The notes beneath the pieces are model-generated. The model was not told the DNA's origin, searched no databases, and saw only the letters and a program-made list of their open reading frames with translations. The position numbers and the translations under genes are program-made. DNA of 41,083 bases from a virus: IMG/VR virus record IMGVR_UViG_3300023223_000787, positions 1-41,083 of that record; one strand, 5' to 3'. Shown piece by piece: positions 1 through 41,083 of the stretch (within the stretch, counting starts at the first letter, position 1; each line of letters begins with the position of its first letter).

Positions 1-30
1 GGATCGTCACGATGTTTAGCCACTACACGA
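1..30. repeat. Terminal overlap, copy 1 (circle closure)
   Basis: These 30 bases are identical to 40989-41018. Past one mismatch (31 against 41019) a further nine bases (32-40 and 41020-41028, AAGTCTGAT) also match. Joining the ends here restores a complete reading frame, so this is the closure of a circular or permuted assembly and not a biological repeat. Confidence 0.85.
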
Positions 31-74
31 AAAGTCTGATCTTCACTCTCAGGTGATTGTGATTCGCTACTCAT
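1..74 (-). CDS. 5' part of hypothetical protein gene that wraps across the circle
   Basis: Read on the minus strand from ATG at 74-72, this encodes MSSESQSPESEDQTFRVVAK and then runs off position 1. It continues in frame at 40988 because bases 1-30 equal 40989-41018. The two parts together give 375 nt, 124 residues plus stop. The N-terminus is rich in Ser and Glu and likely disordered. I see no strong ribosome site upstream; TTCTTAATCTTCTT precedes the ATG. This is the first gene of the long minus-strand virion operon, so its start marks the end of the 75-966 control region. Confidence 0.75.
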   Translation of the reverse strand, partial: MSSESQSPESEDQTFRVVAKHRDD

Positions 75-201
75 AAGAAGATTAAGAAGGTAAATTAAGG
101 GGGTGAAATAAAAGCCATACTGTAGATAGAGCCTGCGGCCAAAAGCCCAAAGTACAATCTAGCTTCTGGTAGCCATTAAGGGCTTCTGGTTCTTAGGGAA
201 C

Positions 202-242
202 CTGAGCGCAGAGAGTGAATTGCCGAGCCGCCGATTAGGCGG
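202..242 (+). repeat. CTGAGCGCA box with downstream hairpin, intergenic copy A
   Basis: The sequence TTAGGGAACCTGAGCGCA is followed by GAGAGTGA and then a CCGCC-GATTA-GGCGG stem-loop. Closely related units lie on the minus strand at about 1430-1472 and 9297-9345. No U-run follows the hairpin, so it does not look like a terminator. Function unknown. Confidence 0.6.
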
Positions 243-401
243 TGACGAATTCTTGGATCTGTTCCAAACGTTCGGGGTTTCCAACCCCTCTCTTATTGGC
301 CTGTTTATAGGGTTGGGATCCTGCGCGCCCCTTCATGCGCCCCTAAGCCCCTAAGACCATTATACCACAGAGGGTCTCAGAAAGTGCTGTACAGCTATAG
401 C

Positions 402-413
402 TAAGTGGTTGAT
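402..413 (+). repeat. 12-bp inverted repeat, left arm
   Basis: TAAGTGGTTGAT here is the exact reverse complement of 561-572. The arms are about 147 bp apart, too far for a simple hairpin. Paired regulator sites or part of an origin are possible readings. Confidence 0.5.
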
Positions 414-560
414 GTTAGGTAGAACGCGCCCTTTTGAAGCGACACAGAAAACCCAACCCACTGGACTTATTGGGTTTAATATTCCATTTATTCATAAGTA
501 GGCGTAGTGATTAAGGAATCAGGGATTCTCTGACCAAAACCCATAGGATATATTAATGAT

Positions 561-572
561 ATCAACCACTTA
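561..572 (-). repeat. 12-bp inverted repeat, right arm
   Basis: ATCAACCACTTA is the reverse complement of 402-413. It overlaps a TGATATCA palindrome at 557-564, the same octamer that is clustered before the early operon at 1486-1548, so the two control regions may share a binding protein. Confidence 0.5.
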
Positions 573-805
573 ACATTATGGGAAATATTCACCAATAGGC
601 ATATTGGGGTGGATTTGTCAAGTGCCAGAGCGCTGACCGAAACTTTTCTGAAAAAAAATGATTAGTGTGGCAAATAGTCATCAAAATCATAGGGAGATGG
701 TGGGTTTGGGGCTCACTCCACTTTGGCCACCCCTACCCTTAATCATTAGTATAGTCAAGGTGTTACAGTGTTTTCCCTTCTCTCACTGGGCAGTCCACTT
801 TACAT

Positions 806-841
806 TAGAATAACCATTCTATAGTTCACTAGAATAACCAT
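806..841. repeat. 12-bp direct repeat, iteron-like
   Basis: TAGAATAACCAT occurs at 806-817 and again at 830-841. The start-to-start distance is 24 bp, close to two and a quarter helical turns. Such spacing suits a protein-binding repeat such as an operator or replication iteron, but only two copies are present and no partner protein is identified. Confidence 0.5.
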
Positions 842-966
842 AACTCGTGAAGTAAGGGCCAACATCCCCCCGAATCGCGAGGAAAATCTCGCATCTCGCG
901 CAATGGTGCAAGAAAGAACAATGATGTCGCACTGTTAACATGCAACCCATGGGTATAATTGGGGAA

Positions 967-1401
967 TCAACTACGTGAAAGTCTTCGCTTTATCCTTCTA
1001 AGTCTGCGCCTCAATCTGCGATACCTTTGCACCATACTATCCTTATCATCCGAGTCATCATCGGCGCTATCATCATCGGGCATTCTGGGTGTAGGACTAG
1101 GACTTGGCTCACCATAACACCCATCCAAGAGCCCATTCAAATCCTCTATCTCAATCTGTAATATCTCAATATCCCTGAGCAATCCAATGATATCCTTTCT
1201 CTTTTCATTATACCTTTCACACACATACCCCACCACATAACCCCATGCATAATAATTCACTGAATTGAGTGAGTCACAAAGTAATGGCTCCTCATAGCAA
1301 ACATCGGGGTCAATATCTGTGCGGTAACATCCTATGCGCGGGTCAATAGCCCATGCATTTGAAGCAACCAAAAGGGCCGATAACAGTAGTGTTTTTCTCA
1401 T
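967..1401 (-). CDS. Exported cysteine-containing protein with acidic and arginine-rich tail
   Basis: A 144-residue protein with a typical Sec signal peptide (MRKTLLLSALLVASNAWA, likely cleavage after AWA). The mature part has several cysteines (GCYR, DVCYEE, LLCDS, YVCERY, DGCYG), suggesting disulfides in the periplasm. A predicted coiled coil follows (about residues 68-92), then a Ser-Pro linker, an acidic block (DDDSADDDSDDKD) and a very basic end (RRLRRRLRRIKRRLSRS). The gene stands alone between two control regions and is oriented away from the early operon. I do not recognise a family. An envelope-modifying or exclusion role is only a guess. Confidence 0.75.
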   Translation of the reverse strand: MRKTLLLSALLVASNAWAIDPRIGCYRTDIDPDVCYEEPLLCDSLNSVNYYAWGYVVGYVCERYNEKRKDIIGLLRDIEILQIEIEDLNGLLDGCYGEPSPSPTPRMPDDDSADDDSDDKDSMVQRYRRLRRRLRRIKRRLSRS

Positions 1402-1574
1402 ACAATGCTATCGCCCAAAAACCCATCACACTTTAGGTCTCGCCACCTCACCCTTTGCGCTCAGGTTCCATAAGAAACATCCTTATGATATCATCCCCTT
1501 ACACATTTGCTGTTTAAATGTATTGCGTCCCATGATATCATGATATCAAGATGACAAACCAAAAGGAAAACACA
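1402..1574. promoter_or_regulatory. Divergent control region with TGATATCA operators
   Basis: This region separates the minus-strand exported protein from the plus-strand early operon. TGATATCA occurs at 1486-1493 (within the palindrome ATGATATCAT) and twice in tandem at 1533-1548, which forms a perfect 16-bp palindrome. A CTGAGCGCA box lies on the minus strand at 1456-1464. The cluster suggests a dimeric repressor or activator site controlling the early operon. No confident -35/-10 pair could be fixed. Confidence 0.5.
1430..1472 (-). repeat. CTGAGCGCA box, intergenic copy B
   Basis: On the minus strand TTATGGAACCTGAGCGCA is followed by AAGGGTGAGGTGGCGAG. This matches copy C near 9300-9345 and, less closely, copy A at 190-242. 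AGGT and ACCT flank GGCGAG and could form a short stem. It lies just upstream of the exported protein gene at 1401. Confidence 0.55.
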
Positions 1575-1706
1575 ATGAAACCAGCATCACCCTTAATCAC
1601 CCCAAAAGAACTAAAGGACATTGAAGAGTATATCGCCTCTGTATTTCGCAGAGTACGCATTGAGGAAATGCAATTGAAGGTAATAAGGGGAAGCAAGGCT
1701 TCCTGA
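1575..1706 (+). CDS. Small hypothetical protein (43 aa), first gene of early operon
   Basis: The ATG follows AAAAGGAAAACACA, the operon's usual ribosome site layout (purines, then ACACA, then ATG). The product begins MKPASPLITPKELKDIEEY and ends IRGSKAS. It is predicted helical, with mixed charge. Its TGA stop (1704-1706) lies inside a CTGAGCGC word (1703-1710). No family recognised. Confidence 0.55.
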   Translation: MKPASPLITPKELKDIEEYIASVFRRVRIEEMQLKVIRGSKAS

Positions 1707-1757
1707 GCGCAAACCAGAAGGGATGGTGTGATGTTTATAACCAAGGAGAATAACACA

Positions 1758-2012
1758 ATGAACGATGGAATATATGAAGCATTCGGCGGGAAAAATAACA
1801 AGTGGGTCCGTATGGGCTCAGGTGGCGGGATGTATCTGCGGAGCGATAACATCTATGTGCAGAGGGCCAAAGGGGGATGGAAAGTATATTTCCATAGTGC
1901 ATGGAAGTCTACCCATAAAACTCTTAAGGAGGCAAAGCGCCATGGGGAGACCTGGGCATCTATGGAGTTGATAAACAGCAAGGCTGATAAGCTAGGACTT
2001 TTAAAATTCTAG
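1758..2012 (+). CDS. Hypothetical protein, 84 aa
   Basis: The start at 1758 is preferred over the in-frame ATG at 1728 because AAGGAG (1743-1748) sits 9 nt upstream in the same layout as neighbouring genes. The product begins MNDGIYEAFGG and is rich in Gly, Trp and Lys (KWVRMGSGGGMYLRSDNIYV, then GWKVYFHSAWKS). This resembles a small beta-sheet domain followed by a helix. Member of the early operon; no function recognised. Confidence 0.65.
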   Translation: MNDGIYEAFGGKNNKWVRMGSGGGMYLRSDNIYVQRAKGGWKVYFHSAWKSTHKTLKEAKRHGETWASMELINSKADKLGLLKF

Positions 2013-2071
2013 TGAGGTTTCCAAGCGCTTCTGTGGGGGTGGCTTGGTAACTTTACTTACAGGAAAGCACA

Positions 2072-2263
2072 ATGACTGAAAAGTATGATATCAGAAAAGA
2101 GCAAACCGTTTCGCTATGGCAAGAACAGGCATGTGAGCATTGCGGGGATCCTATTTACCAAGGTGATGATATCTTTTATATTCACCATGCCAATGAGGGT
2201 GGGGATCCCTTACATGCAACATGCTCTAAAGAGTGTGGTCAGAAGATAGTGGAGAATAAGTGA
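2072..2263 (+). CDS. Small zinc-finger-like protein, 63 aa
   Basis: Two cysteine pairs (C21-x2-C24 in ACEHCGDPIYQGD and C51-x3-C55 in HATCSKECGQK) suggest a zinc site of the treble-clef or FYVE-like kind that reads IYQGDDIFYIHHANEGGDPLH between the pairs. AGGAAAG precedes the ATG. Small zinc proteins in early phage operons often bind host enzymes or nucleic acid, but the target here is unknown. Confidence 0.65.
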   Translation: MTEKYDIRKEQTVSLWQEQACEHCGDPIYQGDDIFYIHHANEGGDPLHATCSKECGQKIVENK

Positions 2264-2277
2264 GATAGCGGCGATAT

Positions 2278-2306
2278 TAACCAACAAATTAAGAGGTAAC
2301 ACAATG
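2278..2306 (+). repeat. 29-bp leader repeat, copy 1
   Basis: The 29 bases ending in AAGAGGTAACACAATG are identical to 2768-2796. They carry the ribosome site and start codon of the gene at 2304. A shorter match (ATTAAGAGGTAACACAATGG) precedes the gene at 2607. This copy is intergenic; copy 2 is read as protein. Confidence 0.8.
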
Positions 2307-2585
2307 GACAAACAAGAGAAGATATTCAAGACATGTATGGATCTCATGCCCGATATGGCCGACATGAGTACCACTAATTTGGTGGCCCATGGCATGGCCA
2401 TTATTCAAGAATTAATCACAAGAGATTGCGTGGAGATTTTCTTGGGATTGAGTGGCAAGAATTGTGTGCAAGCTAAGGTGCTAAGTACTAATCCTAATGG
2501 GCTCATGCTTCAAATCAATGGCAAGATATTTCATCCCGATAATGGGTTTGAGATAAAGCAAGAAGATGATTTTGGAGTATGGTAA
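2304..2585 (+). CDS. Hypothetical protein, 93 aa
   Basis: AAGAGG lies 8 nt before the ATG inside the repeated leader. The N-terminal half (MDKQEKIFKTCMDLMPDMADM) looks helical. The C-terminal half (VEIFLGLSGKNCVQAKVLSTNPNGLMLQINGKIF) looks like a small beta-barrel. No family recognised. Part of the early plus-strand operon upstream of ardA. Confidence 0.65.
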   Translation: MDKQEKIFKTCMDLMPDMADMSTTNLVAHGMAIIQELITRDCVEIFLGLSGKNCVQAKVLSTNPNGLMLQINGKIFHPDNGFEIKQEDDFGVW

Positions 2586-2606
2586 ATTATATTAAGAGGT
2601 AACACA

Positions 2607-2789
2607 ATGGATGAATCTATTAAAGAGCAGTCGATTGAAGATCTGCATAGTACCCTTAATATGATTTGCTTAGGGGTAGGCCCACTCACTGAGGAGGACA
2701 TAAGATTGGTCAATGAAGCTAAGGCAGAAATTCAAAGAAGAAGAAGAATAGCAGCTCAAAGACGAAATAACCAACAAATTAAGAGGTAA
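2607..2789 (+). CDS. Small basic helical protein, 60 aa
   Basis: The ATG follows AAGAGGTAACACA. The product is helical, with an arginine-rich C-terminus (IQRRRRIAAQRRNN). The last residues, NNQQIKR, and the TAA stop are encoded by copy 2 of the 29-bp leader repeat, so the reading frame may have been extended into that leader. An RNA or DNA binding role is possible from composition only. Confidence 0.55.
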   Translation: MDESIKEQSIEDLHSTLNMICLGVGPLTEEDIRLVNEAKAEIQRRRRIAAQRRNNQQIKR

Positions 2790-2796
2790 CACAATG
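2768..2796 (+). repeat. 29-bp leader repeat, copy 2
   Basis: Identical to 2278-2306. Here it encodes the C-terminus and stop of the gene at 2607 and supplies the ribosome site and ATG of ardA at 2794. Recombination between the copies would remove the genes at 2304 and 2607 precisely, leaving one leader. Confidence 0.8.
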
Positions 2797-3306
2797 ACTG
2801 ACACACCAAGGGTATACATAGCATCGCTAGCCCACTATAATGCGGGCAATCTTGTGGGGAAATGGTTTGATGTAGATGGGGATTTGGAAACCGATGTCCA
2901 TAAGTACATTCACTCCCTTTCTTGCCATGGTCAACCCTGCGAGGAGTGGGCCATTCATGATTATGAAGGCTTTGGAAAGTACAGAGTGAGTGAATATCAT
3001 GGGCTCCCTGAGCTTAAAGAGATAGCGGAGGCCATTGAAGAACATGGAGAAGCCATCACTGGATACATGGAAAACATGGGAGAGGTTTCCCCCGATATTC
3101 CAGCATTTGAAGAGGCATACTCTGGAGAATGGGATACAGAGCAAGATTATGCAGAGCAATTATTTAATGAAATATACCTTAGTGATGTTCCGCAACATCT
3201 AGAGGCTTATATTGACTATGAAAAGTGGACAAGAGACCTCTTTATGTGTGATTATTACAGCATTGACAACCCTGAGGGTGGGGTATGGGTATTTAGAAAT
3301 TGTTAG
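2794..3306 (+). CDS. ardA: ArdA-like antirestriction protein
   Basis: A 170-residue protein matching the ArdA family from end to end: MTDTPRVYIASLAHYNAG at the N-terminus, EEWAIHDYEGFG in the middle, a helical ELKEIAEAIEEHGE segment, then EAYSGEWDTEQDYAEQLF and YIDYEKWTRDLFM near the end. Known family members are acidic DNA mimics that block type I restriction enzymes; this one is also strongly acidic. Full length for the family (about 165-180 residues). Its early position suits protection of incoming DNA. Translation starts from the repeated leader with AAGAGG. Confidence 0.93.
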   Translation: MTDTPRVYIASLAHYNAGNLVGKWFDVDGDLETDVHKYIHSLSCHGQPCEEWAIHDYEGFGKYRVSEYHGLPELKEIAEAIEEHGEAITGYMENMGEVSPDIPAFEEAYSGEWDTEQDYAEQLFNEIYLSDVPQHLEAYIDYEKWTRDLFMCDYYSIDNPEGGVWVFRNC

Positions 3307-3315
3307 GGGGATCAC

Positions 3316-3561
3316 ATGGCAGGCAGACCAAACAAGAAGAACATTATATTCATCAAGAAACTTAACATCGACACCGATGTTCCAATTCCAGAAGCCCGCA
3401 CCACCTGGAGCCATTTGCTAGAAGAAATGGAGGAGGGCGATAGTGTGCTTCTTAAAACCAAAGCTCAGGTTGCCGCACTCTGGCAAGCGGCCAAGAGAGA
3501 GGGGATTGAGGTGCTCAGCGAGACTGAAGATAAGGGGATTAGGATATGGCGAGTAAAGTGA
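3316..3561 (+). CDS. Hypothetical phage protein, 81 aa
   Basis: Begins MAGRPNKKNIIFIKKLNID. The segment RTTWSHLLEEMEEGDSVLLKTKAQVAALWQAAKREG followed by GIRIWRVK is a layout seen in small phage proteins of unknown function (a 'MExGDS' turn, a helix, and a terminal strand with RVWRV-like residues). GGGGATC precedes the ATG. It lies directly after ardA in the same operon. Confidence 0.7.
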   Translation: MAGRPNKKNIIFIKKLNIDTDVPIPEARTTWSHLLEEMEEGDSVLLKTKAQVAALWQAAKREGIEVLSETEDKGIRIWRVK

Positions 3562-3794
3562 GAGATAGCACCGAACCAATGGTGTCAAAAGTTGGATGTC
3601 TGGATATGCAGGTGTGTGTTCCCACACACTGGACCAATGAGCAAGTGTTGGAATTCGCAGAAGAAGAAAACCCCTGTGGAACAGAGGCGGGGTGGGAGAT
3701 TCGCAGAGAGGGAAGTGAATGTCTTCGAGGGGCACCCGAGCGCAAGAAGTGTGAGGAGAGAGAAGGATTTATACACATTATGTTGGATGCTTAA
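3546..3794 (+). CDS. Hypothetical protein, 82 aa
   Basis: The start overlaps the previous gene by 16 nt; AGGAT lies just before the ATG. The central part (VCVPTHWTNEQVLEFAEEENPCGTEAGWEIRREG) has the form of a compact alpha/beta module. A CCGAGCGCA variant of the recurrent genome word lies at about 3734-3742. No function recognised. Confidence 0.6.
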   Translation: MASKVRDSTEPMVSKVGCLDMQVCVPTHWTNEQVLEFAEEENPCGTEAGWEIRREGSECLRGAPERKKCEEREGFIHIMLDA

Positions 3795-3796
3795 TT

Positions 3797-4087
3797 ATGA
3801 CAAACAAAAGACTTTGGACTGGAAGTGCGGACCTCACCACATCTAATGGGGTGGTGTCCCATCACCACTTTGTCTCTCTCGATGGCGATCACTTCTATGA
3901 GGTAGACAGAGAAATATCATGGGATGACTATAGCGATCTTGAAGAGCTTTTCAAACCCACCATTACCCTCATGTCAGGTGGGGGTAAGAAAATGTGTGGT
4001 AAGCTTTCAATGAGTCGGAGGTGGATACTAAGTTTTACAGAAAATGGAAAGATAGAAGAACTTTTACAACCAAACATTAAGGAGTAA
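3797..4087 (+). CDS. Hypothetical protein, 96 aa
   Basis: Starts two bases after the previous stop, with GGATG upstream. The sequence HHHFVSLDGDHFYEVDREISWDDYSDLEELF followed by a Gly-rich turn looks like an alpha/beta fold. It lies just before the IS66-like pair and is in the same transcription unit. Confidence 0.6.
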   Translation: MTNKRLWTGSADLTTSNGVVSHHHFVSLDGDHFYEVDREISWDDYSDLEELFKPTITLMSGGGKKMCGKLSMSRRWILSFTENGKIEELLQPNIKE

Positions 4088-4089
4088 GC

Positions 4090-4458
4090 ATGTCAAAAAG
4101 AAAACAAACAACAAAGCAGGAATGGGAAAGGCTTGTGAAAAAGTTTGACAAGAGCAACCTCACACAAGCAGGGTTTTGTAAGGGTGAGGGTATTAGGCAC
4201 TCAGCATTTGCCTATTGGTGCTCTCGCTTATCAAGCAAATCCAATTCCAAGTACTCAATGAGAACCAAAAAGAAAGCCCCTAGAAAGATAGCGGCCAAGG
4301 ACACATCTCCATTTATAGAAATCACTGACCAAACAGAAGAAAGATCCTTCACAGTGAAGCAAAATGGGGTTACAATCACTATGCCTCTCGATGCATCTGC
4401 GGAAAGCATTCGTAATGTCATGGGGGCACTTAACCAACCAATGGAGATTAACCAATGA
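4090..4458 (+). CDS. IS66 TnpA-like helix-turn-helix protein
   Basis: A 122-residue protein whose first 50 residues match the conserved part of the IS66 family accessory protein TnpA: EWERLVKKFDKSNLTQAGFC, then KGEGIRHSAFAYWCSRLSSK (known pattern: EW..LV..FE.SGLSQAAFC...G....FYYWRRRL). This is a helix-turn-helix DNA-binding region. The C-terminal part (SFTVKQNGVTITMPLDASAESIRNVMGAL) fits the weakly conserved TnpA tail. AAGGAG precedes the ATG. The stop overlaps the next start as ATGA, as is usual for tnpA-tnpB. Terminal repeats and TnpC are not seen, so this looks like a captured gene and not a live insertion element. Confidence 0.8.
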   Translation: MSKRKQTTKQEWERLVKKFDKSNLTQAGFCKGEGIRHSAFAYWCSRLSSKSNSKYSMRTKKKAPRKIAAKDTSPFIEITDQTEERSFTVKQNGVTITMPLDASAESIRNVMGALNQPMEINQ

Positions 4459-4790
4459 TAACAAGAGCATACGTACACAGAAGTCCCATACACATGGGGC
4501 TTTCTTTCGATGGATTGAGCGCAATAGCAAAGGGCTCAGTGAAGAAGGATCCAAAGTCAGGACATTTGTTTGTGTTTTTCAATAGGGCAAAGACCTATAC
4601 TAAAATACTGTTCTGGGACGGTGAGGGCTTTGTAATTGTGGCCAAGCGACTTGACAGTGAGGAGTTTGACATACCCCAAACTAAAGAGATAGCGCTAGGT
4701 AAGCTCACAACCATACTTGGCGATTTAGATGTGGGATGGCTGGCCCCACACTTCACCCTTAACACAACACCACTTAAGAGAGCAGCATGA
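4455..4790 (+). CDS. IS66 TnpB-like protein
   Basis: A 111-residue protein that matches IS66 TnpB over nearly its whole length: SPIHMGLSFDGLSAIAKGSV, then KDPKSGHLFVFFNRAKTYTK followed by ILFWDGEGFVIVAKRLDSEEF (known pattern: DMRKSFDGLAALV...L..[35 protein letters not shown].GRF). TnpB of IS66 elements is required for transposition of some members, but its biochemical role is not settled. Its stop overlaps the next start (ATGA at 4787), yet that next gene is not TnpC. With the preceding TnpA-like gene it forms a translationally coupled pair inside the phage early operon. Confidence 0.85.
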   Translation: MITRAYVHRSPIHMGLSFDGLSAIAKGSVKKDPKSGHLFVFFNRAKTYTKILFWDGEGFVIVAKRLDSEEFDIPQTKEIALGKLTTILGDLDVGWLAPHFTLNTTPLKRAA

Positions 4791-5050
4791 ACACACTCCC
4801 TCTTGATGCAAAAAGTTGTGTATGCACCACCAGCACAGAGGGGGAATGTGGTTTAGTGGGATTCGAGGAGGGGGTGGAGTATCGCTTCAGTGATTTCTGC
4901 ACCTCCAAAATCTCATGGATAAGGATGTTTAAACCCAAGGGGGGTGGGTGGATCAAAGATGAAACCATCACCCCCAGGGTATTTAATCTCTTCTTTGAGG
5001 AATGTGAGCAACATGAGACATGTGATAAACAGAGAGAACGAAGATTATGA
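4787..5050 (+). CDS. Hypothetical protein, 87 aa, in the place of tnpC
   Basis: Coupled to the TnpB-like gene by an ATGA overlap. The product (MNTLPLDAKSCVCTTSTEGE onward) has cysteines in CVC, FCTS, FEECEQHETC and two tryptophans. It is far too short for the IS66 transposase TnpC and shows none of its motifs. No family recognised. Confidence 0.6.
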   Translation: MNTLPLDAKSCVCTTSTEGECGLVGFEEGVEYRFSDFCTSKISWIRMFKPKGGGWIKDETITPRVFNLFFEECEQHETCDKQRERRL

Positions 5051-5057
5051 GGCCACA

Positions 5058-5210
5058 ATGGGGTATTCAGAATCATTCTATGGATACTTTGTAGCACTAA
5101 GGAATAAGGAGAGCGAACACTTGTCCACATATTTTTTCATCTCCATGGAGAGAGCCACAGAGTTTTTAGATGAGTTTTTTGAATGTGAGAAACAATTTAC
5201 AATGATGTAG
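5058..5210 (+). CDS. Small hypothetical protein, 50 aa
   Basis: The start at 5058 is chosen because TGAGG, which includes the previous stop, lies 6 nt before this ATG. In-frame ATGs further upstream (4944, 5013) lie inside the previous gene and have poorer sites. The product MGYSESFYGYFVALRNKESE continues to YFFISMERATEFLDEFFECE. Predicted mixed alpha/beta; function unknown. Confidence 0.5.
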   Translation: MGYSESFYGYFVALRNKESEHLSTYFFISMERATEFLDEFFECEKQFTMM

Positions 5211-5218
5211 GTGAGCAC

Positions 5219-5395
5219 ATGAAGGTTGAAATTAAGAAACAAATACTGTTTAGGTTAAATAAAAAAGAAAAGAAGGCCCTTCAGCTTGCAGTGATAGAGA
5301 GCAAGTGGGATAGTGTGCAAGAATATTTAATTGCCCTCATAAGGGGGGACTGTCTACGGAGAAAACTATGGGACAACAAACAAGAGAAACAATAA
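5219..5395 (+). CDS. Ribbon-helix-helix-like regulator, 58 aa
   Basis: The ATG follows AGGTGAG. The protein begins MKVEIKKQILFRLNKKEKKA and then LQLAVIESKWDSVQEYLIALIRGD. One short strand with alternating residues (KKQILFRL) followed by two helices fits the Arc/MetJ/CopG ribbon-helix-helix family of DNA-binding dimers. It could act on the TGATATCA sites before the operon (inference only). Its end overlaps the next gene by 28 nt. Confidence 0.6.
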   Translation: MKVEIKKQILFRLNKKEKKALQLAVIESKWDSVQEYLIALIRGDCLRRKLWDNKQEKQ

Positions 5396-5658
5396 CAAAT
5401 AGTACACCAAAGCCTTGTGACTTCAATAAGATATTACAGGTGCTTGACACTTCAAGGGCGCAATCTCTTAAAAGGGTTAAAACAACTACAGAATTAATGG
5501 ATCAAGAAAGCGGAGAGATTGCAACATATAATTTGTCAGTAGATCTGTTGGGCCATTCTATCAATCACCGTGGTGTAAGTGCGGTAATTGACCTTCTTAA
5601 TAGTGCCCAAAAGGAAGGACAGTTAAGAATTAATCCGGTAGAAGCCCAAGAGCGTTAA
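5368..5658 (+). CDS. Hypothetical protein, 96 aa, last gene of early operon
   Basis: The ATG is preceded by GGAG inside the previous gene. The product includes ILQVLDTSRAQSLKRVKTTT and then QESGEIATYNLSVDLLGHSI, a layout that may be an alpha/beta domain with a helical end. Its 3' end overlaps the convergent minus-strand gene at 5630 by 29 nt, and I see no clear terminator between the two. Confidence 0.6.
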   Translation: MGQQTRETITNSTPKPCDFNKILQVLDTSRAQSLKRVKTTTELMDQESGEIATYNLSVDLLGHSINHRGVSAVIDLLNSAQKEGQLRINPVEAQER

Positions 5659-6037
5659 GCTCACTTTCACTTAGCTCCCCTCCTTTGGACTCTGAATCAT
5701 CAGATCCAAGGAGGGAGCCCGAATTAATAATCTGTATTATCCACTTAGCAGAGGTGAGATCACCCCTTCCCGCACCAGCTTTTCCATGTATAGCAGCTTT
5801 GAGAATGGCGTCACAGATGTCATGCTTAATCTCTTCAAGTGCTTGGGCAAGTGAATCATGGAACCATCCTCTCTTGTCAATCTCTTTCCTTACCCTATCC
5901 CATTCAAGTCCAAGGTCATTGGCCACAAGGGGGAAATTGATGCTACACTGAGCCCTCACACTTTTCACAAAGTTCTCAAGGTCCACCCTGCTTGCCACCT
6001 TCCTATTCACCCATGTCTCCCACGAAATTGATTTCAT
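5630..6037 (-). CDS. Helical DNA-binding-like protein, possible small terminase subunit
   Basis: A 135-residue protein from the ATG at 6037, chosen because GAGGTG lies 7 nt upstream; TTG at 6058 and ATG at 6052 are also in frame. The layout is an N-terminal helix-turn-helix-like stretch (INFPLVANDLGLEWDRVRKEIDKRGW), a long helix (SLAQALEEIKHDICDAILKAAIHGK), then GRGDLTSAKWIIQIINSGSL. The last part recalls the 'DxxAAKxxLE' region of small terminase and HTH phage proteins. It ends in an acidic tail. Assignment is tentative because it lies 6 kb (on the circle) from the large terminase and in the replication operon; a replication-organising or regulatory role is equally possible. Confidence 0.45.
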   Translation of the reverse strand: MKSISWETWVNRKVASRVDLENFVKSVRAQCSINFPLVANDLGLEWDRVRKEIDKRGWFHDSLAQALEEIKHDICDAILKAAIHGKAGAGRGDLTSAKWIIQIINSGSLLGSDDSESKGGELSESELNALGLLPD

Positions 6038-6737
6038 CTGCCAACACCTCATCTGCAATGTTTAATTTCTCCAGGGTGGGAGCCTCCTCCAGTGTACGTA
6101 GGGACAGCGCTCTCTTCTCCTCTCTTAACCTATACATGGTGTTAATAAGCTTATGAAGCGCTGCAAATGCTCTCGCACACTGGGGCTTCCTCCAAGCAAA
6201 TATCCTTGAGGTTTGTCTGAGCCCAGGAACTCCTGTGGTCTTGTCTTCATACTCTTTATACACATGTATGCGGTATGAATAGCAATGCACATAGCGCTCC
6301 ACCATGAAATTAATCACAGTGGGACGCTTGCCATGATCCGAAAGCGCTATGGGAATCTTGTACTGCACTATCCCCGCTTGCTCAGCTTCGAGGTTCTTCA
6401 TATGAATGCGCTCCAAAGATTGCACCCCTCTTTCAAACTCTTCCAGTCTGCGCTCAGTGAGAAGTATGGGTGGGGCAAACCTCCAAAAGTTGGGGGTGCT
6501 TCCATCCTTTGGGAAGTCCCAGTAGGCTAGGCTCTTAAGGTAAGCCTTCCCCGCACATCCAATGATGGTTCCAGTGGTGGGCACAATCCCGTACCACACC
6601 ACCCTATGTTCCCATACATTGTTAGGTCTGGCGGGCCATGTGTCCACCATGACTCTTCCGGTGTGGAGCTTAAGTGGAAAGTTCTCCAGTACCCACCGCC
6701 TTGCTTCCCTTGCCTCTGGTGGCCAGCACCTTCTCAT
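6003..6737 (-). CDS. Hypothetical protein, 244 aa
   Basis: The start at 6737 (MRRCWPPEAREARRWVLENF) is supported by GGAAAAGGGG just upstream. A longer frame to 6851 would overlap the previous gene by 182 nt. The protein is rich in Arg, Trp and Tyr, with segments GRVMVDTWPARP, VPTTGTIIGCAGKAYLKSLA and RLREEKRALSLRTLEEA. It overlaps the next gene (5630-6037) by 35 nt. I do not recognise a family. Position between the resolvase side of the operon and a DNA-binding protein suggests DNA metabolism. Confidence 0.6.
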   Translation of the reverse strand: MRRCWPPEAREARRWVLENFPLKLHTGRVMVDTWPARPNNVWEHRVVWYGIVPTTGTIIGCAGKAYLKSLAYWDFPKDGSTPNFWRFAPPILLTERRLEEFERGVQSLERIHMKNLEAEQAGIVQYKIPIALSDHGKRPTVINFMVERYVHCYSYRIHVYKEYEDKTTGVPGLRQTSRIFAWRKPQCARAFAALHKLINTMYRLREEKRALSLRTLEEAPTLEKLNIADEVLADEINFVGDMGE

Positions 6738-7002
6738 CCCCTTTTCCTGAATCCACCTTGGCATCGACTGCCTCAGTAATTCTAAGGTCCATTCCACTTG
6801 GTACTTTGAATCTTTGTAATGATTCATAATACAATACAACCTCCTCTTCATTCACATGTTCAACCTTCACGAGTCTTCGATAATTAGCGTATCCATGCTT
6901 TTGCCCATCGCACAATGCACCAATTTCGTTATTCAAATACTGGTCCCTGTACTTTGGATTTACATCAGTGGGTACACTAATAGTGATTCTGTTTAAGAAC
7001 AT
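6670..7002 (-). CDS. Hypothetical protein, 110 aa
   Basis: ATG at 7002 with GGAG 9 nt upstream, overlapping the zinc-ribbon gene's stop by 10 nt. The product begins MFLNRITISVPTDVNPKYRD and has an alpha/beta look, with VEHVNEEEVVLYYESLQRFKVP as strands and a charged, flexible C-terminal tail (GKGDEKVLATRGKGSKAVGT). Its last 68 nt overlap the following gene in another frame. Function unknown. Confidence 0.55.
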   Translation of the reverse strand: MFLNRITISVPTDVNPKYRDQYLNNEIGALCDGQKHGYANYRRLVKVEHVNEEEVVLYYESLQRFKVPSGMDLRITEAVDAKVDSGKGDEKVLATRGKGSKAVGTGELST

Positions 7003-7385
7003 TTGTCATTCTCCAATTGTTTTATGTTAGTTAAATATAAATCAAGCGCCTCTGATATTTCCTCTGATTGTGCGAAGTGCCCCTCCCCGCTCACCCTGTA
7101 ATACAAATGTTCCAGTATGAGGTTCCTCCCCGAACGCTGCAAACAGCTCATGTTTCGCCCTGGGGTGTGGAGCCTTTGTAATATCCTACCCACCTCACCC
7201 TCCTCCACCCCAATGAGGGAAAGTATCTCTTCATAATCAAGGTCCTCCATCTCGTGGGGAAGGGGAATCACATTACATCTTGATACACAACACACAAAGC
7301 AATACACCCCACGCTTTCCCCCTTGGATTTTCTTGCCCAAGGTGCTACCACAGGCGAAGCATTCAAAGCCCTTTAAGAAACCCAC
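6993..7385 (-). CDS. Zinc-ribbon protein, 130 aa
   Basis: The GTG start at 7385 has GAGG upstream. Two CxxC pairs near the N-terminus (FECFACGSTLGKK and VYCFVCCVSRCN) form a zinc-ribbon-like knuckle. The rest is helical (LDYEEILSLIGVEEGEVGRI, then ISEALDLYLTNIKQLEND). It overlaps the RusA gene by 13 nt. It sits between the resolvase and two unknown proteins, so nucleic-acid binding during replication or recombination is likely but unproven. Confidence 0.65.
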   Translation of the reverse strand: MGFLKGFECFACGSTLGKKIQGGKRGVYCFVCCVSRCNVIPLPHEMEDLDYEEILSLIGVEEGEVGRILQRLHTPGRNMSCLQRSGRNLILEHLYYRVSGEGHFAQSEEISEALDLYLTNIKQLENDKCS

Positions 7386-7831
7386 CTTGAAATCCTCACT
7401 ATGGCACCATACTCTCCCCCTTCAAGCTTCTCACCTGGGTATTTGATCTCATATGATTCAATGATTAAACAATCATCCCTGATTACCTTTGCAGATTTGA
7501 GTATGTCAAAAATTGCGCCCATGCGGTTATCGAGATCGCTTCCCTTTGGGTCTTCATTTATTGTGTCCTCTCCCCATTCGGTGAACCATGTCTCATTGAA
7601 ATCATATATCTCTGTATGTACAGAGAGAGGCCCATCAAGAGTGGGACCCTGATATTGTTCATTTATCTGACTTACATATAAGGGCAATTTGCTTTGATAC
7701 GCTTTGCTTGGGAAGGAGAGTGGTCTTCCGTGGTGTATGACCAATTGTCTTGAGTTTTTCTTTGACGGAACCCGACCTTCTAGCACCAATTCCACTATAG
7801 GTTTTCCGCACTCCTTTATCTCCAATACCAT
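7373..7831 (-). CDS. rusA: RusA-like Holliday junction resolvase
   Basis: About 152 residues from ATG at 7831 (a TTG at 7846 is also in frame). The N-terminal segment LEGRVPSKKNSRQLVIHHGR matches the RusA start (GxPxxKxR/N pattern). The acidic metal-binding core is present as SDLDNRMGAIFDILKSAKVI followed by RDDCLI (D-x-D-N, then D-D). In the known family these aspartates bind Mg2+ and cut four-way DNA junctions as a dimer. In a phage this enzyme resolves branched replication intermediates before packaging. The neighbouring primase and SSB genes support this. Confidence 0.87.
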   Translation of the reverse strand: MVLEIKECGKPIVELVLEGRVPSKKNSRQLVIHHGRPLSFPSKAYQSKLPLYVSQINEQYQGPTLDGPLSVHTEIYDFNETWFTEWGEDTINEDPKGSDLDNRMGAIFDILKSAKVIRDDCLIIESYEIKYPGEKLEGGEYGAIVRISRWVS

Positions 7832-8144
7832 GACACTGTAACCCAACTAAAACATGAAAGGCCCTCACTGCCGCACACGGAACTTTGTATGCATGGATGA
7901 ACCTATCAACCTCTTCACCACGAAAGCCACTCATAAGCATATCATGAGCAAGCCGCTCCATTTTCTCTCTGTACTTGGGATACAATTGGCAAATGAATTC
8001 AAAAGAATTATACTGTGGGAACCCATCCACTACGTTCCGAATGAATATCTGTTCCCACTGTGTTATAAAATAATCATACTGTGGACACCACACTAGCGCA
8101 ATATATTTCTCATGGAAACTCTTTAATGTGCAATTTGTGGGCAA
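7659..8144 (-). CDS. Hypothetical protein, 161 aa, with overlapping tail
   Basis: It lies between the primase and RusA genes. The TTG at 8144 lies inside the primase 3' end and no ATG with a good ribosome site is seen, so the start is uncertain. The first 100 residues look like a genuine helical protein (FHEKYIALVWCPQYDYFITQ, then YPKYREKMERLAHDMLMSGF and EEVDRFIHAYKV). The last 58 or so residues (GVRKTYSGIGARRSGSVKEK onward) lie over the RusA coding region in another frame and are basic and low in hydrophobics, as expected for overprinted sequence. Function unknown. Confidence 0.5.
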   Translation of the reverse strand: MPTNCTLKSFHEKYIALVWCPQYDYFITQWEQIFIRNVVDGFPQYNSFEFICQLYPKYREKMERLAHDMLMSGFRGEEVDRFIHAYKVPCAAVRAFHVLVGLQCHGIGDKGVRKTYSGIGARRSGSVKEKLKTIGHTPRKTTLLPKQSVSKQIALICKSDK

Positions 8145-9081
8145 GTATTGTCAGCGCCTCAAAAAAACCACAATGATGTACCTTCTTAATGAAATCTATA
8201 CTATCCCCCTTCTCTCCGCAACCTAAACAATAAAAATAATCTCTGAGGCACCCGAATGATCCTTTGGTTTCGTGATGAAAGGGACAAATAAAATGATTCC
8301 ACTTACCATGCTTGCCCACAAAGGGGGTAATGGCTTCCACTAATGGGGTAAGATCCACCCTTTCTTTAACCATTTCTTTCAAACTCTTACCATGATCTGT
8401 GATCTTTGGCACAGGGGTGGGGTTTTTTAACTCTAAATGTTCGCTATGGGAGGGGCTGAGCGCAAGAGGAAGGTGTGGCTTGGCTGATTTAAGTGCTATC
8501 TGCAAGTAGTGGTGGAGCTTTCTCCTTTGCCAATCGGGAATCCTACTGTACCCATCCCATTCAAACTGTTGTTTGAAGAAATCTACACAATCTCCCTTGG
8601 GTGGCAGGTTTAGTAAGTTGCATAACAATGTTCTAGGTGGAGAGGGGAGCTGTGCCAGAGAGGTAGCTACTGAATCAGCGAAAACCATCCCCGCATTGTC
8701 ATTATCAGGCAGAATGCACACCCCAACCCGCCCATTAAGGGGAGAAAAGTCTGCATGTTGCACCGAATTGGCACCGAAAGGAGGACTTACCGCCACATAT
8801 CCCAATTGGTGGAGAGCCCTTGCACATTTCTCACCCTCCACCACTAACACCCCAAGGTAAGGTTTCTTGGACAAAAGGTTAAGGCCATATAGAGGGCGCG
8901 GTTTGTCTGCGGAACCTTTAAGAAAAGAATTGTATGCACCTTGTCTAAAATACGGTAGGATGCGTTTGCCCTGGATGGAATCATACCTCGCTACCCATCC
9001 AAGGACTTTACCATTAGTGCTCTTATAGCACCACGCATAGGTGAGGGGGGAGTCATAGAAAAATCCTGGGGGATGCCACAT
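8110..9081 (-). CDS. TOPRIM and CHC2 zinc-finger primase-like protein with inverted domain order
   Basis: A 323-residue protein. A TOPRIM domain comes first: VLVVEGEKCARAL (about residues 78-90, acidic E82 and E84) and CILPDNDNAG (122-131, DxD motif). It is preceded by the GWVARYDSIQGKRIL-type segment seen in phage primases. A linker follows. A DnaG-type CHC2 zinc-finger domain lies at the C-terminus: VKERVDLTPLVEAITPF, CPFHHETKGSF, YFYCLGCGEKGDSIDFI (C266, H269, C285, C288), then EALTILAHKL. In known DnaG-type primases CHC2 is N-terminal to TOPRIM, so the order is reversed here. GAGAGG lies 7 nt before the ATG, so an N-terminal truncation is unlikely. Expected role: RNA primer synthesis. No helicase domain is present. 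Confidence 0.85.
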   Translation of the reverse strand: MWHPPGFFYDSPLTYAWCYKSTNGKVLGWVARYDSIQGKRILPYFRQGAYNSFLKGSADKPRPLYGLNLLSKKPYLGVLVVEGEKCARALHQLGYVAVSPPFGANSVQHADFSPLNGRVGVCILPDNDNAGMVFADSVATSLAQLPSPPRTLLCNLLNLPPKGDCVDFFKQQFEWDGYSRIPDWQRRKLHHYLQIALKSAKPHLPLALSPSHSEHLELKNPTPVPKITDHGKSLKEMVKERVDLTPLVEAITPFVGKHGKWNHFICPFHHETKGSFGCLRDYFYCLGCGEKGDSIDFIKKVHHCGFFEALTILAHKLHIKEFP

Positions 9082-9209
9082 TTAAAACCTCTCAGGCTAA
9101 AAGATTAGAGGCATTCCCTTGCAGGGGCAAGTGGGAAATTTCTTGTCCCCCCTCACATTTTCCATATTGCGCTAAGAGGAGATCCATGATAAAATCAAAG
9201 TACCTTTAG

Positions 9210-9228
9210 AGACAGAAATTCTCTGTCT
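9210..9228. repeat. 7-bp inverted repeat, operator or hairpin
   Basis: AGACAGA-AATTC-TCTGTCT is a perfect dyad with a 5-nt centre. On the plus strand TAATTTTCC follows, so a weak terminator is possible, but nothing is transcribed toward it on that strand. An operator for the minus-strand primase operon seems more likely. Confidence 0.45.
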
Positions 9229-9296
9229 AATTTTCCTATTTAATTGGTTTTTCAGAGTGGCGAATGGTAGCCACAAAGAAGCCCAAGACCTAGCTC

Positions 9297-9345
9297 GCCA
9301 CCTTCGGTGGCTCACACCTCACCCTCTGCGCTCAGGGTCTCTAAG
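9297..9345 (-). repeat. CTGAGCGCA box with hairpin, intergenic copy C
   Basis: On the minus strand TTAGAGACCCTGAGCGCA is followed by GAGGGTGAGGTGTGA and a perfect 6-bp stem GCCACC-GAA-GGTGGC. Together with copies A and B this defines a conserved unit of a CTGAGCGCA core, a GAGGGTGAGGTG-like stretch and a stem of variable sequence. The base pairing is kept while the stem sequence changes between A and C. Confidence 0.6.
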
Positions 9346-9429
9346 ATCGCAAGGTCAGGTGATGGTTAATTTAAGGCAGAAGGGGAAGCTATGCCCACAA
9401 CACAAAGTATAAAAATAAATATTAAAGTG

Positions 9430-9465
9430 TTGCGTGAAGAATATGTGTTAAGTAAAGTACACATA
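9430..9465 (+). promoter_or_regulatory. Candidate promoter with overlapping dyad for the SSB operon
   Basis: TTGCGT (9430-9435) and TAAAGT (9453-9458) have a 17-bp spacer, a plausible sigma-70-like pair with weak matches. A 7-bp inverted repeat TATGTGT/ACACATA (9442-9448, 9459-9465) brackets the -10 hexamer, where a repressor could block transcription. The SSB start lies 24 nt downstream of the dyad. Confidence 0.35.
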
Positions 9466-9488
9466 GTTTAATTATATAAGGAGATGCC

Positions 9489-10388
9489 ATGAACGTTGAT
9501 CCCCAAGATTGTTTCGGTGATGATTTCAGCGCTAAGAGCAAACCAAGATTTACCTATCTGACTCTTGGGAACAAGAACCCGCAGGTCGATGCGGAAGAGC
9601 GTGATGGGAAAACCTTTTATGGAGACAAGGAGTTTGGTCAATTTTATTACAAAGGCGCTGATGGACTTCAGAGGATAGATCCCTTTAATGTTGTGGTGCT
9701 TTTCTATACCCCTTCACGAAAGCTCGCCCCTTACAAGGGTGCAGAGACAAAGATTCTTTGTGAGTCTCGTGATGGTCTTGTCCCTTCCATAAACATAGAC
9801 AATCCATTTTGTAGAGAGATGGGTCTTGATACCTTGGAACAACAGCTCCTCACAAAGAATTTATCACAGGTCAGGGTGGATGCTATGATTCGTTCTGTAA
9901 CTGGTGATGGTAAGCTTCAAGCTTGCTGTTATAAGGGTGCCACTGGGGGGAGGTGGGATCTCTGTCCCAAGAGTAAGAAGGATGAAATCACAGGAAACAA
10001 ACCATGTGTGTACTTTGAGAAGATATTTATTCAGGACCTTGATGGTGATAGACAGTTCCGAATTGACCTCAAGGGTCTCAACCTTCAGAACTATGATAAG
10101 TATGTGTCACCGTGGAGCGAATATAAGAAGTGGGTTTGGGAAAACAAGGTTCCATATTGGGGAGTGCAGGCTAAGCTCTGTGGTGCAATTGGACCGAAAG
10201 GTTATGCGGTTTGGAATTTCACCGAACCTCAAACCATTTCAGATGCAACTATAAGTAAGGTGGTGAATGATGCACATCAGGACATTTTTGATTGGTACAA
10301 TAAGCAGAGTGCTCCGCCATTGGATGGCCCCACAAAGGCAATACAGGGAAGCTCACAAAAGTTTGATGATGATGACATTCCGTTTTAA
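9489..10388 (+). CDS. Single-stranded DNA binding protein with DDDDIPF tail
   Basis: A 299-residue protein with AAGGAG 5 nt before the ATG. It ends in SSQKFDDDDIPF, the acidic tip that bacterial and phage SSBs use to dock partner proteins. The body is longer than bacterial SSB (about 170 residues) and has the form of large phage SSBs. Cysteines in KILCESRD, QACCYKG, WDLCPKSKKD and KPCVYFEK could bind zinc, as in T4 gp32, though the spacing differs. It opens the plus-strand replication operon and is followed directly by a strong terminator, so it can be made in excess over downstream genes. OB-fold assignment itself is inferred. Confidence 0.8.
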   Translation: MNVDPQDCFGDDFSAKSKPRFTYLTLGNKNPQVDAEERDGKTFYGDKEFGQFYYKGADGLQRIDPFNVVVLFYTPSRKLAPYKGAETKILCESRDGLVPSINIDNPFCREMGLDTLEQQLLTKNLSQVRVDAMIRSVTGDGKLQACCYKGATGGRWDLCPKSKKDEITGNKPCVYFEKIFIQDLDGDRQFRIDLKGLNLQNYDKYVSPWSEYKKWVWENKVPYWGVQAKLCGAIGPKGYAVWNFTEPQTISDATISKVVNDAHQDIFDWYNKQSAPPLDGPTKAIQGSSQKFDDDDIPF

Positions 10389-10429
10389 AGGTAGCGCGAG
10401 TTCTTGGGATAATTAGGCAGAAAAGACCC

Positions 10430-10468
10430 GAAGGGGGGTGGGTCTTCGTTCCCCTCCCCCTTCTTTTT
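10430..10468 (+). terminator. Strong intrinsic terminator after the SSB gene
   Basis: AAGGGGGGTGGG (10431-10442) pairs with CCCCTCCCCCTT (10451-10462) across an 8-nt loop and is followed by CTTTTT. An alternative smaller stem AAGACCC/GGGTCTT overlaps it. The next gene starts 10 nt after the U-run, so downstream genes need read-through or another promoter. Confidence 0.85.
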
Positions 10469-10478
10469 AAGGCCAACT

Positions 10479-10805
10479 ATGAATTCAGACCCTAACACAA
10501 TTTTCGTGGTCCTACAAGGGTTTATGTTCCATACCAAAAAAGACCTAAGAATCTATGGATGTTACAGCTCCTCCAGGTTTGCGGAGAAGGCTGTAAAGGT
10601 GATAGGGACTAAGTACCAGCATCCAGTGTTTGAAGATCTTGAAGGTCCCAGTTCCCCAGTGCCCCCAACTATTCTTGAGATTCCCCTCGATGTTCACCCT
10701 GACAACACTGCATATAGAGAAGGATGTCATCTCAGTTTTAAACGGAATGTGGGACTCGATCCCTTTTGGTTGTGTAATGATGTTGTGGAAAAGGAAAGCA
10801 CATGA
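10479..10805 (+). CDS. Hypothetical protein, 108 aa
   Basis: Starts just after the terminator with AAGG as ribosome site. The product begins MNSDPNTIFVVLQGFMFHTK and has a beta-strand/helix alternation (RIYGCYSSSRFAEKAVKVIG, then TILEIPLDVHPDN). It ends with LSFKRNVGLDPFWLCNDVVE. It overlaps the exonuclease start by 4 nt. No family recognised. Confidence 0.65.
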   Translation: MNSDPNTIFVVLQGFMFHTKKDLRIYGCYSSSRFAEKAVKVIGTKYQHPVFEDLEGPSSPVPPTILEIPLDVHPDNTAYREGCHLSFKRNVGLDPFWLCNDVVEKEST

Positions 10806-11431
10806 GTGTACCGATAGTGTTGGATATCGAGACTATAGCAAGGCCCGCGAGTCAGGGGGAATTAGAACATTGGAGAAAGAGATGGACCCCGCCCGCTAAT
10901 TACAAAGACCCAGTGAAGATTGATGCCAAGCGCAAAGAAGATGAAGAGAAGTGGCTTTACAAAAGACAATTTACAGCAGCAGGGGCTAGGATGATATCAT
11001 GTGCTGTTTGCGTTGTGGAAGAAGAGATTGCACATGCGGAAGCTGTGAGTAGTGATGACATCTGTGATATTTGTTCTTGGCTTAGGGATTATCTCGGAGA
11101 GTTTCATGATTACAAACTCATCACATACAAGGGCAGAACATTTGATTTGCCCATAGTGGCTCGAAGTTTAGCGGACGCAAATGTAAGATTAAAAAAGCCA
11201 GTGGGTAAATGGGGGGTAGTGGATCTCTATGAGTACCCCTTCTATCGTACAGGTGGTCTTAAGCAATGGTGCAAGGTGTTTGGTATTGAGTTTGATGATT
11301 CAATTGATGGATCAAACATTGCAGAATTGTATGAGGCAAAAAGGTGGGAGGAGATAAGGGGTTATAATCTTGAGGATGTACATATCACCGGAGAACTCTA
11401 TTACAAGCTCACTGCTCTCTATGAATTATGA
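10802..11431 (+). CDS. DEDD-type 3'-5' exonuclease (PolB exonuclease-like)
   Basis: A 209-residue protein with the DnaQ-like exonuclease motifs in order: Exo I VLDIET (D8, E10), Exo II TYKGRTFDLPIVARSL (D115), the VVDLYEYPF segment (D141), and Exo III RGYNLEDVHITGELYY (Y188, D192). The YxxxD form places it in the DEDDy group, close to the predicted PolB-like 3'-5' exonucleases (PF10108 type). No polymerase domain is attached and no phage polymerase is seen, so it may process ends or work with the host replisome. Coupled to both neighbours by 4-nt overlaps. Confidence 0.85.
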   Translation: MSVPIVLDIETIARPASQGELEHWRKRWTPPANYKDPVKIDAKRKEDEEKWLYKRQFTAAGARMISCAVCVVEEEIAHAEAVSSDDICDICSWLRDYLGEFHDYKLITYKGRTFDLPIVARSLADANVRLKKPVGKWGVVDLYEYPFYRTGGLKQWCKVFGIEFDDSIDGSNIAELYEAKRWEEIRGYNLEDVHITGELYYKLTALYEL

Positions 11432-11667
11432 ATGACCAACGTACCGGACTACAAATACTCACTGAGAAGTGGTGTCATGGATTGGATGTGAATGTGGATG
11501 CGATATCCAATATGATAGATAACTGTGATGAGTCCGAAATGGAACAGCGGATTGCGCTCAGTGAGATTGTTGCAGAACTCAAGAGACAATCTATTTATCT
11601 CGCAGATCGTTATGGTATCACCGTGATAATTGTGGATGACAATGACGAAGACGATGTACAGCATTGA
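11428..11667 (+). CDS. Hypothetical acidic protein, 79 aa
   Basis: ATGA overlap with the exonuclease stop. A helical protein (VNVDAISNMIDNCDESEMEQ, then IVAELKRQSIYLADRYGITV) ends in a run of acidic residues VDDNDEDDVQH. Function unknown; it belongs to the replication operon by position. Confidence 0.6.
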   Translation: MNDQRTGLQILTEKWCHGLDVNVDAISNMIDNCDESEMEQRIALSEIVAELKRQSIYLADRYGITVIIVDDNDEDDVQH

Positions 11668-11851
11668 GTTTTTTAAAAAGGTTGAGCATTATCTTTCTCT
11701 GCTCAAGGTTCATTTTCCTGGAACCATAGTGGAAGAGATAAGAAGCCAAACACTAAGAGAATCAGATGACGCTATCAATAGACTATCCAATTACAGCTCT
11801 TCAGGCATTAAGACTCATTCAAGAAGACCCCGCTCTGGTGGCGGTGGATGA
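11654..11851 (+). CDS. Small hypothetical protein, 65 aa
   Basis: ATG at 11654 inside the end of the previous gene. The N-terminal 40 residues (MYSIEFFKKVEHYLSLLKVH onward) look like a real amphipathic helical protein. The last 29 codons overlap the next gene in another frame and give Ser/Arg/Gly-rich sequence, so the functional part is probably the first half. Confidence 0.4.
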   Translation: MYSIEFFKKVEHYLSLLKVHFPGTIVEEIRSQTLRESDDAINRLSNYSSSGIKTHSRRPRSGGGG

Positions 11852-11984
11852 GGGTGGGACAAGGTTTAGGTTTAGGGCAAGTGAAGTGCAGTATAGAGAT
11901 AGGGAAGGTAGGTGGAAGGATGCGCCATTTTGGTTCTTTCACAAGAGTTTTAAGTTTGAAAGATTAATTGAGGGAACAGGATGA
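11766..11984 (+). CDS. Small phage protein, 72 aa
   Basis: MTLSIDYPITALQALRLIQE, then DEGGTRFRFRASEVQYRDRE and GRWKDAPFWFFHKSFKFERL. This follows the common phage layout of a short helix ('xALxLIxEG') followed by a strand pair describing 'GxRFR.....YR...GxW'. Families of this form are widespread in phages but have no assigned function. The stop overlaps the next ATG. Confidence 0.65.
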   Translation: MTLSIDYPITALQALRLIQEDPALVAVDEGGTRFRFRASEVQYRDREGRWKDAPFWFFHKSFKFERLIEGTG

Positions 11985-12184
11985 GATTTATAAAAGTGGA
12001 TGAAGATGAGTGGGTTAATGTTGATTGGATTCAGGAAATAAAATTGTTTAGGCAGAAGGAATCTTGGTGTGTTCAGGTGCGATTTGTTGGAAATGAATTT
12101 GAAGATTTGAGAGAATTTAAATTCACCTCAGAAAGCACTGGCAGAGATAAACTTAATGCCCTTCTTTCACAGGTAAGAAAATGA
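11981..12184 (+). CDS. Small phage protein, 67 aa
   Basis: MRFIKVDEDEWVNVDWIQEI followed by WCVQVRFVGNEFEDLREF: three or four beta strands and a C-terminal helix. This 'FIKVxxxxWVNxDxI' form is frequent in small bacterial and phage proteins of unknown function. ATGA overlaps link it to both neighbours. Confidence 0.65.
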   Translation: MRFIKVDEDEWVNVDWIQEIKLFRQKESWCVQVRFVGNEFEDLREFKFTSESTGRDKLNALLSQVRK

Positions 12185-12855
12185 GTGTTCATTTCCTTTC
12201 AAAGAATTCAGAATGGGAAACCCCACAGTGGCTTTTTGATAGGCTGAATGAAGAGTTTTTCTTTACACTCGATGTTTGTGCATCTTATACTAATGCTAAG
12301 TGTGAACAATATTACACCAAAGCAGAGAATGGTCTTACAAGAGCTTGGTTTGGAACTTGTTGGATGAATCCACCTTATGGGACAGAGATATCTGATTGGG
12401 TAGAGAGGGCATACGAAATGCAGAAGTTGGATGGGCGCATCGTAGGGCTTCTCCCCGCACGTACCGATACCAGATGGTTTCATGATTATGTGATGAAGGC
12501 TAAGGAGGTTAGGTTAATTAGGGGAAGATTGAAGTTTGTAGGTGCAGAACATTCGGCACCCTTCCCCTCCATGATTGTGGTATGGGGTCCGCAGGAATAT
12601 GAAGTCCCACGGTTCACTACATATAGGTTGAAGGAGTCAAAGAAAGAGAAATGCACAAAAGAACACGCGAAATCCCTAGAGTGCTCAGCGATCCCTACAG
12701 AGCCCTCATTACAGCAGTGCTTGAAAGAGCGCTTTTTGATGCAGCCTATCTCCCCTTTGCAGGGGTTGGGGAGTCTACAACCACTCCTCGGAGCACCCTC
12801 CTTGTCCACACTAGGGCTAAAAGGTGGTTTAACCTCGAAGAAAGAGGAACCATGA
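12181..12855 (+). CDS. DNA N6-adenine methyltransferase, phage Dam type
   Basis: The first 140 or so of 224 residues match the phage Dam methylase family (PF05869 type): SEWETPQWLFDRLNEEFFFT, LDVCASYTNAKCEQYYTKAE, NPPYG at 63-67 (catalytic motif IV), then GRIVGLLPARTDTRWFHDYV and EVRLIRGRLKF. Known members transfer a methyl group from SAM to adenine, often within GATC, so this could shield the phage from restriction or time replication. The last 68 residues run over the next gene in another frame and look overprinted. Confidence 0.9.
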   Translation: MSVHFLSKNSEWETPQWLFDRLNEEFFFTLDVCASYTNAKCEQYYTKAENGLTRAWFGTCWMNPPYGTEISDWVERAYEMQKLDGRIVGLLPARTDTRWFHDYVMKAKEVRLIRGRLKFVGAEHSAPFPSMIVVWGPQEYEVPRFTTYRLKESKKEKCTKEHAKSLECSAIPTEPSLQQCLKERFLMQPISPLQGLGSLQPLLGAPSLSTLGLKGGLTSKKEEP

Positions 12856-13070
12856 GTCTGTATTGGATTTGTGAACATTTAGAGATTGATCCCATAAAGA
12901 TTATCAGGTTTGTTAATTCAGATGGTTTTACGGAGATAATGTGTGGCTACTACAAAGGCGAAAAGAAAGAGAAAAGGTCAGGGGTCGCCGATTTTGGTGA
13001 GATGGTTCGATGCTTTCTCGATGGACGAGCCGGGAAGTACCCTTCTTGGAATGGAAGTTGTCATGGATGA
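12651..13070 (+). CDS. Hypothetical phage protein, 139 aa
   Basis: It overlaps the methylase 3' end by 205 nt. In that overlap this frame reads as good protein (VLSDPYRALITAVLERALFD, then LLVHTRAKRWFNLEERGTMS and LYWICEHLEIDPIKIIRF), a layout seen in many phages ('ArxLxxAVLxDA...AxxWl......fsfxxICexLGlDPxxIR') and likely helix-turn-helix-like. Its last 43 residues are less convincing. Real start could be downstream, but the conserved part begins within the overlap. Confidence 0.7.
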   Translation: MHKRTREIPRVLSDPYRALITAVLERALFDAAYLPFAGVGESTTTPRSTLLVHTRAKRWFNLEERGTMSLYWICEHLEIDPIKIIRFVNSDGFTEIMCGYYKGEKKEKRSGVADFGEMVRCFLDGRAGKYPSWNGSCHG

Positions 13071-13197
13071 GATTGGATTCTATTGGGGTGAGTCTGAAAA
13101 GTATGTGTACATTGTGAGAGAGATCTCAGATAACAATGGCCCCAGGTTTGGCATGGGTATTCCAAAAGTTAATATTATCAGGAGGAAATGGCTATGA
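13063..13197 (+). CDS. Small hypothetical protein, 44 aa
   Basis: GGAAG precedes the ATG at 13063, which overlaps the previous stop by 8 nt. The product MDEIGFYWGESEKYVYIVRE followed by ISDNNGPRFGMGIPKV looks like a short beta-rich protein. The stop overlaps the next start as ATGA. A longer in-frame reading from 12943 lies mostly inside the previous gene and is not preferred. Confidence 0.45.
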   Translation: MDEIGFYWGESEKYVYIVREISDNNGPRFGMGIPKVNIIRRKWL

Positions 13198-13577
13198 GAA
13201 AGAGAAGAAAGAAGCTGGTGATTAATCGCAGAAGGTGGCTCAGGAAGAAGGCCAATGGAAAATTTCACGGATCTCCTAGGGGTCTTTCAGCATTAAATAT
13301 GAATGGATATCGATGTTGCTTAGGTTTTTATTGTGAGCAATTTCATGATAAAACACTTGAGGATCTTGGCTTCGAAAATTTTCCTTATATTTTGGATATT
13401 GATGTAGATTTAGCGGATTGGCAACGTAAGGTAGCATCGATAAATGATCGGGGATCACACTTGGCTCCAAAATCGGACGGGAATATCTCAGTCGGTGCGT
13501 CTGATAGCGAGCAAGAGGTACAAATTGCCCAAGAATTTAAAGAAGCACTTGGGATTACTGTGGAGTTTGTAAATTGA
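13194..13577 (+). CDS. Hypothetical phage protein, 127 aa
   Basis: The start at 13194 is chosen because AGGAGGA lies 8 nt upstream and the previous stop overlaps it as ATGA; the ATG at 13188 is too close to that site. The protein has a basic N-terminus (RKRRKKLVINRRRWLRKKAN), then a CCLGFYCEQF segment, a 'VASINDRG' motif and a C-terminal helix. Proteins with 'MCCLGFxC ... NDxG' are common in phages and have no assigned function. Confidence 0.7.
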   Translation: MRKRRKKLVINRRRWLRKKANGKFHGSPRGLSALNMNGYRCCLGFYCEQFHDKTLEDLGFENFPYILDIDVDLADWQRKVASINDRGSHLAPKSDGNISVGASDSEQEVQIAQEFKEALGITVEFVN

Positions 13578-14059
13578 TAGAGTTTGAAAAGCCCCACCCA
13601 AAGTACAAGAGCTTCTTTGATTGGCTCCATGAGGCAGATGTGTATATGAAGTTTGCGGTTGTGGATAGATTCAATAACTGGTTCAAAAGAGTGGGGAAAG
13701 ATACCTACCGCAAGGGTTGGAATGTAACGGTGTGGAGAAAGTGGACCCCAAGCAACAGATACACCAAGCGAAGATTCGCCGAACCTTACACTCTGCGCTC
13801 AGCTCACCTCCCTTTCTCTCTTGCAAAGAGAATGATAAAGGCGCACCCTAAGCAAACTCTTGGACGATATCTTGGGAAGTTTAAGAACAAGCCAGTGAAG
13901 TTTAGTTATGTGTCAGGTAATTGGGATATTTATTATGCTGGAGTGCAAGCGAGCTTCCCTGATATTGACAAACAAAAGGTAAGGATGCTTGAGTTTGCCC
14001 GCTTACTTGAGCATTTGGTATGTGATGATATAATATTTAATTTCAAGCGCCACAAATGA
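13574..14059 (+). CDS. Hypothetical basic protein, 161 aa
   Basis: TTG start overlapping the previous stop. The product is rich in Lys, Arg and aromatic residues (FFDWLHEADVYMKFAVVDRF, WKR-like repeats near VWRKWTPSNRYTKRRFAEPY) and is predicted mostly helical. A CTGAGCGCA word on the minus strand (13794-13802) extends to match part of the intergenic units. Function unknown; its charge would suit nucleic-acid binding. Confidence 0.6.
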   Translation: MIEFEKPHPKYKSFFDWLHEADVYMKFAVVDRFNNWFKRVGKDTYRKGWNVTVWRKWTPSNRYTKRRFAEPYTLRSAHLPFSLAKRMIKAHPKQTLGRYLGKFKNKPVKFSYVSGNWDIYYAGVQASFPDIDKQKVRMLEFARLLEHLVCDDIIFNFKRHK

Positions 14060-14223
14060 TTCGCTTCATAGGCATATTATTGGTGGCTTTGATGGGAGCT
14101 GCTTGTGGTTATTTCTGGGGAATATCGGGCTTCGTTAGCTGTGAGCAGCTCCACTTTAGACTTAACAAGATAGTGAGGGTTTGTCCCTTACTGGAGGAGG
14201 CACATGAACATTACACTTTTTAA
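14056..14223 (+). CDS. Small membrane protein, 55 aa
   Basis: ATGA overlap with the previous gene. The N-terminus MIRFIGILLVALMGAACGYF is one hydrophobic segment that ends in Cys, so it could be a membrane anchor or a degenerate lipoprotein signal (GAAC is not a classical lipobox). The short tail has two cysteines. The next gene starts inside it at 14204. No family recognised. Confidence 0.5.
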   Translation: MIRFIGILLVALMGAACGYFWGISGFVSCEQLHFRLNKIVRVCPLLEEAHEHYTF

Positions 14224-14386
14224 TCCAGAAGATCTTAGAGAGGCATTCTTTCGTGGGGCTATGATTATGGAACAACTTTTAGAATTGCCCTACGCTACCA
14301 CCCCTGAAGAATTTTGGGACAATGAGGTAGCGGCAAAGGGGTTTGAAAACTTTGTGGATGAATTGCATGACGAAGAAGAAGACTAA
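14204..14386 (+). CDS. Small acidic protein, 60 aa
   Basis: GGAGG lies 5 nt before the ATG. MNITLFNPEDLREAFFRGAM continues as a helical protein and ends HDEEED. The 'F.RGxxIxE.....AT.EEFW' layout is common in small phage proteins of unknown role. Overlaps both neighbours by 20 nt. Confidence 0.6.
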   Translation: MNITLFNPEDLREAFFRGAMIMEQLLELPYATTPEEFWDNEVAAKGFENFVDELHDEEED

Positions 14387-14603
14387 TGGCCCCACCTCCA
14401 TGGAGGATATCGCAAAGTTTGACCCTCACCTTGAGCACACACTTGAACTGAACAATCTCAGAAACCTTGTGTATGGACTCAAGGCAGATGTTGAAAGAAT
14501 ATCCTTCATGGCAATAAACAATCGTGCCAATTATCTTGCGGTACTGGATAAGGTTAGGCTCATTGAAGAGTTGATGCATTACATTCGTGAGGAATGTACG
14601 TGA
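14367..14603 (+). CDS. Hypothetical helical protein, 78 aa
   Basis: Start at 14367 (MTKKKTNGPTSMEDIAKFDP) is the most likely; an ATG at 14343 lies deeper in the previous gene and one at 14400 has no ribosome site. The rest is a helical heptad-like stretch (LEHTLELNNLRNLVYGLKAD, then VRLIEELMHYIREEC) that could dimerise. The stop overlaps the next start as GTGA. Confidence 0.55.
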   Translation: MTKKKTNGPTSMEDIAKFDPHLEHTLELNNLRNLVYGLKADVERISFMAINNRANYLAVLDKVRLIEELMHYIREECT

Positions 14604-14797
14604 AGATTAAATGGACTCTGAGTTCCTATGGGGATGAATTGGTAACAGTCACAATAGTTCATGAGTTCCCTATGAAGCTCTATAGAGCATTTGAATATTA
14701 TTGTCAGAAGAATGATACCGATCCAGAAAGATGCTTTACTGATATAATGGAGGATCTCCTAAGCAGACAGAGAATTAACCCTGAAGATTTTGCATGA
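14600..14797 (+). CDS. Hypothetical protein, 65 aa
   Basis: GTG at 14600 is chosen because GAGGA lies 7 nt upstream and overlaps the previous stop; the ATG at 14594 abuts that site. The product has two strands (IKWTLSSYGDELVTVTIVHE) and a helix (MKLYRAFEYYCQKNDTDPER). Followed by a structured terminator region. Confidence 0.55.
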   Translation: MKIKWTLSSYGDELVTVTIVHEFPMKLYRAFEYYCQKNDTDPERCFTDIMEDLLSRQRINPEDFA

Positions 14798-14804
14798 CAA
14801 AGGT

Positions 14805-14869
14805 GCTCTCCTCGACACCGAGATATCGGGGAGCCCCCAGGTATCCCGAAGTACTGCTTGGGGGCTTTT
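14805..14869 (+). terminator. Terminator with overlapping upstream stem (attenuator-like)
   Basis: AGCCCCCA (14832-14839) pairs with TGGGGGCT (14859-14866), followed by TTTT and an A/T-rich stretch: a clear intrinsic terminator. Just upstream GCTCTCC (14805-14811) can pair with GGGGAGC (14828-14834). The two stems share the AGC at 14832-14834, so they compete at their edges, as in attenuators. The next gene begins 21 nt further on. Confidence 0.75.
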
Positions 14870-14889
14870 AATTAATTAAAGGAGAACAT

Positions 14890-15147
14890 ATGGAAGAAAA
14901 AGAAATGGAAGTGAAAGGAGAACCTCTTTCTGAGGAGAGAATAATTGAAATGGAAGAGGCAGTAAGGGGATGTATTAGAAACACTGAGTCAAATGGTCTC
15001 ATGTGTACCTTGGCTCTTATGCTCTTGAAAATTGAATCGCCAATTCGAGCTAAGTCTTTGGCGAAGGATCTTAGGGGAGCATATGAAAGTGCATTAAGGG
15101 GTCTTCAAATGTGGGAAGACAAAAGTGTGAAGGAGAACAACACATGA
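14890..15147 (+). CDS. Hypothetical helical protein, 85 aa
   Basis: First gene after the terminator, with AAAGGAG before the ATG. All-helical and charged (MEEKEMEVKGEPLSEERIIE, then LCTLALMLLKIESPIRAKSL-like helices). Function unknown. Its stop overlaps the next start as ATGA. Confidence 0.6.
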   Translation: MEEKEMEVKGEPLSEERIIEMEEAVRGCIRNTESNGLMCTLALMLLKIESPIRAKSLAKDLRGAYESALRGLQMWEDKSVKENNT

Positions 15148-15377
15148 CAGAGAAATTGATTGACACCCTTGAGGATCTTCAAACTCAAATGCTTTCTGAG
15201 TTAGCCCTCGCCGCTCTTGGGGTGGGAGCAGCAAGTAAGGATTATGGTAGAGAGACAGGATTTAATGATTTAAAAAGGCAATACATATCTTTTCTCGATG
15301 GGATCAGGGCAAATCTTGAGAAGTTTTGTATTAAAGAAAACAATACAGTTGAAATCATTGATAGAGAAGAAGATTAA
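15144..15377 (+). CDS. Hypothetical helical protein, 77 aa
   Basis: Start at 15144 from the ATGA overlap with the previous stop; the upstream ATG at 15111 lies in the previous gene. MTEKLIDTLEDLQTQMLSEL then an Ala/Gly-rich helix, then FLDGIRANLEKFCIKENN. The nucleotide stretch AAGGAGAACAACACATG and the similar end AAAGAAAACAATACAG suggest a short local duplication. Function unknown. Confidence 0.55.
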   Translation: MTEKLIDTLEDLQTQMLSELALAALGVGAASKDYGRETGFNDLKRQYISFLDGIRANLEKFCIKENNTVEIIDREED

Positions 15378-15611
15378 GTGGTAGACACTGAGCGCCTTCA
15401 ATTAAAACTTCTTGAACTCACCTGCGATAATTGTGGGAAATTACAGGAGAAGTTTTGTATTATGAAATATAATGAACAGAAGTTGATTTGTTGTGAGGAA
15501 TGTTACCATTCACTTCCCACTCCAATAAAAGATTTAGTGGATTTCATTGATCCAGAGTGGGTGATAATGAGTGGCGAAGCGAAGGATATGATTGAGAGAA
15601 TGACTAATTGA
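15378..15611 (+). CDS. Zinc-finger-like protein, 77 aa
   Basis: GTG start directly after the previous stop. Two cysteine pairs, TCDNCGKLQEKF and LICCEECYHSL, form a likely treble-clef or zinc-ribbon site, followed by a helical tail. A CTGAGCGC word lies at its 5' end (15388-15395). Function unknown. Confidence 0.6.
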   Translation: MVDTERLQLKLLELTCDNCGKLQEKFCIMKYNEQKLICCEECYHSLPTPIKDLVDFIDPEWVIMSGEAKDMIERMTN

Positions 15612-15619
15612 GGTGAAGA

Positions 15620-15784
15620 ATGGATAATGATGGATTAAAGGTGTTCGCCGGTCTCGTGATTTTCTTAGGGGCTGTCATGGGGCCACTTATGTTCATGGAA
15701 CTGAAAAAGTTGGAAACTGAGCGAACCATACAGCTCGATAGAAATGAAAAGTTATATGCTGTGGGTATGGCTTGGGCTGAGTAG
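15620..15784 (+). CDS. Small single-pass membrane protein, 54 aa
   Basis: AGGTGAAGA precedes the ATG. Residues 7-26 (KVFAGLVIFLGAVMGPLMFM) form one transmembrane helix; the rest (ELKKLETERTIQLDRNEKLY) is a charged helix facing the cytoplasm or periplasm. Small membrane proteins of this form occur among phage early genes; no role is assigned. Confidence 0.55.
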   Translation: MDNDGLKVFAGLVIFLGAVMGPLMFMELKKLETERTIQLDRNEKLYAVGMAWAE

Positions 15785-15794
15785 GAGGATTCTC

Positions 15795-16124
15795 GTGATT
15801 GACCGTGGTGAGGATAGGAGAGAGAAGTTAGAAATATCAAGGGCAGACGCCCTGCGCTGGATGATGGAGTCTCCAGACAATATTATTGAGTATGATGCAT
15901 ACTCAAACTGTAAACATTACAATCGGTGGAAGGATGACATGTTATGGTTTTCCACTGACGGACCAGGCGGAGAATATAAGGCCACAACTTCTACTTGCTG
16001 GCTTTATGAAACTGAGTTTTGTGCCTTTAGAAGATTTAGGAAATTTGGAAGCCAACCTGTTTATGGGAGGGTAGAGCTGGAAGGCAAGACCTATGCGTTG
16101 GTTCCGATAGAGGACGAGAGGTAA
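15795..16124 (+). CDS. Hypothetical phage protein, 109 aa
   Basis: GTG at 15795 is preferred because GGAGGA (15784-15789) lies just upstream; an ATG at 15744 is inside the previous gene. The protein reads ISRADALRWMMESPDNIIEY, then DAYSNCKHYNRWKDDMLWFS and CAFRRFRKFGSQPVYGRVEL, with a small alpha/beta layout seen in phage proteins of unknown function. Confidence 0.6.
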   Translation: MIDRGEDRREKLEISRADALRWMMESPDNIIEYDAYSNCKHYNRWKDDMLWFSTDGPGGEYKATTSTCWLYETEFCAFRRFRKFGSQPVYGRVELEGKTYALVPIEDER

Positions 16125-16139
16125 AAAACTAAGGAAGCT

Positions 16140-16574
16140 ATGGGATACAGTACACAATTTACGGGCGAACTAAAATTTAATGAGGAATTATTAGCCTCCG
16201 ACCTGGCCTTCGTTAAATCATTTTTTGGTGAGGATGTTCGTGAGCATCCAGAGTGGGGTATTAAAGATTTGTATTACATGGACCTAACTTTCAATAATGA
16301 TATGTCGGGCGTGAAGTGGGACGGCTCTGAAAAAACATACGGTATGGTTGAGCAGGTAAACCTGATTGCGCGAGAAATGCAAAAACGACGCCCTAACTTT
16401 CACTTTGTCGGCACGTTAAATGCTCAGGGAGAGGACGCGGAGGACCGGTGGACACTGGTAATTAACACAGAGGGAATCGCCGAAAAGATTAAGGTTGCGA
16501 TAGCTGGCCCAGTCGCGGAGTGTCCTCACTGCGGTGGACGAGTAGTCGTATCAGAATTATTGAATAGGGATTAG
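16140..16574 (+). CDS. Conserved phage protein with C-terminal CxxC, 144 aa
   Basis: Starts MGYSTQFTGELKFNEELLAS and contains FGEDVREHPEWGIKDLYYMD, GVKWDGSEKTYGMVEQVNLI and LNAQGEDAEDRWTLVINTEG. These segments belong to a well-conserved family of phage proteins without known function. A zinc-knuckle-like CPHCGG is added near the end. Codon choice (GACGCGGAGGACCGG and similar) is more GC-rich than neighbours, which suggests recent acquisition. Confidence 0.75.
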   Translation: MGYSTQFTGELKFNEELLASDLAFVKSFFGEDVREHPEWGIKDLYYMDLTFNNDMSGVKWDGSEKTYGMVEQVNLIAREMQKRRPNFHFVGTLNAQGEDAEDRWTLVINTEGIAEKIKVAIAGPVAECPHCGGRVVVSELLNRD

Positions 16575-16599
16575 AATTGGAGTTCTGGGGAAGAAATCA

Positions 16600-16752
16600 A
16601 TGATTAATTTGAGCACAAACCGCAGTTTCGTAAAAGAGGTGAGGATTGGTAGGTGGTTTATCCAGTTCTGGCCTGAAGATAAAGTCATTAAGGTTCTTCG
16701 GTCACCCTGGCTATGGGGTAATCCAAAGCAAGTAGCTGAATGGACCTATTGA
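16600..16752 (+). CDS. Small hypothetical protein, 50 aa
   Basis: ATG preceded by GGGGAAGA. The product MINLSTNRSFVKEVRIGRWF continues IQFWPEDKVIKVLRSPWLWG and ends KQVAEWTY. It is Trp-rich and basic with probable beta strands. Function unknown. Confidence 0.5.
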   Translation: MINLSTNRSFVKEVRIGRWFIQFWPEDKVIKVLRSPWLWGNPKQVAEWTY

Positions 16753-16786
16753 ATCCCGACAATCAGTATTCTGGAGAAGAAGAGAT

Positions 16787-17056
16787 ATGAAAGAGAAAAA
16801 GATCTGGAAAGTTAGGGGCGCAAAGACAAATCGGGGAAGAGAATTTGTGCCAGAATTTATCGTAGAGTGTCTCCCAGCAGAGGCGTGTAAGGGCAACTGG
16901 GCCGCAAGGAATGCTCTTGACATTGAAGGGTATACGATAAGTGATGCTCCATTCTGGTACGGGAAAGTTGGCGCACTGGGGTATATTTATTCAGAGAAAC
17001 ATCTAAACCAGAATCCCGAGAACCAGAAAACTCAGTCCGAAGGAAGCAATGACTAA
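16787..17056 (+). CDS. Hypothetical protein, 89 aa
   Basis: GGAGAAGAAGAGAT precedes the ATG. MKEKKIWKVRGAKTNRGREF, then VECLPAEACKGNWAARNALD and DIEGYTISDAPFWYGKVGAL. It has a mixed alpha/beta look and a polar C-terminus. The next gene starts 8 nt before its stop. Function unknown. Confidence 0.6.
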   Translation: MKEKKIWKVRGAKTNRGREFVPEFIVECLPAEACKGNWAARNALDIEGYTISDAPFWYGKVGALGYIYSEKHLNQNPENQKTQSEGSND

Positions 17057-17276
17057 AGAAGAACATGCAGCACAAGCATACTATTGCAACCCAGGTTGTG
17101 AAATTTGTAGACCAGATAATACATGTGCGTATTGTGTTCGGGGAGCTTTTCTTGCTGGTATTAAATGGAGAGATAATAACCCTGTGTCGCAAAGTAATCG
17201 TGAGGAATTTTGGCACAAGAGAGCACAAGAGCATAGGAGAACATTGGAGCAGATTAGGAGCTTAACTAATGACTAA
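17049..17276 (+). CDS. Hypothetical protein, 75 aa, tandem paralogue 1
   Basis: Begins MTKEEHAAQAYYCNPGCEIC and contains AFLAGIKWRDNNP. The following gene starts with the same MTKEE and has SFLDGIKWARENP at the same place, so the two are likely a tandem duplication. Four cysteines (NPGCEICRPDNTCAYC) in this copy could bind zinc; the second copy lacks that arrangement. The GIKWA-x-NP form is common in small phage proteins. Confidence 0.65.
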   Translation: MTKEEHAAQAYYCNPGCEICRPDNTCAYCVRGAFLAGIKWRDNNPVSQSNREEFWHKRAQEHRRTLEQIRSLTND

Positions 17277-17544
17277 AGAAGAAGAGGCAGCGGAAGAATA
17301 TGTTAAATGTGGTGCAGCCCGACTTCATTCGATGCAGCCCAATATAATGCGGTGTTCATTTCTGGATGGCATTAAGTGGGCAAGAGAAAATCCAACAAAA
17401 ATTATAATGCCAACCAATCTCTATGCCGCTGCCGAGGATCTTGAGGCGCTTGGACGCTCACACGATTTACTGAAGAATCGGGTTTACAAACTTGAGCGAA
17501 CGCTAGAGGATACAGCACAAACAATTAGAATGGGAATTGAATAA
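17269..17544 (+). CDS. Hypothetical protein, 91 aa, tandem paralogue 2
   Basis: ATG at 17269 overlaps the previous stop by 8 nt. MTKEEEAAEEYVKCGAARLH then SFLDGIKWARENPTK aligns with the preceding gene. It then adds a coiled-coil-like end (AAEDLEALGRSHDLLKNRVY, then KLERTLEDTAQTIR) not found in the first copy. Function unknown. Confidence 0.65.
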   Translation: MTKEEEAAEEYVKCGAARLHSMQPNIMRCSFLDGIKWARENPTKIIMPTNLYAAAEDLEALGRSHDLLKNRVYKLERTLEDTAQTIRMGIE

Positions 17545-17561
17545 TATCAAGGAGAAATCAC

Positions 17562-17735
17562 ATGCCAGTGAAGATAAAAAAAGTAGGAACTAAATTCAGG
17601 GTGGTGGAGTCTAGTGGCAAGATTGCAAAGAACAAAGCAGGCACCGCCCTGGATGGTGGGGGACATGCTTCTCAAGCGGAAGCTCTTGCTCAAGTGGGAG
17701 CTATCAACACCCCGAAATCCAAAAGAAGGAAATGA
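17562..17735 (+). CDS. Small basic phage protein, 57 aa
   Basis: AAGGAG lies 8 nt before the ATG. MPVKIKKVGTKFRVVESSGK then GHASQAEALAQVGAINTPKS and a basic end KRRK. This is the layout of a frequent phage protein of unknown role ('KVGxxYRV....GK.......T...AxxQxRAIN'). Confidence 0.65.
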   Translation: MPVKIKKVGTKFRVVESSGKIAKNKAGTALDGGGHASQAEALAQVGAINTPKSKRRK

Positions 17736-17760
17736 TTTAACTTAACCAAAGGAGAATAAT

Positions 17761-17958
17761 ATGTATTTAGATACACGCAAAAGTATTGAACTTCACCAAA
17801 TTGAAAATGGCTTTCTTGTGGAGGCATATCTACCCTCTACACACCAGAATGCTTATTGGTTTAGCACCAATTTCAATGATGCTGTTGCCATATTTCAAGA
17901 TGTGTTTAACAATGAGGAATTGTGGAAAGAGAAGGAAAAAGAAAAGAATAGTGAGTAA
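17761..17958 (+). CDS. Hypothetical protein, 65 aa
   Basis: GGAG lies before the ATG. Two strands with an aromatic pattern (IELHQIENGFLVEAYLPS, then AYWFSTNFNDAVAIFQDVF) and a charged helical end (WKEKEKEKNSE). The 'GF.V......ayvf.nfdea..' form is widespread in small phage proteins. Stop overlaps next start as TAATG. Confidence 0.6.
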   Translation: MYLDTRKSIELHQIENGFLVEAYLPSTHQNAYWFSTNFNDAVAIFQDVFNNEELWKEKEKEKNSE

Positions 17959-18185
17959 TGGCTGACTTTTGTAAGCAATGCAGTATGGAGATTTTCGGAG
18001 AAGACTTCGGAGACATGGCCAACCTTGGAAAGTTGGAAAGTGGTGACCTTGAGAAGTTAAAAAGGGGTGAGGGCTGGTCAGTGTTGTGTGAAGATTGTGG
18101 AAGTATTGTTGTGAATGAAGAGGGTGAGTGTATTGCGGAGTGGTGTAAAAAACATGGGGCTAGCACAGTTAAATTGAGGGAATAA
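17958..18185 (+). CDS. Zinc-binding-like phage protein, 75 aa
   Basis: FCKQCSMEIFGEDFGDMANL and VLCEDCGSIVVNEEGECIAE give two CxxC pairs that frame a helical insert, a common layout of small phage zinc proteins ('CxxCs...fg.D..dla........vLCEgCG...vD..G'). Overlaps by TAATG with both neighbours suggest coupled translation. Confidence 0.7.
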   Translation: MADFCKQCSMEIFGEDFGDMANLGKLESGDLEKLKRGEGWSVLCEDCGSIVVNEEGECIAEWCKKHGASTVKLRE

Positions 18186-18394
18186 TGGACAAACAATATC
18201 TTGGAGATTCAGTGTACGTACAACATGACGGTTTACGTGTGTGGCTTACAACCGAAAATGGTTTACCATCAGATCCCAGTAATAAAATCTGCATGGAACC
18301 TTTTGTTTTTGAAGCATTAAATGAATATGTAGAATGTTTCCAAAAGAAAGCCCTACCCTTACAGGGTAAAAAAGAAGAGAACAGTGAAACGTAG
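18185..18394 (+). CDS. Small phage protein, 69 aa
   Basis: MDKQYLGDSVYVQHDGLRVW then LTTENGLPSDPSNKICMEPF. The 'YLGDSVYxxxDGxxxxLTTENG' signature is found in many phages and has no assigned function. ATG follows GAGGGAATA. The next gene starts 11 nt before its stop. Confidence 0.7.
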   Translation: MDKQYLGDSVYVQHDGLRVWLTTENGLPSDPSNKICMEPFVFEALNEYVECFQKKALPLQGKKEENSET

Positions 18395-18839
18395 AGATTT
18401 CCTCAAAGCATTAGGGGCGAGTGGGGCATTTTTAATTGTGCCCTACAAGCCCAAACTTCTTGGGGCACCCGAGCACAGGGTCAATAGAGAAGATAAGATT
18501 TATTATGTTCATGACATGCACTGGTTTGAAATAAGAACACAGGTGGGTCATTATGGACGGGATCTGGGTTTTGCCTGGTATGGTCTGTGTCCAAATAAAA
18601 ACCTTGTTGTGGTAGAATATGGAAATGCAATTTGGATTGAAAATTACCATCATCGCAAGTCCGATGGAGGTTTTATGTTGGGGGTGATTGCTGCATTGTG
18701 GGCAGATTTTAAGGTGATTGGGAATAAGAATGGATTCTTCACTCAGGGCGCACCAAGCCTCAATCTGTTTAAAGATAAGATTATAAATTACACACAAAAA
18801 AATGACCCACCCTCCCTTGTAGGGGAAAGGTGGGCCTAA
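18384..18839 (+). CDS. Tat-signal protein of unknown function, 151 aa
   Basis: The GTG start yields MKRRDFLKALGASGAFLIVP, a textbook twin-arginine motif (RRDFLK) followed by a weakly hydrophobic h-region. Tat substrates are exported folded, often with cofactors. No clear AxA site follows, so it could also stay membrane-anchored. The remainder (YYVHDMHWFEIRTQVGHYGR, GLCPNKNLVVVEYGNAIWIE, GGFMLGVIAALWADFKVIGN) does not match a family I know. Last gene of the plus-strand operon; its 3' end contains the minus-strand terminator at 18796-18834. Confidence 0.7.
   Translation: MKRRDFLKALGASGAFLIVPYKPKLLGAPEHRVNREDKIYYVHDMHWFEIRTQVGHYGRDLGFAWYGLCPNKNLVVVEYGNAIWIENYHHRKSDGGFMLGVIAALWADFKVIGNKNGFFTQGAPSLNLFKDKIINYTQKNDPPSLVGERWA
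18796..18834 (-). terminator. Intrinsic terminator of the minus-strand virion operon
   Basis: Read on the minus strand, CCCACC (18834-18829) pairs with GGTGGG (18811-18806), with an inner CCC/GGG pairing. TCA and seven Ts (18802-18796) follow. It lies inside the last codons of the convergent Tat-signal gene and has no U-run in the plus direction, so it acts one way only. Confidence 0.75.
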
Positions 18840-18966
18840 CCAACAAACCAAAGAAGATTTGTCTAACACAATGAATTGAATTCACTTCACTTTACACCAT
18901 TGTACAGCACCTCACTTCAATTTGCAATCACAGTGTAACTGTCACGTTCATAAGGTAGCGATTTCC

Positions 18967-19092
18967 TTAGAAAAAACTCAGTAGCATATCACCGATTCTG
19001 GTGAGTATGTCTGCATAGTCCACTGCCCATATCGCTGCGAGTGCTGCAAGGGTTTTTAACACCTTGGATTTTAAGCCTTTCTTAAGTGGCAT
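18967..19092 (-). CDS. 41-residue amphipathic/membrane peptide
   Basis: ATG at 19092 with GGAGATCAT just upstream. MPLKKGLKSKVLKTLAALAA followed by IWAVDYADILTRIGDMLLSF: a basic N-terminus and then a hydrophobic helix. It is the last gene of the virion/lysis operon, before the terminator. It might be a second holin-like or antiholin peptide, but this is only suggested by size, charge and place. Confidence 0.5.
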   Translation of the reverse strand: MPLKKGLKSKVLKTLAALAAIWAVDYADILTRIGDMLLSFF

Positions 19093-19114
19093 ATGATCTC
19101 CTCTATTTTATGAT

Positions 19115-20032
19115 CTAACAAAAAGTGTCACTATTGGTCCTCTCTAAAATCCGACCCAGGATAGCGACATCACGATGAGTGATAAGATACTCACGGCTCC
19201 TTGGATTACGGAATCTTCCATCACCGACAATTCCTTGTCCTCTGTTTGTCCATCCAAGCACGACTTTACAGTGACAGTAGCGATGCAGGTATTCTCTAAA
19301 ATCCCTTGGGGACACTCTAGGACGGTATGGATCTGTTCCTGATGTGTCAATGGACACTCCATCGAGGTTTGCGATACATTTTCTGAAGAGCGGGGGGCGC
19401 ACCCCATGAAGCTCAGTAAGAACAGCTTCGGTATAAGGGTTAGCTGCCAACCCCACCGGATTCCACGCGAGTGCATAAGGCCATATCTCCCTGACTGTAT
19501 TCCTTAGAGCCACAAGAGCACACATTGAAAATTGGCTCTCAAGGCCAAGCGAAAGCACAAGAGTGGTGCGCTCACTTTTCGATTGATTTACAAAGATTAA
19601 AATCTTGTTTAAGCGCCTCTTTATCCGCTTCTTGGTGGACTTGGCCATGATGCACAATCTGGTATTGTATTCCCTGACTGAATCATTTCTGAAAAGCTCA
19701 CCCTTCTTTAGCCTATGATTCCTTCTACCTGCCTCATTGGTGAGGTGGATCTCAAGCAGGTGATCCTTTTCTACCCAGAGCGCAAGCACCCTTCTCACAC
19801 AAGACCTATCCGATCCAAAGGTTCCCCACAACACACTCATGGCAGGCATATTCACATTCTTCATCATGGTAACCCACCTATCACATGGGAACTTGGGGTG
19901 GAAAGCAGCGAATGCACTTATTCCAAAATAGGGTTTCTTTATAAGCCCAGGTGGGTCAGTCTCTTTTAGAACCTGGGCGGGGAGTGTGGTTGCTATTACT
20001 AAAATAAGAATGAGCCCTATAGTGTATCTCAT
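19115..20032 (-). CDS. Exported protein, 305 aa, near the lysis genes
   Basis: The N-terminus MRYTIGLILILVIATTLPAQ is a Sec signal peptide (ATG at 20032 chosen over GTG at 20035). The mature part starts VLKETDPPGLIKKPYFGISA and includes LLEIHLTNEAGRRNHRLKKG, LVLSLGLESQFSMCALVALR, then AWNPVGLAANPY. Alternating hydrophobic strands and helices, with a conserved-looking Glu in GLESQFS and 'HLTNEAGR', would fit a TIM-barrel glycosidase-like fold, but this is unproven. Next to a holin and a transglycosylase, a wall- or surface-degrading role is plausible. Confidence 0.65.
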   Translation of the reverse strand: MRYTIGLILILVIATTLPAQVLKETDPPGLIKKPYFGISAFAAFHPKFPCDRWVTMMKNVNMPAMSVLWGTFGSDRSCVRRVLALWVEKDHLLEIHLTNEAGRRNHRLKKGELFRNDSVREYNTRLCIMAKSTKKRIKRRLNKILIFVNQSKSERTTLVLSLGLESQFSMCALVALRNTVREIWPYALAWNPVGLAANPYTEAVLTELHGVRPPLFRKCIANLDGVSIDTSGTDPYRPRVSPRDFREYLHRYCHCKVVLGWTNRGQGIVGDGRFRNPRSREYLITHRDVAILGRILERTNSDTFC

Positions 20033-20094
20033 CACAAAGTAGGTATAGAAAGAATAGAACCAATTGAGGCACTAACCAAAGAAACAGAATTACA

Positions 20095-20634
20095 TTACTG
20101 ACAATTTCCGTACATCTGGAGATAGGGTTTCTTTTTGGCATGGTCCAATATTAATGGTGGATACTTACCTGAGCCATTGTAGAGGCGGAGCGCCCGAGTG
20201 TAATCGCCATAAGCTCTCTTCACCAAATGAGCCAAATACTTTGCACCAAGGTCAAGATTGAGTGCAGGGTCCCTGAGCGCAACATCCAGATAATTGCATT
20301 TCAACTTACCAAACCATCTTGCGGTTTCTCCCATGATTTGACATAGGCCATAAGAGGTGGAGCGCATTACTTTTTCTGTATCCAGAGTGGGTATGGGGGA
20401 TGGGGTGTATCCTGAAAGTTCCCCTCTATCTTTTGGTAAGATAAGTTTGGTGTAGAACCTTGGCTCAAACCTTGCTGCAAGGTAATCGCCCCTGCTTTCC
20501 TGCCACACAATAGAGGCCAATATTTCCTCTGCCACATCATGTTCAAATGCGGCATCTGAGATTAATGTCTTAAGGCAAAGTTCGCGATTAGGGTCACTAT
20601 CCCTCCGAACACTGCACCCATTAGGGCTCCCCAT
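20095..20634 (-). CDS. Lytic transglycosylase (SLT fold) endolysin
   Basis: A 179-residue protein with SLT-family signatures in order: SIVWQESRGD with the catalytic Glu at about residue 46, TSYGLCQIMGETARWFG (94-110), LDLGAKYLAHLVKRAYGDYT (about 127-146) and LYNGSGKYP. Known members cleave the MurNAc-GlcNAc bond in peptidoglycan with formation of 1,6-anhydro ends. No signal peptide, so release depends on the holin-like protein encoded immediately upstream. The start overlaps that gene by 73 nt, with AGGA just before the ATG. It could instead be virion-associated, but the lysis context favours an endolysin. Confidence 0.87.
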   Translation of the reverse strand: MGSPNGCSVRRDSDPNRELCLKTLISDAAFEHDVAEEILASIVWQESRGDYLAARFEPRFYTKLILPKDRGELSGYTPSPIPTLDTEKVMRSTSYGLCQIMGETARWFGKLKCNYLDVALRDPALNLDLGAKYLAHLVKRAYGDYTRALRLYNGSGKYPPLILDHAKKKPYLQMYGNCQ

Positions 20635-20765
20635 GTTCCTGCCTTTCCTTGAAGTTTGGCAATATCAATTAAACATTGCTTTACATCGAGGCGCAATTCA
20701 TGCACCTCTTGTTTTAAATCTTCCACAGTGGTGAGAAGAGTTCCTTTATGTTGTTCCCAGGTCAT
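20562..20765 (-). CDS. Holin-like protein, 67 aa
   Basis: MTWEQHKGTLLTTVEDLKQE then a coiled coil (VHELRLDVKQCLIDIAKLQG) and one C-terminal transmembrane helix (TWGALMGAVFGGIVTLIANF). This is the form of XhlA-like and other class III-like holin proteins ('...iakLQgKaGtwGalgG...'). It sits directly before the transglycosylase gene, which supports a lysis role. Its stop overlaps that gene's N-terminus. Confidence 0.75.
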   Translation of the reverse strand: MTWEQHKGTLLTTVEDLKQEVHELRLDVKQCLIDIAKLQGKAGTWGALMGAVFGGIVTLIANFALRH

Positions 20766-20767
20766 TG

Positions 20768-21322
20768 TTAAAGTCCTGCGGGCAAACTTCCCGCTGTGGT
20801 TTCATGTCTGAGGTGTCTGCAACATTGCACTGGCACGAGCAACATTTGACGGAGTTGCTTTTCATGGGGTATCCACTTCCAGGTAAACCTTCTTGCCACC
20901 GGGAGCCCCCTACTTTCTCTTTCGTAGGCATGAACCAAGAAAGTATCTTCTGGACTAAGGACATACCAGCTTTTATTATCATCTGCGCTATATTCCACAT
21001 GGGGGTTTACAAACACTCTAAACACTGCATCTTTATACTTTGGCCACCAATCCTTTCTGGATTTAGTGGAATGCGATTCATTTAAAATCTGTATCACCTG
21101 CCACCGCATAAGCTTAGGTCTTACCTTATAACTACGAAAGGCTCTCACCCACCTATCATATGCCATGTCTCTCTCAAGCTTAAGGGTGAGTTCTTTTGCG
21201 GTCAGGATGATTCTATCCTCATCGGAGCCCTTGGCTGCAAATTGATTTGACCATCTTGGCCAACCATTACAGCAATTAAGGGACACATCGCTCTCTATGT
21301 TATAGAAGAACTTTGGTAACAT
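20768..21322 (-). CDS. Hypothetical protein, 184 aa
   Basis: The product begins MLPKFFYNIESDVSLNCCNG, has a helical middle (AKELTLKLERDMAYDRWVRA, then MRWQVIQILNESHSTKSRKD) and a basic, Trp-rich C-terminal half (RFTWKWIPHEKQLRQMLLVP). It lies between the largest virion protein and the holin. No family recognised; a minor virion protein is likely from its place. Confidence 0.6.
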   Translation of the reverse strand: MLPKFFYNIESDVSLNCCNGWPRWSNQFAAKGSDEDRIILTAKELTLKLERDMAYDRWVRAFRSYKVRPKLMRWQVIQILNESHSTKSRKDWWPKYKDAVFRVFVNPHVEYSADDNKSWYVLSPEDTFLVHAYERESRGLPVARRFTWKWIPHEKQLRQMLLVPVQCCRHLRHETTAGSLPAGL

Positions 21323-21342
21323 TTCGCCTCTATGTGTGTTGG

Positions 21343-24300
21343 TTATTCAATGAGACCAGTCTTTTTGGCCTTCAGTACCTCTTTTACATTGCGTTTCACA
21401 ATGATATCTCTGAGTGCTTTTTCTTGCTCAAAGGCAAGTGAGCGTTCAAAGTCTTGTTTCTCTACCCTCACCCCAGAAAGAGAGGTAAGAACTGATTGTG
21501 CTATTGGGATATCTGCATCAAATGCATTGCGAAGGGTGGCATTTGCCCTTGCAATTGCGGGAATTATATTAATGAGCATGTAGTAGCGCCCTGGGTCTGC
21601 AATAAGATTCCCTTCTCCATCTGGCACTGCCTTAAGGAGCGCCTTTGTGGGAGCGTCCAGGGTTTTGGCCACCTCTGGGGGGATGAGATCAAATGGAGTG
21701 TTGGCAAGCTTCTTAGCTGCTGATTCAAAGGAGGGAAGTCTGCGGAGGAACTTGGAATCAAGTGGTTTATCAAAGAACAGATTGCGCCCTGTGAGCTGCT
21801 CTGCCGCAATTTTAAGCACTGGATTTGAACCTGCGCTTAGCTTTTGTAATGTTCTTGTGGTGCTGTCTTGCGCCACCTCTGTGAGTTCTGAAAGTGAAAG
21901 TTCCCTTGGAGCAAACACTGAGAAGTTTTCCAGTATGGTATTGAGTGGAAGACCAAATCCCCTTCCGGTGATTGGTTTACCCTCTTCGTCCCTTCCAAGG
22001 GGAAACGCAATTTGTTCCAGTGCGGTGAGGGAATTCAAACTTCTTTGTTCAAACTGATCCACTGTGGGAGCAGCATTTGGATCTGCAAAGAACTCAGCCA
22101 CACCCCTTGCAGACTTAAGTTGCACTTGAAGATCTCCAGGGGAGGTAAACAATTGAGTGATGGTTTTCTTTGTGGCCTTACTCATCCAACCATAGAAAAA
22201 GAACATCCTTCTGAAAAGTGATTGCTCCACCTGGGAGAGGTCTCGGTAATCTATAAGTGCATCTCCTGTGAGCCTCACCGCATCCCGAACGGAATCCCCA
22301 CCTTTCATTCTGTGAAGTAGGTGGTTAGCTCTAAAGAAGTTCTCGAAGTTGTCTCTGAGTTTGTCAGATGCCACTGAAAGAGTGGCCCCTACTTTTCCAC
22401 TCTGAGCGGTTTTGAGTATGCCCCGTCTTTTCTGGAGAAGCTTTTCAATGTTAAGTTTCCCACTGTCCTTCATGACCTCAAGGTAATCTTCGTTAGAGAA
22501 TTGTATACCATTTTCACGAAGTATCTTTTGAAAGGTGGGAGCGTCGAGTATTTGGCCATTGTCAAGTGTAACCGCTCTGGGCTTTGCCACATCCAGAAGA
22601 CCTGCGGTTTGTGCATACAACCCTGGATCAATAGCAACCAAACTTCCATCAGCTAAGCGGAAAAATTGGTCTCCAACTAAATTACGGATCCAGTAAGCGG
22701 GAAACGGTAACGTCACGGTTTTCTTAAGGAAATCCAGTGCTGCATCGCTAGATTCGAGCATTGCCCTTCCAAGCTCAGATTCCCCAAACGCCATTTTAAT
22801 GAAGTCTCTGGCCTGCACTGTTTCATCAAATCCCTTGGCAATTGGAAGGGGGAGCACAAACTCTTCGTTATTAAACTTCTTTGTTACACCTGCAACTTCA
22901 TTAAAGATTGCTTCGGGGTGAATACTGTCTTTGGGTCTGATTTTAATCTTATATGCTGTTCTGCGTACCACTTCTCCCATGTCGGCAATGGAATTCACCA
23001 CTGCGGTTTGCCCAGATACATCATGCAATACAGCAGAGAGTCCATCACCTTTTATGTGATTGAGAACCTCGGCAGTGCTTTCAGAGCCCGCAATCTTGTC
23101 TGCCTTAGCATTCAGAATATCTGATGCTACTTGGTCTTGTGTTTTTGTAACAGCCCTGCCCCTGGCAAGTTCATCATCGGTAAGGTATGTTGGGAGTGGA
23201 AGCTTTTCTCTTTTGAGGAACTCAAGTGCTTCGGTATCTCCTGTTTCTGAAGCTTTAACAATCTTTTGGTATTCATCAATTGGCATCCCATGTTCTAAAA
23301 CAACACGTTGAAAATACTTATGTTGAGCAATTGCCTGAAGTCCTTTCTTTCTTCGCATGAATGCTGCGGTAGAAAGATCCAAATTGGTGACCAATCCCCT
23401 TTGTTCGAAAGCCTTCGATAATGTATCAAACTTTCTGGTCTTAAGAAAGTCGGTATCTCCCTTTATCCCGCGCCTTCCAACCTTCGCCATGTTTTCGTAT
23501 ATGTGGGGAACATATGATGCAAGAAACCCAGTGCGGACTCCATGCTTCACTTCTTCTGCTGCCATTGAATCAAAGAAGCCCACCGCCTTTAGCACTACAT
23601 CTTTAAGTTCTTGTGGTTGATCTGTTTGTAGCCACACTTGAAGGTTCTCACGGAACTCATCTTCTAGCCCTGTAAGGGATCTCAGTGTGGTGACATCTAC
23701 CTCATCTCCCCTGAGCGCAGTGTTCACCACCTCAAGTAGTTCTTTTTCAGCAGCTTTAAACTCTGGAACCTCTTGTGTGAGCTTATTTAGTGAATTGAAT
23801 GCAAGTCCATCCAGCACTGCAAGTCCCTCATCCAATATGGGCCTTTTATTTTCATCGAGAAGTTCATCACCAAAAACCTTAAACACATCATCTGCCGCCA
23901 CTCTTTGAGTGCCAGCTCTATTAGCCACAAATGCCCTTCTTGAGTCATCAAACTTCTTGCCTGTGACCATTTTTTGAAGGAACACCTTTTGGAATCCATT
24001 GGCTGCAAGTAGGGTGCCCCTATTCACTATCTTTGCCACCTCTACCGCACCTCTCACCGGAGCCCCAACATAGGGGATTTTCTGCACAGTGTTGAGTGTG
24101 TTCTCTAATGTTTTAAGCCCCACTGCTCCAGCAGCACTAATGTTTTCAAGTGCGCCCTTTACCCCTGGGGTGAGCACGAGATCGCTAAGACCTTCCCCCA
24201 CTTTGCTGAGTTCAAGTTCTCTTGAGGCTAATTTACCTGGACGGAATACATTCCCTGCAAGGGTGAGGGCCTTTCTTATTGCACTCGCACCTTCTGGAAT

Positions 24301-25110
24301 GGGCTGTGCTTTTCTACCTTGAAGTGCCCCAAGGAAGGGGAGGTTTAATTCAAGGCGAACACTTCTCTTTTTGAAGATATCATCGACATTGGTGAGATTA
24401 AAATCTCCAAGCTCTGTAAGAGGGGTCATTCTCTGCTGTATGCGAGAAAGCTCAGAAGCGAGAGCCTCTTTCACTGCGGGACTCTTTGTCTTTTTGAACT
24501 TCTGAAAGGTAGTGCGAAAATCATCAGCAGCGCTAAAGGCATCATCTGCTATTTTATCTGCATGTAGGGTGAATTTTCCACCTGGGGAAAGTTTGGTGAG
24601 AAGTTCTGTCTTTCTTGCTGCTCCTAATTTGGTGAGTGCCTTCCCTCCCGCTACCGCTGCCCCCTTAGCGCCCCCAGTAATGATATTAAGAGGATCAAGA
24701 AGAATCTCGCCAGTGAGGCCCAGAATAGCCCTAGCAGCAGGACTCTGAACACCTTCCCTGCGTAGTACATCAAAGAAGTTAATGCGCTCACTGAGACCTC
24801 TTGAAACAGCTCCAGATATTCCAATATCAATTATGTCTTGCCTTCCAAACATTGAATCTGCAATCCCAAGAATTATCTGCTTGGGTTTGTCAATGACATT
24901 AAGAGTTTTTAAGAAAAGAGATTCTCTTGGTTCTGTGAGATTGGGAGAAAGACCCGCATCCAGCACTTGTTGCTTGAGGGTATCGATGCGGGAAAGTTGA
25001 GCTTTAGCGCCCTTATTTGCTGCTGTGTTGGAGAGGGGATTAAACAAAGTTGCATCACCTGCCGCTATTCCTCTCCGCAGATTGTCTAAGATTTCATCTC
25101 TTAGGCCCAT
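21343..25110 (-). CDS. Large internal virion (ejection) protein, 1255 aa
   Basis: The largest gene of the genome. Mostly helical, with Ala/Lys/Glu-rich stretches and a few hydrophobic ones. The segment FLKKTVTLPFPAYWIRNLVG and DQFFRLADGSLVAIDPGLYA recalls the 'W.RNLVGN' region found in very large phage internal proteins. FYGWMSKATKKTITQLFTSP follows at about residue 980. Gene order (after nozzle, fibre-like and glycine-rich proteins and before lysis) matches internal or ejected proteins of podoviruses. Likely function: delivered into the envelope with the DNA to form a conduit. No peptidase or transglycosylase motif was found by eye. Confidence 0.7.
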   Translation of the reverse strand: MGLRDEILDNLRRGIAAGDATLFNPLSNTAANKGAKAQLSRIDTLKQQVLDAGLSPNLTEPRESLFLKTLNVIDKPKQIILGIADSMFGRQDIIDIGISGAVSRGLSERINFFDVLRREGVQSPAARAILGLTGEILLDPLNIITGGAKGAAVAGGKALTKLGAARKTELLTKLSPGGKFTLHADKIADDAFSAADDFRTTFQKFKKTKSPAVKEALASELSRIQQRMTPLTELGDFNLTNVDDIFKKRSVRLELNLPFLGALQGRKAQPIPEGASAIRKALTLAGNVFRPGKLASRELELSKVGEGLSDLVLTPGVKGALENISAAGAVGLKTLENTLNTVQKIPYVGAPVRGAVEVAKIVNRGTLLAANGFQKVFLQKMVTGKKFDDSRRAFVANRAGTQRVAADDVFKVFGDELLDENKRPILDEGLAVLDGLAFNSLNKLTQEVPEFKAAEKELLEVVNTALRGDEVDVTTLRSLTGLEDEFRENLQVWLQTDQPQELKDVVLKAVGFFDSMAAEEVKHGVRTGFLASYVPHIYENMAKVGRRGIKGDTDFLKTRKFDTLSKAFEQRGLVTNLDLSTAAFMRRKKGLQAIAQHKYFQRVVLEHGMPIDEYQKIVKASETGDTEALEFLKREKLPLPTYLTDDELARGRAVTKTQDQVASDILNAKADKIAGSESTAEVLNHIKGDGLSAVLHDVSGQTAVVNSIADMGEVVRRTAYKIKIRPKDSIHPEAIFNEVAGVTKKFNNEEFVLPLPIAKGFDETVQARDFIKMAFGESELGRAMLESSDAALDFLKKTVTLPFPAYWIRNLVGDQFFRLADGSLVAIDPGLYAQTAGLLDVAKPRAVTLDNGQILDAPTFQKILRENGIQFSNEDYLEVMKDSGKLNIEKLLQKRRGILKTAQSGKVGATLSVASDKLRDNFENFFRANHLLHRMKGGDSVRDAVRLTGDALIDYRDLSQVEQSLFRRMFFFYGWMSKATKKTITQLFTSPGDLQVQLKSARGVAEFFADPNAAPTVDQFEQRSLNSLTALEQIAFPLGRDEEGKPITGRGFGLPLNTILENFSVFAPRELSLSELTEVAQDSTTRTLQKLSAGSNPVLKIAAEQLTGRNLFFDKPLDSKFLRRLPSFESAAKKLANTPFDLIPPEVAKTLDAPTKALLKAVPDGEGNLIADPGRYYMLINIIPAIARANATLRNAFDADIPIAQSVLTSLSGVRVEKQDFERSLAFEQEKALRDIIVKRNVKEVLKAKKTGLIE

Positions 25111-26285
25111 TATTCCTCATCAAAGCTTGCCAACACTATAGCAAGATCGGTAGTCCCGAGTTCAGTGGCTCTATCAATGAAAATATCTGTCTCATCATCA
25201 GTGAGCTTTCCGATATCTTTAAGAAATTTTCTCTCTTCAAAATTGGCTCTTTCTATGACTGGACCGGGCACAATTGGGAATCCAAATCCCATCGTTGTGG
25301 TAGGTCTTTTATTCGGCACCGGTACATCGGTTCCTCTCTCCAGAACTGCTCTAAGTCTCGGGATGCCCCTAAGTCCACCAATAAGGGGATCGGAGGTAAT
25401 TGCCAGAAGTTCTTCGTCGGAGTCAAACTTATCCCTGTCCAAGTCAAGTTGATCTCTTTTAATTCTTCTTTCACTGGTAATCTTAAAACGTTCAAGGGCG
25501 CGTTCTGCCTCAGAAATATCTCCCCTCTGTTCCAATGCTTGCTCTTCTAAGTCAAGCTTTTTAAAAGTTGCATCGGTATCTCTTTCAAGTGCAGCTATTT
25601 TTCTTCTTTGAAGACCAAATTGCTTTAGAGATTCTCTCCGCTCTTGTCTAAACTTTGTTCTACGTTCCCCACGCTGCGCTCTTGTTTCCTCTTCTGTAAG
25701 TGAGATCTCTCTTCCTCTAAGGCCAAGCTCTTCTCTTTTAATCTTTGGCTCTTCTTCGAGTGCGGTTGCGCTCGCAAGTGCCTGCCTTACCCCTGCGAAA
25801 CCTGCAACTTCTTCCTGGCCTATGAAGCCCGCCACCATTGCAGATGCCGCTTCTTCTGGAAGACCAAGGGATTTTAGAGCCTTTACTCTTTCTCGATCTG
25901 CAATACTGGGCTCTGCTCTTGAGAATGCGCCCCTTGTTTGCTCAAAGGGTTCTGCTGGTGCGCCCGCAAGTCCACCGGGAGCCCCCGCAACCCCCCTCAC
26001 CACAGAAGGACCCACCGCTGCAAAGGTATCTTCTGGTCTTGCGCCCCTTGCGCCAGCGCCTTGCTGCACTAATGTATTTAAAAGTTCCGCTGCTGCAATA
26101 TCTTCTGCGCTCAGGGGATCTGCTTGTTGTGCTCCTGAGAGAAGTTCATCAATCACCCCTGAGCCTGTAGAACCTGGATCACCTGCGGTTGGTATGATAT
26201 CTTCAAATTCAAGTTCTGGGAACTGTTGTCTCAGCGACTCTAATTCATCTGCGGGACCTTCATCGATATTATTTCTGTGTGTCAT
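25110..26285 (-). CDS. Coiled-coil internal virion protein, 391 aa
   Basis: Acidic N-terminal region with Pro/Gly/Ala-rich linker (GVAGAPGGLAGAPAEPFEQT), then a long highly charged coiled coil (about residues 175-300; REISLTEEETRAQRGERRTK and LEEQALEQRGDISEAERALE). The C-terminal end is globular (VPNKRPTTTMGFGFPIVPGP). It is flanked by the glycine-rich and the giant internal proteins with 4-nt or shorter overlaps. Probably an ejection or core protein. Confidence 0.65.
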   Translation of the reverse strand: MTHRNNIDEGPADELESLRQQFPELEFEDIIPTAGDPGSTGSGVIDELLSGAQQADPLSAEDIAAAELLNTLVQQGAGARGARPEDTFAAVGPSVVRGVAGAPGGLAGAPAEPFEQTRGAFSRAEPSIADRERVKALKSLGLPEEAASAMVAGFIGQEEVAGFAGVRQALASATALEEEPKIKREELGLRGREISLTEEETRAQRGERRTKFRQERRESLKQFGLQRRKIAALERDTDATFKKLDLEEQALEQRGDISEAERALERFKITSERRIKRDQLDLDRDKFDSDEELLAITSDPLIGGLRGIPRLRAVLERGTDVPVPNKRPTTTMGFGFPIVPGPVIERANFEERKFLKDIGKLTDDETDIFIDRATELGTTDLAIVLASFDEE

Positions 26286-27070
26286 GAGAAGAATCTACTT
26301 AGTAAGCGTCTTATTGTCTTTTGATTTTCACCCTTAAGTCTGTCTTGTAAGATTTCTCTACGTTCAGCTCTCTTTGCAAATCCAAGTTCTTCCTCTTGCC
26401 GCTCTCTTGCACTGCGGATTTCATCCTCCAGCGCTTGATTTTCTAACCTCCTACGTCTGAGATCGATTCTTGAAACCCTGCCCGCTCTGATTGCCGCATT
26501 ACGTGAGGCACCTGATGGGGTTGCGCGACGAGATCCACCACCAAATCCACCAGACTGAAGTTCTGGCGATATACTTAGTCCTCCACCTGTGGGGGCAAGT
26601 GCAGCGCGGGAGAAACCTCCACCACCTCCACCGCCACCGGAAAGTTGTGATATAGCTGGCCCACCACCCCCAGGTCTTCCAGCTCTCTGAGCCTGATCCA
26701 CTTGTTCTTGCAAAAGTTCAAGTTGAAGTTGCTGTGCAATATTCTCTGGCCTTCCAGCCACCTCTCTTCCCCTTATTGCGGAAGCAGCGCCCGAAGGGGG
26801 GAACAACCCGCCCCCAGGACCGAACCCGCCTGATTCTGCGACACTTTGAAGTAGACCTTGAAGTCCCGGTTGGAAAGCAGTAAGGCCCGCTGTACCAGCA
26901 CCCCCACCACCACCTGGCGAGAATGCTGCTTCCTGATTACGCCCGAAACGGATGTCTCTCCTTTCTTGGGCAATCCTACTGGCCCTTGTCCCGGCAGATT
27001 CACCACTGCCACCCTGGGCCGCTTGCCTCAATGCCCGCTGAATTATTTGTTCAATATTCTCATCTGCCAT
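26282..27070 (-). CDS. Glycine-rich virion protein, 262 aa
   Basis: Short helical N-terminus (MADENIEQIIQRALRQAAQG), then Gly/Ala/Ser-rich low-complexity segments (FSPGGGGGAGTAGL; SGGGGGGGGFSRAAL) alternating with helices (PENIAQQLQLELLQEQVDQA). The C-terminus is a basic coiled coil (RRLENQALEDEIRSARERQE). Such proteins fill the core region of some podoviruses. Paralogous in style to the upstream gene at 27070-27999. Confidence 0.6.
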   Translation of the reverse strand: MADENIEQIIQRALRQAAQGGSGESAGTRASRIAQERRDIRFGRNQEAAFSPGGGGGAGTAGLTAFQPGLQGLLQSVAESGGFGPGGGLFPPSGAASAIRGREVAGRPENIAQQLQLELLQEQVDQAQRAGRPGGGGPAISQLSGGGGGGGGFSRAALAPTGGGLSISPELQSGGFGGGSRRATPSGASRNAAIRAGRVSRIDLRRRRLENQALEDEIRSARERQEEELGFAKRAERREILQDRLKGENQKTIRRLLSRFFS

Positions 27071-27999
27071 TATATAAACAATCCCCCACCGATTGATTGA
27101 AGCACTCCAGCTCTAATTCCACCTCTTTTGGTTATCTGGTCAAGAAGTGCGAGTGTTCTATCTGTAATTGTTTCTCTTTGCTGCCCGCCCTCTAATTGTC
27201 TGAGGCGTTCTTGTTCTTGAAAAATGTCTCTTCCAAACTCATTGCCCGCGAGTGATTGCTGGAGACCAAGCTGGTTGAATGCTACATCCAAACCACTAAG
27301 TCCCTGAGCGCCACCAAGGGCAGCTTGGAGTCCCTGGAGTCTGGATTGTTCAAAGTCTCTTTCAAGTCCCACAAGACCTTCCGCTTCTGCGCCCAATCTC
27401 CCTGCGCCTATTTGTCCCAAACGTTGCTGAATCGCACCCTGGAAAGCGCCCCTTCCACCACCAAGAGCTTGGTCAAGTGCGCCTTGTCTCGATACTTGTT
27501 CTCCTCTTTCCAAACGTTCTCTCAAACGGTTCTGTGCCCTATTGAAACTTCGTATTGAGCCCCCTGTCCCACGTTCGAATATATCTTGGAATTGCTGTCT
27601 TGCTGCACTATCCCCAAGACCAAACTGCTGAAATTGGGGTGCTTCCCCACCAACAAATCCTTGGCCTAAATTGGTAAAGTCTTTTGGACTAAAACCTGGG
27701 AATCCCGCACCCAGATCCACATCAAAGGCATCTTTGGGATCTATGAAATTAGTCCCATCTCCTCCATTACCAGGACCCGCTGGAGGATTGAATGGTTTCT
27801 CCACTACATCCTCTGCTCCATCACCGCCACCACCACCAGTGCCAGCACCTCCACCGAATCTAGCAATTGGGGCAAGCGAAAGTGCTCCACCTGTGAGGGG
27901 TTGCACCTGTGTGGTGATTGGTTGTGTCCCGAATTGTGGACCTTGCAATCCAGTGCTTAATTTGGGAAGTGCTGCCCTATGTCCAGGTATGTGTGGCAT
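27070..27999 (-). CDS. Glycine/glutamine-rich virion protein, 309 aa
   Basis: Low-complexity N-terminal third (RFGGGAGTGGGGGDGAEDVV), then a helical Gln/Gly/Arg-rich region (ARQQFQDIFERGTGGSIRSF, LGGGRGAFQGAIQQRLGQIG). The C-terminus has helices (ITDRTLALLDQITKRGGIRA). Position and composition match minor internal proteins. Its stop overlaps the next start (TAATG). Confidence 0.6.
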   Translation of the reverse strand: MPHIPGHRAALPKLSTGLQGPQFGTQPITTQVQPLTGGALSLAPIARFGGGAGTGGGGGDGAEDVVEKPFNPPAGPGNGGDGTNFIDPKDAFDVDLGAGFPGFSPKDFTNLGQGFVGGEAPQFQQFGLGDSAARQQFQDIFERGTGGSIRSFNRAQNRLRERLERGEQVSRQGALDQALGGGRGAFQGAIQQRLGQIGAGRLGAEAEGLVGLERDFEQSRLQGLQAALGGAQGLSGLDVAFNQLGLQQSLAGNEFGRDIFQEQERLRQLEGGQQRETITDRTLALLDQITKRGGIRAGVLQSIGGGLFI

Positions 28000-28006
28000 G
28001 GTTATC

Positions 28007-28843
28007 CTATGTTCGTGCGTCCACGTAAGCTAAATGATTTGTAAGTTCACCACCCACAAGTGCTTTAGTGTAAATTATAAGCCCCCTCAAACCACCATTA
28101 AGACCATTATTGCAAAAGGCACTGAGCTGTGCATAAGAAAGCCCGAATCCAAATTCAATTGAATTTGTTGTGTCGCCGGTTGTGAGCGTATTGGTCACAG
28201 GAGTGAGGGGTGCAGAAACAGTCCCAAGATACGCTGTTAAATCAGAGGAATCTGAACCAGCAGCCTTAACCCACGTAATGGCATAATTGGTATTGGTTGA
28301 GAGAGTTGCGGTAATCCTACTGAATAGCCTCTCTCCATTTGATGCAGTCATGTCGAAGTGCGCTCTTGGACCAGTCTGTAAAATATTTTGCACCCAACCA
28401 TGGAAATTCCCGGTATTCACTGTACTTCCAACATATCTGGCAGACGAACCAAGAAACCCGTCAAAGTGAACTATTGCTGTGCAAGTAAATTCATCCGTTC
28501 TGGCGAAGTTGGCAAATCCAGATGGGAGATTAAGTGTATCAGTAAGGCTGCAAGTGGCAGATGGTGTGAGATCCCAATCATCCAAACCCCCTAATCCTGG
28601 CACTGCATAGGTAAAGCGATTACCATTTGCATTTGCGATTGGGTGATTTGCATTCCCCGAGAGATCATCTATTGACGCTATGGGGTCAGAATTAGATGTC
28701 GCTACAATCGTTCTCCCAATATCAGTGTACAGAGTTGATTGCCCCTCTTCTAGCCAAATAAGAAGCTCGGGAATATCTGTGGGGGCAAATGCGCCAGCCC
28801 CAGGGGAAGAGGGACCAGCGCCCATGAGAAGTAGGTCACCCAT
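28007..28843 (-). CDS. LamG/concanavalin-like receptor-binding or appendage protein, 278 aa
   Basis: After a short N-terminal anchor (MGDLLLMGAGPSSPGAGAFA) the sequence reads IPELLIWLEEGQSTLYTDIG, ASIDDLSGNANHPIANANG, FTCTAIVHFDGFLGSSARYV, NYAITWVKAAGSDSSDLTAY and GGLRGLIIYTKAL. This is the beta-sandwich pattern of LamG-like domains often found in phage fibres and other surface-binding proteins. It lies next to the nozzle-like gene. Likely a tail fibre tip or decoration, which would make it a host-range determinant. Confidence 0.7.
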   Translation of the reverse strand: MGDLLLMGAGPSSPGAGAFAPTDIPELLIWLEEGQSTLYTDIGRTIVATSNSDPIASIDDLSGNANHPIANANGNRFTYAVPGLGGLDDWDLTPSATCSLTDTLNLPSGFANFARTDEFTCTAIVHFDGFLGSSARYVGSTVNTGNFHGWVQNILQTGPRAHFDMTASNGERLFSRITATLSTNTNYAITWVKAAGSDSSDLTAYLGTVSAPLTPVTNTLTTGDTTNSIEFGFGLSYAQLSAFCNNGLNGGLRGLIIYTKALVGGELTNHLAYVDART

Positions 28844-29187
28844 TATGGAATTTCCATGTATGTGATATGCCCACTTACCTGAATGGCTCCGCTTAGTTCC
28901 AGATTAAGCAACTGACCCGCCACTGTTTCAAAATGTCCCACCCATGAATGTGGAACAGAAATTCCACCATTTGCATCAAAAGACATGAGACCAGTGAGGG
29001 CTGCTCCCCCTGCATTGGATTCAAACCTCACATCCACTGCCGCTGCACATACCAATGCATAACTAAGTACTCTAATCTTTGCACCTGCCACTAAAGCAAC
29101 AATAGTATTGTCACCACTAACCGATGCATCAATTACCGCAAACCTTTGCCCTGTGGGAAGTTCGGTGTAAATTGATTTAAGTCCCAT
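28843..29187 (-). CDS. Small beta-rich virion appendage protein, 114 aa
   Basis: Start at 29187 (MGLKSIYTELPTGQRFAVID) because AGGAG lies 6 nt upstream; the frame extends to 29286 but that part overlaps the nozzle-like gene. The sequence ASVSGDNTIVALVAGAKIRV, LSYALVCAAAVDVRFESNAG, then LLNLELSGAIQVSGHITYM is a known phage pattern: a jelly-roll protein used in fibres or decoration. Coupled to its neighbours by short overlaps. Confidence 0.7.
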   Translation of the reverse strand: MGLKSIYTELPTGQRFAVIDASVSGDNTIVALVAGAKIRVLSYALVCAAAVDVRFESNAGGAALTGLMSFDANGGISVPHSWVGHFETVAGQLLNLELSGAIQVSGHITYMEIP

Positions 29188-29194
29188 GTTTCTC

Positions 29195-31168
29195 CTATCT
29201 CTGTTCTCTTGAGAATCTCTCTCTGAAGTGAATATTAAAATCTGTAAGAATGGGTTGGTCTGTTGACACCCCTGTGAAAATTCCATGCAAATGCATGAAT
29301 CTCATTTTCTGTTCAGTGAGACGTTTGAGGTCCCCACTTCCGGTGAAGCTTTTAAGTTCTGCACTAAAATCTCTGAGATGTGGATCTTCAAAGTCTTTCA
29401 GATAATCAATGGTTCCGAATTCTGAAGGGTCAGAGTAGTCAGTGGTAAACCCAAGTGAATGAATCCTCCTCACTCCATTATTATCTGTGCCCACCACAAT
29501 TCTTTCTGTAATGTATTCAGCGGTTACATCAGTGGTATCATCCTGGGCCATGTCTCTCCGGTGCTGCGACACCACTAGCCCCTCAGTCCCATCAAATATT
29601 CCACAATAAGTTTTGTCTTGTTGGGGGTCTAAAGTATCGGATGAGGGAAGTGGGGTGAAAAGAAATGTTGCATATGCATTATCTGAATTTAAATCCTGCA
29701 CTTGTTCAAACTCATAGTTGGTCCACTGGTTTGTTTCTGGAGACCAACCAGCAAAAAACACCCTTGTGGTAGCTTGCGTACCTGGGGCCGCTGCATCATC
29801 CCAGAGTGCTGTGGTTCCTGTATCGGAATCAACCCATTCAGCAATACCACCTTGACCACTAACCACCCAGGGAGCGCCCGCAGTGGAGATTGCACTTATC
29901 ATGAATAAAAACTGTCTGAGCGAAGGACTCCAGGTGATTGAGGTATATAGAGCTGCATTATATTCATTATCCAGAATCTCACTGAGAGTGGGCTCCAATG
30001 GTCTTGATATGTGCTTTAGCCCATTTGCATTCTGTGATACAATTCCCTGCTCTGCGAGTATCACTGTTTCGGAACCATTAGTGGCTACTCCAGTGGAGAA
30101 TAATGTTCCCACCCCTTGCCTGAGCGGAGCAAAAACAAAGTCCGTGGTAGAGAATCCCGAAACGAATGACATATTGCGCGGGTGAAACACAATCATTCTA
30201 TTGGGGGTTTTAAGTAAAGCTGTTACAGGTTCATCTGCCACCAAAAAATTAGAGGTGGGGAAATATTGTGTATCATTATCATTCCCGATGTAGGGTTGTG
30301 AGAAATGAATCACAAAGGGATCATCTGCGTCCACATACCAATTTCTCTGATTGAAGGTCTGCACTATAAAACTGTTATCAGGTGGGAGCGCCCTGTCCCC
30401 TGGAGAACCGGATGATACCCCCAAATCTGCATCAAGTGTGGTATCGGTGAAAGTGGAAGCAGCAAGTGTTGTGGTTCCAGCAAGGAAGAAAAACTCCCCA
30501 CCATCTTGAGTTCTGTAAATTCTCTTCTCATCCACACCTGTCGCTGCTACTGTGGTTTCGAGAGCACTAAGGTCTATCTGGTCATCCACCACCGTGATGG
30601 GGTCGCTCACTGGGGAGAGATCTGATTCAAGTCCAGAGGTAGAGTTACGAAAAGTATACACATATCTGAATGTTCCGGTAAGGCCACTACCCGAAGATGC
30701 AACTGTAGCTGCTGCGGTGGGGGCAGGTATCCCTACTCTTTCAATATCATTTGCGCCCCCATCCCACCTGGCTGGTCTTCCCCCCGCAATAAAAAGATTG
30801 AAACCCATTTGGGAAAAGGTATTTATCTTTGTGGTATCGAATGATGTGTTGCCATCCACCACCACACTGGACCATACACCACCTTGAAAAGTACGAAAAT
30901 CAGTACCACCAAAGTTTACCAACAAACTGGTGGTAACAGGGATAAGGGAGGTGGAGGCTTCTGCAAGATGTTCTCCCATTCCAAGTGGCACCCCCAATCC
31001 AGTGTCGATGGTTTCTGTAAGGGAGCCCTTTCTGAAAAGCACAGCTCCAATGCGCTTATCCACGGAACAGTTTTTTAATAGGCGGAAACCCACCCCTTGG
31101 GTATCAGTGTCGGATGTGTTTTCATCTAAGCCTTGTGCAATTGAAAATCTCTGAACATTCCTTGCCAT
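29195..31168 (-). CDS. Tail nozzle / tubular-like protein, 657 aa
   Basis: A large beta-rich protein: MARNVQRFSIAQGLDENTSD, repeated blade-like segments such as FGGTDFRTFQGGVWSSVVVD, LFIAGGRPARWDGGANDIER, GTFRYVYTFRNSTSGLESDL, RNWYVDADDPFVIHFSQPYI and ILAEQGIVSQNANGLKHIS. The pattern fits the beta-propeller nozzle (T7 gp12-like or P22 gp10-like role) of podoviruses. It is the right length for these proteins, and it lies downstream of the adaptor gene with small appendage genes between. Confidence 0.7.
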   Translation of the reverse strand: MARNVQRFSIAQGLDENTSDTDTQGVGFRLLKNCSVDKRIGAVLFRKGSLTETIDTGLGVPLGMGEHLAEASTSLIPVTTSLLVNFGGTDFRTFQGGVWSSVVVDGNTSFDTTKINTFSQMGFNLFIAGGRPARWDGGANDIERVGIPAPTAAATVASSGSGLTGTFRYVYTFRNSTSGLESDLSPVSDPITVVDDQIDLSALETTVAATGVDEKRIYRTQDGGEFFFLAGTTTLAASTFTDTTLDADLGVSSGSPGDRALPPDNSFIVQTFNQRNWYVDADDPFVIHFSQPYIGNDNDTQYFPTSNFLVADEPVTALLKTPNRMIVFHPRNMSFVSGFSTTDFVFAPLRQGVGTLFSTGVATNGSETVILAEQGIVSQNANGLKHISRPLEPTLSEILDNEYNAALYTSITWSPSLRQFLFMISAISTAGAPWVVSGQGGIAEWVDSDTGTTALWDDAAAPGTQATTRVFFAGWSPETNQWTNYEFEQVQDLNSDNAYATFLFTPLPSSDTLDPQQDKTYCGIFDGTEGLVVSQHRRDMAQDDTTDVTAEYITERIVVGTDNNGVRRIHSLGFTTDYSDPSEFGTIDYLKDFEDPHLRDFSAELKSFTGSGDLKRLTEQKMRFMHLHGIFTGVSTDQPILTDFNIHFRERFSREQR

Positions 31169-31545
31169 TAAAGTCTGAATCTATTTTGAAATATACTATC
31201 CACAATGTTGCGTATGTATGAAACATTAGAGGGTACATTGTTTGCAGAACCATTCTGCTGTATTACATTTACATCTTCTGCATTTTTCAAATTATAGGTC
31301 TGCTGAAATCTTGCCCTTGGTATTGTGGTTTCTATAATATCGATTGACCAAACTGAGTTATCATCTAAGTCTGTGCCAAACTGCACCTTATAAAATTGAT
31401 TCCCAATCTCAGATATAACAGGGGATATAGAGGAAGCTGCTGAGTTCTTCAACAACTGCACTGTAAAGTCGCTATCTACAAGTCCGGTAGTGGATGCGGG
31501 ACCAAAGTGATCCACCACTAAATCCCCTGGGGTGAAAGCTGTCAC
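31168..31545 (-). CDS. Hypothetical virion protein, 125 aa
   Basis: MTAFTPGDLVVDHFGPASTT, QLLKNSAASSISPVISEIGN and QFYKVQFGTDLDDNSVWSID read as a small beta-domain, followed by a helical C-terminus (VSYIRNIVDSIFQNRFRL). It lies directly before the nozzle-like gene. Possibly a connector between nozzle and appendages; no family recognised. Confidence 0.6.
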   Translation of the reverse strand: MTAFTPGDLVVDHFGPASTTGLVDSDFTVQLLKNSAASSISPVISEIGNQFYKVQFGTDLDDNSVWSIDIIETTIPRARFQQTYNLKNAEDVNVIQQNGSANNVPSNVSYIRNIVDSIFQNRFRL

Positions 31546-31733
31546 AGTTCCTTTTCCGCAATGATAAACCTACTACTTCCAATGTTAATCACCTGAATGA
31601 TTCGCCAGCCTTTCAGACCAAAGTTATTGTTGTATGCATCCTCAATCTCTGTGGGGGTTTTGCTTGTGACATCAACAAGAGCAATTTTTCTTTTTGCACC
31701 AGAGCCAGACTTCTTGCCTAAACTTCCCCCCAT
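31542..31733 (-). CDS. Small virion-operon protein, 63 aa
   Basis: Basic N-terminus (MGGSLGKKSGSGAKRKIALV), then TPTEIEDAYNNNFGLKGWRI and a terminal strand pair (QVINIGSSRFIIAEKEL). It overlaps both neighbours by 1-4 nt, so translation is coupled. Function unknown. Confidence 0.6.
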   Translation of the reverse strand: MGGSLGKKSGSGAKRKIALVDVTSKTPTEIEDAYNNNFGLKGWRIIQVINIGSSRFIIAEKEL

Positions 31734-32062
31734 TATAGCGCTCTTATAATGTGTGCTGTTAAATCACCGCTGGTTGGTGCTGTGGTGCATGTTGCAACAA
31801 GCCTTAAGAATGGAAAATAATCGTCCACTGTTTCGTACTCCCTACCGGACGCCACAACATCAAATGGACTTCCAATATCCACAGGGGTAGAAAACACTGA
31901 GGTTCTATCGCCCTCAAGTTGACATGTTACAGTTTCATCAAGCGTGTTTAACACAAAAATACTCTTTGCGGTGTTATGCTGATTATCACTTACTGTAGAA
32001 TTATGAGCGCTTGTGTCCCTGATTTCTAAAGCATCAAAAACTTTTTCATCCCTCTCTGTCAT
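31733..32062 (-). CDS. Beta-rich virion protein, 109 aa
   Basis: MTERDEKVFDALEIRDTSAH then KSIFVLNTLDETVTCQLEGD, PFDVVASGREYETVDDYFPF and LRLVATCTTAPTSGDLTAHI. The last part is the typical 'fp.l.l.a...taptsGtl.v.i' ending of small jelly-roll proteins in phage tails and capsids. One of five small beta-rich genes between the adaptor and nozzle genes. Confidence 0.6.
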   Translation of the reverse strand: MTERDEKVFDALEIRDTSAHNSTVSDNQHNTAKSIFVLNTLDETVTCQLEGDRTSVFSTPVDIGSPFDVVASGREYETVDDYFPFLRLVATCTTAPTSGDLTAHIIRAL

Positions 32063-32457
32063 ACCACTGTTTCAATGCCATTAAAACTTACAGTAAATTC
32101 TTTGCCGGTATCGCCGCTGATTGATTGAATTCGTACTACCTGGCCCGCTGTTGCTTCAAGTGGGCTCGATCCATAATTGACTGATATACGATTTGTATTG
32201 GTGGAATTTCCAAATCTTATTGAATCAACAGCAGTCCCGGCAATTTGAAGTTCAACTTTTCCAATTGCGTTGTCTGCTTCAAAGCTCCAATTATAAATTC
32301 TAAATATTGTTCCAGTGGTTACAGTGTGTGTTGCACGTGTTGAAGGTTGAGAAGCAACAACCGAACTATCGTATTCCATGACACTTGTTCCGGTAAGTGC
32401 CTGACCGACAACATTTACATCCTGTGCCTTTCTTCTTCCATCACCTACCCTTGTCAT
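32059..32457 (-). CDS. Beta-rich virion protein, 132 aa
   Basis: MTRVGDGRRKAQDVNVVGQA, then THTVTTGTIFRIYNWSFEAD, IGKVELQIAGTAVDSIRFGN and VRIQSISGDTGKEFTVSFNG: alternating strands typical of a jelly-roll domain. ATGA-type overlaps link it to both neighbours. Probably decoration or appendage. Confidence 0.6.
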   Translation of the reverse strand: MTRVGDGRRKAQDVNVVGQALTGTSVMEYDSSVVASQPSTRATHTVTTGTIFRIYNWSFEADNAIGKVELQIAGTAVDSIRFGNSTNTNRISVNYGSSPLEATAGQVVRIQSISGDTGKEFTVSFNGIETVV

Positions 32458-32813
32458 ATCTTTAGCACCGTAACGGTTACATTCAGTGTTCTACCCGCAC
32501 CACCCAAGTTTGGGAATGCATATCTCACCTCATCTCCACTTTTAAAATAGAGTGGTGAGGGGGGTTGATAAACATAATCTTCATCATTCCCAAGTGCTTC
32601 GCGATGAATTAGGGTATTATTTGCACCAGTTGTTCCAGAATTAAAAAAGATATCAAAATCAGCATTACCGCCTGACCCAATTCGATTCACGAAAATTGCG
32701 GAAAGTAAGAAGTCTGCTGCAAAGGCGGTTGTGTTATTACCTGTGCCCGCACTTATATCGATTTGCTGCACATCCTGATCTAATTCGGGCAATATGATAA
32801 ATTGATTCAGCAT
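32454..32813 (-). CDS. Beta-rich virion protein, 119 aa
   Basis: MLNQFIILPELDQDVQQIDI, AADFLLSAIFVNRIGSGGNA, FDIFFNSGTTGANNTLIHRE, and YFKSGDEVRYAFPNLGGAGR then TLNVTVTVLKI. The pattern matches small phage beta-sandwich proteins, similar in style to the genes at 32059 and 34214. Possibly capsid decoration or short tail fibre subunit. Confidence 0.6.
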   Translation of the reverse strand: MLNQFIILPELDQDVQQIDISAGTGNNTTAFAADFLLSAIFVNRIGSGGNADFDIFFNSGTTGANNTLIHREALGNDEDYVYQPPSPLYFKSGDEVRYAFPNLGGAGRTLNVTVTVLKI

Positions 32814-32816
32814 TCA

Positions 32817-33503
32817 TTAAGACCTGAACTTAAGTTGGAATATATGCAACCTACTTGTAGAGGTGTGTGCGGTTCCCCCATTCAACCTACGCATTTGGAG
32901 CAGAATATCAATACTTCCAGTGAGTCCGGTCCTTACATGTATTGGGGTGATGAAATGTCTATTCCCGCCAGTGTTTGAGCCATGGCCAGTCTCCACCAAT
33001 TCCTTACCAACAGCACCATCAATCCTGATGGATGATCCAATTTGAAATCCAGCAATTGCTTGGCTACACGATAGCTCTCCGTACCCTATAATTAACTCAT
33101 CTGATTCCGCTGTTATGGCTTGAGTGATAAGGTCAACTGTTCCAACAGTGCTATCCACCCCACCATCTGCTGTGGTATACTTTACCCTAAGACCTGATAA
33201 ATTAACCACCACTCCAGCATCATCTCTTGCCTTAAGTTCTGTATCGGAGGTGTCAGAGTAAAGTCTCCATCCCGGTGTAGAAGGATCTGCTGGTGCTACA
33301 ACATCGAGATACTGAACAAAATTGTCCTTAAGCAACACCCCATCTGCGGTAATGCCAGCTCCCGCAACACGTTCTGCAATGGTATCAGTGAGGAGCTGTG
33401 TAAGAAATGTGGTATCATTTTCTATGTCGATACCAGCAGCGCCGGTCTTTTCCCCAATAGAATCAACCTTAATGTCGGTATCATTTTTCGGTTCTATCGC
33501 CAT
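32817..33503 (-). CDS. Fibre- or appendage-like virion protein, 228 aa
   Basis: The N-terminal part DIKVDSIGEKTGAAGIDIEN followed by ERVAGAGITADGVLLKDNFV has the repeat-like 'xISEKTxxxGVTIDGVLLKDG' pattern known from phage fibres and surface proteins. The C-terminal part (GYGELSCSQAIAGFQIGSSI, then GSIDILLQMRRLNGGTAHTS) is beta-rich. AGGGTGA precedes the ATG. Confidence 0.65.
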   Translation of the reverse strand: MAIEPKNDTDIKVDSIGEKTGAAGIDIENDTTFLTQLLTDTIAERVAGAGITADGVLLKDNFVQYLDVVAPADPSTPGWRLYSDTSDTELKARDDAGVVVNLSGLRVKYTTADGGVDSTVGTVDLITQAITAESDELIIGYGELSCSQAIAGFQIGSSIRIDGAVGKELVETGHGSNTGGNRHFITPIHVRTGLTGSIDILLQMRRLNGGTAHTSTSRLHIFQLKFRS

Positions 33504-34213
33504 TAAATCACCCTATAGGATTTACCAATCTTCATCACTGGACGAGACTTTGTTCCCCTGAGTTGAGATTCCATCCTTGTGATTTGTTCATCGAGCCCCT
33601 GAAAGAAATCATAGGGATTAATAATCTGTTCAGGCATCCGTACTTGTTCTTTCACAAACATTACTGCACCATGTATGAGAATTGAGTCCCAACGTTGGGG
33701 GATCTCTGGTGTGCCCGCATCTGTGTAATCCGCAGGTGGGATTCTGAAGTGAAGCGTGAGAACCTTATCCTCCACTGGTTGTGGGTGGAGTTCAAGTTCA
33801 TCGGATGCATTTATTGTAAAGCTGCGCTCAGGTCTTTCATCTATGACCAACCCACCAAAGATTGCAGTACGGAGGCGTCCAGGCTGTCCCTGAAGTTCTT
33901 TCCATTCAAGAAACCTTCTGAAATCAAAAGGAATTCCTGTATCGCCCAGTGTCCCTACAAAAAGAAGAATCGGTTCGAGGGGCGAGGATGCAGAAGTAAT
34001 ATTGAACCCAAGCGCAGTGAAGAGGGGGATCTTATCATCGGTAGCTGTCCATGTGTGAGTAGCAGTGCCCACAAGGGTATCGAGGCGAACCTTGGAGGCC
34101 ACATACTTCATGGCCTCCTCTAGTCCTTTTTCTGCTACTGATTGAGCATCGGTGTTTCCCACCTCATCTGCCAATATCAACACAGTACTTCTGAGCGCTG
34201 AGTACAATGCCAA
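33503..34213 (-). CDS. Head-tail adaptor (tail tubular A-like), 236 aa
   Basis: TTG start at 34213 with GGAGC 9 nt upstream. LYSALRSTVLILADEVGNTD, then the loop LEWKELQGQPGRLRTAIFGG, then DELELHPQPVEDKVLTLHFR and a C-terminal helix (GLDEQITRMESQLRG). It has the layout of podovirus adaptor proteins, which bind the portal's lower ring (helical bundle plus 'L.lyP.P......l.l.Y'). It follows capsid and decoration genes as expected. Confidence 0.7.
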   Translation of the reverse strand: MALYSALRSTVLILADEVGNTDAQSVAEKGLEEAMKYVASKVRLDTLVGTATHTWTATDDKIPLFTALGFNITSASSPLEPILLFVGTLGDTGIPFDFRRFLEWKELQGQPGRLRTAIFGGLVIDERPERSFTINASDELELHPQPVEDKVLTLHFRIPPADYTDAGTPEIPQRWDSILIHGAVMFVKEQVRMPEQIINPYDFFQGLDEQITRMESQLRGTKSRPVMKIGKSYRVI

Positions 34214-34588
34214 TTAATCAGCTCCAGGGTAAGAATAATGACATTCAATGACAACATCACAGTTTGCACCAGAACTTAAATTGGTGCGAAACTTAACAAA
34301 GCTATCACTTGAACTGAATGGCATGACCACTGGCTGAGCGTCCGCATTTTCTGCAAGAGTACCATCCCCGCCATCGATGTCCACTTCGGTCAATACCGCA
34401 TCTGCGGAATCAACAAGCTCAATACTCGCCCCGCCGGTAGGGGAGGTAGTGATGCTATATGCTCGAAGTTTGTATACCTCGACTTCTCTATTAGCGGGAA
34501 TTACAAAAGCATCTATGTCTGTGTCATCCGATACTGATGCTCCCACCTTAAAACTCTTAACAACTCGTTGTCGTCCATATTTAGACAT
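34214..34588 (-). CDS. Capsid decoration-like protein, 124 aa
   Basis: GGAGATTCGCC before the ATG. MSKYGRQRVVKSFKVGASVS, then FVIPANREVEVYKLRAYSIT, ASIELVDSADAVLTEVDIDG and NCDVVIECHYSYPG form a jelly-roll-like beta-sandwich. The gene directly follows the capsid gene, where head decoration proteins usually lie. Confidence 0.6.
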   Translation of the reverse strand: MSKYGRQRVVKSFKVGASVSDDTDIDAFVIPANREVEVYKLRAYSITTSPTGGASIELVDSADAVLTEVDIDGGDGTLAENADAQPVVMPFSSSDSFVKFRTNLSSGANCDVVIECHYSYPGAD

Positions 34589-34644
34589 GGCGAATCTCCA
34601 ATTTAAAATTGAAATAAAAAGGGGGACCGAAATCCCCCCTGCGT

Positions 34645-35568
34645 TTATGCGCTGCTGATATGTAGGATATGCTCTCTGGAATGAACCGAATCAGACAATA
34701 CCTTAAAATGTACTGAAATCTCATACCAAGCCAAGCCCAAAAATCTACCATAGTCACGATCCTCTCTTCGGATCTCGATCGGAACCCCGACTTCTTTGAC
34801 CACGGCATCTGCCCCCATGAGGAACCCTTCCTTAAAAGCTCCGGTAGAGGTAGCAATCTTATGGTTATCAAGGACCAACCGCTGCATCTTTACCCTACCA
34901 ACTTCGTTGTTCAGGGCATCACGTCCCGAGTCCCTGGAAAGCAGGGTCGAAAGCGTGCTATCAATGGACAAAGATTCTATAGAATCAGGTCCCCATATGC
35001 CCAGGTAGGATTCGCCATCCCACTTTGGGATATTTTCATCGGTTGCGCGAGTGGTGATGAAACCGAGATTGTCAAGGTCAAGATCTGTATCCTGAGTAAA
35101 GGTTAGTGTACCATTCTTTACAAACTCACGGTCAGTAGCCGCTGCTGCCATTGCGATTTTCCAATCGGTGGCCTTAGCTGCATCATAAGATCTCGTGTTC
35201 ATGACCTTCTGAAAGTCATTCATAAGCGAAGCCAAATGGACATCATCAATATCCAATCGATTAAGATCCTTTAGCTTACCAGTGAATTGTATAGAATTGC
35301 CTAGCTCATCCAATGTGGCGGTTGCCTTAATTGGGGTGAGACCAGTACTTGGTATATCTTCGGTTTCTATTAATACACCCCCTTCGGTATCGACATCAGG
35401 CGCAAACGTATATTGAACGGTGTCGCCTTTCCCCTTTCCAAGCTCTCCTCCGGTGGGGGGGACCGCTGCCTGCGAAAATGCTTTCGAAGGTTGCGCTTCC
35501 TGCCTAACCACCATAGTAAGCTCATTGACACTTGTAGAAGCATCATAAGCTGCAAAAGTCTGTGGCAT
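34645..35568 (-). CDS. Major capsid protein (HK97-fold), 307 aa
   Basis: AAGGAG 8 nt before the ATG. The sequence starts MPQTFAAYDASTSVNELTMV and shows the capsid pattern of an N-arm, then GKGDTVQYTFAPDVDTEGGV, LTPIKATATLDELGNSIQFT, KVMNTRSYDAAKATDWKIAM, SYLGIWGPDSIESLSIDSTL and EVGVPIEIRREDRDYGRFLG with ARHE-like end. 'GKGDTV.......GG.L.E...IP' and 'LDELGNSIQFTGKL' recall N4 gp56-type capsids. Located after a scaffold-like gene and of typical length. Confidence 0.8.
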   Translation of the reverse strand: MPQTFAAYDASTSVNELTMVVRQEAQPSKAFSQAAVPPTGGELGKGKGDTVQYTFAPDVDTEGGVLIETEDIPSTGLTPIKATATLDELGNSIQFTGKLKDLNRLDIDDVHLASLMNDFQKVMNTRSYDAAKATDWKIAMAAAATDREFVKNGTLTFTQDTDLDLDNLGFITTRATDENIPKWDGESYLGIWGPDSIESLSIDSTLSTLLSRDSGRDALNNEVGRVKMQRLVLDNHKIATSTGAFKEGFLMGADAVVKEVGVPIEIRREDRDYGRFLGLAWYEISVHFKVLSDSVHSREHILHISSA

Positions 35569-35579
35569 GATTATTCTCC

Positions 35580-36290
35580 TTAATTAGCCTTTGGAACCCT
35601 GAGACTTCGAAAGGTATCTTTGCCCTGATTAATGAAATCTAATGCTGCTTTGTCTGCATCTACAGGAATTGGGGAACCCTGTGGCACCCCTCCGCTTGCA
35701 GCAGGTAACATTGCATTACGTGCAATTTCTTCATCAGATAGCCCCTTAAATTCGAGCCTCTCTACGGTTCTGTCTAGTGATTTCTCTAAAATCTGTGCGT
35801 CAGTTTTATTTCTGTTTTCCTCAAGTGCGGCTAGTGCATCGAAATCCGCCCTCACCTCATTGCCATACTTCTTAAGCTCAGGATATTTATCATATACTGG
35901 TTGCATGGCGGTGATGCATTCCTGTTCATTTTGTTTCTCTGCCCTAAGCTCTGTCCTCATTTCTTCTTTGGCAATCTTTCGATTCTCCTCAAAAAGTTCT
36001 GAGGGAGTCTTGGCAAATGCTGTGTGAAGTGCATGAGGTGTTGGTTTTTGATTCACACCTGAAAGTGCAGCGAATGTTTCCTGCATTTGCTTTTGCACTT
36101 CTGCATTCACCTGATCCGTAACAGTTTGGGTCACTGTATCTGTCACAGCTCCGGTGACATTATCTGTGATATTTTGAGCAAGTGCTGCTTCATCTATCTG
36201 AGGTGCTTGCTCTTTGGAGTCCTGAGCGGAGGAGGTAGATGTCTCGCCCTCTGCTGGTGTAGTTTTTTCTTCTGTCTGTTGGTCACTCAT
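35580..36290 (-). CDS. Scaffolding-like protein, 236 aa
   Basis: Acidic, Gln/Glu/Thr-rich N-terminus (TEEKTTPAEGETSTSSAQDS), then helical coiled-coil segments (IDEAALAQNITDNVTGAVTD, VQKQMQETFAALSGVNQKPT, ENRKIAKEEMRTELRAEKQN). The C-terminal region has DKAALDFINQGKDTFRSLRV. Composition, size and place between the portal and capsid genes identify it as the capsid assembly scaffold. Confidence 0.7.
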   Translation of the reverse strand: MSDQQTEEKTTPAEGETSTSSAQDSKEQAPQIDEAALAQNITDNVTGAVTDTVTQTVTDQVNAEVQKQMQETFAALSGVNQKPTPHALHTAFAKTPSELFEENRKIAKEEMRTELRAEKQNEQECITAMQPVYDKYPELKKYGNEVRADFDALAALEENRNKTDAQILEKSLDRTVERLEFKGLSDEEIARNAMLPAASGGVPQGSPIPVDADKAALDFINQGKDTFRSLRVPKAN

Positions 36291-36561
36291 CCTTATTCAT
36301 CCTTATAATCTTTTCATTACGTGCTAGTCTGGCCCTCTCTCCACCTGCTATGATGGAAATAATGCGCTGCTCTAAATGGTAGTAGGCTCTAAATTCTCCC
36401 ACTGCTTTTTGCTGCTCTGCTGGATCATTAACCTCAGTGAGCTTAAGCATGACATCTCTTTTGCCCTGTGATATCCAAGCACCAAGGGTTTCCTTGAAAC
36501 CTGTGGTGTTCACAAAAGACAAAAGCCTATCGGAATCCAACTCCACTAACGTTTTTTTCAT
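36283..36561 (-). CDS. Hypothetical protein between portal and scaffold, 92 aa
   Basis: MKKTLVELDSDRLLSFVNTT, then KETLGAWISQGKRDVMLKLT, AVGEFRAYYHLEQRIISIIA and GGERARLARNEKIIRMNKDE. All-helical and charged. Its ending overlaps the scaffold start by 8 nt. Unknown function; often such genes encode small head-assembly factors. Confidence 0.6.
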   Translation of the reverse strand: MKKTLVELDSDRLLSFVNTTGFKETLGAWISQGKRDVMLKLTEVNDPAEQQKAVGEFRAYYHLEQRIISIIAGGERARLARNEKIIRMNKDE

Positions 36562-36567
36562 ATGTGT

Positions 36568-38706
36568 TTATTGGTTTACGATGTTGAGAGCACCTTCTGG
36601 AAATCTTGCGCCATTTTGAGGGGCTCCCTGTGCATTCTGTTGCTGCTGCTGTTGCTGCTGTTCTTGTGCAGCTTGAATCTGTAAAAGAATCTGCTGGTGC
36701 TGCTGTGCATGTTGCTGGAGCGCTGGTGTGGCGCTTGGGGTATTGAGCAATAAAGAATGTGATTGGAAGTGCAGCTCATGGTCATCTTGCTCTTGCACCT
36801 CCACTCCCCTACCCGCAAGGAGAAGCTGATTCTCCAGATTGATCCTTCCCAACACAGTATCGGGAATGAAGAAGTCATCCACATTCTCAAATCCAATTGC
36901 CTCAAATGCTTCTTTAGCAAGAGGGGCAAGATTTACCATCTGAGCAATAGGACCGCTGCTGTTAACAATAGCAAGTGCATCATTGAAGTCATCAATCTTG
37001 GACGATTTGTCAATCTCAGAACTAAATCCCTTAATCTTAAAACGATAGAAATTATTGAGGATACCAAGCCTTTGTCTTTCATCCAGTTCTGAGAGAACTC
37101 GAATCTCCCCTGCGTCCAGTACCTCTTGTATCTCTGGATTAGTTGTGATGGTTGGAATTGCAAATTGAAGTATGCGGGCAAAGGTTTTCTCCAGAAGTGG
37201 GATGATAAAGGTGAGTTCAAGGTCAATGGCAACATTGTTTACATTGCGCTGTGTGCCCTGAGATCTTATCTGTGACTCTGCTGCTGTGACTCTGCTTCTT
37301 TGGGTTTGACCTCCAAGGTCAATTTCTGATATACCCATTTGCTCATCAATGGACTGCTGTAATATCTGGTTTGTGGGGGTGAATTGATTCTCAATGTTTG
37401 AGGTAAGGCTCACATGATGAAAGGCATCGCGGGGTGGTCCAAAGGTTTCAATTATCTTTCCAGGTTCTATCCCTGTTTCAAGAATACCCTTATCCACCAG
37501 CTTGGCATAGTCCACTCCTGTGATTCCCACAGTGTTGAATCTCATCTGGTCATTCGCCAGATTCATATTTGCGTCAAGTTCTCTTGACATTTGGACTGCA
37601 TTATCACCCGCGCCTGCGCCTGTGGGACGGAAGGGAACCTCCTTCACAGCACTGTCTACAAATGGGGTAAGTTTATGGGCGGGTGGCTCCCAATATGGAT
37701 ACTCCTCCCATTCCTTAATAAGTACAGAATTGTTGGCTATGACACAGCCCCAAGCTTCCTTTTTAATCTCCCCATCCAAAATGAGGGGACCAAAATAAAT
37801 GGTAAGCTCTACCACATCAGAGTTTTGGTCTGTGGTGAGATTCTTAAAACGAAAGTTCCGTGTGCGGGTGTGTTCCTGCAACTGCCCAGTACTCACCATA
37901 CTCACTGCTTTCTTATTGAAAAAGCCTTTCTTCGCAAGGTCCTCTAATTGCCACAACCTCATACGGGTTTTGTAGGCACCCTGCATTGACTCTTCCATGT
38001 ATTGGGTATTGGTGTCCCAATAGCGATCCATGGGATTTATCACCTGAAGGTCTAGGCATCCCACCTGTATGAAGGGCTTGATATTCTTTTCTGGCCTTGC
38101 GGGCTCATCCCCAGAGAGAATCGCGGGAAGTTCGTTGAAGGATGCCTCCACACTGTCCCGCAAGCCCACCTCATCCTCGATTGTGAGCATGGGATTCTGT
38201 ACCTGATCGGCAAGTTCTTTCTGCTCCCTCACCACCTGGGGCTTTGTTTTAAGGGATGTCCACTCGGGATTCCTTACAAGACAATTCTTCCACGCTACCG
38301 CTACAGAGCCCATAGAAATGTATGAGCTGAGCAGAAAGGTGGAAGCTCTCCTTTTAAATCCTGCTTTACCAAGGTAGTAATCTTGGAGCTTTTTGAATAT
38401 AGGAGCAAGAAGAAGGGCAAGCTCATTGTCTGAGTTTTGAGGCTCAAAGTCATAGAAGTCTGGTTGGGTAAGTAGTACCTCTCTACTTCTTCCAGCAGCA
38501 CTTCTTATTCTGGCTTCATATTTGCCCAATGAGAAATTGCTTTGCCACTCTTGCTTTTCATGGAAGATAGACCCATCCGTGAACTGAACGAAGTTATCTA
38601 TCCATTTGTTTTTAATGAGGTTGGTCTCTTCATCATGCTTAGTGATCCACTGGCTGACAAAGGAGACCTTTTCCTCATCCTTAACTCTTTTACTTTTTCT
38701 TGCCAA
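36568..38706 (-). CDS. Portal protein, 712 aa
   Basis: TTG start at 38706 with GGTGGAAAG about 8 nt upstream. The protein shows the large podovirus portal layout: N-terminal IRSAAGRSREVLLTQPDFYD and SFNELPAILSGD, an IYFGPLILDGEIKKEAWGCV strand pair, the crown helices with RELDANMNLANDQMRFNTVG and EQMGISEIDLGGQTQRSRVT, then NVAIDLELTFIIPLLEKTFA. It ends with a glutamine-rich tail (QQQQQQQQ near residue 688) encoded by a CTG/TTG-rich stretch at 36638-36670. Portals form the dodecameric gate at the capsid vertex. The gene lies between terminase and scaffold genes as expected. Confidence 0.82.
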   Translation of the reverse strand: MARKSKRVKDEEKVSFVSQWITKHDEETNLIKNKWIDNFVQFTDGSIFHEKQEWQSNFSLGKYEARIRSAAGRSREVLLTQPDFYDFEPQNSDNELALLLAPIFKKLQDYYLGKAGFKRRASTFLLSSYISMGSVAVAWKNCLVRNPEWTSLKTKPQVVREQKELADQVQNPMLTIEDEVGLRDSVEASFNELPAILSGDEPARPEKNIKPFIQVGCLDLQVINPMDRYWDTNTQYMEESMQGAYKTRMRLWQLEDLAKKGFFNKKAVSMVSTGQLQEHTRTRNFRFKNLTTDQNSDVVELTIYFGPLILDGEIKKEAWGCVIANNSVLIKEWEEYPYWEPPAHKLTPFVDSAVKEVPFRPTGAGAGDNAVQMSRELDANMNLANDQMRFNTVGITGVDYAKLVDKGILETGIEPGKIIETFGPPRDAFHHVSLTSNIENQFTPTNQILQQSIDEQMGISEIDLGGQTQRSRVTAAESQIRSQGTQRNVNNVAIDLELTFIIPLLEKTFARILQFAIPTITTNPEIQEVLDAGEIRVLSELDERQRLGILNNFYRFKIKGFSSEIDKSSKIDDFNDALAIVNSSGPIAQMVNLAPLAKEAFEAIGFENVDDFFIPDTVLGRINLENQLLLAGRGVEVQEQDDHELHFQSHSLLLNTPSATPALQQHAQQHQQILLQIQAAQEQQQQQQQQNAQGAPQNGARFPEGALNIVNQ

Positions 38707-38709
38707 GGG

Positions 38710-38871
38710 CTACTTTCCACCCTTAATCATTCCCTTTTGGGGAAGTGGGTTAGCCATTGAGCTTGCGCCCCTCTTTGCACCCTCAGAGGTATAACTTACA
38801 ATATTGGGTCCAAATGATGCTGGCATTGATTCTTTAGAACTATTAATTGGCTTTCTGTCCTTACTTGCCAT
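38710..38871 (-). CDS. Small hypothetical protein between terminase and portal, 53 aa
   Basis: ATG at 38871 with GGAGAATCTC directly upstream; stop TAG just before the portal start. MASKDRKPINSSKESMPASF then GPNIVSYTSEGAKRGASSMA and NPLPQKGMIKGGK. Polar, basic and likely disordered. Podoviruses often have a small gene here of unknown role. Confidence 0.55.
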   Translation of the reverse strand: MASKDRKPINSSKESMPASFGPNIVSYTSEGAKRGASSMANPLPQKGMIKGGK

Positions 38872-38880
38872 GAGATTCTC

Positions 38881-40488
38881 CTATCTATATGTATTGGCGA
38901 ATGAGAAGGTTTTACCCCCCCTCTTAAAATGTTTTGCTTTGAGTGACCACTTAAGATAAAAAGTGATTAGTCTTGTGGCGATTACCACTGGGCTCTTAGA
39001 TTGAAACCTATCATAACCAAGCACCCAAAGATTGTTATTGTGATCTATACATGCTGCAAGAAACACAGTGAAGTCTGATTGTCCACCCTCTGAATAAGCA
39101 AGGTCTCCCGAAATGTATAGGTGTGCAGGAAGGTCTTTTGGGGGATATATTCCCTCTGCGAGAAATGCAGGTATCATGTGGAGGGCATCAGCTATATCAT
39201 CATGCTTTGCAGCTCCAAGCCTTCGAAGCTCATAACCCAAAGAATCAGTGTTGGATATATTGGGAGGAATCATCCAAGCCCTGCACTTCAACCTCCCCTC
39301 TCTGGTGATTGGCTCAAGTGCGGCACATATCTTATCTGTTTTCGTGAGGCCCTTCTCCTTCTTCTGGGCCACCGGGACAAGATACATCCCAACATTCTGT
39401 TCCCTATTTATCTCCTCCATGAGAGAGAATATGGGCTTCCCGCCCCCAGTGATTTCTATTCCCACCTTCATACACTGACCGAAATCGGGGGTATCTTCGG
39501 GTTTATATATGTCAATGTCTTTTATGTGGAGAATCTGGTCTTCTTCTGGAACTGGATTATTTCTCATTTGGCAGGCAAAGTAGTGGCGAGACTTTGGATC
39601 TGGTACAGACATTTCCCTTATAAGACCATCGTGGGGAAATCCCGAAACATGCTTTGAACCCCACCTTTTCTTTAGGGGATATATAGGGTCCTTTTTGGGG
39701 TCATCTTGGATAAAGCAGCTCTTCACCAAACAGTGGAAATATCCCTGCTTCCCCACAATCTTTTTGTCAATGGCCCGACCCGCTGAATCACTATCATGAT
39801 AGCGGGTTTGGTTCCAACGAAACACCCCATTGGGGGGTAAGAGGCGAAGACAATTGTCAATGAATCTTATCTGCTTCTCCCAACCTTCAGGAGATGAATT
39901 TTTGTCTACGCAAATGTCATCTAAATAGCATTCGTCTGGATGGTAGCCTGTTATGTTTTTATTTACAGAAGCGAGAAGGAGGGTTGGTTCCAATCTTGCC
40001 CTTCTTGCATGAGAGGGCAAGGTGTATGCATACATACCCCACTTTTCACACTCTGCGGTAGAAGATGGAAGGATGTCGGAAAAAGCCCACTGAAGCGTTG
40101 TATTTTTTAATAGAGTGTTCCCTACGAGGCTTCCGATACCCTTCGCTAAGTCCTCAGTGGCCGAGGCCGCGAGGATTGAAATCGATGGTTCTTTAATAAT
40201 ACTCTGAATAATCCTTGCACCAGAGAAGAGAGTTTTTACATGTCCTCTGGGCAGAACAATAAGTTGGTCTTCATGCTCATGCTTCGAAGCAAAGGAAAGT
40301 AATTCTTTCCCATGAAGCTCTTCATCAAGAAAGTGCCAACCCAACACTGCCCTAATCAGGAACCACAGGTCTTCCCTGCACAAAGCTCTAAAAGCCTCTT
40401 TGTACTTTGCTTTACTTTTGGATTTTAGGTGCTTTAGAATCTGGAGCTTTTCCCTTACCGCTTGGTCAGGGTGCTCATGTATTATCAT
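38881..40488 (-). CDS. Large terminase subunit with a circularly permuted nuclease domain
   Basis: A 535-residue packaging motor. The ATPase half is regular: Walker A-like LPRGHVKT (79-86), Walker B ECYLDDI (186-192), coupling segment RWNQTRYHDSD (224-234), CQMRNNPVPEED (306-317). In the nuclease half, the segment KVGIEITGGGKPIFSLMEEI (341-360, motif II) and GAAKHDDIADALHMIPAFL (425-443, motif III) come first, followed by HLYISGDLAYSEGGQSDF (456-473, motif I with D462 and D472), NNNLWVLGYDRFQS and a final helix (ATRLITFYLKWSLKAKHF). In known terminases motif I comes before II and III. The frame is open throughout. Walker A has V in place of the usual G or S before K. Confidence 0.87.
   Translation of the reverse strand: MIIHEHPDQAVREKLQILKHLKSKSKAKYKEAFRALCREDLWFLIRAVLGWHFLDEELHGKELLSFASKHEHEDQLIVLPRGHVKTLFSGARIIQSIIKEPSISILAASATEDLAKGIGSLVGNTLLKNTTLQWAFSDILPSSTAECEKWGMYAYTLPSHARRARLEPTLLLASVNKNITGYHPDECYLDDICVDKNSSPEGWEKQIRFIDNCLRLLPPNGVFRWNQTRYHDSDSAGRAIDKKIVGKQGYFHCLVKSCFIQDDPKKDPIYPLKKRWGSKHVSGFPHDGLIREMSVPDPKSRHYFACQMRNNPVPEEDQILHIKDIDIYKPEDTPDFGQCMKVGIEITGGGKPIFSLMEEINREQNVGMYLVPVAQKKEKGLTKTDKICAALEPITREGRLKCRAWMIPPNISNTDSLGYELRRLGAAKHDDIADALHMIPAFLAEGIYPPKDLPAHLYISGDLAYSEGGQSDFTVFLAACIDHNNNLWVLGYDRFQSKSPVVIATRLITFYLKWSLKAKHFKRGGKTFSFANTYR
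39070..39134. repeat. 65-bp direct repeat, internal copy (in terminase gene)
   Basis: Identical to the last 65 bases of the window (41019-41083). It encodes terminase residues of about 452-473, spanning the linker and motif I that sit at the permutation joint. This is the native context. Confidence 0.9.
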
Positions 40489-40688
40489 GACTTGATAAGT
40501 TTGGCCTTCTTCATGCGCCCCACAAAATCAGTAATGGCAATAGCAATCTTATCAACATCTTCACGAATCATCTCAGTCTTATAATCCATACTTTTAATTT
40601 TGTCTTCCATGGTGAAGAGGTTAAGAACCACCGCTGTCAGGGTGCCCAATATAATCCCGAAAACAAATACCACTATAAGTGCTGCCAT
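40485..40688 (-). CDS. Small membrane-anchored protein, 67 aa
   Basis: One N-terminal transmembrane helix (MAALIVVFVFGIILGTLTAV) followed by a charged amphipathic helix (KIKSMDYKTEMIREDVDKIA). It overlaps the preceding wrap gene (TAATG) and the terminase start (ATGA). A signal-arrest or spanin-like role is possible, but its place before terminase argues against a simple lysis role. Function unknown. Confidence 0.6.
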   Translation of the reverse strand: MAALIVVFVFGIILGTLTAVVLNLFTMEDKIKSMDYKTEMIREDVDKIAIAITDFVGRMKKAKLIKS

Positions 40689-40988
40689 TATAATCCCAAC
40701 TTTATCCTTCCAAAGATTGACTTGCCCTTCTCTTTCCCATTCACCCTTGTGGCTTCGGTTTCTGTGTGGGTACTCTCTGGGGTGGCGGGCTCTGAGGGGT
40801 CCTGAACAGAAGAAGGGTGAGTAGTGGAGGGCTGAGCTGGAGAGAACTCCAACCCCAAGGTTCCAGCCCTCCTGAACATCACATTTCCATCATCATCTTC
40901 AGTGACTAAAAAAACCTCTCTCACAGGAATGTGCTTCTCTGCTGCCTCTATAAGTTCCGAGAGGGAAAGTATAGGGGTGAAAATGGTT
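40688..40988 (-). CDS. 3' part of hypothetical protein gene that wraps across the circle
   Basis: This continues the frame that begins at 74. It encodes DDPTIFTPILSLSELIEAAE, then VREVFLVTEDDDGNVMFRRA and a Ser/Thr/Pro-rich tail (PAQPSTTHPSSVQDPSEPAT) ending in GKSIFGRIKLGL. A reading that starts at TTG 41050 instead uses the misplaced 65-bp copy and is an artefact. Together 124 residues. Likely a globular middle with flexible ends; function unknown. The stop overlaps the next start as TAATG. Confidence 0.75.
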
Positions 40989-41018
40989 GGATCGTCACGA
41001 TGTTTAGCCACTACACGA
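40989..41018. repeat. Terminal overlap, copy 2 (circle closure)
   Basis: Identical to 1-30. Removing everything from 40989 onward and joining to position 1 gives the restored wrap gene and a circular length of 40,988 bp. Confidence 0.85.
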
Positions 41019-41083
41019 GAAGTCTGATTGTCCACCCTCTGAATAAGCAAGGTCTCCCGAAATGTATAGGTGTGCAGGAAGGT
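41019..41083. repeat. 65-bp direct repeat, misplaced copy at the window end
   Basis: Exact copy of 39070-39134. It is joined to the closure overlap through the shared nine bases AAGTCTGAT. It interrupts the wrap gene and gives it a false TTG start. Chimeric read or assembly jump is the simplest reading; a real minority junction is discussed in the findings. Confidence 0.85.

Follow-up and report, generated by a model that had tools for sequence, protein, structure and literature searches.

The large terminase (TerL) of this virus probably carries a genuine circular permutation of its nuclease domain that preserves the fold, found in a single contig. The catalytic motifs read II-III-I instead of I-II-III, such that the two nuclease blocks behind the ATPase are exchanged. 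This reading is supported by the order of the profile matches, the completeness of the nuclease columns, an AlphaFold2 model of the permuted chain and structural matches to known terminases that cover one half of the domain each.

The terminase gene and its genomic setting

The window, i.e. the whole stretch of DNA that was analysed, comprises all 41083 bases of the IMG/VR record. The packaging and structural genes considered here are:

38881-40488, minus strand: TerL open reading frame (ORF), 535 aa, intact reading frame
36568-38706, after TerL: portal/head-tail adaptor, phrog_332 (PHROG match)
34645-35568, after TerL: major head protein, phrog_1357 (PHROG match)

An intact TerL frame had already been described in a sequence-only reading of this DNA and is borne out by the 535-aa ORF, whose start shares an ATGA with the overlapping upstream ORF 40485-40688. 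The neighbours on both sides are closely packed. The PHROG search assigned the ORF to the terminase large subunit family phrog_38 with an E-value of 1e-41 for the whole protein, in three stretches, and of 3e-23 for the ATPase part alone. The 41083-base record contains neither a further TerL fragment nor a second terminase.

The protein lies in a packaging and structural gene cluster, possesses an N-terminal ASCE ATPase with Walker A/B motifs homologous to TerL, and has an RNase H-like nuclease with the motif I Asp, the motif II acid and the motif III Asp (profile columns 333-489 covered). The nuclease order is II-III-I and not the collinear I-II-III. Given about 210 collinear relatives (see below), we file the protein as a permuted TerL homologue and not as a canonical member.

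Elsewhere the window contains an anti-restriction protein gene (2794-3306, plus strand, phrog_2059), a DNA methyltransferase gene (12181-12855, plus strand, phrog_111) and a 41-nt inverted repeat (187-227 and 1439-1479, 83% complementary) that flanks 1.2 kb of mostly non-coding DNA.

Order of the nuclease blocks

Relatives were gathered via the ATPase domain from GenBank phages, IMG/VR and GTDB genomes, and the TerL protein was compared with profiles of 76 and 152 canonical members. It divides into the following parts, all on the minus strand:

39496..40488, minus strand: block X, residues 1-331, ATPase and first part of the canonical ATPase-nuclease linker (phrog_38, 152-member profile)
39472..39516, minus strand: X/Y joint linker IDIYKPEDTPDFGQC, residues 325-339 (comparison with the canonical locus L166)
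39160..39471, minus strand: block Y, residues 340-443, motif II strand (E345), helix and strand, motif III helix (profile columns 394-489, model)
39124..39159, minus strand: Y/Z joint linker AEGIYPPKDLPA, residues 444-455, canonical tail (xPPK) fused to the canonical segment before motif I
38938..39123, minus strand: block Z, residues 456-517, motif I strand, hairpin strands, helix (profile columns 333-394, model)
38881..38937, minus strand: C-terminal tail, residues 518-535 and stop, a short predicted hairpin that resembles the canonical basic terminase tail

Block X contains a Walker A-like LPRGHVKT (residues 79-86) and a Walker B-like YLDD (residues 188-191), the motif III helix of block Y reads HDDIADAL with the acids D430/D431, and the motif I strand of block Z reads ISGDLAYS with the acid D462. 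With the 76-member profile, block X aligned over residues 27-328 to columns 5-309 (109 bits), block Y over residues 340-442 to columns 390-484 (8.6 bits within the full protein, 13.3 bits alone) and block Z over residues 455-517 to columns 328-390 (32.6-37.5 bits). The 152-member profile sharpened these matches: residues 26-331 of block X corresponded to columns 4-316 (138 bits), residues 340-443 of block Y to columns 394-489 (21-26 bits, E down to 8e-10) and residues 456-517 of block Z to columns 333-394 (34-39 bits, E down to 9e-14). Blocks Y and Z are thus swapped relative to the profile and meet exactly at column 394, which shows that the nuclease core is complete and lacks no part. As an independent model, phrog_38 matched the ATPase at columns 259-528 and the nuclease half alone in two stretches, the best of which placed residues 24-127 of 220 on columns 607-702 (E 3.8e-16). 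As judged from these profile scores, the swapped order lies far beyond chance. The first part of the nuclease corresponds to the last part of its homologues (columns 394-489) and its last part to their first (columns 333-394) with the core complete, as is characteristic for circular permutation. All three models agree with the II-III-I order proposed in the sequence-only reading, the motif positions given there were correct, and the block move it suggested amounts to a plain exchange of two adjacent blocks that returns the canonical order.

Block Z might alternatively resemble motif I by chance or be an unrelated added domain, so that no permutation would exist. In favour of this, no Pfam family matched the nuclease half, and block identity to the relatives is just 25-40%. 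Against it, the score of block Z falls on exactly the columns that are absent upstream, its identity reaches 40% over 62 aa, and in the structural model it forms b1-b3-aA of the domain. We consider either of these readings extremely improbable. The lack of a Pfam match is expected when the order is broken: the whole nuclease of the close relatives L166 and L177 is matched by PF17289 (Terminase_6C, the terminase RNase H-like domain), and for L177 the score exceeds the curated cut-off, whereas the nuclease half of the window protein has no match.

Relatives are collinear

In four partly overlapping scans, 74, 3, 77 and 57 relatives spanned the nuclease, and their profile matches were collinear without exception. 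This agrees with the earlier statement that known terminases carry the motif I block first. A search for further terminases with the permuted order, which the same reading had proposed, came out negative (0 of about 210 nuclease-covering relatives), leaving the window TerL as the single instance. The closest relatives by nuclease (L119/L178, L170/L184, L166, L177, L132 and L112) share roughly 25-32% identity per block. Searches guided by the ATPase returned canonical terminases only, and one scan of genome contigs gave three terminases, all canonical. Among viral contigs no close relatives of the whole TerL, of block Z or of the major head protein were found, and the exact DNA pattern encoding NQTRYHDSD was not found.

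The Zobellviridae-type and related TerL proteins of phrog_38, such as Vibrio phage ICP2 gp20, those of Methylophilales phage MEP401 and Vibrio phage VpV262, and the IMG/VR loci L166, L177, L132 and L119, share homologous ATPase and nuclease blocks, identical catalytic motifs and a downstream portal gene with the window. In these proteins the motif I block precedes the motif II/III block, whereas in the window the two are swapped.

Two other features were seen among the collected terminases. The TerL of a short IMG/VR contig (L179) has an in-frame TGA (1567-1569) at the boundary between the motif I and motif II blocks, where L177 has Gly, pointing to either TGA recoding or a sequence error. The terminases of L019, L187, L188, L205, L207, L212-L214, L218, L224 and L226 are 743-1072 aa long and probably bear inteins.

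Joints between the blocks

In close relatives the linker ahead of motif I resembles KYYEPDDLKGK..NKYI.VDPA and the tail past the HDD helix resembles ..FPPKRKK. KYYEPDDLKGK itself is the L166 counterpart of the X/Y linker and there precedes motif I. In context the window has IYKPEDTPDFGQC at the X/Y joint and IYPPKDLPAHLYISGD at the Y/Z joint, the latter being represented by FLAEGIYPPKDLPAHLYISGD as well. Comparing these joints with the linker and tail of the relatives places the simplest breakpoints after residues 331, 451 and 516. None of the three joints breaks the frame; they fall into the linker between the domains, the turn from aA to b4 and the tail at the C-terminus, i.e. within loops or tails, in line with the plausible linkers described earlier. 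The longest exact word common to the joint neighbourhoods is at most 8 nt, such that no graph ambiguity would yield the permuted order by itself.

Three candidate traces of a rearrangement were discarded or given little weight. The similarity of IYKPEDTP and IYPPKDLP was matched by 20-30 of 20,000 random pairs (about 0.0015), but the two linker copies were rejected as proof of a duplication, since the second copy agrees with the canonical tail motif xPPK as well. The stretch that follows block Z was rejected as the remnant of a second Y copy, with 2737-3223 of 20,000 random pairs scoring as high. ATATA words at all three joints are a weak signal, because ATATA is present seven times in the gene.

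Predicted structure of the nuclease half

Residues 318-535 were modelled with AlphaFold2. A first model based on a poorer alignment reached a pLDDT of 58.2 and a pTM of 0.62; the second model of the permuted chain, built from 63 alignment rows in which the Z and Y blocks of the relatives stood in separate rows, reached a pLDDT of 83.6 and a pTM of 0.84. Because of the separate rows the model speaks for feasibility and not for existence. The elements follow in the order b4, aB, b5, aC, HDD helix, b1, b2, b3, aA, with b4 at residues 341-345 and the HDD helix at 431-444 in block Y, and b1 at 455-462, b2 at 474-482, b3 at 487-495 and a helix at 500-515 in block Z. The structure prediction that had been suggested as a check thus recovers block Z as b1-b3-aA of the nuclease domain. 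Strands b4 and b1 terminate in E345 and D462, respectively, and the HDD helix begins with D430/D431. In the model these residues are placed as the acids of RNase H-like nucleases, and they may well meet at one metal site.

The earlier argument that the ends of the fold lie close together is also sterically reasonable: the C-terminal helix of terminases and b1 are antiparallel (PMC3985635), which brings the helix end near the b1 start, so that a short linker suffices.

In a VIA search the top match was the PhiV-1 terminase (8dgc_E), with a Z-score of 6.4, which being below 8 is suggestive only, and 129 aligned residues at 22% identity that cover model positions 1-135 only. HK97 TerL (6z6d) covered positions 1-126 only. 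The linker and the Y block are thus structurally common to both terminases and the window model, while the sequential structure alignment leaves out block Z. High-probability terminase matches in BFVD fell into two classes, a short one (58-68 columns, with 1.4-2.2 A for the tightest) and a longer one (about 102-135 columns), none of them extending across the whole permuted domain. Matching only one half at once is what sequence-ordered aligners would be expected to do with a permuted domain. Foldseek gave no significant match to the PDB with either model, which is likewise expected for a permuted chain, so that this absence is not evidence.

Contig end, primase and reality of the DNA order

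Two features at the contig end, absent from the sequence-only reading, and a second gene bear on whether the order is real:

40989..41018: circle-closing overlap, identical to window 1-30
41019..41083: chimeric contig tail, 65 nt, exact copy of 39070-39134 (block Z start)
8110-9081, minus strand: primase ORF, TOPRIM-type half (residues ~14-178) ahead of a complete CHC2 zinc finger, PF01807 (residues 236-320)

When the circle is closed through the overlap, the gene at 40688 (minus strand) gains a natural start, an ATG at 74-72 (MSSESQSPESEDQTF). The last 65 nt are therefore chimeric and lie outside the natural genome circle. They are attached at the 9-nt word ATCAGACTT and end 1-2 nt from the inferred Y/Z joint, where an assembly branch point may exist. 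The junction from 39070 to 41018 at ATCAGACTT is of the tandem-duplication type, with a unit of 1949 bp.

The phage primase relatives that were read out carry the zinc finger first, whereas the window primase has the reverse order. No phage relative covering 80% of it was found; among plasmids one record covers 81% in one piece (residues 14-275), leaving part of the zinc finger uncovered. Each primase domain is whole and the ORF both begins and ends at domain borders, which has the look of a natural rearrangement; even so, the presence of two order-inverted genes on the same contig calls for a shared cause.

Under an artefact of assembly or amplification, the true gene would be canonical, and chimeric reads or a wrong path through the graph would have switched two neighbouring blocks of about 360 and 195 bp in the contig. 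A lossless exchange of this kind is the expected result of a path error, the contig end is itself a chimera of the TerL locus that ends at the Y/Z joint, the primase gene is order-inverted as well, and the permuted order is absent from all relatives. However, an error would have to make three false joins that all preserve the frame (about 1/9 with random breaks) and all fall in a linker, turn or tail, a coincidence that may be put at ~1e-3 by rough estimate. Moreover, the joints offer no common word above 8 nt to mislead an assembler, and the permuted chain gives a confident AlphaFold2 model. We regard an artefact as unlikely, though by no means negligible. The earlier view that an assembly error is improbable stands as far as repeats at the joints are concerned, and is weakened by the tail copied from block Z and by the second order-inverted gene.

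Alternatively the DNA order may be real and the terminase damaged or recently rearranged, inactive, and carried by a minority or defective genome. The single instance and the chimeric tail, as a possible tandem-duplication junction nearby, fit this view; the full-length ORF with every motif kept, the tightly spaced flanking genes and the lack of a second terminase speak against it and make it very unlikely. In the preferred reading of a fold-preserving permutation, the arrangement would exist in the phage and the protein would be active.

Origin and function

The ancestral order would be ATPase - [b1 b2 b3 aA] - [b4 aB b5 ... HDD helix] and the permuted order ATPase - [b4 ... HDD helix] - [b1 b2 b3 aA], with the old nuclease end joined to the old start by AEGIYPPKDLPA and the new break in the aA-b4 turn. 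Recombination between the similar words of tail and linker may have duplicated the nuclease segment in tandem, after which the outer halves, namely the motif I block of the first copy and the motif II/III block of the second, would have been lost. Permutation by duplication is a known route (PMC3320104). The linkers are equally compatible with a plain two-block exchange, such as an error would produce, and with this duplication history. Swaposin and DNA methyltransferases show the same relation, with the old ends joined and new ends elsewhere (PMC3320104), whereas in the window TerL, an enzyme of two domains, the permutation would be confined to the C-terminal one.

The protein would function as an ordinary TerL, with an ATPase that drives DNA through the portal and a nuclease that cleaves it when packaging begins and ends. 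The mechanical difference would be that the interdomain linker enters the nuclease at b4 and not at b1, and that the chain ends after aA.

Discussion

Full-text searches of the literature, in a collection lacking most subscription papers, turned up no permuted terminase nuclease, and the main text of a survey of the RNase H-like superfamily does not contain the word stem "permut". Tentatively, and with considerable doubt, the window may hold the first known permuted TerL nuclease together with an order-inverted primase, with duplication-then-loss as an active route and the 39070/41018 junction as a live example.

Tailed phages and herpesviruses have TerL as a hallmark protein, whose nuclease serves in classification and as a model of two-metal DNA cutting. 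In some motor models the linker between ATPase and nuclease transmits movement between the domains. If the permutation is true, this linker need not enter the nuclease via the motif I strand, which would bear directly on such models, and profile searches could miss the nuclease domain of divergent phages.
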